NCBI GenBank assembly: GCA_963669155.1
Contig: OZ022584.1
Location: 18,363,271 to 18,427,270 of the forward strand
Direction: 5' to 3'
From: Arbacia lixula
Lineage: Eukaryota; Echinodermata; Echinoidea; Arbacioida; Arbaciidae
Length of the DNA stretch: 64,000 nucleotides
Shown here in pieces: positions 1 through 64,000 of this stretch. Made by a program: the position numbers and the translations under genes. The notes beneath the pieces were generated by a model, which was not told the origin of the DNA, searched no databases, and saw only the letters and a program-made list of their open reading frames with translations. The stretch's first letter is position 1. Each line of letters opens with the position of its first letter.

Positions 1-1450
1 TAGCACTTGCAGACCCCTTTACCTGACTACTGACATTTCAATCATCACAATCACCACAAATTGTTCAATCAGATGAGTCTTGTACACATATCAATTTCTT
101 TTCCACGTTGTAATATGATAGGATTATAAGAGCAAATGGAAGATAATCATTATAAACTCAAAATTGGAATCACATTTTAACCAAATCTGAACCCAGGAAG
201 CAGATACAAAATAGAATGTTTTCCTGCATTAGTTGATTATACCTACACCACTATCAAGTTTCCAATCGTTTCTTCCTATTGTTCATGCAAAGTTTTGCTG
301 AATTTAAACATGTCATTTCAAAAGGGATACACCCTTTTTCCTAGTTATAGGTGGACAAGAGTTTATATTCTATATCCTTACAAGGTGTCTTAAATATTAT
401 CACAAACGCGTTGCATAAGTTACAAGCCTAGGTATCAGTTATATGTGATGACCAGCGTTAAACATGATGCATGGAGATGTATTTTGAGTTATTCCTGTTA
501 TGTAGAAACTTCCTTTGTATCTTTGATGCAGATTATATTTGGGCAAAGTGGATTTGTGTGTGCATGTTTTTACACTAGTCTTGCATTGACATGTTTCTTT
601 GTTTGTGCACCCCATAGTGAATTGGTAGTTGAAATCTTGTAATCAGCTTTTGTTTGGAGGACCAAACATAAACATTATCACATAAGCCAGTGGTATACCT
701 TAATTTGCTGCAATATTTTATACAAGTTCATATTAACAAGTGAGATGTTATGTTTCTTGCCTTTCAAAATGGTTTTTACGTACACTTTCAGGACTCCTTC
801 TGATTTCAGCTTGGTTGCTGACATTGTAATGGAATGTGGGTATTTGAGTAATGAGAGTGGAGAGAGAGAGACAAATGTATACAGATAAAGTGAGAGAGAG
901 AGACATACAAACAAACAGAAAAAAAGGAAAGAGAGGGAGAGAGAGAGAGAGGAAAAGGGGGGGGGGGGGGAGGAAGAGAAGAAAAGAAGAAGAAAGATAG
1001 AAAAAAGGGGGAAACTGCATAGAAAAGATATATATATTGCTATTAATATCTCTCTCTGCAAATATATGACAACATGTGGCAGTGTCCAACAGCCACCTGT
1101 TACATTTCCGCTCATTATTAAATTCACATCGTAATATCACCTACAAATCAACACCACGCTGTCAAACCACACCCCATACCTCCATAAAATCAATTTTTGG
1201 CATATATATTATGATAACCATATGCATACAAGTCTGAATCGTTTGGTATGTTTCTATTTCAAATGCATGGTCTATTTATTTGAATAAATGACTTAAATTA
1301 TTGTGGTGTGCATGTTCCACGTATAATGTCCCTGGATGTATGCATACGTCATATGTGCGCATTGTACAATCAGTGTTAGCAGTCTAGTTTCCCTATACCC
1401 ATCGCTGACATGCTTTTCATACTCATCCATTTCACGCGTGCCATTCCAAG
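1..1450. other. Upstream intron/non-coding DNA of the first gene
   Basis: No coding exon can be supported before position 1451. The stretch is AT-rich apart from a purine-rich low-complexity block at about 855-1010 (GA repeats followed by a G run). The only long open frames here, on the minus strand across that block, are Ser/Leu/Phe translations of the CT-rich complement and have no protein character. It is most likely an intron of the gene whose 3' exons follow. Confidence 0.5.
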
Positions 1451-4400
1451 ATGAGGATCATTTAAGTCCCGACTCCGCCATGGGCCATCGCACACGCGAC
1501 TCCTCCTTTGACGATGGTAAGACCACGCCCATTGACCCCCCCCCCCCCCCACCACACACACACACAAACACACTGTCCACAAGATAGACAAGTTCTATGT
1601 TAATTGTTGTAAACAGATTGATCAGTCGATCTTATTACTACCGAGAGGAAGGACAGAAAAAAACAAGATTATCTTTTTTCAAAACATTTAATTCTTTGAA
1701 TATCTCCAACGTCTCTGTTTAAATTAGGATTAGATTCCCATAGGTGTTCGTGAGAAGAAGGCATTAATACTAAAAGAACATATGAGAATGATGTTATCTC
1801 ATAAGGTGTCAGTCGCCCATGATCAGATGCTAGGTCTGCTGCTCTATAAGGAGTATATTGTACACTCATTGCAGTTTTGCAGGTGCATCTTCGTCGTAAT
1901 GTTATGAATTACAGCTTTTGAGGTAGCGGAAGAAAAAAAGATAGAAGGTGATGAAATGTGTGTAAAATCTACTAGTGGTAGGGATCTTTCATTTTTCTCC
2001 CCTCTTTTTTTTTAAAATAGAAAATATTGTTATTATTAGTATCATAATTTATATGAAATATAATTTTATATCTATTTTTTTATTTTATTATCATTTTTTA
2101 TTTCTTTAATTGAATTTGATTTTTTTTTTGAGAGGGGGGGGGGGGGGGGAGGGATGGTATGTTATTGGCATGGTATTGACATCATATTTTTGTTTTCTTT
2201 GTTTTGCGCCTTAATAACCAAAGTCTTTGCAACCAGTGGAGGATTAAATCCCAGGATGTATCGTATGCCCTCCGACCCTTTCTCTCATCTGCCCCCTCCC
2301 CCACCCTCGCTCCTCTGTGCTGCCCTTCAGCAGCAGCAGCACAACTCTGGATACTACCCCCACCCACACCACCACCACCCCCACGACCCCCCTCCCCCTC
2401 CTCCACCTGCACCCCCAATCATCCCCATCTTCTCCCTCCCTAGTCATCTCCTCTCCCCTCCCCAGGCGTATGCGCCCCCTGGCCGGCGCTTGGTCAGGCA
2501 AAACCGGACCACTATGTCCTCTCCTACACTGCCTATCCGCATTATCCCGCCCCCTCCCGATTACCCCCCTGAGCCCCCAATGAGTCAGGGGTCTTCCCCT
2601 TCCTCGGCAGGCCGCTCCCCACCCTTCCCCCCTCCCCCTTCCTCCCTGCCCCCCTCGCCCCCGGTGTCGCCCGTCCCGCGACCGAGACCCATCCCACCCC
2701 CTCGAGTCAACATGCCAATGGACTGATTCTACTTCCCCGACCAGTTCTTGCTATCGAATCATTTACCCCCTTTTACAAAAACAAAATCAAAACATTAACA
2801 TAGAAACATTATTCTATGTCGTTTACATCGCAAATATTTGTACGTGTATTTATTAAGCAAATTGATCTCATACTGTGTATTGTACCTTCACTTGCCAATT
2901 AGAGAATGAGTAATCTCTCCACAAAATCCCCTTTTTCTGATGTACTTTCATTCCTCGTGATCGCTGCAACATCAACTCACATTTTGTACTTAATGCTGAT
3001 ACATTGTTGATTTGTTGAAAGATCACCTTCGTTCTCATTATTCTTCCTTGACGCTTCCTGCTTGCCACAATGCTTGCACCTCACACACATCCCTCTTTAT
3101 ACTCGCACTTTTTAAGCTCCCATATTGCTACAGCCTCATCAGGCTTCGAGTCACATAAATCTATCATTGCTATCACTACCATTAGATTGAAATGAGCATC
3201 ACCGTCATCACCGCATTTCCGCATCAATCAAGAAAGGCTAACGCATATTGTGTACGGTATACATAATGGCTGTTACTAAATGCTGCATGCCCCTCCCTCT
3301 TGAGTCCTTCTTTCCCTCTTCCTCTCCCACAATCCTTCCTTCCCCCATCCCTTTCTTTTTCATCCACTTCCTCCTTCCGTTCATCTCTCCTCACCTTCCT
3401 TTCTCTTTCTTTCCACCACCGCATTTTTCTACTCATTGCTATATTCTTTTTTCCTAATTCTCCTCCTTCTTTGTCTCCTTCTCATAATTCTCTTCCACCT
3501 ACTGCTCCTCCTCTTCCTTCTTCTCCTCATTCCATTTTTCTTATCTCTCCTTTCCCACTTCTCATCATTGTCTCCTTCCTATCCGTCCTTCAACCCACAT
3601 CCCCCCTCCCCCCCCCCCCCCACTTCACCTCCTCCTACTCCTCCTCTTCTTCTTCGTCCTCCTCCTCCTCCTCGTCCTCCTCCTCCTTGTCCGCCTCTTC
3701 CACACCTGTCCCCCTCCCTCTGTTCCTCGATAATACAAATTATCATCACTAAAACCACCTCCACCGCTACCATGGCAACAGCGTCACCACAGTATAGCAG
3801 CATCATTGCTCCCGCATCATGCAGAGAAGATTAGAAACCACTTGCTCATACCACCAGCATGATCACTGCATCATGCGTGATGTCGTCATTTATTCATGAG
3901 CTATCCACTGACCATGAATCTGACAAAGGTATGTTCATAAATTATCAACACCTCAATGGTATCTTTTTTTTTTATTGAATTCTTGTGCTGCAGTTAAAGT
4001 AAAATATGTGTGAACAATTAAACAACATGTGATCAAATAATTGATCACTGAAGCATCATAATTATTGTAAAAGATGCGGTATTGAAATCACCATTATTAT
4101 CTTGATGATTGTTAGTATTTTGCTATTATCATGATTCGTATTATTTGAAAGGTTTTGGGGCAGAATCACTGATTGAGAATAATGGAATCGGCATACTAAA
4201 AGGCTTTCATTCCTTTCGTCAAACAAACTTGTCCCAAAGTTGTGCATGGGAGATCAAACTTAAAATTTCACCAGCACTCCCTGTCGTATTTTATTTTCAT
4301 TTAATGGGGCAACCCCAAACATGCAAGTGGTTGTGTGGATGTAAGTGAGCCACGTTTTCATTATTGCCCTGACAATACGTGAAGTGCAAGAAGCAAATCC

Positions 4401-4587
4401 CATTATGATGTATCACAATGAATTCGATTATTGATCATGCATCATCATATTTGATGTTACATAATTGTTATCATAATTATTCGCAGTAACGTGCGTTGAT
4501 AATATTTATATAACAGAGGAGTCCTTTCTGAACGACGTAATTATAATATTCTTATCGTTTCTCTTTCATTCCCTACATACCCACCCC

Positions 4588-4661
<74 letters not shown>

Positions 4662-4992
4662 GCACTTACACATTCTTCTTCCCTCGCCTCACTCTGTTCC
4701 CCTCTTTCTTTCCCTTTCACCCTACTCCATCACACCCGCCCCCTCCCTATCTACAGGAGGCTACCCCCAAGGGGCTCCTTCATCCCTCCCGCCGGTCGAG
4801 ATGCCCGGCATGGCCCCGCCCCCCGGCTACACGCCAACACCCCGCCCCTCCTCGGGTTACTACCAGGACGTGCCCCTGAGGGTGAATGTGACCTCCCCTC
4901 CCCCGGGCAGCAGCGGCGGCGGCGGCGGAGGGAACAGAAACTCCGTCAACATGTACCAGTACAATCCTGGCTACGGAAACAACTACTACTAG
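1451..4992 (+). CDS. 3' end of an unrecognised gene encoding a Pro/Gly/Tyr-rich C-terminal tail
   Basis: I do not recognise this gene; its 5' part lies outside the window. Exon 1451-1516 follows a pyrimidine-rich acceptor and ends at a GTAAG donor (phase 1). It encodes an acidic/Ser stretch with DEDHLSPDSAMGH. Splicing to 4757-4992 (acceptor CTACAG, phase 1) keeps the frame and gives SSFDDGGYPQGAP, then a low-complexity tail rich in Pro, Gly and Tyr with a poly-Gly run. The tail ends NMYQYNPGYGNNYY and a TAG at 4990-4992. Such a tail could be the cytoplasmic end of a membrane receptor or the disordered end of a scaffold or RNA-binding protein; the sequence does not decide. The exon 4757-4992 is GC-rich against AT-rich flanks, which supports coding. 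An alternative terminal exon may lie between the two (separate entry). Confidence 0.6.
2224..2726 (+). CDS. Candidate alternative last exon encoding a proline-rich tail
   Basis: An open frame of about 167 codons sits between the two exons of the first gene. An AG at 2222-2223 lets the phase-1 donor at 1517 join it in frame, giving FDDV then FATSGGLNPRMYRMPSDPF, and it ends at TGA 2724-2726. The product is strongly proline-rich with a Gln run, a His/Pro run, a PPPPDYPPEPP segment (PPxY-like) and several PPxPP motifs of the kind bound by SH3, WW or EVH1 domains. No convincing GT donor occurs before the stop, so it would act as an alternative 3' terminal exon. The block is far more GC-rich than its surroundings. 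It could still be a low-complexity C-rich tract that is open by chance; transcript data would decide. Confidence 0.4.
2727..4756. other. Intron/non-coding, CT-rich
   Basis: Contains a long polypyrimidine region (about 3290-3720) with TCC/TCT repeats and, at 4591-4658, a (CT)n(CA)n microsatellite just before the acceptor of exon 4757-4992. Open frames of up to 150 codons in the pyrimidine block are Ser/Pro/Leu low complexity in all frames and are not supported as genes. Confidence 0.6.
4591..4658. repeat. (CT)n(CA)n compound microsatellite
   Basis: A run of about 15 CT units is followed directly by about 19 CA units, about 100 bp upstream of the 4757 splice acceptor. Confidence 0.95.
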
Positions 4993-5111
4993 GCCAAGCC
5001 TAACACTGATGAAGACCACCACAGAAGACACGATTTTGCCACGATTATGCAGTCGTAAGGGATTACGAATGGAAACGTGATGTTGTGTTCTTGCACAAAC
5101 CCAATGACCAA

Positions 5112-5287
5112 CTGGGTGGTGTTTCACCAAGCTACGAACGACTTTACGAACGACTGGTGATCCCTTGTTGTGCTAAATCAGATTCTCAATGAACAAAGTG
5201 TGGTATCGCATTTAGCACAAGGAGGGATCACCAGTCGTTCGTAAAGTCGTTCGTAACTTACGAACAGCTTGGTGAAACACCCACTGG
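5112..5287. mobile_element. Foldback (MITE-like) inverted repeat
   Basis: Left arm 5112-5179 and right arm 5210-5287 are near-exact reverse complements around a loop of about 30 bp. The arms share GGTGTTTCACCAAGCT, GACTTTACGAACGACTGGTGA and TGTGCTAAAT, and the outer end is CTGGGTGGTGTTTCACC. It is non-coding and short enough to be a non-autonomous DNA transposon. It probably lies in the 3' UTR of the first gene, where it would form a long hairpin. Confidence 0.8.
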
Positions 5288-6712
5288 TTCTGTGATTCAA
5301 CCAGTTGCGGAGTCATATGACTGGTCGGATCGTGATGTCTGTGGTGGCCTTTACGTGTAGTGTCGCGATTGGCCCTTATCCACAAATAACCTCCTCGGTA
5401 CCTATAAAAGACGTACATTACGTGTGACCATGGTATTGAGAGGGTTAAGGATGTTGAATATTTGTGTTCAAACACTCCTCTTGTTCGTTTAATAACGATA
5501 TTATGCAAATTGTAAGAAGTATTAAACTGTAAAACTATGATACGAAATGATAGATTTTGACGTTTTCGGTCTCAAGAAAACTGCACGCGATAACACTTTT
5601 TTTATGACGGCACGGAGAAAACTTAGAATACACTGGTAGATTTACCCATGAAGAACATTAATACATGTATTTTAGTTCAGTTCAGGCTTTATTTTACCTC
5701 TTTCAAAACATAATATATATAATGTAACCGAAAATAATATATCTTGGAGCTCGTATTTTCAAAAAATAAGAAGCCAATGCAAGAAAAAAAAAAGATGCTT
5801 CATAATGTATATTGACATAAGAATGTCCAGGGAAAAAAGATTTCTTTCATTATTTTTTTCAAGATCTTTGAAATACGATACCTTCCAAGCGATGGAGAAG
5901 TGTATTTCATTAGCGCATTTTACCAAATTAAAGATTTTTAAAACTGTCAGTACTTAATTTATTATTGATTCACAATTAAAAATATTTATATACTTATTAC
6001 TTACAAAACAACAGCAACAGTGTAAAGAACGATAAATGTGTGTTATCAATGCATTCCATATACTGTGTTAACTATTAGATATTGTGTTCATGAGAATGAT
6101 AAGTTCTGTGAGATCAATTTTTGATTTTTGAGATTTCAAAAATTATAATGAATATGTACATATTTCATAAGCATGATGTGTCCGTCGGCAATGTGTAGGT
6201 TGTGTAGTTCACATAAGAAGTGGTTAATCCGTAGGGAAAATGCGATTGAAAGAATTGAAAAGATGTATTGTATGCAGGTGTATACTCTTGGGACTTGGGG
6301 TATATTGAAAGCAGCGCATGTATACTGTACTGTGCTCATGTTCCGCGTGGATATCCGAGCACAATGGTTTCAGATCTGCAGTAGATAGGCTTAATGAATG
6401 TACATGATAATTGCGACAAAGATTCACTTGGATTTTGCTGTTTACGTATAAGTATTTTTACATTCTGTACTTCAGATGTATTTTATTATGTTTGCATGTA
6501 ATCCCTTGCGATAAGATGTGTGTCGCTGGCTCCATTTAATTCTAATAACAAAGCAAAGAATTTGTTTTAGATGCATGACACATTTTCGTTACAAGGAATT
6601 GATATTGCATGTACTACTTTGTGGACATATTAGTTTGTTTGAGTTTTTATGCATACATATATTTTAGTAGAATACTTTCATTTTATGTGAGTTTGCTGTG
6701 CAAATATGACAA

Positions 6713-6718
6713 AATAAA
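6713..6718 (+). promoter_or_regulatory. Candidate polyadenylation signal AATAAA
   Basis: A canonical hexamer about 1.7 kb after the first gene's stop codon. A second, at 7979-7984, is equally possible; no transcript evidence is available. Confidence 0.3.
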
Positions 6719-7343
6719 TATTTCAAGGTCATTATTGTGCCAAAAATGTTTTGAATTATAAAATAGTATTACGATGAACTTCACAATAGGAAACGTTTAT
6801 TTTGTCATAATTTGTATTCCATGCTCACAACAGTAGGCACACATTTCCATGCCCTAATCGTGTAAGTTTGCCTGAGAACTTTCTTATCACGTACAATGTT
6901 TAAATAATATCTACCTGTTGAGAAGAAAGAAGTCAGTCAGCCTGGAAGTTAGTCTACTCGCATGACATAAATTATCAGGGGTGCGCTAGTATTCTGAAAA
7001 CGAACTCAGTTTGGACTAAAGTTTCGACTTATAGATCCCGTACAATCCATAACGCTGATTGGCCTGCGGGCACAGTGTTTGACTCAAGTTAGTTTCAGAT
7101 TACCATTCCTTGATAAATGCAAATCGGAAGTATTTTAATGGTGAATTTACTTAACAGTAATTTGTGTAATGGTTTAACTACAACTTATATAGAGAAAGGG
7201 AAACCCACGCGAAGATAGCTGGTCAGCTATACCCATGGCGATCCACGCCGTGGGTGGAGACTAAATGATGTAGATTTCAATCAAAAGATGTCTGCCGGCA
7301 GTCATTGATATAGAGTAGACCATCATGAGAATGTATACCAGGG

Positions 7344-7503
7344 CCCTGTTGCATAAAACTTACAATTAATGGTAACTCTGTCATCAGTGGTAACCACCAT
7401 GATAAAATATAACACCTCGCGATAGCCAATCAAACCGCAGGTTTCCATAGAAGTTACCTTTGATAGCAAAGTTACCATCAATGACAAGTTTTATGCAACA
7501 GGG
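7344..7503. mobile_element. Short TIR element (MITE)
   Basis: Begins CCCTGTTGCATAAAACTT and ends with its reverse complement AAGTTTTATGCAACAGGG. About 160 bp and non-coding. A related partial sequence (GGGCCCTCTAGCATAAAACG) occurs near 30914 in an MCMBP intron. Confidence 0.75.
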
Positions 7504-8089
7504 CACAGCACGGAGTTTCCTTCCACTGTATATTAAGTCCTAGTACATAGAATACAGTGTTAACTTTAAAGACTTAACCAGGGGTACAATATAGAACATG
7601 GACCATTTTGAAATAATATTTAGTTCCTTAGCCTGGTAAGATGTCGGGTGTAAATTAGTTGTACATGTATTTGTTTCATTAATATACAGTGTGATAAGCA
7701 AGATACGATGGATTATAATTAGAATGCATTGTAAGTTTAAAGACGGAACAGTATAAAGTTAAAGATCGGAAATTATGAAACTGATAGAGCGGGGACGTTA
7801 TGAATGGGCTGGTTATAAAACGTGCAATCTTGATTATACCACGGTTCCTTAGCCAGGTCGACCTATCATAATGCCGCAAGAACAAATGTTTGTTCATCAT
7901 AATCTACCATATCTATACTATGTTTACTCAGAGGAACGGATTGTCACCGATGCATTTGATTTATATTTAATTTATGTCAATAAAGATAATGTTACCTAAA
8001 GTTCCATATAACTTGTGTGACCGTGTCTTTAGTCGTATGTATATTAGCTGCTTTTCAAAGTAACAGTTAACGATGGTTAAGTTGATTTC

Positions 8090-8092
<3 letters not shown>

Positions 8093-8140
<48 letters not shown>
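8093..8140. repeat. (GA)n microsatellite
   Basis: A perfect run of 24 GA units. The overlapping short open frames are translations of it. Confidence 0.95.
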
Positions 8141-8141
<1 letters not shown>

Positions 8142-8967
8142 AGTATAGATCATGCACTGATTTGTTTAAAGGAAGATATGATAAGTTATCGAAGTTTTGG
8201 TGATATTGGCCTGCATTTACAACATTGTTTAATTTTGATGTGTGTACTACACTAATTGTACTCACTTTATGAGACGCCAAATGAAACAACGTGAAACAAT
8301 ATTGATTCGATAGGCCTCGGAAACACTATTAAGTTTTGTCCACATAATAATTACAGCAAATAATCAAACTCGTCCACCTCTGTGATTTTGTAATAAAAAT
8401 CAATGATTTTGTGACAGCATGAGATGATATGTTTTGCGCCTCATAAAGTTAGTCGAAGTTTAGTAGGCGTTGTGAGATAAACCACCGCTGTGAATACGAG
8501 ATATTGACTTTGACCACTCCCTATATCATAAATTGATACAGAAATATTAAGTACGTGAGCGTGAATGTATTTGTCTGTGTTGTGTTTGAGTATGTGTGAA
8601 GGGAGGGATCACCTTTTTATTAAACAATTGTCCAGGTAACAACAACAACAAAAAAAGAAACGTTCCTAGTAGGTTTTTGACGTCCAATGAAAACGTTTTA
8701 TGGACGTAAAAATGTGGTAGGTTTTAGACGTTTTAAAAACGTTTTTAAACGTTTAAAGAACCTGAACAAACTCTGAAAAACCTTTTGGAAACTCTAGACG
8801 TACAAAACCTGTTGAAAACGTTCTATGGTCATTGTGCACAAAACCTTTGAAAACACCAAACTAGGTGTTCACAAAATTCATAACACTTTCACTTTTGTAA
8901 AAGAATGAAGCAAACTCTAATCTAGGTGAAATTTGCACAACATCAAGCCAAAGGATGTAATTTATAA

Positions 8968-8999
<32 letters not shown>

Positions 9000-9429
9000 G
9001 GGGAAAGGAAGTTTTGTGTAATTTTGTTCGTATAATGTGGTACCATGTAAGCCATGGAGCCGGTAATTAGATTTTCAGCTGTTCCAAATGCCATGGTATT
9101 TGCGTAAGAAGAACTGGGACAAGTAACAAAGTTTCAACAGGATTGCTGAATGTTTCCATCTAAAGAGATTAACGCTCGAAAAGTAATCCAAAGTATGATT
9201 TTTTAAAATATATTTTTTTAGTATTTGATATTGAGCAATTGAGCTATTAGGGCCTATCATATAGCTCCATGACCAAAGTAACCGTCTAGTCTTATCCCTT
9301 GTAAAGGCATTATAATTATTGCGCCTAGCTATCTGCTCAATACTCCTTACATGCACCTTGTATGGTGGCGTGCACACTCCTCCGCCACACCCCCAACCAG
9401 CCCACCTCGGGGGCCCCGCTCAGGTCGTG

Positions 9430-9600
9430 ATTTCAAGTTCAAACCATCGACTGCTGAGTTGGCGATCAGACTCCGATCCGCTTTGCCTCTGTTGCGTGCA
9501 ATGAATGAGCTTTTGTATTTGTTGCGTGCACTCTGGTTGATGGAAGTGCTGAGAAGAAGGATAGGGCACTGCACTCCACCGCCTTAACCACGCTTTTGAA
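9430..9600 (-). mobile_element. Possible tRNA-derived SINE remnant
   Basis: Read on the minus strand, TGGTTAAGGCGG (9579-9590) fits the pol III A-box TRGYNNARNNGG exactly, and GGTTTGAAC (9438-9446) is a weak B-box. The spacing is too long for a tRNA, so it is at most a degraded SINE with an insertion. No clear tail or target duplication is seen. Confidence 0.25.
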
Positions 9601-9930
9601 GGCATGCGATAATATAAAATGCTGGTTGACGTAAAATGTTGGCTGACGCAATAACAGGCCACCACAAATAAAAAATATTTTCAACTTTTCACAAGACTTT
9701 CATGATAGGGTAGTAGTTGAAGTAGAAATAGCGATAGAAGCGGCAGCAGTAAGTAGTAGTGATAGTAGCGTTCTGTAGGCACCCGAGAAGTAGCAGTAGT
9801 TTGCCAGTTGTTGTTAATGTTGTAGAAGGAGACCAAAGAAGAAACGTTAAAAAAAACCCCAGATATATTTGAAAGCAAATTAATGAATAGGAAGAAAATA
9901 AAGAAAGGACAGAGGACGACAGGTCGAGGA

Positions 9931-10034
<104 letters not shown>

Positions 10035-10759
10035 GGGGTGGGGTTGTAGAGGGGAGGGAGATAACTGGAGGCGGTGGATGATGTTGTGACCAAGGACCCT
10101 ACATCTTATGACCATTGTGGTGCTATGAGCTGGATTTGCACTGAAGGCCATTCTGGGCCGCGCGCGCGCGGGGGACCGAGCTGCGATATGATACGTAGAA
10201 AATTTCACATACTGTGCTATGTGCCCTATCCCTAATCGCACACACATCTTGCGGTCATAACGTGTTCTTTTTACGTCGTTGTGCATGTGTCGCAGGTCGA
10301 TTTCGAAGTGATTTGCGCTCACAACTCGATCTGTCACATCCAGGTATTTACGTTAACTGTATTTTGAGTTGTTTATGTTTAGCATTTTGGAGATCTCTTG
10401 AGTTTCAATACAGTCAGAATTGCTCTGACGACACAATTGACGTCGTTGATAAGCTGTATATATATTTTTATCGCCCCATACGTAGAAAAATATGTTTGCT
10501 TTTGTCTTTTGACTGAGGTTTCGGCTGTGGTTGCGCAGTTGTGACTTGTGAATGACTTGTGGTACTAGCCTTGGGGCTTAAAAAGAGATGGGTGGTTTGA
10601 CTGCGGAGAGACACCACATAGGGCCATTTACACTGCCAGAAAATGCTGGATTTTTAAAATATTGTTTGAAAACAGAGAAAGTTGCGTGGCAACATGCAAC
10701 ACCTGCCTGTGCTGTGCTACTGCTCGTTCTTTTTAGGCACTTATTTTATGAATTTGAAC

Positions 10760-10854
10760 CCTAAACCTAACCTGACCCTAACCCTAGATAGACAACTTCT
10801 TTACCATTGAATTCGTCCAAACAAGTGATTTCTACGTCTGCATTAGTGCCTGTT
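10760..10854. repeat. Dispersed repeat fragment with telomere-like start
   Basis: Degenerate CCCTAA-type units (ACCCTAAACCTAACCTGACC) lead into about 75 bp that recurs, with few differences, at 33751-33822 inside a TIR transposon. Shared blocks include TAACCCTAGA, GACAACTTCTTT, CCATTGAAT and GTGATTTCTA. It is probably a fragment of the same transposon family. Confidence 0.6.
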
Positions 10855-11270
10855 TACTTTAGTTAGTTTTTTTACACATCACAATTTTTGGCCAGTCAGT
10901 GTAACATGGTCACATACAGGAAATTTGTATCCCTAGCAATTTTTCATGCTCCTACTACTAGTAGGCCTACTAGCTCTGCTGTGGATGGGTACGCTATAGA
11001 CTTAGTAATTAATGCTAATATATAATATAAAGTTCAATCAGCAATACGGTGAAGGATGCACGCCACAGCTAAGCTAGCAGCACACAAAAAAATTCTTAGA
11101 ATTAGGGTATTTTTTGGTAATTGGATAGGCGTAATAAATTACTTCCAAATGCAAATTCATATATTGCTGTAAAACATATCTTCCTCTCTCTCTCTTTCTT
11201 GTTGACATACACACACCTTCAGCTAATTTTGCATTCAGGAGCTAGAGTAGTCTAACTCTACCAGTTCAAG

Positions 11271-14200
11271 ATGATGTCGAGACTGTGCTCAACATTCCTC
11301 CAGAGGACAGCATGCCAGCAGCTGGTCCGCAGCCAACCAGTCACAGCCAGTCTGTCCTCGGCACCAATGCCCTCAGAGCAGGTGTTTGAGAGGGAATCCA
11401 AGTATGGAGCTCACAACTATCACCCGCTCCCTGTGGCACTCGCAAGGGCAAAGGGTAGGTTACAATTCTTTTCAAATAGGATCTTGACGTCCTTTTTAGG
11501 ATTGTTGTTGTTTATAGGGCACCTGTTTGTGTTTCATTACCTAGATTTTAAGGGGTCTTCTTTAGGACTTTTATGTATATATCACATTATCTTATAGCCA
11601 TTGCTATTTCTTGAACAATTTATTTGTATGATTGTGATGTGCTAATATTTGTCAAGCCCTGTGTTAATTCCTAGACACCCTGTCGACCATACATTTCTTC
11701 ATCTTTTATTTTCTGTCGTGTCACTGACATACTGATAAAGTGCATTATGTGTGTTTTTCTGTATATCGTTTTTCTTATTTATTATCATTATTTTTGTTAA
11801 ATGTATTCCTCTTCTTCTTAATATGATTTTAATCATTAGTACGTATTCCACCTTTTACCATAAGACCATAAGAATATAAGACCCAAATCCAATGCGCTAA
11901 CAATTAATTGAAACACTTATAGATACATGGTTGGATTAATGATGGCTAATTCTTTGAAAACATATTTTTTCAGGAGTGCATGTGTGGGATGTAGAAGGCA
12001 AACGTTACTTTGACTTCCTGAGTGCATACAGTGCCTGCAACCAGGGTCACAACCACCCAAAGATCGTCAAGGCCATGCAACAGCAGTGTGAGGTCCTCTC
12101 GCTGACATCGAGGGCGTTCTACAACGACGTCCTAGGGGAGTACGAGGAGTTCATCACGAAGATGTTCGGCTACGACAAAGTTCTCCCCATGAACACAGGT
12201 GAGTTGTTTTCATCAACTCTTACATTACCAGGCCTTGAAAATCCTATTGACCTAATACACAGATTCATGCCAATGGTAATGAGAGAGTAAGGCTAATAAT
12301 GTAATTTTTCTGCTTCAGTAGTGCACACTGTTCTTAAAGAGCATTGTTTTTTATGGTACAGAGACATTTTGGAAGATGATAGGGTCTTTAAACTTGTCCA
12401 TGGACAGATCACTACCGGTATTTATGATGATAACACTGTACTGTTGAGTCAAGAGATGCTTGGAGAGACATCACTTTGAAAAATGGTAGAGTCCCTAAAC
12501 CTGGCCTGAGACCAGATAACTATTGATGACAATGTCACTGTCCCATTATGCAGGTGTGGAGGGAGGGGAGACAGCCTGCAAGCTAGCCAGGAAGTGGGGC
12601 TACCAAGTAAAGGGGGTGCCCAACAACCAGGGCCGCATCATCTTTGCCGAGGGGAACTTCTGGGGCCGCACCATGGCTGCTGTCTCCAGCTCAACAGACC
12701 CAGACTGCTATGAGGGCTTTGGCCCCTACATGCCCGGATTCGACATCATCCCCTACAATGATCTGGGTGCCCTGGATGTAAATTGATCCTTCCTCTTACT
12801 TCTTTTCTTCCCTCTTTCTTCCTTTATAAATTTCTCCCTCTTTTCCTATCTCTCTCACCGTCTACAGGATATCTCTCTCTTTTCGTACTTTCATTCTTTT
12901 TAGTCTACATGTACCTATCAGTTTATCATTATTTCTATATATTTATGTTTCTCTCTCCCTTTCTCCATCTTTCTGCCTGTGTATGTTTATTTCTTTCTCT
13001 CTATATAATCCCTTTCTGTCTCTGTCAATATTTTTTCTCTTTATATCTATCCTCCTGTATTGTTCTTTTTCTTCCATTATTTCTGTTTTTTCCGGTTTTC
13101 GTTCTTCACCCTTTGTTTTCTTGTCTCTCCCCATCTCTAGTGCCCTACAGTGTAGCTTTGAATAATTCTATAACATCTGCATCTAAATGTGTTTACACAA
13201 ATTCCATAAGCAAATATATATTTTGATAGAAAGGTATTTGAGTTATTTTCTTTATTTGTACCATGCTGACTGCGGCAAGGATTAATGATACATGATTTAC
13301 GATAGTGGACAGGGTAGCACTTATGCTGCGTTTACCAAAAGTATGTGGACATTTTGTATGAATTTGAAAAGGAATAACCATAAAATCTGTGGCCCCAGGT
13401 AAAGTATTGTGTTAAGGGATTGACCAAAGGTCATATTAACTGTCCTTGTTTAAATCAATAGTCATGGTAAATATGGCAGTCACAAGAGAGATAAACACCG
13501 ATTGTTCTCAGATTTCGGAGATCACGATAATGCACAACTTTTATGGTCACCTCGACTTATGTTTCAGTGTGAGTCAATGGTCAAAAAGTCATTTTTAAAA
13601 CCCATAATCAAGGAAAATCTGTTTATGATAGCAATATCGATAAGAAATGATCATTAATTTCTGACCACAGTATCAATGTGAGTTTGCATAAAATAGGCAT
13701 AACTCTGAAATGTTTTCATTTGAAGTTTGATCATCTGTGTGTTAAGTTTCATGGCATTGATATTTGATGGCTTTTATAAAGAATTTGCATAAGAAATAGT
13801 GTATTTCTGAAGTATTTTCGTCTGAAGTTTAATTCTTTATTTGTTTGTGAAGTTTTATGGCATTGATAATATTAAAACCTAATTTTGGTGGTGATATTTA
13901 AAAAAACACGCCAGCAAGTATTTTAGAATACACCCTTTTCGTGCCAGACAAAATGCTGCTCTATGGTATTTGTGTATATTAATGTACACATAATTCACAA
14001 GTGGCCCGTAAAGGGTTAAATTTGAGGGTGTAGCTTCTTTCACACCTTCAGTTGTATTGACTATTTATTCTCCTGTTGTTGTGTGTGTTTCCTGTAGAGA
14101 GCCACCCAGGATCCCACAGTGGTTGCCTACATGGTGGAGCCCATCCAAGGAGAGGCAGGAGTACGGGTCCCCGATCATGGCTACCTCCAAGGAGTCAGGG

Positions 14201-15133
14201 ACATCTGCACCAAGAATAATGTAAGTCAATAGTCATCTGTCTCTGTGTGTATGTTCTTCTGTAGGTTTAGATATCTGTTTGTAACTTTCTAACATGACTG
14301 AAATATATTGTGGGGTATGTTTGTTTTCTTTGTGTGCATGAGTGCCATGTATGATTCTCAATTATGGCTTCTTTGGTTAGAAACTTTTGTTTCAGAAAAA
14401 CTTACTGGCGTAATGACATGATCATCTGCGAAGTGTTTCCTCTAGCTTGCACAAGTTCAAAGTAAACTAGGTCGCTATGTGAGCTACCTAATGGCAGTGA
14501 ACTTTGACCCTTTCCGTCCAGGCTGTACAGGAAGTCTCTTCTTTGACCTTGCCTGGGTGGTTATCCTATGAAGTGCCACATTCTCTTTCTATTGTTTCAA
14601 ACAATAGAGGTTTTTTATTGCTGGAAGATGTAAAAGCCTCTCAGTGTACATTTTGAAAATATTTTGTTGATGATCATAAAAGTTGATGATCATAAAATGA
14701 TGTAACATGAGTTGACGAATGTTCCAACTATTTAATGCTATGAGACTATGAGGTTGTAAATTGATTGTGAATTGTAATTGATGTGTAATAATGATGATGA
14801 TCATTAAAACGGACAAACTAAATGTGCGTGAGAGACTTAAGTTTTTCCACCTCTGTTGCATATACTTTCAATAAATACTGCTACTAGAACTGTAACTACT
14901 GCTATAACTTCTACTATCAATAATTGCTGCTTCTAGAACTGCAACTATTGCTATAACTTCTAGTAGTGATAGGACTACTACTTCTACAGCTTCTACTGCT
15001 GTAGTACTACTACTATTACGTCTGCTTCTTCTGCTACTTCTACTACTTCTACTGCTACTACTGCAACTACTGTACTATTACTAACACAACTTGTACTTCT
15101 ACTATTACTTTTCTACTATTACTACTACTAAAT

Positions 15134-15196
<63 letters not shown>

Positions 15197-15197
15197 T

Positions 15198-15233
<36 letters not shown>

Positions 15234-15262
15234 AACTACTACTACTACTACTACTAGTACTT

Positions 15263-15326
<64 letters not shown>

Positions 15327-18300
15327 AACTACTGCCACTTCTACTACAACTACTGCCACTTCTACTACTTCTTCTTTTACTTTAACTACTACTATTACTT
15401 CTACTGCTACATGTACTATTTTTCTTATTCTACTTCTACTACTACTGATACAACTACTCCTTCTACTACTACACCTACTATATCTTCTCATAATATTAAC
15501 TACTTAAAATGGTCATAATCATCTCTCCCCTGTCCCTCTCTTAGGTGCTGTTCATCGCTGATGAGGTCCAGACCGGCCTGGCCCGTACAGGCAAGCGTCT
15601 CTGTGTGGACCACGAGGGCGTCCGTCCAGATATGATCATTCTGGGCAAGGCTCTCTCAGGGGGCATGTACCCTGTAAGTACAAACGGTCTTTTCACTTTT
15701 TACTTGCCACATATGTATTTATTTACAAGGAATACACACAGAATAGCATAATATCTGACCCACAGAGGGTAAACTCTGTCAGTGTCGGACACATTGCTGC
15801 TCTGTAGGAGTTGTGTGTACTCTACACACCATATATTTCGCGAGTCTAATTTTTCGTGAAATCTGGACTTCTCGCCAATTTCACGATCGTGGAGTATTAG
15901 TACTAATAGTTCACGTGCATGTGCATGTGCGTTGTATGCATGTCGGGATCAAAGTTAATATTTTTGTGTGTGGTTAAATTCGCGAATAGCCCCGGACTCA
16001 CAAAATTCATGAAAATAAAAACCCCGCAAAGTATATGGCGTATACAGTATTACTCATGTAACCATTTTAGATTGGCAAGTAGAGAGTTCATTTGTCTTCA
16101 TTTATTTTATTTATCTCCTTGAAAGCACATCACTCCATGGCAACCACTATACTGCTCAAAGCTCATTGGTCATTTTTACGCTACTCACAACTGTTTAAAG
16201 CTACATTACATGTAATTGTTGAGCTGTGCAACATTGCCCTCATTTGTTGAAGATAATTTTTAAATGTTTAAATCAATTTTTCTTTGCTTCGTATCAGATT
16301 TTTCCACTCATTACATTCCAAACTTTGTATATTCAATAATGTTTCATTCAATGACTCCAGGTGTCTGCCGTTCTTGCGGATGATGAGATCATGCTGACAA
16401 TCCGCCCAGGTGAGCATGGGTCAACGTACGGAGGAAACCCCCTGGCTTGCAAGATTGCCATGGCTGCTCTGCAGGTACGTCACCCATTGCCAATTTGAAG
16501 AGTTTATACAAATCTCTGATGGTGTTTAGCTGTATTCAACTTCAGTTTAATAATTGTGTTTTGCTCTGATGGGGGCATGTGATGAATTGCTTATAGTCGT
16601 TGGATCCAAGATAATTTTCAGTGTTTGTTAGTGTATAATTCTTATGTACATGTGTTGCTGTTGGATGGTATATTTGTTGTAAGTTATCGTTTGGATTTCT
16701 GTGTGGATTGGCTGTCAATGAGCAGACAACCAGTTCCTCTTCTCAAAACTCTATACTCAATACTCAATACTCCATTTTATTATCCTTTCTCACTTCGATG
16801 CTTTTCCCAACGGAATATTATCTCTTTTTATGGTAGGCCGCACACCCTTCTGTCGTGCATTAATTTAGAGGGTACAATTTTCATCTGGTCTGCAGACAAT
16901 GTGTTGCATATACAATTTTTATGTGTGTTTTTTGTTGTTGAAAATGTTATGCAGGAAAGTAAAATAAATGTAAATGTTTTTTCTGATCTTATAATTGTTC
17001 TAAGTTTTGGGATGATTAACTACTCTAACCTTGACGTTACTCATCACTGCTTGTATAGGAAACTTTAAACTTTTGACATCATCTTATTATTCTTCATTTT
17101 GTAGGGTATAACTTGTTATACCTGTTCCCAGTAGTTTTTAAGTCATGATATAAGCTTCTGTTGAAACCAGAAACAACATCCTTGTTCAGACAAAAGGGAA
17201 GCAAACTTGAGTTTGTAAAGAGGTGTTGTACTCAATGAATAAGAGCTTGGTCACAGTAAGCAGGAAGTGACGGCTCTAGAGACAGTAATCCTTTATTTCA
17301 ATGGTCAGTCGTTTTGATACTCTTTATTGTTCTTTTGTTGATTTTCTTTGATTTCTAACTCGTACAAAAGAACATATGATAAGACTTATGTAGACCTGTG
17401 AAAATGTGCACGTATGCCACTCCGTCAATTAAGCGAATGTGCGAACTAGCCGCCTAAAGAGTTAAACCAAACAGCACTAGTGGTGCCTGTGACTAATCAT
17501 TGTATGACATTGTATAACATTGTGTGCAGTGTGCCCCAAACCCATTCTCAAGCACAATGAAGTCAAATTAATAAGATAAAAAAGATTAAAAGTAGCCAAG
17601 TGCATTAGAGTGAAACAAACATCACGCTCACATGAGCTGTGACAGTGAGGTAATCTTTCTTTTGCTACTCAAATGTGGTCATCCCCAGGAAGTGTTTAAT
17701 CTTGAATGCAACTTATGATTAAAGGATACAATAAAAATGTAAAAGTGCCACACAAACAAATCTTAAAGTGCAACGTATCTCATTCATCACAATTCAAGGA
17801 TCATTTGCCTAAATAGTTGACAATCCTGAATAAATGTGTTATCCACATTCTACTAAAACGAAAAAGAAATATATGTCTCATAGTTTATAAAACTTTCACC
17901 AATTTGCATCTGTCTGCCTTTACATTCATTCAAATGAATTGGCTGTGTATGAGGTTATTTTCAATCCCTTTCCCTCACTTTCTTTGTGATGTTCCCTTTA
18001 ACTCCCTTCCAGGTCCTTGAGGAGGAGAAGTTGGCTGAGAACTCTCAGCGGCTGGGGGAGATCGTCCGCTCCGAGCTGAACCAGATGGACAAGAACATTG
18101 TGTCCCTGGTCAGGGGCAAGGGACTCCTCAATGCAATCATCATCAAGGAGACACCAAGTAAGACATCCATCATCATCTTTTTGCTTCATGTGGTCAAAAT
18201 CCATCAGGATTCATTCATGTCATTGAAGTTTAATAGCTCTTTAAAATAATGATCAGAATACAATGTTGTCTAGTCTAGTCTAGTCAAGACAAGTCTAGTC

Positions 18301-18950
18301 AGGTCTTGAAATATATGGACATTTTTTTAAGAGCTAAGCTCAGTGAAAGAATACTCTCACCCTCTCTACTCTATCTGTTTGTTTTTCTGTCTCAATGTCG
18401 TCTTTCTAGCTAAAAACAAAATGATGTACCATAGTGGGAATATGGTAGAAATAGACTTGGGTCAATTTTCAGAATACTAGTAACCTTTGCTAAGACAGTC
18501 TTGAAATTAAATTTCTTTCAGAAAACCACCCCTAATCGATAGACCATTTTTGTCATGTATGCAAATTTGATGCATGTCTTTCAAGCAATACATTACCAAT
18601 GATATCCTCTAAGCTTGTCCAAGGTTTGCCCAACTAGCAACAACTGATAGATTGAGAATGCATTCCACCCATTGAAAATGAATCACAAGATACAGGTGAA
18701 TGTAGTAATGTGTTACTGCGCAGTTCACCTGACAGTTATGAACACAATATGTAAACAGCTTGCATATCTGTCTGTTTCATTACCAGGCTATGACGCATGG
18801 CAGGTCTGCCTCCGTCTCCGTGACAACGGACTCCTGGCCAAGCCCACCCACGGTGACATCATCCGCTTGGCCCCGCCCCTCACCATCACAGAGTCTGAGC
18901 TTGGCGAGTGCTTGGACATCATCAAGAAGACCATCCTCTCGTTCCAGTAG
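11271..18950 (+). CDS. OAT: Ornithine aminotransferase, mitochondrial (complete, 8 coding exons, 435 aa)
   Basis: PLP enzyme that transfers the delta-amino group of L-ornithine to 2-oxoglutarate, giving glutamate-5-semialdehyde in the mitochondrial matrix. Exons: 11271-11454, 11974-12198, 12554-12777, 14098-14220, 15545-15673, 16361-16474, 18013-18157, 18787-18950. All junctions are GT-AG and keep frame; the total of 435 residues is close to human OAT (439). The first ~40 residues are Arg/Ser/Gln-rich with few acids, as in a mitochondrial presequence; the start is the MM before [10 protein letters not shown]. Family landmarks: [81 protein letters not shown], the PLP lysine in LGKALSGG (about Lys287), [37 protein letters not shown]. 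No key residue is missing. Exon 5 follows an ACT-repeat-filled intron. Confidence 0.97.
12780..13140. repeat. Pyrimidine-rich low complexity in OAT intron 3
   Basis: A TCTC/TTTC-rich stretch just after the exon 3 donor. Open frames here are Leu/Ser/Phe low complexity and not coding. Confidence 0.7.
14878..15500. repeat. (ACT)n trinucleotide array in OAT intron 4
   Basis: About 620 bp dominated by CTA/ACT triplets, nearly pure from about 15132 to 15325 and degenerate at both sides. It ends about 45 bp before the exon 5 acceptor at 15545. The poly-Thr and poly-Val open frames are its translations. Confidence 0.95.
18530..18690 (-). repeat. Dispersed repeat, copy 1 (OAT intron 7)
   Basis: On the minus strand it reads TTTTCAATGGGTGGAA, TATCAGTTGTTGCTAG, CAAACCTTGGACAAGCTT and AATGGTCTAT. 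The same order of blocks occurs at 39140-39333 and 40838-41037 in SEC23IP introns, and partly at 51205-51300. The family is unknown to me. Confidence 0.7.
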
Positions 18951-18972
18951 GAAACACAAGAACTACCCCTGT

Positions 18973-19208
18973 GTAGCCTCGTCTCCAGGCTTTTGGACAT
19001 TTTTAATCCAAACCCGAGCATCACTAGTACATTTTGGTCTAGTGCCAACAAGACTAACTACTACTCCATTCTCCCGTTCTCTGATTTGGACAAGCCAGAG
19101 AACAACTAGACAGTTATTAGTCTTGTGGAACCAGACCCATTTCTAATCCTCGCTTTATCGGTGATTATGAAATTTCATTAAAAAATGTCCAACAGGCTGG
19201 AGGCTAGT
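18973..19208. mobile_element. Foldback element in the OAT 3' UTR
   Basis: TAGCCTCGTCTCCAGGC followed by TTTTGGACATTTTTAAT starts about 25 bp after the OAT stop. The reverse complement, ATTAAAAAATGTCC then CTGGAGGCTA, ends at about 19206. Arms are about 30 bp. It probably lies inside the mature mRNA. Confidence 0.65.
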
Positions 19209-19608
19209 CTAAACCGTGTGCAGCTTAGTTACACATACTTTTCAAGAGACGAAGATCAGTGAAAAATTGAGCAAAATCAGACAAGTTGCTTGAGATTTCA
19301 ATTTTCTATGCGATGACTGTGCGATGGCATGTGCAAGAATTGAATACATAGCATTATCAAGATTTTGTGTTCCTACCTAGTCTTCATTGGAATGTTTCTT
19401 GAAGATGCTCTTATAACTTAGTCTGACATATACCTATCTATACTCTATGGTAAATATAGATACAAAGAAATGTACATTTTTAAGATTTTTTAGATAGAAA
19501 TGACAGTGGAAGTTCTCCTAAATCATGATATCACACCTTGACCTTGGGTCTTTGTTGACATTTTCTCACAACTTGCCCTATTTTGCTCACGTTTTCATTG
19601 ACCTGTTT

Positions 19609-19614
19609 AATAAA
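19609..19614 (+). promoter_or_regulatory. Candidate OAT polyadenylation signal AATAAA
   Basis: A canonical hexamer about 660 bp after the OAT stop and after the foldback element; the first good candidate downstream. Confidence 0.4.
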
Positions 19615-20283
19615 TTTTCTGCTTCTTTTGACAGCAGCTTTGTATGAGAGTAAGCTATCTGACATCACTTTCCATTCATTTCACCCATTGGTTACTTCAG
19701 CCCGTGCTCAGTCACAGGGAATGTATCCTCTATGGATAGATATCCTTATGATCAAAGTACTTATTCTCATTTTCCACGGTGGAATTGTCTTTATTTTATT
19801 AGTTCCCTTTAAAAAAGATCAGAGAAGGAAAGAAATGGGCTTCCCGTAATGGTGTTATTTTCTTTCCGGGCCATAGTGCCTGTCGGTTGTCAGTTGTTGT
19901 AATGTACTATTGATGGTTTCGTCATGGCAACATCTGCATTGTGAACAGCCCATTAGCTGCCTCAGTAGTAGTTACCATTAACAATGAGTTACAACAGTTG
20001 AAACATATATACGGTATGCAAGAGGGGCCTGTTTTTCTTATGTATCCATTATCTAGATGTCTTATTTCTAATGGCTCTAAAATTATGAGATTATTAATGT
20101 TAAGTTTACAGATTATGTACATTGTTGTCTACACACTTACATATTTGCTTGCAGTGGTGATGTGGGTACTTATGCATGTTTGTACCTGGGTTCTAAATAT
20201 GGATACAGAGGAGATCATTCTAGGAAGATGGGAATGTTTTTTTTTTTGCCACAATTGGTCATATTTCTCTGGTTAGGGTGCAC

Positions 20284-20431
20284 ATCAGGGGGGCATTTCA
20301 TCAAAGGACTTGTCGGACGTTTTATCCGACAAACTGTTACAAGCTACTGAAATGCTTGCATCTTATTGGCCGAGAGCAAACTTGTCGGATAAAATATCCG
20401 ACAAGTCCTTTGATGAAATGCCCCCCAGATG
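20284..20431. mobile_element. Foldback MITE
   Basis: The left arm CATCAGGGGGGCATTTCATC, then AAAGGACTTGTCGGA, is matched at 20380-20431 by its reverse complement (TCCGACAAGTCCTTTGATG, then GAAATGCCCCCC). About 148 bp with a spacer of about 50 bp. Confidence 0.85.
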
Positions 20432-23097
20432 TGCTCTGATAAGGTGATAATATTTGAATTATGTCCTTTTCTCCACAAACATAATCATATATATGTGTGG
20501 GTGTAGAAATATTGGTGTTGGTTGAATTGTGGTGTAGAATAGTTTGAATTGAATTGTAGGGCATTGTGGGTAATGTGCAGATTCACAATCATGTCCATGG
20601 AATAGCCGAGCACAAACATGTGACACATTTCAGCTCCTGTGATTGGCTACATTCTGAAACCCATTCCAAACTAAATACAATTGTCTCTTTGTGATCTGCT
20701 CAATATTCTTATTTGCAAACACCTTAGAAATGTTTTGTTGTTCACATAGTAAGCATTGGTAGGATTACGCAGTCATAGAGATAATGATTCACACAAATGA
20801 ATAATTACAATTATGGTGAACTAAATACATTACATTGCACTTGTGATAGGAATAAGGATAGGCTGGATAAGGAAATAATTTCAGAATATATATTTTTAAT
20901 TTATCATATTTTAAGAGGCTTTTGTTAAAGCATTATCGGAGTGTAGGTTCCTATTTAACAAAAATGTATGCTTGACCACCAGATATAATCATTATGTTCT
21001 AAATAATGAAGTACATCATGTGTAATGATTCAATAAGAGTTCAAAGAACTGTGTCGGACATGGATCAGTTTCAAATGATGGGCAGTATTTTTGTGTCAAT
21101 AAGACACTAAAGCCCTGTGAAGGCTGAAGACATATTTTGGAAGGAGGAAAGTACAAGTTTGATTTCTCATTTGTAATCATGACTTATCAGTTTATATGCC
21201 ATTGATGCATATCTGAACAAGAAGTCACGTATATCCTACAGAGCTATATTTTTTCTGGCGCAGAAAGAATTGGAACCTTCTAGAAATACACAGGGTCTGT
21301 ATATAGCTGGCATTACCCTGGTACCTGGATCCTGCAATCGACTGCAGCCAATCAGCACTGATGTATCATAGAGGGGCCCTGTGCAACAGGCTCTCTGATT
21401 GGTTGCTGTATTGGTTGTTACAGTACAAGCTTGTGCAAAATTTGCAATGGTGTAATTTCTCCATGCTAATATGATACACGTCACAAATGAAGAATGTAAA
21501 TACTGAGTCAAAGTGCAGTCCACAATATTTGATCTTGTTGTCTCTGACCCTCATCAAATTACAGCATCTGATTATTTACTCTATTGAAACAATCATAATT
21601 TATCATATGTAAACTTTTTTGAAAGTTTTGAGTTGTAATTTGCAGAAAAAACAAAGTATTCTTGTTTATTACTTCTACTACTTAAAGTGGATGTTAATTC
21701 ATTAGACAGCTGAAATACTCGCTCTCTTGAAAAAGAGAGGTTAATCCTGTTAATTTTGTGTACTTTATCTTTATAAATTGTTCCATATAACACAATGTCC
21801 ACTTGTTTGTTTTAGCCAATTCTCAATTCTTTGCCAAAAGAATGCATTTTGATTTAGATATCGCCACATTTCATCCTTACAATACATTTGTCCATAATAG
21901 ATTCAGCTGAAGTATATTTTTGGAGATTTTTTTTTCTGTCTAGAATGTATGGAAATTGTTATCCACAATTTAACTAGAAATGTTCAAAATAGATACTGCT
22001 GAAATAATAAATCCATTGATTTCTATGGATAAAGTACATTTGTTTATTATTATTGTAATTATGTGAAAAAAGTAAGTTCTTATGTGATGTGGAACAGAAA
22101 ATAATATTGGATAATACCTGAAAAGACAAACAAGTACAACAGCTACTCATTCATGGCAGTAGTGCATGCTTGATTTGAAATCAGTGAAAATTAACTTGCA
22201 TGTGACGATTGTCACAAACAATAGCATGTTTTCTTCGTATGGGATGAAGAAATATTTTTCAGAATATTTCTAAAGGAAGGACTTACATAAAACAATATTT
22301 CTATTTCTATTTGACAATTCATTTGACTGGAATGATTTACCAGCTCATGCTTTCAGAAAGGCTTCAAAACACACCATTTTAGTAGTTTGTAGATACAGCA
22401 GTTTTTCTTTTCATTTACGCATGTATAAAACTCTCTACACCCCATATAAGGAAAAGTTGTCCCATGATTCACTGCCCACCCATGGTAAGATATTTTTTGC
22501 AGTCATGCCTGCTTCCGGCTTACTGCACTAGTGTATGAGCCCATCAACATGACTGCAAACAAGATCTGAATCTGACGACGCAGTGCCTTATGGGAAGACT
22601 TTCCCCTTTATGCGGTATAGAGCATAGCTTGAATTTATTGTAAGCGATTGGGCCTTATGGACCAGCGTGGTTTTAGTAATATTAGTAATGGTAATTGCAG
22701 GGTTTTGATTATCTAATACACTTGTATTCTTTTGAATTTCTCATGGCGAGTGATTTATTTTTGTTTTCACTTATTGAAATCATGAATTTATTGAATAAAC
22801 AGGCCAATACAAATGTGGACAAGTGTGGTAAACAATGCTTTGTTTGCTTTTGGTTAATTTTTGAGTAGCTTATCCGTTTCTGCTTGTACTTTGAAAGAAT
22901 GTATTTCAATTGTTTGAACAATCCAAAATCCAAAATGATGTTAATACAAATATTTCAGGTATTGAGCTCTTCCTTGCTCTCAAGAAAAAAAGGTAACCAG
23001 TGAAGTTCACTGATACACACAATGTATCCCTAAGTATTTAAAATTGCATAGCTTACATGAAATGTTACATAAAATGCAGCAGAAGAATGCACATGAT

Positions 23098-23099
<2 letters not shown>

Positions 23100-23168
<69 letters not shown>

Positions 23169-23192
23169 TCTCTCCCTCTCTCTCTCTCTCTC
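23100..23192. repeat. (CT)n microsatellite
   Basis: A nearly pure CT run of about 90 bp with a few CC interruptions. Confidence 0.95.
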
Positions 23193-23989
23193 TCATATCA
23201 ATCACACCAACTTATAGACTCTGTTTTTGTATTCTCATTCAGTAATGAATGCACTCGCATCGTTCTAGGTGGCATAAGAATGATAACAGTACATCACCAC
23301 GACTTACTTTGTATTTATCTACAAATGCTTTGTACAAATCTTTATTATAACATTTTTTGTTCTATTCAAATTCACAATCGTCATGGATACAAATGTATAC
23401 ATCAATCTCTTTCAACAGAGATCCACAGCATTATTTTCTTCTTTGTTTAGCTAAGAAGAGGAATAGGAGTACAACATCTCTTTTAATATGAATAAAAGAG
23501 AGGAAAAGTAAGATATACAGGAGAATACTTTCAGTCAAATTTTCCTTTAACTTTAAAAAGCAGTCTGTATAAAGGAAGACCGGTCTTTTTCTCAAGGGAT
23601 TGATTTTTTTTTTTTAAGCCAGCAGTAGCTTAGTGGGTAATGTCACTGCCCAGCAAGCAACAGATTTAGATGAAAAGTCCCTTCCTGTTCTTCTTTTTCT
23701 CTGCACATTTGTCTTATAGATTCTTTAATGGAGGGTACTGGTAAAACAAATACAGGTTAATTTCACCGTTTTGGTCAAAAAGGACAATAAAGTTTGATAG
23801 CTGCAGATATGCCAGGCAAACCTTCACAATGTTCAATACAAACGTTTTGCATGGATATTGCTCATACAGCTGGTATTCGCCTTTGATTCAGTGCAGTTAG
23901 TCTCAGTTAAGTCTGATGGATGACAGGTAGCGTGAGAACCTTGAAAACGTCTTTGTAACTAGGTAGGCTCATCATCTTAAGCTCTTCTC

Positions 23990-24356
23990 TTAAAGGTAGC
24001 CTGTCCCTTTTGCAGACCTAATTCTGAAAGTTCCCAGACTTCGTCATCATTTGAGAGAGAGAGGCTATATAAACCTTCCCCGGAATCGACAAAGCGTAGT
24101 ATTCGGTTTTGAGGAAATAATCTTCGATAATTGATCGAGCTTTCTTTTTTCGTACCACAAAAATTGTAATTTTAAAAAGTCAACATTCGGCAATCAATAT
24201 GAATTAAATCTCAGTGTTAGATTTTCATTTATTCTACGGGAGATATAGTACCTCTGACCTTAAAACTTCACGTTGGTATCCCAAAGATACGTGCTAAATA
24301 TATGCAAACTTTCATGAAGTTTGCAGATGTTTGTAAAAGGGACAGGCCATCTTTAA
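23990..24356. mobile_element. TIR element flanked by TTAA (family 2, copy 1)
   Basis: The left end TTAAAGGTAGCCTGTCCC, then TTTTGCAGA, is mirrored by the right end TGTAAAAGGGACAGGCC, then ATCTTTAA. The TTAA at both ends fits the TTAA target duplications made by piggyBac- and Kolobok-type elements. About 367 bp and non-coding. Related ends lie at 55239-56210. Confidence 0.7.
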
Positions 24357-25007
24357 GCCGTTTTTGAAAGAGTAACACACACCAATCTCACTGCACAGCT
24401 TTTACACGGGCTCAAACAAAGCATACTATTATACTATACGAGAGAAGGTATACAAACGACTTGCTATACATTCAAATCCTAAGCCCAATGCACATCAGTG
24501 AAATGGAGTTTTACACGCATGGCTTAAGAGGGCAAATAATAGAACTGATATATGACATATACACTTATATAACAGCATGAAGCATATGTGCACTATGCTT
24601 GTTTAAATACACATTTACAGTTAACTTCAATATCTATAAATATTGACTGGAAAAGAAGTGTTTTGAGGTACTGCAGGATGCATTCAGAAACTACGAGTAT
24701 TACTCTCAAGCTGATGCAAAGACTGACAATATATTCTATTTTACCAATTGACACGTCAATGAAGGCACGTTTTGAATCTCTTTGCAGCGAGTTTCAGTGT
24801 GTTTTGAGATTAATGCAGTGATGTGGTTGCGTTTTATGGCACAGAACATTGGGACAGGAGGTAATGTACCGGAGGGGGCGGGGGGTATAATCTACCTCTC
24901 TAGAACACCTGCTCAAACAATAGGATGAGAGAAATCTACTGTAGGCAGCATTGGTTGATCAGTTGCTGAGGGGAAGGGAAGGGAAGGGAAGGGGGCGGGG
25001 CGGTCTA

Positions 25008-28000
25008 CTAAGAGGCAGGATTGGCCGATGTGGATGTGGGTGGGGCAGCACTCCTCAGGCGGCTCTTCCTCTCATCCTCCATCCTCTTGGCTCGCTCCCA
25101 GATCTGCCTGGTCAGCGACGGCTGGCCCAGGGACAGACTCAACAACCTGTGAAGGAAGCAAAGGCAGAAATCACACATAATTCATTCTCTAGTGCAGTCA
25201 ACGTTGCTGGTTGAATTTCGCTCTCGCTCTCGCTCTCATAACTTCTCTTTTGTTAAGGGTACAATGGCGTCTCACATGCTGCCGTCGTAACGAGAGCATG
25301 CCTAATAATTTCCTATCACTGCCTCTTCATTCAAGGAAGGCCCACGAGGACACTCATTCATAAGTGTGACAAACATTGATATGCTTTTGTTTGCAGCTCT
25401 GAAGCCCGTATCACAAAATTCGTACAAGTGATCTATCAAACGTAAGACTGATCTATTGATTGTTCAATTGTAAATCTGTATCACATAGAATCTACGATCA
25501 ATATTGATCGTAACTTGCAATTGATATTGATCGTAGTTTGTGTGGATCTATCGTAACTATACGCATGATTGCAAAATAATGCATAGGCTTGGATATGCAA
25601 TAGATAGCAGTGATGGTTTGTGATATGGTGAATTGCAACAGATAGCAACTTTGTAATCAATTGTAAAGTTGCTATAGAAAGCAGCTGACTCTTTGTGAAA
25701 TGGGGCCCTTAACTGGTTTATTTAGATGGTAGTGTACACAAACACCACTGCAGTGCTTGTCATTTTGGAATCTTGGAGATTCCACTGCATGTATGCACTA
25801 CTGTCATGCATATTTGGCCAAGGCTTAGGCTTAGAATTAGGAATAGGTTCAGGATTTGAGTCGAGATTAAATTATACTATCATACTTGATGCCCGCAACC
25901 TAAGAACCTCTCCTTTCCTGCTTAGGGAACACCACAGCAGTACCGACATCTACAGACTTTGCTTGATCGGTCTTACCTGGTGATGACAAGCAGAGTTTGA
26001 AAGTCCTCTGGGGTCATCGCGTTTGGGTCATTCTTCCTCGCCTCAACAAAGTCTTGCTCCACAAACTGTAAGGAAGAAATGAAGATACATGTAGTAGTGT
26101 GTGTACTGGCCTGGGGGGGGGGGGGGGCGTGCTTTGTGTCATATAAAAAGCATTTGAAGATGGTGGTTGAAATGTTGCCTGCTAGAATTCAAATGTCTTT
26201 TAATAAATTTGTTGATTAAATATAACATTGTGATATGCTAATTTTACTTGATGTATTTGTAATTGATAGTGTCTTTTTATCAATATTATATTGTTCATGA
26301 GGCAAATTGTGGGCAAAAAATGAAATGGAACTAATATCTCTTGAGATGCTCAGACAGCAGAATTCTTACCTTTAATCCTAGAGTCGGACATGGTGTAGTC
26401 CAGCAACATTTAAAGTTGAGTAATAAACATTTTAAGCCCACCAACTATAGGCATCAAATGTTTTTATTGAATTAATTCAATGAATTTCTGAAATGCTCAG
26501 AAGGCAGAATTCTCACCTTCTGCACATCATCGGACATGGTGTAGTCCAGCAGCGGTAAGACCTCAAGGAAGGTCCGAATCTTGTCCAGGTCCACGGTTCC
26601 GGACCTCAGAGCTTGCTGTACCGAGGCCTGGACCTCCGCCATGTTGGTTCCCTCTCGTTTAGGCTGGAGGTGAACCCGGCAGTCAGTCTAGGGAGCACAT
26701 AAGCACAGAGAGCATGAAGTTAGTGAGGAGGAATTATATTGCCAATTTGAGGAATCAAAAGAAACTGCCCATTCGAGTACAAGAATACAGATTGTAGAAA
26801 TGTTGCCAATTTCAGTACAAGAACATAGATTGTACGGATGTTGCCAATTTAAGTCGGGCAGTCTCATGGGAATGGTGTGTATTACCAGTTCAAAAATGCC
26901 TGAATGGTGCATAAAGAGCCATGAGTGAATGTGTGCCAGACTCCATACAGTCCAATGGGAAAGGTGTGTGTTACCAGTTCAAAAATTGCCTGAATGGCGC
27001 ACAAAGAGCTATGAGTGAATGTTTGCGTGCATCCCACAATGCATCACTCACCGGAAGGATGGACTTGGCATCTGAGAGGACCAGCACCCTGACGTTGGTG
27101 TGGAACTCTGCCTTGTGGTAGTTGAAATCGTAGTCCACCTTCTGCCAGGAGATCAGGTTGCCCAGGGCAGAGATGTTCATCACACCTGGAAGGAGCGAGA
27201 ACAGCAGGGGGCGCCAGTCAAAAATAAATGGTGTCATTTAAAGTAATCTCACAGACTACTATATTAAGCTATTATATTTTGCATGTGGTTTATTATTGTG
27301 ACTTTCACAAATCACTGTATGGTTGCAAATTATATAACACATAAAAATATTGCAGCATACTATTGAATGCATTTGGGTTGCTTTGATTTAGTATAGTAAC
27401 ACGTTTTCTCCATGTCTTGTCTCGTGTATATGCTTGTGCAGTAAGAAGTGGACGTGTGGTGTAATTACGCAATGTATGGGAGCTGCCAGGGTGTCAGTCG
27501 TGAAAAGAACTCACAGAAAAATCTGTAACACAGTCATCCACAAAAACTCCTTCCTTGCTAGTGTTTAATTAATTTGCTCAAAAACTATAACCTTCTACTG
27601 TTGCTTTTTGGAAATCTAGGTACAAACATAAACTTTGTCTCCGTTTGGCCTTGTTCTGATGCAATACTCACCGTTGGCATCAAGCTGTCCTGGCTGCAGC
27701 GCAGTCTCGTCCAGTACTAGATGCGTCTTGTCTGCCAACTGAAGCAAGCCGCTTGTTAACCTGTTAGCTGAGTAGTCCTTCTTAGGTATCAACTTCAGCT
27801 TGTTCATGTTATTCAGACTCAGTGGCAGTAGGTGGGACTACACAAATGGAAGAAGTTGGGAAATGGATCAACATACTGCTATATTTAAACAAAAATGATT
27901 ATTAGAATGATGGTTTATACAATTACTCTTCTACTTCTAAGCACTTTTCTTATTGCATTATGCATTATAATGTGTACTACTTTTTCCATAAATTGCCTTT

Positions 28001-31000
28001 TTTAAGCTCTTTGATGAAGGAACACATTCTTTTCAAAGTGATATGTGTGTAAAAACATGTGTCTAATGATATATCAAACATATGGGTGAAATGGTAAATA
28101 TCCTCTTGGGAAAATGGATATTTTCCAAAAAAAAATGTACACAACATATGGGAGAGCACCTCGCAGGTGACGTCACAAAATCAAAATTTTAAAGGATTAT
28201 AACTTTCTAACCCTTTGAAGGATTTTTGTCAAACCTTCACCAATATGTTTCTATCATATGTCTCCTTTTATTGAAGCCAAAATGATTTCAGGGTGAACTA
28301 TCCCTTAAAGGTGAAAGCAGGGGACACTGTTGATCACACTTACCTTTGAGACAAGTTGCTCTATGAGTGAATACAGGGTTGAGATAAACTCTGAATCTTG
28401 AGGGATCCCTGTCAGATTGAGGCTGAACTTCCCCAGTGCTACCACATCTCGCCTGGCATACCTACGGGCACGGAGAGAGAGATATTTCCACGTTTGATTT
28501 AGAATACTAAGCAGCAACAAATCAAGAAAAATATAAACATTCCTGTGACATGCATTCATGATGCAAGGATTCTTGGATATACAGAGGTGATATTTACTGT
28601 CCCCCCAAAAATAGACATAGGCCTACTGATGCGAGGGAGCGAAGGGACTGAGGGGGTGAGGGTGTGGAAGAGGGGTGTACCCCCTCCCACGGAATTTAAA
28701 TTGTGGAATTTTGTGCATACTTGGAGGGGAAATTTGGGCTTAAAACCGTTCTTCAATCACAACAATTTCATTAATCATTAATGCACTGAATGTTAATAAA
28801 GTCAGAACGACAATATTTATACATGTAACTTACAACTAATCTATAATTAGTCTGTCCTCGCTTCTTTTTCTGAAGCCTCCTTTCTCATAAGTTATATCAG
28901 AATCACACCAAGAACAATACGCCTTGCCAGGTTAGGCAAGTTTCCTTATGCATTTGCAGTCAAAGTGTCATCAACTGTTCTCTGTGATTATTTCAGCTCA
29001 TAGTCTTGAGACTCACACAGATGAGAGGAGATGGAGGATGAGGTAGTCCGCTGTCAGGGCGTCACAGAGCAAGACTTGACTAAGGAGCCACCTCAGCTGG
29101 TCCCGGATGATTCCCGCCTCCTTCAAGACGTTCTCCACCACTGGAGCAAGAAAGATGGATGGGGCAGGGAAATAAGGAAAATGTGTCAAGAAGATGCGAA
29201 GAGAGGAGAAAGAAACGGGAGTGGAGAAAATGGAGGGGAATGAGGAGGAAGGAACGATGATGAAAAGATAATCAGCTAAAAAGATAAAAAAATATGTACT
29301 GCCCCTGTCCCATTGTTTTTCATCCTTGTTCAGGAATCAGGAAGATTTTGGGGGAATTTCATCAGATATCAGGGAGATGTCTATTAATTGCATACAAGCT
29401 AATGACAATAATCTATCAATAATCATGGAGATTGCGTGATGTGGTGCAATATTGGTCTAATTTCAGGGAGTCTCCTGCAAATTCTGTAAGACTTGGCAGC
29501 TTTGCCTTTTTGTCCTCTCCGACCTCTAACATTTTTACTTATATTACCATTATGATTGCCACTAGAACTACCACCACCACTCATGCCACCACAAATACAA
29601 CTACAGCTTCAATTACTAAAAATTCTTCTTCCACTAGATTTACTTACCCTCAAAGCTTAACCTGATTATGAGGCAAATACTTTATTAGGCTGTTCAGTTG
29701 GAACCATGTATGAAACTTACATTCCTATCACCAGATCTAAAGCTAGATTTAGATTACAAATTAAGTTAAACCAGATCATCAAAACAAATACTTCACTAGA
29801 CTTCTCAGTTGGAACTGACTGAACTGACGACAGTAAGTATCTTGTTATCAAACTTCCATTTCAACCTCTTCTTTTACCACTAAATTTAAAATTACCAAAA
29901 CAGTTGAACCTGATTATGAAACACATTCTTCACTTGGCTATTCAGGATAAGGGAGTGGAAAGGAAGGAGAGGCTTAACATGGTATTAACCCTTTACGTCC
30001 CTCATGTGAATTAATGCACAAGTAATACACACAAATCCCATAAGGCTACATTTTCTCTGGGACTGAAAGGGTTTATCATACTCACATGACTTGCCCATGA
30101 TAGAGTGGATATCTGAGGGGATGTGGGGATTGTTGTGTGCCAGCTTTCTCGACGCGATCACATGCAACCTCGGAACAAGAGAGGGCGGTGGTGAGTGGGC
30201 GTTCTGCTCCTCAATGCCTTCCATGCCTTCTAGGTTTTCACCGGTGGAGGAGGACCTTTAAGATGAACATGTAATTGAGGTAAGTGATATGATAAAAAAC
30301 AATGTAATACTATGACACACTTTATATAGGTATAGGTATCTAAATGGTCTACACATACATGCACACACATTATGATAATGCACAACTGAATTAATCAATA
30401 AACAAATTCAATGATAAAATCTAAGGCACAAATATATCACAATTAGCACTAAAGGCTTCAGGCAACCGGCCGTGAGTAAACAGAAATTATGGTAAAGGAA
30501 AAATAATAGCAGCAGTTATTGCAAAGTAATTACGTATAGTGTTGATTCAGTTATCTTCACACAGGAATGATTTGCCGCGGCCGTTTGCTGTAGTCGTACT
30601 TTCATAGGGCCATTGGTTTAACCATTTTAGCAAAGCGGTAAACCACAAATTGCTAATTGTAGGAATTTTCTTAATTTGTGTAAATCCCTGGCGCTGAACA
30701 GCAGGCAGCAAGCGGCAGTGGCCCACCCGTTGCCACTTGAACGGATCTTAAAGGAGGAAATAGCAGAAACACCTACTCTTGTTCGGAATCTGGGAAGCGG
30801 GCTAGGGCGGGGTCAACTGAGAGAACTCCAACAAACTCCACTATGTCAGTCACCTTGAACAAGTCAAGCTGGTCATACACCTGGCACAGGAAAACAGAAG
30901 GACAAAATACATACGGGGCCCTCTAGCATAAAACGTACCATTGCTGTCAACTTCTACGGAAACCTTGAATTTGATTGGCTGTTGAGCGGCATTACCATTG

Positions 31001-34000
31001 TAGTTACAATATGTGAGTCCCATGCATCCATGATTTCTTGATATGAAAACATGACATTAAAGTTTTACAGGCAGTCAGCAGCACTGACTACTACTCCATA
31101 TCCAAAAGAAACCCTCCAAATACACACATTTAAATATCAAATACTGCCTTGGATTTAAAATGATTTTGAACAAAAATTATGGAATTTCATATCACGCACA
31201 GAAAAATTATCAGAGATAAAAGCTTTCATGACAAAGAAATAATGAGGTGTTTAAGATAATTAGAATAAGAGAGGAAAAAGAGGTGTGGGGTGTCAACAGC
31301 AAAGAGAAATAGGAAGAAAGTAGGGTGTACAGAATAGAAAAGGAAAAAAGAAAATTCCCTAAACTGAAAAGATATTATAACAAAGTGGTTCGCGCACTAC
31401 GAGTCTCGCCTGATTTCGCAATCGACAAACAGTGCTAAGTTTTTTTTCAAATACTTTTTTCAAACTTTTTGACCCCTAGATGACCTCATGAAGAGACACA
31501 TGTGGTATTACCCAAGGATCATTTGTACCAAGTTTGATCACAATTGATACAGAAATAAAGAAATGAAAGCAAGTCAAAGAAAAATTTTAACATTTTTGTA
31601 ACAAACCAACAGACAAACAGACTAACAGACTAACAGACTAACAAGACCAACAGAAAAACAGGAAAAGTGATTACTAGGTCTCTACCGAACTTCGTTCAGG
31701 CGAGACAAAAATGGCACACAAAATGCTGACATGTTTACAATTTCAGTCTATTGCTGATGCATATGAAAATGAAAAATGAAGAGTAATAATGAAAGACATA
31801 CCTTAACCAAACAGGCAGTGCCCGTCTCACCAGGGATCGGGAAATTGAGGTTAATCTCTGGAAGGGGCGTGGCCACGGGCCCACCCTCCCCTCCTTCCAC
31901 CCGACTCCTCTTCTCCCTCTCCTCTGCATCTCTCTCTCCGTTCTCCATGGCAACCTCTCCGCCATTTTGCTGAGGCCTTGAGGCACTTGGATCCGGCGCT
32001 ATGCCGGAGGTGGGTGTGTCTGAGGGCTCGTCAGCATCCAGAGCTCTCTTTACGCGAGATGTGGAGGTCGTGCTGGGGTCTGACTGTACCCCCGATATCT
32101 GCTGACTGGTTTCTGCATACCCGTATGGCCAGTCAAGGAAAAATCTGATTAACGTCTCACTTTTGATGGAAGTAGCTAAAATATTAACTCCCTTTAATTG
32201 AGTTGGCAACTCTCTTCTTCCACCAAAAAATACATTACCTTAAAAATTAAATTAAAGGAAATGAATCAATAAGCCTGCACACGCTTTTCCAACTTTTTCC
32301 CCTCCATGGGTGCCATTCCTATCCGGTGACTCACAGATATCTGCAGACAGAACAACCACACTCGCTTTCACATCCTACCTTACATCTCTCATGGGTGCAG
32401 AGCAGCGACGTGAATCAAGTGACTTGCCACAGGACAAAGTGCAGTGGTAGGACTCATACCCTTTAAAACATCCTGATTGAGAGCACCAAGCTTCCAAAAT
32501 CTGCCATCTGTTTTGGCTTTAATTCACATGAATCAGGGACAGAGACAAAGGACTTACAGCAGTCAAATACCAGAAAAGAATAATTCATTCCAATGGCGAG
32601 TTGCTCTTGATGAAAAAGAAACAGCCCTGAAAAGCAAAACACTGCAAATTTCATGAATGATTCACATCACACAGGTACAGTGGGTTGTAGATCGGTCTCA
32701 CCCTAAATTGGCAATGCTTGGTTCTGATGTTAAGTTAAATGTCTTTCTTATCACATAGAAACTTTGCTAATGATTTTAATTAAAACTACTTTTTTAAAAA
32801 AAAGGGGTAAAATGTTCCCTTGAAAATGGGTATGATAACACTTGAATGAAATAAGCTATGAGTTTTAAAAAGGATATTTGTTTGATCCAGTCATTTTCTG
32901 CTGGAATGGGCACGCAGTAGAGTGTCTGTCGATCCCACGTCACGTTTTGTCTTGATTCAACATCAATCTCTTGCTGTGGCCCACACTCTGCTACATCCTG
33001 GAACTTGCCTGTTTTGAGGAACTGGTAAAGAGAGTTCAAATGAAAACAAGTAAGCGTTTTCAACATCATTTCTTGTCTGGGTAACAAAAGAACAATGAAA
33101 TGTTTGTTGTCAAACGTGATGATTACTTGTCAGTTAAGTTCCGATGAATTTTTTTTTTAATGTGCCACATAAAACCTGCCAACACCAAAAAACAAGACAG
33201 GGCTCTACAAAAATTTTTTTTACCGCTTGCCCTGTCGGGCAAGCGGTAAAAATATTTGCTTGCCCTGGAGGAAAAACTGCTTGCCCGTTTTTTTTTTTAT
33301 TAAAACCTTTGTTTTTCACTAATTTTTCTGCAGAAGCGGCATACCTTATCCTGCCGAATTATAACATACTTTACAGGACAACTGAACATAACAATAGGTA
33401 TTTACACAGAGTTTGACAAGTTACTAGTGTTTGTTTTTAATCATCCGAGTCCATCATGTTTAGCACTGACTCTCCTAACTATAGTACTCTTGCTTTCACT
33501 CGAAATGAAGCACACATACTCCTAACCTCCCTTAATAATTGGGCATGTTGGGAGCAGACTCTGCTCACTACATGTAGGCAGGTATAGGACACTTTCACAA
33601 GACTAGAGGAATTTAAAAAACACATATTGATAACACTGACTACACCACATTGCATTGTAATTTGTAGGTGGCAAAGCTTGTCATAATACATGTAACTCAT
33701 AAGCACGCTGACAGGATTATAAACAGTCACATTTCAAAAGTAAAATGTCTAACCCTAGACAACTTCTTTGCCATTGAATCGTCCAAAAAAGTGATTTCTA
33801 GGTCTGCATTAGCGTCCGTTTAGACCCTATAGCCCCGGGACAGCTAGGCGACTAGCTACCTGTGACTAGTCGCATAGCCGTAGGCTGTCGTGGATACACT
33901 TAGTTATGAACTAGATGAACTAGTGCCATGACCTCCCAGTTTCGAGCTTGTTAATACAGAAAACCTTAGAGTAATCAGCCCGATATTTCTGGGTAGGGTT

Positions 34001-36721
34001 CTTGGTAGATGTGCTCATTTTGCCGTTTCAAGTGTACTGGTAGCGATCAAAATCATGGGCAAATCAATTAAATCATTGCTGCTCCACGGCAGGTATATGT
34101 GCTGAACTCATACAACAATCACTTACACACGTTTTCACATTACAGTTCCATATGCAGTAATCCATGTAAATACGGTATGTGGACACACAAATAAACACAG
34201 CTGTTACAAAAAATTTACGAAAGTTACGAAAATAACCACTTGCCCGGACGGGCAAGTGTCTTTGAGAAATGCTTGCCCTGGCGTCATTTTCACTTGCCCC
34301 GGGCAATCGGGCAAGTGGGTTTGTAGAGCCCTGCAAGATTATGATTAAATTTGAATTATTGTTAACTGTTTTTAAAGATGCTCTTATCGCAATTACATTA
34401 CTGAAAAGTAATCAATAGACATGCATTTAATATGAAATGCAACTTTGTCTCCACCCATACATATCTTTATCTGACCATGGCAATGGCATCACATTCAGAC
34501 ACGTTTTTTTCATATCAGAGTACTTTTAATCAAACGATTAACAGAATAAATAGAATGCCAATGTTCATATGATGACACTAGCTATAGATATAAGTGTCAT
34601 TCCATAACTAAGGCATTGTGACACCTTCAAGACAAGCTTTGTGGAGGCTTACTGTTGTGTTGTCTGCTTTGTTGTGGACTAGGTAGATACCGAGGTAGAA
34701 CTCAGGATCAAACATGTCCTGCACCATACAGCGGAAGCGGACCAGCGAGTTTGGTCGCAGATTGTGCAGGGCCGTGTGATTGAGAGTCGGAATCTGAATA
34801 AATGAAGGAGTGCAAGAATATTAGGTCTGATAATGACTGTTTGGTCTAATGCATACTAAGAAATTTAAAGAGGTCCATTGTATCAATTACAAAGTCAAAA
34901 CAAAAGTAGAACAAGCAAATGAAGTGATAGTTAAATTCATCAGTTCATTCAGAAGAGAGGAGAATGAATCAGGAGAAGCATAAAAAGTAAATGTTCTTCA
35001 TTGATACAATTTTTAAACAAAATTATCAATATTGTCTATTGATATAATACGCTGTCTCATGTTGGAAATAAGTTAGGCGCACACAAGCAAGTTCAGCGAT
35101 ATAGCCAATTAAAATAAACATACAACGCTGACATGTAGGGGTCTACCTATTAGACTATTCAGATTAGATCATCAAACTTGCAAGAAACAGCCCGCAGTAG
35201 ATCTACAGTCACTTAAGACCTAGTGGGTCATCAATTTATCACTTTATCAAGGAGACGGCAATCATATGTGATTATGAATTATGACCTGCACTGTACATTA
35301 AAGAACTGGGCCCATAAAGGTTTGCAATCAATTGCATAATGGCAATGGCCAATCAACACCATTGTTACATGCGCTCAATCCTCATAAGACTGACCAGTAA
35401 CCTATCAAAATTCGTCTTACAAATTTGCAACTGATCGCAATTAAACCTTTATAGACCATCATCAGCTAGAGAAAGTCAACACTTACAACTACTTGGGCCA
35501 AGCCTTAAAAATGGAGGTTAATACAAGAGAAGAGGTATTGACAAGGATTAAAGGCGGGTGGAGATGTTTTGATATGTACAGAGAACTTTTAACTGACATG
35601 AAAATACCACTTGCAATGAGGAAAAGAATATTTGACCAGTGCATTTAACAACATTGCCGTATTAAACAGAAACCTGATCTACAACTAAAGAAATGGAACA
35701 TAAATTGAGAACAACACAAAGAGCTATGGAAAGAAGAATGCTGAATTTAACATAACTTGACAAAGTGAAGCACACTGACATACAGGAGAAAACGAAGGTC
35801 AAAGATATTATGGTAAAAATTAGAGATGAAATGGAAATGGGCTGGATACTTATATAGAACACAAGACAACAGATGGACCAAGAAACTCTCAGAATGGCAA
35901 CCAAGAACAGGCAAGCAAAGAAGGGGTCGACAAAAGAGAAGGTGGAGAGACGAAATATCATCACACACAAACACATCAACATGGAACAGAATGGGAACAA
36001 ATTAGAAGCAAATGGAAACTGATTGAGGAGGGCTTCATCCAACAATGGTTGAACAATGCCTGATGATGATGATGATGAAACCTTTATGTTACGGGGCGCT
36101 GATCTAACATATTCATTACTCACTCTCTGCCATGCTGAAGTATCTGCAAGACGATTCTTGAAAAAGCCATCCACATTTTGACTCCAGTCTGAATTTTCCG
36201 CATCTATCAAGGAAAGAGAAACATAAACAGTGATAAACAATAACTGTTAACTTTACACAACCCATCATGTTACTATTTAGTGAAGACTCTATTTTAAGTT
36301 AAACGACAACATCTTGTCAAACAACAAGTCAGAGATTTTCATAATGTCAATGTCGGACAATGACATTCAACTTTGTCCTTATCACTAATCAGCATTAAGT
36401 CAGACGACGATGCCAGTGATGGAGCTAGTCCTATATTCCCCGAGACCAAAAAATCAGTCCCTGTAGGACTAGGAGGTTGGATCAAAAAATGTAATGTCAA
36501 TCAAAGAATGGCCCGAATGAGACGGTTTGTATTCCTGTCCCCTAACTTAGAGTTAAATTAACACAGATTACATTTCTTTACTTTTCATGAAGGACATGAA
36601 ACTTAACTTAACTGTTAGCTGTTCGATTGTTCCTTTTGTTGTAAATAAATGAGAATGGCTTACCAAACAGACTCTGAATGATGTCTAGCGGTGAGTTCAC
36701 CCAGTCATCTAATCCTGGCAT
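25008..36721 (-). CDS. MCMBP: MCM-binding protein (complete, 14 coding exons, 652 aa)
   Basis: Nuclear protein that binds MCM2-7 (replacing MCM2 in the complex) and acts in MCM assembly, unloading and sister-chromatid cohesion. Exons in transcript order: 36664-36721, 36124-36203, 34653-34793, 32878-33021, 31802-32122, 30777-30880, 30086-30255, 29017-29140, 28344-28461, 27672-27837, 27052-27185, 26517-26687, 25977-26065, 25008-25146. All junctions keep frame; 652 aa against 642 in human. Family landmarks: [16 protein letters not shown] start, [151 protein letters not shown] and a basic C-terminus. Intron 4 is a U12-type AT-AC intron; all others are GT-AG. Exon 5 encodes a variable acidic, disordered insert. 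Confidence 0.97.
25388..25715. mobile_element. Degraded inverted-repeat element in MCMBP intron 13
   Basis: The left side has CCCGTATCACAAAATTCG and the right CTTTGTGAAATGGGGCCC. Inside are repeated GATCGTAACTTGCAATTGAT-type blocks that also occur at 48706-48830. It looks like a low-copy MITE; ends are imprecise. Confidence 0.45.
26343..26560 (-). repeat. Duplicated MCMBP exon 12 end plus splice donor
   Basis: The end of exon 12 with its donor (about 26490-26560) is repeated 147 bp downstream in transcript order, at 26343-26409. Both read GCTGGACTACACCATGTCCG, then a few bases, then a donor (GTGAGAATTC in the real copy, GTAAGAATTC in the duplicate), then CTG..TCTGAGCAT. The duplicate has a stronger donor consensus, but read-through from the real exon meets a stop first. 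Confidence 0.75.
26750..27015. repeat. Tandem duplications in MCMBP intron 11
   Basis: A unit of about 75 bp containing GTGTGTATTACCAGTTC and GAGCCATGAGTGAATG occurs twice (about 26868-26935 and 26955-27022). Just before it, a unit with AGTACAAGAA.A.AGATTGTA then ATGTTGCCAATTT is doubled. Confidence 0.75.
27972..28313. mobile_element. TTAA MITE family 1, copy A (right part)
   Basis: In MCMBP intron 9. It shares GGGAGAGCACCTCGCAGG, TGACGTCACAAAATC, AACCTTCACCAATATG and the end GGGTGAACTATCCCTTAA with the full copies at 39774-40279 and 59674-60147. The left end is missing. Confidence 0.8.
31403..31706. mobile_element. Short inverted-repeat element in MCMBP intron 5
   Basis: GTCTCGCCTGA (31403-31413) and TCAGGCGAGAC (31696-31706) are exact reverse complements about 280 bp apart. 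A small ACAGACTAAC tandem repeat lies near the right end. Confidence 0.5.
32123..32877 (-). other. U12-type AT-AC intron (MCMBP intron 4)
   Basis: On the minus strand the intron begins ATATCCTTTTT directly after AAACAA (exon end 32878) and ends TTTTCCTTGACTGGCCATAC before GGGTATGCAG (exon start 32122). ATATCCTTT is the U12 5' splice site and TTCCTTGAC the U12 branch site, about 10 nt from the terminal AC. No GT or AG at these borders restores the family alignment, whereas the AT-AC join gives [13 protein letters not shown], matching the human WVKEAYVNANQ region. Phase 0. Splicing would need the minor spliceosome (U11/U12/U4atac/U6atac). Confidence 0.95.
33198..34333. mobile_element. hAT-like non-autonomous TIR transposon (1.1 kb) in MCMBP intron 3
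   Basis: The left end CAGGGCTCTACAAA and the right end TTTGTAGAGCCCTG are exact inverted repeats. Both sub-terminal regions (about 100 bp) are full of CTTGCCC/GGGCAAG motifs. The 5-bp direct repeat CAAGA flanks both ends (33193-33197 and 34334-34338), compatible with a 5-8 bp hAT-type target duplication. No transposase frame is visible. Internally, 33751-33822 matches 10780-10854 upstream of OAT. Confidence 0.8.
35308..35463. mobile_element. Small inverted-repeat element in MCMBP intron 2
   Basis: GGGCCCATAAAGGTTTGCAA at the left and GCAATTAAACCTTTATAGACC at the right are imperfect inverted repeats. About 155 bp, non-coding. Confidence 0.5.
35500..36080 (+). pseudogene. Decayed non-LTR retrotransposon 3' end (reverse transcriptase C-terminus)
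   Basis: Translated across frames, the segment shows typical LINE post-RT blocks: [89 protein letters not shown]. These are separated by frameshifts and stops. It ends in a (TGA)n run (36060-36079), a tail type seen in several non-poly(A) LINE clades. It lies antisense to MCMBP in intron 2. The clade cannot be fixed from this piece. Confidence 0.75.
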
Positions 36722-37195
36722 GGTGATGAACTCTTCTTCTTGTTTATGACGATGACAATGTTGTCGTGTTGCTAAATAAATCGAGTCTAAACTCTAAACC
36801 CCTTTCTATAATTCAATTGCCCGACTTAAACAAAAATAGTCGTCCAAGTCCAAGAGCCGAATAAATCACTTGATGATGATCGTTAAAATTCAAGACAAAG
36901 AAATCTGCCCTCTAAATTCTGGTCAGCTGCAATGCTAATGCGCAGAATAGTATGATTCAGCAATGGCCGGCCTGCATGGCAAACATGCCGTAACTCTGGC
37001 TAGGCTGTTGATAAAGATGCCGCTGAACGCCGCGAGTTAGTTCGTGATGAACCGAGAGGTGCACATGATACACCGGCGCGAAATTTGCATTGTGGCGCGG
37101 GAAAGTCCGGACATTTAAATTGACCTTTAACCCCTACACACGGAACCGAATTATTGTGACGTGTATGTAGATTCCACGATCGGCAACCGGCGAGT
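36722..37195. promoter_or_regulatory. Divergent promoter between MCMBP and SEC23IP
   Basis: Only 474 bp separate the two start codons, which point away from each other. The middle is the most CpG-rich part (CGCTGAACGCCGCGAG, then GGCGCG). Two E2F-like sites lie close together: GGCGCGAAA (37075-37083) and GGCGCGGGAAA (37094-37104). A CRE-like TGACGTG is at about 37158. E2F control would suit a replication factor such as MCMBP. No TATA box is evident; transcription starts are not known. Confidence 0.75.
37075..37104. promoter_or_regulatory. Paired E2F-like sites
   Basis: GGCGCGAAA and GGCGCGGGAAA match the E2F consensus TTTSSCGC read on the other strand. They sit about 10 bp apart in the shared promoter. 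Confidence 0.6.
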
Positions 37196-40100
37196 ATGGC
37201 AGACCGAAAAGGGAACAGCCCTCCTCCTTTATTACTATGTTCGACCAACGATAGCATAAGTCCAGGCATTTTCCGACCAGTACCAGCGACAGCGTCATTG
37301 TTTCCGACAGGTGAAATGTGTTTTACTGTAATTCCATGGCCAGAATTGAAAAAACTCCTTGTATTTGATCGTGACCTCCCATTTTGTGGTAGTCTTCAGT
37401 CCCGTGCGCTAAAGTTTGTGTCTGTAAATTTACTCTCGATCATCGATGCAATCCGGTCGTGATTGAAACATAGCAAAATTTCTTAGATTGTTATGATGTC
37501 CGTCAAAAAAATTACACCGCCGGAGAAAATTAAAAAAGCATAATTCACATATATATGTCTTTTGATAACTTGGAAGATTGTGAAACAAACTGAACAGCAC
37601 TGACAGAAATTAGAAAAAAAGCCTCAATTTTGATCACATAGTCATAAACACATGATAGAATAGTCATTTATGGTGCAAATTTTCTCTCTCTATACAGAAG
37701 AAGATGGAGAAGCCGACAGCTTTCTGGGGCAGACGGACCCCCCTGACCTGGGTCCCCCTGATCTAGGCCCCCCTCCCACCCAGCCTGCATCCACGTCAAC
37801 GTTCTCATACTTTCAGCAACCGCAGCACCCTACCTCTGGTCCCCCTCCATCAGACCCCTTTGCAGGGATCTCTGGGGCCAGCCAGTCCCCTTTCCCCTCC
37901 CAGCCATCCCTCTCCTCTGGCCCTGCGTCCATCCCAACATTCACGCCAAATCAGTTTTCAACACCGCCGCCACCATCGCACCCCGTCGCTGCTCCGCCTA
38001 GTCTTACTCCGCAGGCCAGGACGGTACATTTTCCAGATGACCCTGTCACAGGTACACAATTCCCAACCCAAAGAAATCAATAATAATTTTAAAAAATTAA
38101 AAAAAATGTGCTGCATCAAATTTTGATTAAAGCAAAATCACTCAACAACATACAAAAGCAGACCTGTGCAAGTTTAAACAAAATTAGACAAAAAAAAGTT
38201 ATGAGTTTTCCGAAAATCAAAATCGAAAGATGTACTACAGATTTCTATGTTTATATTACATTGTGTCCAAGGTTGACAAACTACAATAATAATAAACTGT
38301 AACTGCACAAGAAAGCTGTTATAAAATAATATATGTAATTGTAGTAACCAAATGCATATTAAAGGTGATCTTGATTAGGAGATAATTTCCTAATCTCTAC
38401 AGTTATCTCCATACAACATCACCAAAACCTGGGGTGTGTCTCTATAATGTTGATATGCATTACCAAATAAACATTTGTTTGTCAGGGCTACTTTTTAAGC
38501 CTGACTTAATGATGCAATGACACTGAGCCATGGTGTGTTCAATACCCTATGAGTTGAAAATGCTTTTAGCAATAGTTCTCTTATTAGTTATGGGGGCTTA
38601 TTTGTTTGCATTTTTTCACTAGGTATTACTTGGCACGATAGAGACACTGCACCTTAAAGTTACAACTCTCTGAAGATTTTTTTTTTTTTTTGCTCAATCA
38701 TGTTTCAAATTTCATTGTTCTGTTTTCCTTTCCTTGTTCCATACCCTATGAGTCAAAAATGTTTCAGCAGTAGTTCCATTTTTTGACTGGGTAGTACCCA
38801 TGATGGATGCCTTTCAACTCCCTGATGAGAACATTTTTTTGCCGAGTCATGTTTCTATTTAAATTCATTGTCCCTTTTTCTGTCCTACTTCCAGCTCCAG
38901 CTCCCCCACCCCCATCCAGCTACTCCGCCTCTGGGCCCCCTCCCACTGGCCCCCCACCCGCTGGACCGGGTGCCCCTAGATTCGGCATCAAGAACTACCA
39001 GCACAAGCCCATGGGGCACCCTATTGGGGGAGTCACCCCCGCCAGTGGCCCCCTCCCACCAGGCATCATGGCACCCCCTCCCAAGTTGCAGGTTAGTGGG
39101 TTTTGTAGAATTAACCATTTTTGTGAGGTATTCACAAGCTATCCCCTAACTGCACAGTAATGTGATATTTCATTTGTCTGTATTTCGTAATTCAATTTCA
39201 ATGGGTGGAACACACTCTTCATTTATCAGTTGTTACTACTTGGACAAACCTTGGACAATCTTTGGGGTTAGTAATAGTTATGTATTGTTTGAATGCTGTG
39301 AATAAAATTAGCATACATAACGGAAATGGTCTATTGAAGAGAAACACATTTCTTGCAGGGGATCAAATCCAAAACAAAAGTTGATTTGGATACAAATAGA
39401 CAAATCAGATATTTGCCTACTACAAGAAAGCTACCGGTGTGCGTTTTTAAACTCATGCTCTCTCCTCCTAAATCCTGATCAATTTCCATCTTAGGTTATA
39501 TCGGCCATTGTCAGAATTAGTACATGGGCTTGTTAGTGTTCTTGTATTTTTTTCCAGTTTCTGATCTAATCTAGGAACCAGAAATATCTTTGACATATTT
39601 TTTTTTTTATTGTCTTTCCCTTCTGTGTCCCAGCACTCAATACTTTGTATATGGGGTAAGTCATCTAGGCTTTAGGAATCTTTTGATCATAGAAATCATG
39701 AACCATGTCAGTAAAAACCGTCACAAGGACTATTGTTTTGCTAGATATGTGTGTGCTGATGAGACTGAGAAAGTTAAAGGGATAGTTCATCCTGAAATTA
39801 TGTTGGTTTCAATAAAAGCAGAAATATGACAGAAACATATTAGGTAATGTTTGATAAAAATCTGTCAAAGGATAACAAAGTTATGACTTTTTAAAAATTT
39901 GATTTTATGACATCATGTGCATGGTGCTCTCCCTTATGTCGTGTGCTGTATGATTTCATATATTCCCCTTTTATCTGTAATTGACAACGGAATAATATTT
40001 GTCATGGATGTATGTGTGTAAAAACATATTTCTAATGATGCAGCAAATGCATAGATAAAAGAATGCATATCTTTTTTGAGAGAAAGAATATTTTAAAAAA

Positions 40101-43100
40101 AAATTGTACAGAAAATATGGGAGAGCACCTTGCATGTGACGTCACAAAATCAGAGCTTTAAAAGATCTTAACTTTCTTATCCTTGGATGAATTTTTCATC
40201 AAACATTCACTAGTATGTTTCTTTCATGTGTCTGCTTCTATTGAAACCAACTTGATTTCAGGGTGAACTATCCCTTTAATTATCAGTACCTGTGTGCTCT
40301 TTCAGCAGTATGATGCTTCAAGACCCCCGCCCACAGCTGCGGAGGTGCAGCAGGTCAGCCAGTCCCCCCTGCCTGTTGTGGGCGGGAGCGGGGGTTACTA
40401 CCACCCCATCCAGCCCCACTGGTTCTACTGCAAGGAGATGGAGAAGAGGAGTATCTGGGTCCCCTTCAGCATCATTGACTCCATCAAGCTGGAGGAGGCG
40501 CTTCTTAGAGGTGAGACTAGCTTCCCTCTTCACGGCAGTGTTGTATCCGAGGCTGGCTCAGTCGAGACCGAGACCGAGGCACGGCTCTTCAAGACCTAGA
40601 CCGAGACCACTCAAAAAAAAAAAAAAATGGCATGTGTATTTTTCACCTTTCAAATAAAATTGCCTCAAGGCATACAACACTGCTTCCCAGAGGAGGCCAC
40701 GGTCTGCACCCATGAGATCTTGAGAACCTATAGCTTGCCGTGAAAGGACCTACCAGTTCACTGACACACATTATCAAGTTATAGATTGCCACAACTGGGA
40801 TGCGGAATGAGCTGTTTTTGTGATGTAATCACAACAATTCCCCTAAGTGCATACTAATGCGGTAATATATTCACCGGTATTTCATGATTAAGTTTCAATG
40901 GGTGGAACGTACTATACGAATCTATAAGTTATTGCTACTCGGACAAACCTCATGCAAGCTTTAGAGTTACCATTTATAACATATTGTTTGAACGACATGC
41001 ATAAAGTTTGTTTGCATAAAGAAAATGGTCTATTGGCGTGTCCTATTTTGACATCCACTCCAGGTGGACGTGATGCAATCGCGCATGGTATGTGTCAAAT
41101 TGCTAAGAGCAGCAGTCAATTTCAACATCCTCTATTAATGACCCTGAACTTGTGACATACCTCACCTGACCAACTTTTTACTGCTTTAGTGGACATACAA
41201 AACTAGAACTTTAATCCACACTCCTCCTTTATGCTTGATTGCATGAATGGTCATTAGCTTTTATTGCTTTGAAAAAAGGACAACTGAGCCGTGGGGTTGT
41301 GATGTCACAGAACCAATTTTCTGCTATTGTTTTGCATGCCTAGATAACTTTTTGTTTCCCCCTCTTTAAAACTGATGTCCATATGTTTTTACCCATTTTT
41401 ATTGACAGCCTTCTGTCCGGTCAGTGTGTAAAAGATGAATGTTTAATTTTGTCCTTCCAGCACGAAACACAGAGGGCGACATTGTGCTGTCCACCAATGG
41501 AGGGCGCTATGACGTCAGTCTGTCAAGTCGGCTGAGGTATGCTATCTACTGGGATGAGCAGCCGTCGCCCGTCAGACGCTGCACGTGGTTTTACAAGAGC
41601 GACAGCGAGAACCGCTTCATCCCCTATGAGGAAGCGATGGCAAATATGCTGGAGGTTTGAAAATCAGAGTTGTGTTTTATATGATTATAAAAATATTGTA
41701 ATATGTACTTAAGTTGATTGTATTCCTCCAGCTTCTCTGAAGACATACATTTGACTCAGTTGAGTTTGCTGTTTTGAGGACTAATGTTAACATCTCTGTA
41801 ACCCCGTTCATATACACCGCCTATCCGCGAAAAAGGCGCAACATTTGCGGCAATTTTGCCGATGCATTACCGATAGCTGCGTATATGAACGGGAATCGCT
41901 CAAATAATGCGGTATTTGCTTCCTCCTTTTTTGCGCTTATTTTGCGGCTTTTTCGCGGATCGAGACCTAGTAATAATACCGCAATATTGCGGTAAGCGAA
42001 TCTTATAAATTGCGTCCGCAAAATAGGCGTAAATGTTGCGCCTTTTGCATCGCACTCTGGCATGTGGGTCGCTAATCCTACCGCTCGTATGGCTGAGCGG
42101 AGCATGTCACCATTGGTTTGGAGAGAGTCCAGCTGTCCAAAACACCGCAACATTACGGCTTTTGGGGGTGTATATGAACGGTGCTTTTGCGGCTCGCTGG
42201 AAACTTGCTTACCGATGTTCATCCGTAATAATAGCGGTATATGGTATATGAACGGGGCTTGTGATGGAAATATATGTTTAACAAAAATGAAAATATTTGT
42301 TTATATCTTTCATCAAATCTCGGTACTTTCATTACTATTTCCTGGAAGTTGTTATTAAGGTTACTTAAAGGGTACTTACATACTTTAAGTATGTGTACCT
42401 TTCTGTGAAATTGCCCCTGTTTAAACCTGCACTTGTTCTTGATCCTTGATAGGAGGAGTTCCGAACAGCATCCATGCAGAACCAGTGGCACCGGCGGCTG
42501 GAGCTGTCCGATGGAGAGACCATCATCATGCACAACGCCTCCGTCATCGTCCACTTCCGCCCCTCCACCCGCCCCGACGAGTGGGGGGCGTCGCCAGACA
42601 CCCAGATGAGGCCCCGTGTGGTGAAGAGGGGGGTGGATGATATCGACAGCATCCCAGAGGGTAAGGATAGAAAGAATGAGTGGATGAATGAAAAGTGGGC
42701 GTTGCCCAATACCCAGATGAGGCCTCGTGTGGTGAAGAGGGGCGTGGATGAAATCGACAGCATCCCTGAGGGTAAGCATAGGAAGAATGAGTGGATGAAT
42801 GAAAAGTGGGCGTTGCCCAATACCCAGATGAGGCCTCGTGTGGTGAAGAGGGGCGTGGATGAAATCGACAGCATCCCTGAGGGTAAGCATAGGAAGAATG
42901 AGTGGATGAATGAAAAGTGGGCGTTGCCCAATACCCAGATGAGGCCTCGTGTAGTGAATAGGGGTGTGGATGAAATCGACAGCATCCCTGAGGATAAGGA
43001 AATGATGAATGAATGGTGGGCGTTGCCCAATACCCAGATGAGGCCCTGCATGGAAAAAAGGGGTGTGGATGTTATGGACAGCATTCCAGAGGGTAAGGAA

Positions 43101-46100
43101 ATGATGAATGAATGGTGGGCGTTGCCCAATACCCAGATGTGGCCCTGCATGGTAAAAAGGGGCATGCATGTTATTGACAGCATTCCAGAGGGTAAGGACA
43201 GGTTGAATGAGTTAAATGAATTGTGGGCGTCGCATGCCACTCAAATATGGAACATTGAAAGAAACATGTGAAGAAGCACAATAATACGAGGAAGATGAAA
43301 CTGTGCTAGAAGCAATACTTCGCTAGATATGCTACTTATAGTAAATGTTAACGTGACAATAAATTCATCTGCCCTTTATAAGTACTGGCATTGTAATGTT
43401 AAGTAAAGCAATGAACATTTGTTATTGGTGGATCTAATGGTAAACCACATTAAAAGCAGTGTGTGAAATGAAGGATTAAGAAGATGTGAAGAGAATGCCT
43501 GCCAGTTAATTCATTATGCCTCCCCACGAAGTGGCCGGAGGCATTATTTTCAATTTATTTTAATTCAATGCATAAAGACATACATAAACAAAGACTACAA
43601 TAGTTATTACAAATCCATATACAGGACACAAATAGAAAAAATGTAATTATAGAATAAAAGACAAATCTGTCAAAGTATTTCTACATGTAAGGTGAACGTG
43701 TTGTAATATATTTTCATGTTGTGTTGACAGGAGAACCAAGCAAAGTGGACCATCTCGTCTTCGTCATCCATGGTATTGGTCCGGTTTGTGACCTGAGGTT
43801 TAGAACCATCACGGAATGCGGTAAGTATATTATCCCTCCATACCCATGTTAAATGGTGAAAAAATCCACAAAAGGTTTGTTAAGGGTTAACATCCATAGG
43901 TGTTTCATGTAGATAAGCAGTGCAAGCATTTTATTATGGTGATCATTACATTGGTGCAAGGGAGGGAGGATAGAAATGACTTTGTAGATCGGGTTTGCTA
44001 TTTTCCTCCCATTTTTCCCAGCTAGTGCACAGTATGTTCATTAATTTACCCTACTATTCTTTATACACAAATTTAACTTTATATTTCCAGAGCCATTAGG
44101 ACCGTAATGTTGTTGAGAGTCTGAACACTGCTTAGTATGCACTTATATATAATTCAGTTCTCCAGAGGAAATCAAGGGCACAAAATGGAAACTTACTAGC
44201 AGATGTTTTCAAGCACAATGTGGGTTCTGAATTTTGTGCTGCATAGTACAGGGATCTGCATGGTAAATCATCAGTTGTTGTAGCCAAATGTCATTGGACA
44301 GGATTCAATCTCTGCAAAGACTCGTAGGATCCAGTCATGGGATTTGTGCTAGGAGGTGACAAAACATTTCCAGTCGTCTCTATTTGTTGTAAAACATCTT
44401 ATTTTCTATCTATGAATGAATAGAATCACCTGTAAATGATTATTTCACCATTGATGTTTCATGTTCTTGAAATCTTCCTTTCAGTGGATGACTTCAGATC
44501 ACTGTCCCTGGGCTTGATGTCTTCTCACTTCAAGCAAGCTCAGGACGAAGGGAGAGCGGGGCGGGTGGAGTTCCTGCCCGTGTACTGGTACGCAGCCCTG
44601 CATGGTGATGCCACAGGAGTAGACAGGTAAGTGGGCAGCATATGAAGTCATACAGAGGTTTACTACTCCTGTAGCATTAGTGCGAGATTGCACCAGCAAA
44701 TATATTGGAGCTCTGTTGATTCTGTTTATTGGAAGTTCATCTTGCAATGAAAGGATAAACCATAAAGACTCCATTGCATGATTAAAAACATAACATATTA
44801 CCACAGGTTCAGAAGTCATGTCATCATTAATTGGAGAATAGCGAGCTTTCGTTTTGAGGATGGGCGTACTCAAGAACGGTAATTCCATACCAAGATCGAT
44901 CTGCACATGCGCCACCCCCCCCCCCCCCGTATCGCTGCGCAAGGAATCGAGAACGGGAATTCTGAGATCTTTTGTTCTCAATGATTGAGGACAGCAGCCA
45001 ATCAGCGCCCCAGCTGATGTCAGTGCAAATTGCATGTGCGTGCAGGGGATCAGATGATGCACCGCCGCTCACGTTCTCTGTCTTATTTTGCAAAACTGTG
45101 TGTGAATACCACGGACGGACGGCTAGAACAGATTGCTCACTGTTCTCGTTTTCGTCCGCGGTGTCATAACAAAAGCTCCCTAATGTATGCCAAGTGAAGT
45201 CGAGAGAGAAAGAAGAAATCGTTTGAGAGGTGGAGTTAGTTCTATAATGAAGTAGACATTCCTTCCATTCTCATTCGAATGCAGCTTTAATACTAGTTCA
45301 TGATGTAGCAAGATTCTGAGCCGTCTCGATTCACAAGTTTCACTATGTTTTTTTAATCCTGTTATCACTCTGTCGTTCCCTTTCGTCCAATCGCCAGACG
45401 GCTGAAGCGCATCACCCTTCCCAGCATCACCCGGCTGCGTAACTTCACCAACGAGACGCTGCTGGACATTCTGTTCTACACCAGCCCCATCTACGCCCAG
45501 CAGATCGCAGAGGTCGTCTGCAACGAGGTCAATCGCCTCTACCACAAGTTCCAGGAGAGGAACCCAGAGTTCTTTGGCCAGGTCTCGCTTATCGGCCACA
45601 GCTTAGGTTGGTTCTTGCTCCTCATTCATCCAGGGATTAATAGGAGATAACAATACGTGTGTTAAATGTTCTTTGAATGTTTCCATGGTGAGAGTGTACT
45701 AATAAATACTATTTAGAAAATAGCAAAACTTTCGGTAACACCATGTGGTTGTATTCTTTCGGATAATTGGCCCACTTATGGGGTGAAGAAGGGAAAGGAA
45801 AGTGAAAAGTGAAGAAAGGAGAGGTGAATTTTTTATATTTTATAACACTTACACAAGACTATTTTTTTTTTTTTTTTTTAGCTTTAGTTTTCGGTGTTTT
45901 AAACCGTAAATAAATAAATAAATAAATATGTGTGTTCTTAGCAAACAGAATGATGTTTCGGAAAAAGTACCTCAAAGAGGAGTTGATTATTTCCATTGGA
46001 TTCTGAATCCATATGATTTATCCTACCCTCCTAAAGAAATGATATGATTTGAAAGACACACAAAACATGATATTAACCTGAATTTGAAACTCTAACACTA

Positions 46101-47930
46101 CTCTGAATCTTCCCTCCCTTTCCCCTTCCCTCCTAGCTTCTTTTTGCATCTGAGCTTCACGAGTATGACCAACACAAAGAGAGAGATTTACATGAAATGA
46201 AAACCTGCCAAACATTTTGACTCTCCTCAACTCCAGGGGTGGCATTCTAAAATCGCACTTTAGTTTTTGCCTTTGTCAGTTTTCAGAGTACCAACTGATT
46301 TTATAGCCAAGACAGTTGTGGACTTATCTTTCCTTAAGAATGCTACTGGTACTCTAGGTTTCCTCAAATATCATTGACAGAGAGAGAGAAGGAGAGAGAG
46401 AGAGAGAGAGAGAGAGAGTTAGAGATGAAGATAAAATGAAAGTGATAGTACACCCTGAAGTGAAGTTGGTTTTAATAGAAGAAGAAACATGAAAGAAACA
46501 TATTAGTGAAGGTTCAACGAAAATCCATCAAAGGATAAAAACGTTATGATCTTTTAAAATGTTGTTTTTGTGACGTCATACGCGAGGTGTATAAAAAAAC
46601 ACATGTAAAATGATGCATGTCATAATGAGAAAAATCAGCATTTAAAAAAAAAAAAGTACTGGAGAGCACTTCAGACGTGATGTCACAAAATCAAAACTTT
46701 AAACAATCTTAACTTTCTTATCCTTCGACAGATTTTCATCACATCTTCACTAATATGTTTCTTTCATGATTCTGTTTTTAATAAATCCAACATAATTTTA
46801 AGGTGAACTATTCATTAAAAATGTACGAACCATTTTGACTCTTGCCATATCCAGGATCCCTCATTGCCTTTGACCTGCTCAAGCACCAGCAGGACGGAGA
46901 GGCGGACGGTGCCGAATCCGAAGAGAACCTCATTAAGTCCGAGGTCCTGGCCGAGAAGCCTCCCACCCCAGCCCCATCTTTAGACTCCTCCTCAGTCACC
47001 CCATCCAGCAGCAGCAGTGCCACCTCCCTGCTGAGCGGGGCTGTGCTGGAGGAAGCGGCTGGAGACATGAGTCTAGAGGGCTGTCTGGAGAACATGGGGC
47101 TGCTGGACCTGCTACCCAAGTTTGAGGCAGAGAGGATTGACATGGAGAGTCTGGTAAGACTCTAAAATCATATTTTCATCTACAAATTTTGATATCTTTA
47201 ACAGTCCTATTAAAAGCTTCCAAGAGCAGCCAAAAGTGCCAAGACTCAAGGAGTAGCCAAGAGCAGCAGAAGACACAAATAGACATTGAAGACACACGGT
47301 AGACCTCTGCGAGACTGTTTAAAATAGCTGCTAAGTAAAGTAAATCAGTATTTTAGAAGAATTCAGGTAAAAATTCTTAGCTGTTCCCTGGGCGGTCTCT
47401 TTGCTGCTCTTGGCGCTTTAAGTCGGATCATTTTTTCAAACCTCTACTCAACTTTAAACTCATTCTTCTTTCTTTCCCCTTCTCTTTCTCTTCTGCTAAA
47501 GTCGAGATTTGACAGAGTTGTACACAATATTTTTTTATCATTATGATATATGTGATGTAATTTTTATGCCTCCACAATGAAGTTGCTGGATGGCGTTATG
47601 TTTTACTTACATATTGATTGGGTGCAATAGTCTTGTGATCTTGTCAATTTCTCCGTACAAACCTTTTCAGGAACTGATGTAATGTGTCAGAAGCAATGCA
47701 TGGAATAAGAATGAAGTGGCCTGTACATTTCATCTCTCTCTCTCTCATGTTATACTCTCTCTTCTCTCTGTCTTCTCCCCCCCCCCCCCCCCTCTGTCTG
47801 CCCTTCTCTCTCCCTATTTCTTTCTTTTTATTTTAACCTCTAATCTACCCCTCTTTCCCTCTATCCATTTGTCTCTCCCCAATTCTTACTTTTCCTGTCT
47901 CCCTCTTTTTACCTCTAGCCTCGCTCTCTC

Positions 47931-47990
<60 letters not shown>

Positions 47991-49661
47991 CTTCTTCTCC
48001 CCCACACACATTTTTACCTCTCACACCCCCTCCCTCTCACTTCTTATTTCTCTCTATCTATATTTTACTCTCTATCTCTGTGTCTCTCCACTCATCTGTC
48101 GTTATGTTTGGTTGTTGTGACCTTTGACCCATCAGCTGATGTGCAGCCCTGATGACCTGAAGGAGATGGGGATTCCCCTGGGACCCAGGAAGAAGCTTGG
48201 AGGTTTTCTCAAGGAGCTGGCTGCCAAGGAGGTAGAACTCATTCAAATTAATTTTCTTTATTTCTTTAGTCATTCACAATAATGCTAATATGATATGTTG
48301 TCATATATATATGATGCTCTCTTCCTTATCAGCCTCACAGGTATAAGGTCATTGTTTTGAATTTATCTTTTATTTCATCCATAAAATGCATAAATATATA
48401 CATTCAGAAAGATATTAAATTACACTTTATGACACAAACTAAAACGAACAATGATTTATTTTTTAAATACAATTTACAAAGAAAAATTTCAGGCAAAAAA
48501 GAATAAGATTGCAGTAGATTGGGGTTATATAGGGCAGTTGATGACTTATCTAAATATTATTTCAATCAGATGTATTTAACAAGTTATCTTTGAGCCTGGC
48601 TTTGAAGGTCTCTTGGCAAGAGACATCACAGATGTTGATGGGTAAACTATTTCCTTGAAGCAACAGAAATGGAAGATTACGATAGCGGATATGTGTTTGT
48701 GGGCCAGGGCCCTGTCTCATAAAGAATTGCGTTTGATCGCAACTTGACTTGCAATTGATATCAATCTTAACTCTGTATATTAGATGAATTGATTCAGATC
48801 AATCGTAATTCTTTATGTGACGGTACCCAGAGTTACATATGAACTCATGCCACACGACGGACTCATTGATGTCTATTTGTGACCTCTTCCATCAGGCAAA
48901 GATGGTGGACTCTGCCAATCAGAGGGAGCAAGAGTTAGCTGCGCAGAAAGCCAGAGAGGAGGAGGAGGAGGAGAGGAGGAGGAGGAGAGAAGAACAGGAG
49001 CAGAGTGTTTCCATGGTAACTGGCCCCTCCCATCGAGGCCTTCACAACGCCATGTCGGTTCATGTGGACTACGAGCCAGGCTTAGAAGGTGAGCGCGATG
49101 CTTCATCGTAAATTAGACCATTCAGCTATGATAAAAACTAAAACACTTTCCTTTTGTAGTTGTCATTTCTCAAACTGGAAACTTAAAGCACCATTTTAAA
49201 ACAAAGTGCATTTATTTGAAGCAGAGGTCAGAATCCTTGCTGATATATTTCTCCTATGAGTAAATGTAATTTTGAAACCTGACTGGAAGTAAAATATGGT
49301 GGGTAAAAAACTATACAGTATATAAGAACGTGTATTATTTAAGTGTTTTTCCTGATTTACATGCATCCAGTGAGTGCCTATTATAATTTTAAGGTCTTTC
49401 GCCTCTATTTGAGAGCAATGTGATATATGAAAACAAATATTATTTTTCGCTTTTCTTTTCCTCCCCCTTCATCAGGTGTTGGCCAGCCGTTTGTGGAATA
49501 CCCGCAGCTAGACTTCCAGCCCTCCTGCTTCTTTGCCCTGGGCTCTCCCATCGGCATGTTCCTCACCATCAGGGGGGTGGGGCGGGTCGGGGAGAACTAC
49601 CAGCTACCAACCTGCCCATCAGTCTTCAACATCTTCCATCCGGTAAGTAGAGAGAGAAGGG

Positions 49662-49733
<72 letters not shown>

Positions 49734-49812
49734 AAGAAAGAGAAAGAAAGAGAGAGAGAGAGAGTGAGAGAGAGAGAGAGAGAGGGGCGAGAGAGAGAGA
49801 GAAAGAGAGAGA

Positions 49813-49869
<57 letters not shown>

Positions 49870-52712
49870 AGGGAGGGAGGAGAGGGGGAGGGGGAGAGAG
49901 AAGGGGGGGGGAGGGGGGGAGGGGAAAGGGGGTATGGTCCTCACTATCATGGCAAGGGAAGATTCAGGAAGAGATACCAACCTGTCCATCAGTGTTCAAT
50001 ATTTTCCTTATTCCCTTTTACCCTAACATTCTCCCTATCCTCCACTTCTACCCTCTGCTCTTTCAGTTTGACCCGGTGGCCTACCGGATTGAGCCCCTGA
50101 TCCACCCGACACTGACCGAGGTCAAGCCTGTTCTCATGCCTCATCACAAGGGCAGAAAACGCCTCCATCTAGGTGAGTCACGCAGCCAGATGGGCACGTT
50201 CACACGGACGCAGTTTGCTCTACTAAGGGCAATCCTATGAGGTCGTTCACATGGTCTCTCCAGTTATATCTCATTGTTTACAATGTGTAGTTGGGTAAAG
50301 TAGTTTTGTGCAAATTGAAAATTAACACCATTAATTGGTGTTACAGCTCAGAGCAGCATGAAAGTCTGTCTCACTTTCGCTCGCACCAAGAGCAGCCTGA
50401 TCCATGAATGGAGGGATATTTTCATCATCATGGTTGAATTTTTATATTATCTTATTTTCCCAAGGAGCTGGATACCAGATATGTTGTACCCCAGAGCTGC
50501 AAGAGAGCTTGTCTCACTTTTGGTCTGACCTCAACCACTCCCTGATTGAATAATAGAGGGATGTTCAAACTTGTTATTGTTTACATTATTAGAGATATAT
50601 CACTATCTATATGTTGTACCCCAGAGCTGCGAGAGAGCTTGTCTCACTTTTGGTCTGACCTCTACCGCTCCCTGATTGAATGCTAGAGGGATGTTAAAAC
50701 TTGTTATTGTTTACGTTATTAGAGATATATCACTATCTATATGTTGTACCCCAGAGCTGAGAGAGAGCTTGTCCCACTTCGGATCTGACCTCAAGCGCTC
50801 CCTGATCGAGTCCATGAAGAAGACCTGGGCCACCCTGCACCAGTTTGCCCTCGCACACCGCACGCCGGAACAAGCCGAGGGGGAGAATGCCGACCCTAAC
50901 ACTGTCACCGACGAGCAGATGGAGGCGGTTGCCGAGCAACTAAGCAAGCAGCAGCTGGCCAATCAGGAGGCTGAGATGGAGGGGCAGAGCAGAGTCCGGG
51001 GTGAGTGTGTGTACAGAGTTATGTAATCCCTATCAGGAATGAGTTCCTTCCAATGTACACTCACTGAGGAGCAAATTTTTTCTGGGCTGCAAAGCTCAAA
51101 TATCATTGATTATTTAAAGATAGTGTTAAGTTAGCATTTATGAGTATTCCAAAACCATGAACTTGTCTACACAAAGCAATGTGCTGTTTTCTGAATGTAC
51201 TCACTCCCCCCTAACTGCATAGTTACCCGTTCTAACATTCTCCTGTATCTGGCGATTCAGTTTCAACGGGTGCAATAGTCATTGGGATAGAAGTGCTCAT
51301 GGTTTGCTTTCACACTGTAAAAATATTCCAGCGACCTTGGAGAAAATACCCATAGCTTTGAGAAAGTACCTACTAAATAACTGATATTTTTTATCATGGA
51401 TATTACAAGAAATTTGCTTTCACATGAGTGAAATAACAGGTATTTTCAGGTCGGGGGAGAGTACTCAATCAGAAAATACCAGCCATTTTTTTTTCTGAAA
51501 ACACCTATTGATTTGCTGTTGTTTTGATGTGGGTGAGAATTGTGATTTATAATTTGCTTCTTGTGATCCTCTTCTTACCTAGATGAGAACCTGAGACTGG
51601 GCCAGCTGAATGGGGGCAAGCGAATTGACTATGTGCTGCAGGAGGCACCCTTTGAGAGCTTCAACGAGTACCTGTTTGCCATGAGCAGCCATGCTTGCTA
51701 CTGGTAAGACATCCTTCTCGATCTTTTTCTCTTCCTCTTCCTCCTTGTTTTCTTTCCTTTAATGAGCACCTGTGTGCCATGAGCAACCATGCTTGCTACT
51801 GGTAGAACATCCTCAACGTTCTTTTCCTTACGTTCTTTTCTCCTTTTCTCTTCCTCCTTCTTTTCCCTCTTTTAATGAGTACTTCTTTGCCAAGATCAGC
51901 AATGCTTGCTACTGGTAAAACATCCTTGATGTTCTTTTCGTCCTCTTGTTCTCCTTTTCTCTTTCTCCTTGTTTTCTTTCCTTCAGTGAACACCTGTTTG
52001 TCAATAGCACCAAGCTCATCCTCTTTCTCTTCTTCCTCCTCCCTCTTCTCTCTCTCTCACTCTTCCCTTTCCTCATCCTTTTTTCTTCTCCCATTCCTTT
52101 CCCATACTCATTTTCTTCCTCCTTTTCTTCCTCTTCCATTTCTTCTGTCCCCTCCGCTCCTTCTACTCATTCTTATTTCTTCCATTTATTTTTTTTTTCC
52201 CTTCATACATTTAAGTACTCTTTGTTATCTTCTTGTCTCTTCTGATTATCATGAGCCTCTGTTGCAATTTCAATTGAATTATTACACAGTATTTTACTCA
52301 TTCCTCTTCATTTTATACTTCAAATAATCTTCTGTAAATTTACAAATTTGTTTCATAAAGTACTTCCAATCAAATATTACATAATGTCAACATTTCTTAA
52401 AAGGAAAGATCAAAATGTAAAATGAATTCAAATCCTAACTTCAGTCACATCAAAACTGTAAGTGTGTCAGCAAAAGGAAGATCTAAAAAAAAAAACAAGC
52501 TAATAGTCAATTGGCTGTTTTTAAAGAAATTGGAGGAATGATTTGACTTCAATAACAAAAATGGTATTTCCTCGTATTTGTCCAATTTTCCCAGGGAATC
52601 TGAAGACACTGTTCTCATGGTACTGAAGGAGGTCTACAGCCACCTGGGGATATTCTCTCAATTAACGGGACCACGGCTAGACTCCACCCCCAGCACCCCT
52701 CTTAGATATTAG
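37196..52712 (+). CDS. SEC23IP: SEC23-interacting protein p125 (complete, 17 coding exons, 1019 aa)
   Basis: DDHD-family protein that binds SEC23 and lipids at ER exit sites, in COPII transport. Exons: 37196-37310, 37698-38051, 38895-39091, 40306-40510, 41461-41654, 42453-42660, 43731-43820, 44485-44626, 45398-45606, 46855-47153, 48136-48231, 48896-49088, 49476-49642, 50067-50172, 50755-51000, 51583-51703, 52595-52712. All GT-AG and in frame; 1019 aa against 1000 in human. Order: MADRKGN start and DSFLGQTD; Pro-rich SEC23-binding region (to ~260); WWE-type region ([30 protein letters not shown], ~265-355); [19 protein letters not shown]; lipase-like GHSLG (Ser ~570); SAM (~637-703, [16 protein letters not shown]); Glu/Arg coiled stretch; DDHD (~770-1005, [50 protein letters not shown]). 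The exon 6, 15 and 16 boundaries carry tandem duplications (separate entries). Confidence 0.97.
38533..38894. repeat. Tandem duplication of the 3' part of SEC23IP intron 2
   Basis: Two copies (about 38533-38736 and 38737-38894) share ATACCCTATGAGT, AGCA.TAGTTC, CAACTC.CTGA.GA, a T run, TCATGTTTC and a final pyrimidine tract. The second copy carries the real exon 3 acceptor; the first lacks the AG. Confidence 0.65.
39140..39333 (+). repeat. Dispersed repeat, copy 2 (SEC23IP intron 3)
   Basis: Contains TTCAATTTCAATGGGTGGAA, CAGTTGTTACTACTTGG, CAAACCTTGGACAATCTTTG and AATGGTCTATTG, as in copy 1 (18530-18690, minus) and copy 3 (40838-41037). Confidence 0.75.
39774..40279. mobile_element. TTAA MITE family 1, copy B (full, palindromic)
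   Basis: Begins TTAAAGGGATAGTTCATCC and ends GGGTGAACTATCCCTTTAA: long imperfect inverted repeats with TTAA at both ends, about 506 bp, no coding. It includes TGACGTCACAAAATC. It ends 27 bp before SEC23IP exon 4 (40306). Confidence 0.9.
40536..40682. mobile_element. Short TIR element beside SEC23IP exon 4
   Basis: CAGTGTTGTATCC at the left and GGCATACAACACTG at the right are inverted repeats. Flanking octamers CTTCACGG and CTTCCCAG are similar, suggesting an 8-bp (hAT-type) target duplication. It starts 25 bp after the exon 4 donor. Confidence 0.65.
40838..41037 (+). repeat. Dispersed repeat, copy 3 (SEC23IP intron 4)
   Basis: Shares TTTCAATGGGTGGAACGTAC, TATTGCTACTCGGACAAACC and GAAAATGGTCTATTGG with copies 1 and 2. 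Confidence 0.75.
41802..42257. mobile_element. TIR element of about 456 bp in SEC23IP intron 5
   Basis: Starts CCCCGTTCATATACACCGC and ends GCGGTATATGGTATATGAACGGGG. Motifs such as TATATGAACGG and GCGGTA recur internally in both orientations, so the two halves are largely palindromic. It is CpG-rich compared with the intron. Overlapping open frames in this stretch have no protein character. Confidence 0.85.
42576..43260 (+). repeat. In-frame tandem duplication of the SEC23IP exon 6 end and splice donor
   Basis: The exon 6 end (coding [18 protein letters not shown] to IPEG) plus the first ~26 nt of the intron is repeated with periods 111, 111, 111, 99 and 99 bp; a seventh, partial unit lacks a donor. 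Donors sit at 42661, 42772, 42883, 43093 and 43192; in the fourth unit the GT at 42994 has become AT. All units are multiples of three and the frame stays open from exon 6 to TGA at 43269-43271. The next exon (43731) can therefore join any donor in phase 1, adding 37, 74, 144 or 177 residues. The first donor gives the family-normal protein. A translated unit contains [20 protein letters not shown] then a short charged linker. Confidence 0.9.
46436..46817. mobile_element. TTAA MITE family 1, copy C
   Basis: In SEC23IP intron 9. The left end GTGATAGTACACCCTGAAG and the right end AAGGTGAACTATTCATTAAA are degraded forms of the family ends. It shares AAACATATTAGTGAAGGTT and contains TGACGTCA. It ends about 40 bp before exon 10. 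Confidence 0.8.
47936..47988. repeat. (CT)n microsatellite in SEC23IP intron 10
   Basis: A nearly pure CT run inside a larger pyrimidine-rich stretch (47730-48090) upstream of the exon 11 acceptor. Confidence 0.9.
48706..48830. mobile_element. Short inverted-repeat element in SEC23IP intron 11
   Basis: GGGCCCTGTCTCATAAAGAA at the left and TTCTTTATGTGACGGTACCC at the right, with ATCGCAACTTGACTTGCAAT and GATCAATCGTAATT inside. About 125 bp; ends about 65 bp before exon 12. Related to 25388-25715. Confidence 0.6.
49650..49925. repeat. (GA)n purine tract in SEC23IP intron 13
   Basis: About 275 bp of GA repeats with AAAG and GGGA variants, starting within 10 bp of the exon 13 donor. The long Arg/Glu and Ser/Leu open frames over it are not genes. 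Confidence 0.95.
50343..50815 (+). repeat. Tandem duplication of the SEC23IP exon 15 acceptor (decayed upstream copies)
   Basis: The block TATGTTGTACCCCAG followed by exon 15 start sequence occurs with AG ends at 50494, 50624 and 50754, exactly 130 bp apart; only the last is the real exon. A more divergent copy starts near 50343. The two closer copies keep the acceptor and about 55 bp of exon-like sequence, but each meets an in-frame stop (TAA, TAG) after CTGATTGAA, so using them would truncate the protein. Confidence 0.85.
51655..52010 (+). repeat. Tandem duplication of the SEC23IP exon 16 end and donor
   Basis: The exon 16 end (GAGTACCTGTTTGCCATGAG to GCTTGCTACTG) with its donor at 51704 recurs with potential donors at 51802 (GTAGAA) and 51915 (GTAAAA). 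A fourth trace (GAACACCTGTTTGTC) lies near 51988. Each unit carries pyrimidine-rich intron sequence. Reading past the first donor gives an immediate TAA in frame, so the copies are intronic relics. Confidence 0.85.
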
Positions 52713-53219
52713 ATACCCCCCTCCTTCCTCCCTCCCTCCCCCGCAGAGTTGAGATGATTTATGAAACTATCTTCTTTCTGTATTGCGCTTCTTATTCAAG
52801 ATTTAGTCACCCTTTATCATCACATTTTTCTTGTGTTTCATTTGTTAAAAAAAGCTCAGTTTCCATCTGTGCCTGGCTGGTTGTAACAGATTGAAGTATT
52901 TCAAAGGGACAACTCTGTGACAAAAGTGTTTTGAACTTTATTTTGATATCAAAAGTCATGCTTTGCAAACTTGGGCTCAAACGTTCTTCCATCCGTATAT
53001 AGAACAGAGCAAATATATTCTGCATTTGTTCATATAACAGGGCCCTATTATACTTGAGCAAGTGTCTAAAGAAGACAATTCTTGAAACTATTTAAGGTAC
53101 AAGATTTTTGTCAATAGGATGATCTGACCTGTCTTATGTGAGAACAATAGACCATTGAATGCTGGGTTTTCAGTGTTTCTTGAACGGAACCCTTCTTATT
53201 CATTTGTATATATAACTAC

Positions 53220-53225
53220 AATAAA
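53220..53225 (+). promoter_or_regulatory. Candidate SEC23IP polyadenylation signal AATAAA
   Basis: Canonical hexamer in CAATAAAAGG, about 510 bp after the stop. Others occur further on, for example near 53370 and 55052. Confidence 0.4.
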
Positions 53226-55177
53226 AGGTGATTTAGAAAGAGGTTTGGAGCTCAGTGCTTGATAAATCAATCGAACGTCCCCAAATACAGTAACAAGTGC
53301 AATGAAATGGTCTTTTCAATTTGAAAGTTATAGTAGATCTGTGTGAATTGAACTCCACAACTTGAAAAAAATAAACATACATGTGAAACTTTGCCATATT
53401 AGTTTGAAATAGTCATCGAACAGTAAGGAAACTTGTACTTTATTAATATAAATATATATTCGACAAGTACTAGTATAATTTTACTACAATTCTATTATTA
53501 AACTACGGTACATTTGTGATGTTGGAGGAAAACGTATTTCCTTCTCTTATCTTATTCTATCATTAACATTACTAATTAAGCTGTCAGGGCAATTAAATCT
53601 ATTTTACAATGTCTTTGACACTATTATACCGCACATAAAAAAAAATTGTACCGCTATAGAACACATTTAATGATATGATTTTAGAGTTCTATGGAAGCAG
53701 CATACTTTTAATTAACTACCCAGGAGATAGATTATATCATCGAAAATGCAGTATTTTGTAAAAATGCTTTGAATGGGTCATGATGACTGTGATATGTGCC
53801 ATACATTAAATCACTTCATGTAATTTTCCTAATGGATAAAGATAGGTTGAAGTATGATGTTACTTTTCTTTGGTCATAGGTTTCCCACCCTAGACAGCTT
53901 AATATGCACTAGATTTCAGTTTGGTTATCACTGATGCCATGGTACCTCACATGTTTAAGAAGTATTTATTTCATGATATACAACAACGTTACCTTATACC
54001 TGTATATGTGTTTAGTAACTTTGTTGCGTGTAGACTGTAGTCTGTTTAAAGTTGCTTTGTAGAGGAATGGAATTGTCTGTTTTGACGTTAGCATGGGATG
54101 AACACGGAGAAGTGAAATAACTATCAATTTTGTTTTTATTTTCATCACCACTGCACCCCCCTCCCCTCTCCAAGTATAGATTTTGATGACATTGCTTGGA
54201 ATTTGAGGGGAAAAAATTAAAAAAAAACATGTTTGCCTCACCTGTCAAGTTCAATCTTAGATTAATGATACTCTTTTGAGTATCAAATGTACCAGTAGAC
54301 CTTAATGAGCTAAATTTACCTTCTAAAGGTTACTAGTCCCCCGTTATATATGTTTGTGCTGTTAAGGAAGTACATTTCATGTTTTCAATGTGCATGCTTT
54401 CAAAAGCATCAAATGCAGTGAAAAGTTGGTGTGATATTGATAGAAGTAGTGTGGGTAAAAAGTCTCATATGTGCATCACATTTTGGCTTCTAGCAGGTTT
54501 TATTTGCCCTTGCACTGTATCTACTTGAATCCAACTTTATGTCAATCCTTTTGTTTTGTCTAATGTCATTTCAATTCCCAACTACATGGATATCATTGCC
54601 TTGTAATGCGAGGTATATCTAGATACAGGATATCCTCAAAACTGTATCGCCTATTAATATTTGTCAGAATGAAATCAAACGACTTCCCCAGATAATGTAC
54701 ACTTCATTTATTAAAGTCTTTTATTGTATTGGGGATATCTTCTGCTATGCTAATTAATGAATCTTTATTCCTTAAGGTGCAAGTATGTTTATTCTTAAAG
54801 AAAATTGTATGATAAAAAGAATGTATTTGAAGAATTTGGACAGTATGGGCCTGCATCTTGAAAGCTCTGAGCAAAAGAGCCAAGTACATGTAGCATATGA
54901 TACAAATGTTATAAGTTGTAACTTAAGTTCCAGACCTTGTGTTATTTGGAACTTTTAGCAGCGGACCTTGTGTATTGAAACGTTTCTCGTTGTCGACTCT
55001 AATGCACAAGTTTTCCTGGGACACCAGGCTGTTGTAAACCGTCTATACAATGTAATAAAATGCTTAAATTTAAATGCATATTGCCTCCTACAGTGTTTTC
55101 TATTCAGCTAATGTATATTACTAAGCTCATGTTTTTAAATATGTACATTTTTATGCACTACAGCCACACACACATAA

Positions 55178-55216
<39 letters not shown>

Positions 55217-55238
55217 GCACATACATAATAACAGGTGC

Positions 55239-56210
55239 TTAAAGACGGGGTGTCCCTTTTGTAGGCAAAAACAAACATGGAAAATAGAAGAAGACCCTGT
55301 ATTACAACTTTCCTCCCAATTATAGTACCGTACTGAAAACTGACGTTAAAGACAGCCAGTCTCTTTTTCAGATCACCACAAAACCATCGAAACATTGGCA
55401 AAACATAAAGAGAAGTGTTAGCAAGCTCTATATTCACAATTTGAACCTGATACGTAGAGTAAAATTCAAATAATGCACGTAAACAACGTCTGATTAATAG
55501 TCTTTACCTCAGGCTCTTAGCAATTTGTGTTGAAATATTTGCTTTATTGATTAATCTGTTTATTAAATTATAAAATGCATTATGAAAAAAATGGAAGGAA
55601 TCATCTCCAAAGTTTGGTAGTTACTCATAAAATCAGGATTTCACACACGCATAATAGCCACATAGATACTGTAACAAAGACTAATACCTTTTTCGTAGTA
55701 TGAAAAAAGTCGGTTTGAAATTTAACGGCTGAAATCTTTTACAAATACAGAAAGCTTCAACATGCTATATTCTTAGAAATGGTCTTGAATCATACTTTCT
55801 TCAATTTACGATCGTGATAGACGATTTCAAATTTTAAGCTTGCAAAAGGGACGGACAATCTTTAAGTGAATTTATCGCAATCATTAGATTGTGAGGAGGT
55901 TTTGGGCGGGTTGTCCAAGACCTATAGCCTAGAGACAGGAGACCGCTTAGCGCTATGTAGTCTGCATCTGTCAAATTCCAGATGTGTGCGTTCAGTGGGA
56001 GTAATGATTGCATCGTGCGCTGAGAGGGACAATATGATTATGAATGTGGACTATACTCGCTGCGGTTCAAACATAAACAAGGATTGTTATTCACTTCTCC
56101 TGAAAATGTTTGTGAAGCTATACCTGAGATTTTATACACATTATTTTAGGGTATACTGCCGATTCCTGCCCAATTTCATGATTTTTAAAAATGGGACACC
56201 CTGTCTTTAA
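55239..56210. mobile_element. TTAA-flanked TIR element(s), family 2, copy 2 (composite)
   Basis: The left end TTAAAGACGGGGTGTCCC pairs well with the right end GGGACACCCTGTCTTTAA at 56193-56210. A second right end, AAAGGGACGGACAATCTTTAA, lies at 55845-55865 and resembles the element at 23990-24356. The arrangement suggests two related elements in tandem or one nested in another. No transposase seen. Confidence 0.65.
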
Positions 56211-57172
56211 TACAACATCAATACATGTAAAGCCCAAAGTTATGTCATAACTTGTCAGTATATATAGGTCCTAACCTCACACAAATATCACTATTATTTG
56301 AACAGCTTCTAATTTACAATCGTGCCATTCGAACACAGAAACATACACTCATAGAGATATATAAATACAGATTCACACACATACACACACTCATCTCAAG
56401 ACAAAATTACAAGCTTTTCTCAATATGCCTTTGATTTTGATCAGCTGATTTAGATCTGTATACAGTACTTTATTCAAACCTGCACTGCACTTTTAATAAG
56501 CACACACCAAAATCAGATTTTAGAACTAGTGCATTAACAATCGAGGTTTATTTGGTAGGTTAAAGTTGGGGCTCACTTGATAAAATAGGACATTTTGCTA
56601 TGTTGTAAATGTGTGTTTGGGTTTTCAATTGAGATACAATGCTGCATTCACAGGAAGTGATTTGGCACATATTCTACCTATCGGGTAATGCACACAAAAT
56701 TACAACATCTAATTGTTGATTGTTCCCTCAACTATTACATTTATAATATATCACAATTAATATCAACTCAGGGGGTCGGAGCTTCTATCAAGAAGACTAT
56801 AATGTGCAATACTGCATGGTAAGGGGTGTCTGAAAAAGCTCCTCATTGCAACGAACATACCACTATACATTAAAGTGGGCTAACATTCCTGCCCTTTCTC
56901 TATTCAGTCACACGCATGAGGAAACATTCTTACAGAAACATATTTCTGAGCTGCTTTTATGAGGTATATTTCATCATAGCTATGAGACACATTTGCTACA
57001 TTATGTCATTCAGAGCTTCTCATAATAGAGAGGCATGCCGTCCAGTGTCTGGTGATATGACAGCCATACCTCTGCCATATGCAGTGAAAATACTGCATCT
57101 GAGATTATGTATGCACCTGTGATTTGAGACACTTGCATTACAAGATGCAAAAACAAGGACTTCACATCACCA

Positions 57173-57702
57173 TTAAAGGGATAGTCCACCCTGAAATCAA
57201 GTTGGTTTTAATAAAAGCAGAATCATGAAAGAAACAGAGTATTAGTGAAAGTTTGATGAAAATCTGTCAATGGATAAGAAAGTTGTGATTGTTTAAAGTT
57301 TTGATTTTGTGATGTCTTGTGCAAGATGCTCTTCCATATGTTGTGTACTAATTTTCTTTATAAAATGCTGATTTTTTCATAAGGATATGCATCCTTTTAC
57401 CTGTGCATTTTATACATCATTATAAACTAATTTTTACACACCACATACCTCTATGAAAAAAAATATACTCCTTCATCAAGAACAGAAAAAGAGCAATTTA
57501 TGGAATCATACAGCACACAACATATGAGAGAGCACCTCTTTTTCCTCACAGCTGATGTCATAAAATGTAAAAAAAAAAAAAAAAAAAAATCACAACTTTC
57601 TTACCCTTTGACAGATTTTCATCAAACCTTCACCAATGTTTCTTTCATGTTCTGCTGTTATTAAAACCGACTTAACTTTTGGGTGAACTCCTTTTTTTTT
57701 AA
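57173..57702. mobile_element. TTAA MITE family 1, copy D
   Basis: Begins TTAAAGGGATAGTCCACC and ends TTTTGGGTGAACTCC, then a T run and TTAA. It shares AAGTTGGTTTTAATAAAAGC and GGATAAGAAAGTT with the other copies. About 530 bp, downstream of iPGM. Confidence 0.85.
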
Positions 57703-58743
57703 TATCATGGGGATATGACAGCACCATCAGATCATAATACTATATGTACTTCATGGATTAGTCTTGATTTTTCAATATCAACCATCAATTCTCTTACAGC
57801 GAAAGGAAGTCAAGATGGATAGCAGGTTTAATCAAAACATACATCATGTCGAAATGACAAATACCACTTGTTTCCGAACTATTAATTATATTGATCGACC
57901 ATTCTTGGCTCAAGATGGCGGTACCTAGGTCTGTTTAGATCAGATCCATCAACAGCAAGAAATAGCCGATGAACTCAGAGTATTGGACTGTTGCCATGGT
58001 TGCTACAATTAGTTTTAAGTTACAATAACTGTCATGCTACATGCAATCCACCCCTTGAGTATTGCTGAGGCATGCCGGACATACCACCAGGTGTTGTACT
58101 CGAAAACAAGAAAAATCAACCTTCTTAGTTACGACAAGGTGCCTTAGTGCAGCAGATTTCAGATTTACACTCTCATTCTCTCACACTCACTGTCACTCAC
58201 TACTATTGGCATGCTTCATATTCTATTGCAAAAGAAGCTATTTAAAAAATATTGATTCCATTATCATAAACAAAAGAACCATCAGCCATTTCATGTATGC
58301 ACACATGGTATAAACTCAATTCAGTAGACAATTTTCCTTTTGTATTCAATTGAGTCATTTCTATATATCATATGCTGCTACATTGGGCAAACAGGAAAAC
58401 CAGCTATTCAGCTCTATAGGGTGTTATAAATAGGCCATTTGCATTGGCTCCATCACAAACACGCAGAAAAGTGTCATTTTTGGAAGTATTGATTTAAGGG
58501 TAGACCGGCTTATAACATATACAGAAATGCAACTCCATGCAAGAGTGCACTTTTATGTTTCATGGTGCTTTAGTATGGTATAATCACAACACACTTTGCA
58601 TGCTATGCACACTTATATATAGACAAGGATACAAATCAGTCTCTATAAATACGATAATATAATTTCCCCCCTCGCTTTAAAATTCCCGTACCCAGATTCC
58701 CAGATAAAGCTATACGGTGGCTAAAGCACAGACTATTGTGAGA

Positions 58744-61700
58744 TCACGCTACGAGTGAGCGGCCAGTCATTTCTGAGGGGATCTCCAGTCCCATAAGCCT
58801 GAGCACAGTGGGCGCCACGTCCTGGAGAGATGCATTGTGGGAAGGGTCGACGGTGAACCTCTCTCCCGAGTTGCACATGATGAAAGGGACTGTAAAGAAA
58901 TGAAGAAGGGATGGGTTGGATTATTAGTACTATTTGTGTACTTTGTAAGGAATGATAAAACTACTACAACATGTATAAAGAATAAATGACGCTTTCATAA
59001 CGCACACATATCTATAATAACAGAAATTGAATGAGGAAAATAAACGCATCAACAACTGAGAAAACACTCCAGGAGCTGTGTAAGATTTGCGACAAAAACA
59101 TACAAAAAAAAAAAAGCAGCAGTTCACACATAAATTTGGCAAAGGAGTTAAAAACAACTGTCTCCTTAGTATTCTCTGTAATCATTAAAGAAGAATACAT
59201 CCCTCAAAAAAGCAAATTAAAGAAAATAGAAGCAAAAAATGTTCTGTAACAAAGTTAGAACTTTTTGAATATTGTAATCACTCGATAGGCCCAATGACTT
59301 CTTGGGAGGATTTGTCATTTTCCTCTAATCCACGCTTACTGGTAAGTAAATTTGGTAATACAAGATTCAGCATTTGTGATTAAAACATTTTGCACAACTT
59401 CCCTCAAACTTTTAACAATTTGCTTCGATGATTATTCTGCTTTGATAGAAATGGCCCATAGGTTTATTTTATTTTAATAACCCATGTCAATTTGAAAAAA
59501 TTAGTGATCACATGACCCTTAAACGTAAAACACATCACTAAATTCCAAATATGGATTCATCTGGTGCTGAACTTGACGCTCTTTCATGTGATGAATCTTT
59601 CATCATTTTTAGTAATTGATATCACAAGTTAGAACCCTAAACCACATCTTTCTGGTACTGGGTCACTAATGGATTAAAGGAATAGTTCACCCTAAAATTG
59701 TTTTTGTTTCACATATTAGTGAAGGTTTGATGAAAATCTGTCAAAGAATAAGAAAATTATTATCTATCAAAGTTTTGATTTTGTGATGTCATGTGCGAGG
59801 TGCTCTTCCATATATGTGGTGCACAATTTTTTTTTGAAAGTGTGCATTTTCTCAAAAAAATATGCATCCTTGAAGCTGTACATTTGATACATCATTAGAA
59901 ATTCGTTCTTGCACACAAACCTGTATGGAAAAAAAATATTCTGTTGCCAAAAAAGAGAAGAAGGGCAATTCATGTAATTATATTCTACCCAACATATGGG
60001 AGAGCACCTCGCACGTGACGTCACAAAATAAATCTAATAACTCTCTTTTCCTTTGACTGGTTTTCGTCAAACCTTCACTTATATGTTTCTTTCATGTTTC
60101 TGCTTTTATTGAAACCAACTTATCTTCAGGGTGAACTATCCCTTTAAAGGTCATATATTGTACTGGGAAGACAAAAAAGCCTTCAAATGGTGATCGTGAG
60201 TAATCTTCTTGCCAATGGTCTTAAATGATTGTATTGTCCATTTTAGAGCCTTGCTGAAGGTTATTTGCCCTCATATGATCCACAATTGGAATAATTAGTC
60301 ATTAAATCACAAATCCTCAAATTGTTTGGACCGAACATTTGGAGGATCTGTGATTAAATCACTAATCTCTCCAAATGTGGATCATTTGAGGGCAAATAAA
60401 TTTCAGCAAGGTTCTAAAATGGACAAAACATGAATTTAAGACCATTGGCAAGAAGATTGCTCACGATCACCATTTGAAGGCTTTTTGTCTTCCCAGTACA
60501 GTATAAGCCCTTTAAGACACACACACATCTCTGGCTTATATATTCTACCTCTCATCGTTGTGTGCTTGGTGCTAGGGCCACCGTCAGGGGCTAGCATGAT
60601 CTCTGCGTTGCCATGGTCCGCCGTTACTAGGAAGGCATAGCCACTCTCCATACATGCCATCTTCATTGTGTTGATAGCAGCATCTGAAATAAAAGGGTAT
60701 ACATGTGGTTATATTGATATTGATTTTTTGTTAGTGACCTTCACATGTGAATCCATTAGTAAATTCCATTACAGTGTAATAATTCATGAAGCTTCTGGCA
60801 GAAAAGACATTGTTGGTTGACATGTGTGATGCACAATGGGCATCGTTGTGTGCTGAATTAATTATCTGACAAAACTCACTAAATATTGCAAAAATATTAA
60901 CAAATCAAATTTCACAAAACATGTTTTTAAAACTCTTGACATCTTTTCATTTTATGATATGTAAATTTCAGCTTCATTTGATTTCTTACTTTTCTGTTAT
61001 TCATTTTCAGATTAATCAATCCATCTGCTTAGTACCAATAAAACAAAGACGATTCAATCATGACATTACCTGTGTATTGGCATGCCTTGACGGTAGCGTC
61101 ATAAACTCCAGTGTGACCAACCATGTCGGGAGGGGCAAGGTTGCACATGACAAAGGGGTAGCGGTTTGTCTTCACAACTTCAGCCACCTACAACAACAAC
61201 AAAAAAATATTTTTCAGTTTAGAAACAAAAACAAAAGCTTAAAACTGTCCTGGGTAAGTGTTACAAAATGTGCAATAACATTTAATGGAATAGAGTGTAT
61301 GTTAATTATAAGAGCTTTTTGTGGGTTATGAATTGCTTTTCACTCATGTGTACTGATATTGAACCATATTTTGCTTTTTGTAAATCATCATATCCCTGCA
61401 GGTGGCAGAATTTATTTCGCTTCAAGCCCCTGTCCTGGGTTCTATTTAACTTCTTTATTTGTATATGTTGCTGTTTGTTGAATGAAATAAAGAAGAACAA
61501 ATAAAACCAAAAAAGAAAAACAAATTTTTTCATGTATTTCTTCGCTCTATAAATTACCTAGGAATATCATCATGAAACAAAGCTATTAGGACCAAATGGT
61601 TATTTTTTTCTGCTAATTAAGTTCTTACTAAGTGCTTGTTACAAAATAGCTGCGCACTGGAAAACAGTGAGAAGGTTATCATTATTGGGTGCAGTTTGCA

Positions 61701-63926
61701 AGCAAGGCTATGAATATTGAAAGCATATTGGCATGCGGTTTCACAATGAAGGAAAAGCTTGTTCTTCCTGCTGCACTTATGCACACAACAAGGTACAGAG
61801 TCTACCAACAAAAACTACTGTTCCTATAAATACAGGAAGGGAGGGACACTGCTCAATAAACCACTCACCTCATCCGCCACCCCTTGCACACTCATCTCTG
61901 GTTTGAGGTCATAGGTCGCGACCTTTGGAGAGGGAACCATCTTCCTTTCTTCACCTTCAAACTGTGTCTCCACCCCTCCATTGAAGAAGAATGTGACGTG
62001 GGCGTACTTCTCAGTTTCTGAAAGAGAGACGGAGAGAGAAAAAAATAATTGTACATACTTTCATAAGCTGGGTATATGCTGAAGCTATTGGACAGAGATT
62101 GAAAGCAGAAACTGCCCTCTGATAAGATTCCTCATACTGAATCCTGTCATACATGCCTGTTATATGTAACCAAGGACTCCATGTGGAGAAAAGAATATGA
62201 ATATGCAATGATTTGCATACCACCACTATTCTGACCCACGACCCCTCTCCCCACCCCCCATCCCCCCCCAACACACACACACACACACACACACACACCC
62301 ACACACACACACATCCACACACACATCAGATTCATCAGACTCATCATTTGATATTGTTTTCAACATTTCATATCTGCACATCATAGATGGCTGGGATACG
62401 TCACCCCCCACCTGCACCCTCCCCCCTCTCCCCCCCCCACACACACAAACATCTTTCAACTCATCATTACTTGCGTTATTGTTTTCAACATTTCAGTATC
62501 TGCACATCACGGCTGGGGTATGCCACTGCGCCCCCCCCCCTCCCCCTAGCCTGGATATATGGTTTAGTAGAAAGCAGATTAAAAAATTAGGTTCCTTCTG
62601 TTGTTTTTCTCCTCGTTTGTACCTGCACAGTGGAACTGGGGGAGGTTCTTGGCCGCTAGCCACTCAGCTAAGACATTCTTGGGCTCCTCAGGAGGGAAGA
62701 TGACAGGAAGCTTGAAGTCAGCCTTGTACTCCGTCAGACAGGTCACACCCTGCAATCACATATATACCCTTTTTACAATGGGTTTTCTTAGCCCCGTACA
62801 ATCGTTAGCAACGTACTCTCCTGAGCCCCATGCTACTGTTTGAGGCTTTTAACACTGGCCTTCTAGCCCCATATTTTTTCTTTAACTGGCTAAGGCAATC
62901 CACGATGTTCACATTCAAAACCATTAACTCTGGACTTTCACGACAGCTTATGAATATTTATCAGTGTACGTCTTGTACATGTGCTCTTCACCACTCCGCA
63001 TTAAGGTCACTCGCCCATTGAGCATCATCTGTTTGGTCACTTCGTTTCTGCCTTGCAAGCTTAGCACCGCTTTTCCTTAGCCCCGTACTATTTTTTATTT
63101 TTTTTTAACACTGGAGCTCTTAGCCCTGGATTTGTCACAATGTCACGATTTACCTTGAAGTCACAATTAACTCTTGTACCCTAGCGGCAAAAAATGAATA
63201 ATACATCAAGTGGCTTTTCCTAGCTTGGTACTGAGATGTTTAAAGGCACAGGCAACTGGGAGATACTTTAACATGCGCGATTCCATAAGCCCCACTCAAT
63301 CATACACAAACCTCGTACGTCATCCATGTTCATCGAACTAGTCCAGCAATCTCCGAATGTGTCTGAAAACATCTGAAGGTGACGCAAAGGCCGAAGTCAG
63401 AGGCTACGCGCTACTGCGCTATCACTGGATGCGTGCGTGCTGGACTGCTTACCGCGCTAGACGAAGCATCACACCAAACATCTAGCCTAGCTAGCTAGCC
63501 TGCCGCGCGGGCTGGGGGCGAATTGCTCGCGAATACATGAATTACCAGTGGTTGGCCGCTTTAAATAGTCACATATTGCCAGTGTGCTTACAATGTCCAA
63601 ATTGTGGCGCCATGAAGTCTCAATGAACTCTCCCAGTACCATAGGTGCACAAAATGAAAAGTAAGTCAACTGGCTTTTCCTAGCTTGTTACTGAGATAAT
63701 TAAACAGTCACAATGTGCTTACAATGTCCTTGGGAACCACGCTGGTCTCAAAGCCCCGTTTGAAGGCAAAGGCCTCAACGATCTGCCTCATCCGGTCTGA
63801 TCGGAAGTCAATGAAGAGGAGGGTGTCGCCATCTTGGATGCACCCCTCCCGGTCCACTATGATGGGGGTGAGGAACTCGTCGGTCTGACGCTCGCTCCCC
63901 GGCTTGTCATACCGGGACTGCACCAA
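58744..63926 (-). CDS. Cofactor-independent phosphoglycerate mutase, C-terminal 292 aa (5' exons outside window)
   Basis: Interconverts 3- and 2-phosphoglycerate in glycolysis/gluconeogenesis without 2,3-BPG; Mn-dependent, alkaline-phosphatase fold, cytosolic. Exons in transcript order: 63723-63926, 62623-62749, 61869-62017, 61070-61187, 60549-60683, 58744-58889; all GT-AG and in frame, stop at 58744-58746. The fragment is a bit more than half of a ~515-residue enzyme. Active-site landmarks in order: [12 protein letters not shown] (the two arginines binding substrate), [15 protein letters not shown] (catalytic-site Lys), [12 protein letters not shown] (metal-binding Asp and His), VTADHGNAE (metal-binding Asp-His), STKHTT (metal-binding His), then [14 protein letters not shown] and EMTGRSL at the end. 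All expected ligands in this half are intact. The N-terminal part with the catalytic Ser must lie beyond position 64000. Unrelated to the vertebrate cofactor-dependent enzyme. Confidence 0.95.
59674..60147. mobile_element. TTAA MITE family 1, copy E (full)
   Basis: In the last iPGM intron. It starts TTAAAGGAATAGTTCACCC and ends GGGTGAACTATCCCTTTAA, with ACGTGACGTCACAAAAT inside. The right-hand TTAA is shared with the next element (60144-60515). Confidence 0.9.
60144..60515. mobile_element. Large palindromic foldback element abutting copy E
   Basis: Left arm TTAAAGGTCATATATTG, then TACTGGGAAGAC; right arm GTCTTCCCAGTACAGTATA, then AGCCCTTTAA. The arms (about 165 bp each) match through CCTTCAAATGGTGATCGTGA, CCAATGGTCTTAAAT, TTGCTGAA and TTTGCCCTCA. 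It begins on the TTAA that ends the neighbouring MITE and stops 33 bp from iPGM exon 60549-60683. Confidence 0.9.
62221..62560. repeat. (CA)n and tandem duplication in an iPGM intron
   Basis: A CA run (about 62271-62325) is followed by two copies of a unit containing GTTTTCAACATTTCA and TATCTGCACATCA, each ending in a C-rich tract. Confidence 0.75.
63128..63740 (-). repeat. Repeated unit around an iPGM exon donor
   Basis: The exon end with its donor (plus strand GTGCTTACAATGTCC, about 63715-63729) recurs at 63586-63600. The adjacent block GGCTTTTCCTAGCTTG.TACTGAGAT occurs at about 63211-63236 and 63670-63695. A looser third match surrounds 63128-63150. This suggests old tandem copies of the exon-intron border. 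Confidence 0.55.
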
Positions 63927-64000
63927 CTGGGAAGATCAGAAAGAATTTTTCTCCCAATTCAATCACTTTCACATTCATTTTAATTAACAGTATATGTATC

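Follow-up and report, generated by a model that had tools for sequence, protein, structure and literature searches.

A frame-keeping tandem array of 5' splice sites in a SEC23IP/DDHD2-type gene of Arbacia lixula as a candidate ladder of alternative donors

Tandem repeats that carry splice sites have been described in human genes. In CBS, a 31-bp VNTR, designated c.1444_1467+7(16_21) and present in 16-21 copies, spans an exon-intron junction (PMC2630376). The VNTR in intron 18 of ABCA7 has a 25-bp unit whose first two bases are the splice donor, and the donor of the second unit was found to be used in human RNA, where the retention of 25 bp causes a frameshift and a premature stop (PMC5954066). 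In human UBC, dual-specific sites, which can act as donor and as acceptor, are located in a tandem repeat and lead to an in-frame ladder of protein lengths (PMC10809524). The Culex dsx gene (PMC4461909) and a Schistosoma mucin (PMC2576457) were also considered as precedents and were set aside, their architecture being different. A donor-only ladder that keeps the reading frame was not found in our literature search, which was limited to open-licence papers.

The window analysed here is a stretch of 64,000 nucleotides of the Arbacia lixula genome, located on a contig of chromosome size in a 607-Mb assembly. Contig C590 (15,740 bp) of this assembly carries COX1, which yields the expected residues, among them NIAHAG and INFITTI, under mitochondrial code 9 but not under code 5, and this points to a probable echinoderm. 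All positions given are those of the window, and all features that are described with coordinates lie on the forward strand. Tandem Repeats Finder detected at positions 42586-43212 a tandem repeat with a period of 111 and 5.9 copies, and its score of 757 was far above chance. The repeat overlaps the end of an exon (42453-42660) that encodes the end of a WWE_3 domain and a linker toward a lipase-type domain. This native exon follows the acceptor TGATAG|GAGGAG, starts in phase 0, ends in phase 1 according to its translation, and its end reads GAGG|GTAAGG. The exon's own 5' splice site is present inside the tandem unit, which consists of exon end, 5' splice site and intron start. Linkers of 36 or 24 bp and exon ends of about 75 bp are arranged head to tail, such that the six donors start at positions 42661, 42772, 42883, 42994, 43093 and 43192, with spacings of 111, 111, 111, 99 and 99. 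Five of the six read GT and the fourth (42994) reads AT; all have GAGG just 5' and AAG just 3', and the border between units reads AGGGTAAG and not AGGT. The copied units comprise 111 bp after donor 1 (GTAAGG; 42661-42771), 111 bp after donor 2 (GTAAGC; 42772-42882), whose exon part is identical to that of the preceding unit, 111 bp after donor 3 (GTAAGC; 42883-42993), 99 bp after the AT site at position 4 (42994-43092), and 99 bp after donor 5 (GTAAGG; 43093-43191). Donor 6 is followed by a linker and a decayed, partial seventh unit (about 43226-43260; segment 43192-43260).

Read from the exon start at 42453, the frame encounters its first stop, a TGA, at 43269-43271, which is past the last donor, and the other two frames contain many stops. 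There is no stop across the 531 bp of copies. All five spacings are multiples of three, and the length changes between linkers, of 12 nt and 3 nt, keep the frame as well. When the six exon ends were joined to the next exon (43731-43820; 90 nt, with its own donor GTAAGT at 43821), every join entered this exon in phase 1 and translated without a stop. The possible exon lengths would be 208, 319, 430, 541, 640 and 739 nt, the 541-nt form requiring the AT donor, and the GT donors would add 0, 37, 74, 144 or 177 residues. The original prediction had named the five GT donors and the AT site, the periods of 111 and 99 bp with their divisibility by three, the open frame through the array, the same-phase join to 43731 and the numbers of extra residues, and all of these proved correct, the donor positions to the base.

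Our reading of this locus, held with slightly better than even confidence, is that it represents a minisatellite across a splice boundary that serves as an in-frame ladder of alternative donors, where we infer the use of the extra donors from the sequence. The last 75 or so exon bases, the 5' splice site and about 36 intron bases would have been duplicated in tandem, and the array would then have expanded, probably by unequal exchange. This would have placed a ladder of near-equal donors before one acceptor. The splicing machinery would use more than one of these donors, the choice being set by the SR/hnRNP balance and by exon length, and transcripts would differ in how many in-frame copies of a 33-37-residue segment they have between the WWE_3 and lipase-type domains. 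The extra residues would most likely serve as a tolerated, loosely constrained spacer and not as a regulated switch.

The gene had been labelled SEC23IP in the original prediction, and this label was borne out at the level of the gene type. The WWE_3 domain (PF23464) was recognised in three stretches with an E-value of 1.4e-40, passing the cut-off, and exons for a DDHD domain (PF02862) are located downstream on the same strand, at about 49508-51713. The combination of both domains supports an assignment to the PA-PLA1 proteins of the SEC23IP/DDHD2 type. SEC23IP would be set apart from DDHD2 by a proline-rich N-terminus that binds Sec23; two proline-rich open frames are located upstream, at 37664-38083 and 38804-39160. 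Among the best candidates scored in the 607-Mb assembly, WWE_3 was found once, and DDHD was also found on two other contigs (C2 and C8). A search for relatives of the exon pair with a solved structure gave none at E-values up to 1.

The splice signals were compared by their predicted pairing with U1. AGG|GTAAG is retained at each of the five GT donors, whose predicted pairing energies are -8.9 or -9.4 kcal/mol, with values of -6.3 for the AT site, -5.0 for the donor presumed to end the exon before and -10.4 kcal/mol for the donor of the following exon. Since the GT donors are nearly equal in predicted strength, the choice among them would depend on position and regulators. SRSF1 favours intron-proximal donors and hnRNP A1 intron-distal donors (PMC5585400).

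The presence of CCCAG in each copied unit and of a GT donor in all but one could be taken to mean that units are removed as small introns, either through intron gain or through a ladder of dual-specific (AG/GT) sites. However, all eight candidate internal acceptors that passed a simple pyrimidine filter, like the CCCAG acceptors, are in phase 0, whereas the donors are in phase 1, so that removal of a unit as a mini-intron would break the frame. Internal mini-introns were rejected on this basis. The dual-specific reading was rejected as well, because the border is not of the AGGT type and an acceptor cut at the AG| there would be in phase 0. Intron gain by tandem genomic duplication likewise starts from a segment that is copied in tandem together with its splice signals; at the present locus, in contrast, no new intron is predicted, because the possible acceptors inside the units do not match the donors in phase. 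The removal of units as introns is therefore largely refuted by phase, and we regard it as very improbable.

We also considered how the units are related to each other. Neighbouring units of like size differ by 2, 3 and 7 bases, which indicates that they are not one sequence that was read repeatedly. A DNA search of the 607-Mb assembly placed the array at one position, with no second locus among the best candidates scored, and no haplotig or paralogue with a different copy number was found among them. Both observations argue against an artefact of assembly, and although tandem repeats are error-prone and a single assembly was seen, such an artefact seems hardly credible. When unit 1 and units 2-4 were compared with units 5-6, about 0.40-0.55 synonymous and 0.10-0.14 non-synonymous differences per site were obtained. 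Because the synonymous divergence between these subfamilies reaches about 0.5 per site, the array as a whole appears to be old, with some recent turnover and some young units. This is at odds with the recent origin that had been proposed for the whole array, even though the exon parts of units 2 and 3 are identical. The seventh unit is slightly nearer to the native exon (19/32) than to the copies (16-17/32), which hints weakly at a single group of copies made up of units 2-6.

The original prediction had also hinted at selection, with Ka/Ks between units as the way to check it. We used a codon model of the 24 exon-derived codons with a separate omega for the branch of the native exon. The omega of the copies was 0.274, which differed from 1 with a likelihood ratio of 6.9 and a p-value of 0.009; it was 0.336 (p-value of 0.011) when the linkers were included. 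An omega as low was not reached in any of 132 neutral-copy simulations. The signal is concentrated in the long stem branch that leads to units 5-6. Grouping this stem with the native exon gave an omega of 0.44 and a p-value of 0.29, grouping both stems with it gave 0.57 (p-value of 0.45), and grouping the other stem alone gave 0.32 (p-value of 0.05). The idea of selection is thus sustained by the low omega and by the simulations, but it fades if the long branch is assigned to the native exon. Altogether, these values point with moderate strength to a coding constraint on the copies that rests on one long branch.

The older branches had an omega of 0.14 in the same model, and the terminal branches of units 5 and 6, with an omega of about 1.4, look relaxed (p-value of the difference 0.046 for the exon part and 0.075 with linkers). 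These two values bear in opposite directions on a fixed coding extension, in which the donor at 43192 is used constitutively, the inner donors are silent and the protein carries a 177-residue repeat. The low omega on the older branches would fit such an extension, as would the end of the open frame just past the last GT donor. The relaxed state of units 5 and 6 speaks against it, as does the predicted U1 pairing of donor 1, which is as good as that of donor 6, and the fact that donor 1 gives an ordinary exon of 208 nt as compared to 739 nt. We consider a fixed extension improbable.

Duplication also affects three further exon edges of this gene, which the original prediction had not mentioned, in the form of two splice-site arrays, neither of which keeps the frame, and one copy of an exon end. 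The latter is located at 49972-50007, inside the intron that follows its source (49602-49637), with 31 of 36 positions identical and a score of 47, where the best of 300 shuffles scored 24. In the second array (50479-50809), which has a period of 130, each unit leads from the end of an intron across the 3' splice site into the start of an exon; the exon starts are at 50495, 50625 and 50755, the last being native. Both copies upstream of the native one meet in-frame stops (TAA/TAG), and a comparison of these two shows 3 non-synonymous but 0 synonymous changes; a possible fourth, more diverged copy is found at about 50346. The third array (51659-52016) repeats the end of a DDHD exon with its donor and intron start, the donors being at 51704 (native), 51802 and 51915, with spacings of 98 and 113. 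All three arrays with a period of at least 60 in the window carry a splice site of the SEC23IP/DDHD2-type gene. This count covers these arrays only, and a plainer self-comparison returned nine additional rows of direct repeats elsewhere in the window and 75 rows in the genome sample described below.

This sample consisted of 20 stretches of 10 kb (200 kb in total), 14 from arbitrary places and six chosen around other DDHD genes. It contained 12 arrays with a period of at least 60 (13 rows, two overlapping ones being merged), ten of which were read in part by translation. In three of these ten, the splice site of a neighbouring exon is part of the repeat, and in seven none was seen. In the first (L026), the end and donor of a TRAP1 exon are repeated, with four donors spaced by 151, 157 and 157 bp and nine in-frame stops; mitochondrial HSP75 was the best PDB match, with an E-value of 1.8e-13. 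The second (L014) is a 67-bp repeat in which each of the seven listed copies has the 3' splice site motif TTTG(A/T)TTACAG, and the last copy provides the acceptor for an exon of the PITPNM type (LNS2_PITM1-3, E-value of 6.5e-9). In the third (L020), the end and donor of a GC-rich open exon (GC content of 0.65, compared to 0.38 after the exon) start a ladder of 33-34 bp, in which five of the seven listed sites read GT(A/G)AGT and the frame of the exon stops at the second unit. This exon had no Pfam match; its protein is reminiscent of the N-terminus of an Otx protein. These observations are no more than suggestive of a bias of arrays toward splice sites, because tandem repeats are common in this genome and six of the 20 stretches were taken near DDHD genes.

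That the other splice-site arrays carry stops or lose the frame counts against a donor ladder, since it implies that such arrays arise without evident coding use. The array could then be an inert intronic minisatellite, with the donor at 42661 alone in use and the open frame a relic of its exon origin combined with chance. Indeed, coding upkeep is absent from the TRAP1 array, from the gene's own 3' splice-site array and from L020, despite the period of 33-34 in the latter. Moreover, neutrality is not rejected when the stem of units 5-6 is counted as native. In addition, the donor of the second ABCA7 unit accounts for only about 2% of transcripts, provided that the two figures reported for it were assigned in the right order (PMC5954066). 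An inert array is nevertheless difficult to reconcile with five spacings that are all divisible by three, with 531 bp free of stops and with the low omega on the simplest tree, and we consider it rather unlikely, though the most serious of the alternatives.

More broadly, the genome may repeatedly grow tandem repeats over splice sites and thereby gain spare donors and acceptors. Most of these would decay, but an array with an open linker and a spacing that by chance is divisible by three, like the present one, would meet coding selection, and intron would turn into protein of variable length. We put this forward tentatively, as a possibility that falls short of an even chance. If true, the array in the SEC23IP/DDHD2-type gene would be a case caught in the act, for which the arrays that have decayed, those elsewhere in this gene and that of TRAP1, would be built-in controls. 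The surprise lies in the recurrence within one genome, the kind of array itself being known. With one of them open and others decayed, the splice-site arrays of this genome lend themselves to a natural comparison.

Compared with the known systems, the present array resembles the CBS repeat in that each unit carries a splice boundary, the 24 exon and 7 intron bases that we deduce from the CBS coordinates adding up to 31. The CBS unit is short, however, its length cannot be divided by three, and its copy number varies between people. The ABCA7 repeat likewise begins at a donor and has one donor per unit, but its unit lacks the exon end, and 25 bp shift the frame. The UBC repeat shares with the present array a splice site in each repeat unit and an in-frame ladder. 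In contrast, the AGGT sites of UBC are located between coding monomers, whereas the border here is AGGGTAAG, and none of the acceptors considered was in phase with the donors. The human splice-boundary repeats that we found (31 bp in CBS, 25 bp in ABCA7) thus shift the frame when one extra unit is used. A frame-keeping array would show how intron sequence passes stepwise into protein, and each donor, phase and unit could be read off. The kind of array is therefore known from CBS and ABCA7, and the variant at the present locus would be a donor-only ladder in which all spacings keep the frame and the linker of intron origin is open.

Within the SEC23IP/DDHD2-type gene, a further donor array is located at the end of the DDHD exon (window positions 51659-52016), with spacings of 98 and 113. 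In addition, one intron of this gene holds a 36-nt duplicate of the end of the preceding exon (49972-50007), which is situated past a long AG microsatellite. The same gene also contains a 3' splice site that is present, together with the start of its exon, in three tandem copies of 130 bp (50479-50809), the upstream copies of which contain in-frame stops.

Comparable arrangements were observed in other stretches of the same assembly. In L014, a 67-bp repeat (6102-6713), every listed copy of which carries a 3' splice site motif, has as its last element the acceptor of an LNS2 exon of PITPNM type and is possibly an acceptor ladder. The exon end and donor of TRAP1 are repeated on the minus strand of L026 (4327-4952), and there are nine in-frame stops among the four donors of this array. 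On the minus strand of L020 (approximately 740-1170), donor-like sites form a 33-34-bp ladder that begins where a GC-rich exon ends.

Two contigs share an alike 160-bp repeat (..TTGACCTTTGACCTCTGACC..; L016:6670-7394 and L026:3590-3990), which is probably a dispersed element. The stretch L010 is a mitochondrial contig of 15,740 bp (C590), for which code 9 gives a good COX1 reading, an indication of echinoderm origin. Lastly, a Pfam search of the window revealed a minus-strand exon (60436-60708) with a metalloenzyme match slightly below the cut-off; this exon resembles a cofactor-independent phosphoglycerate mutase.
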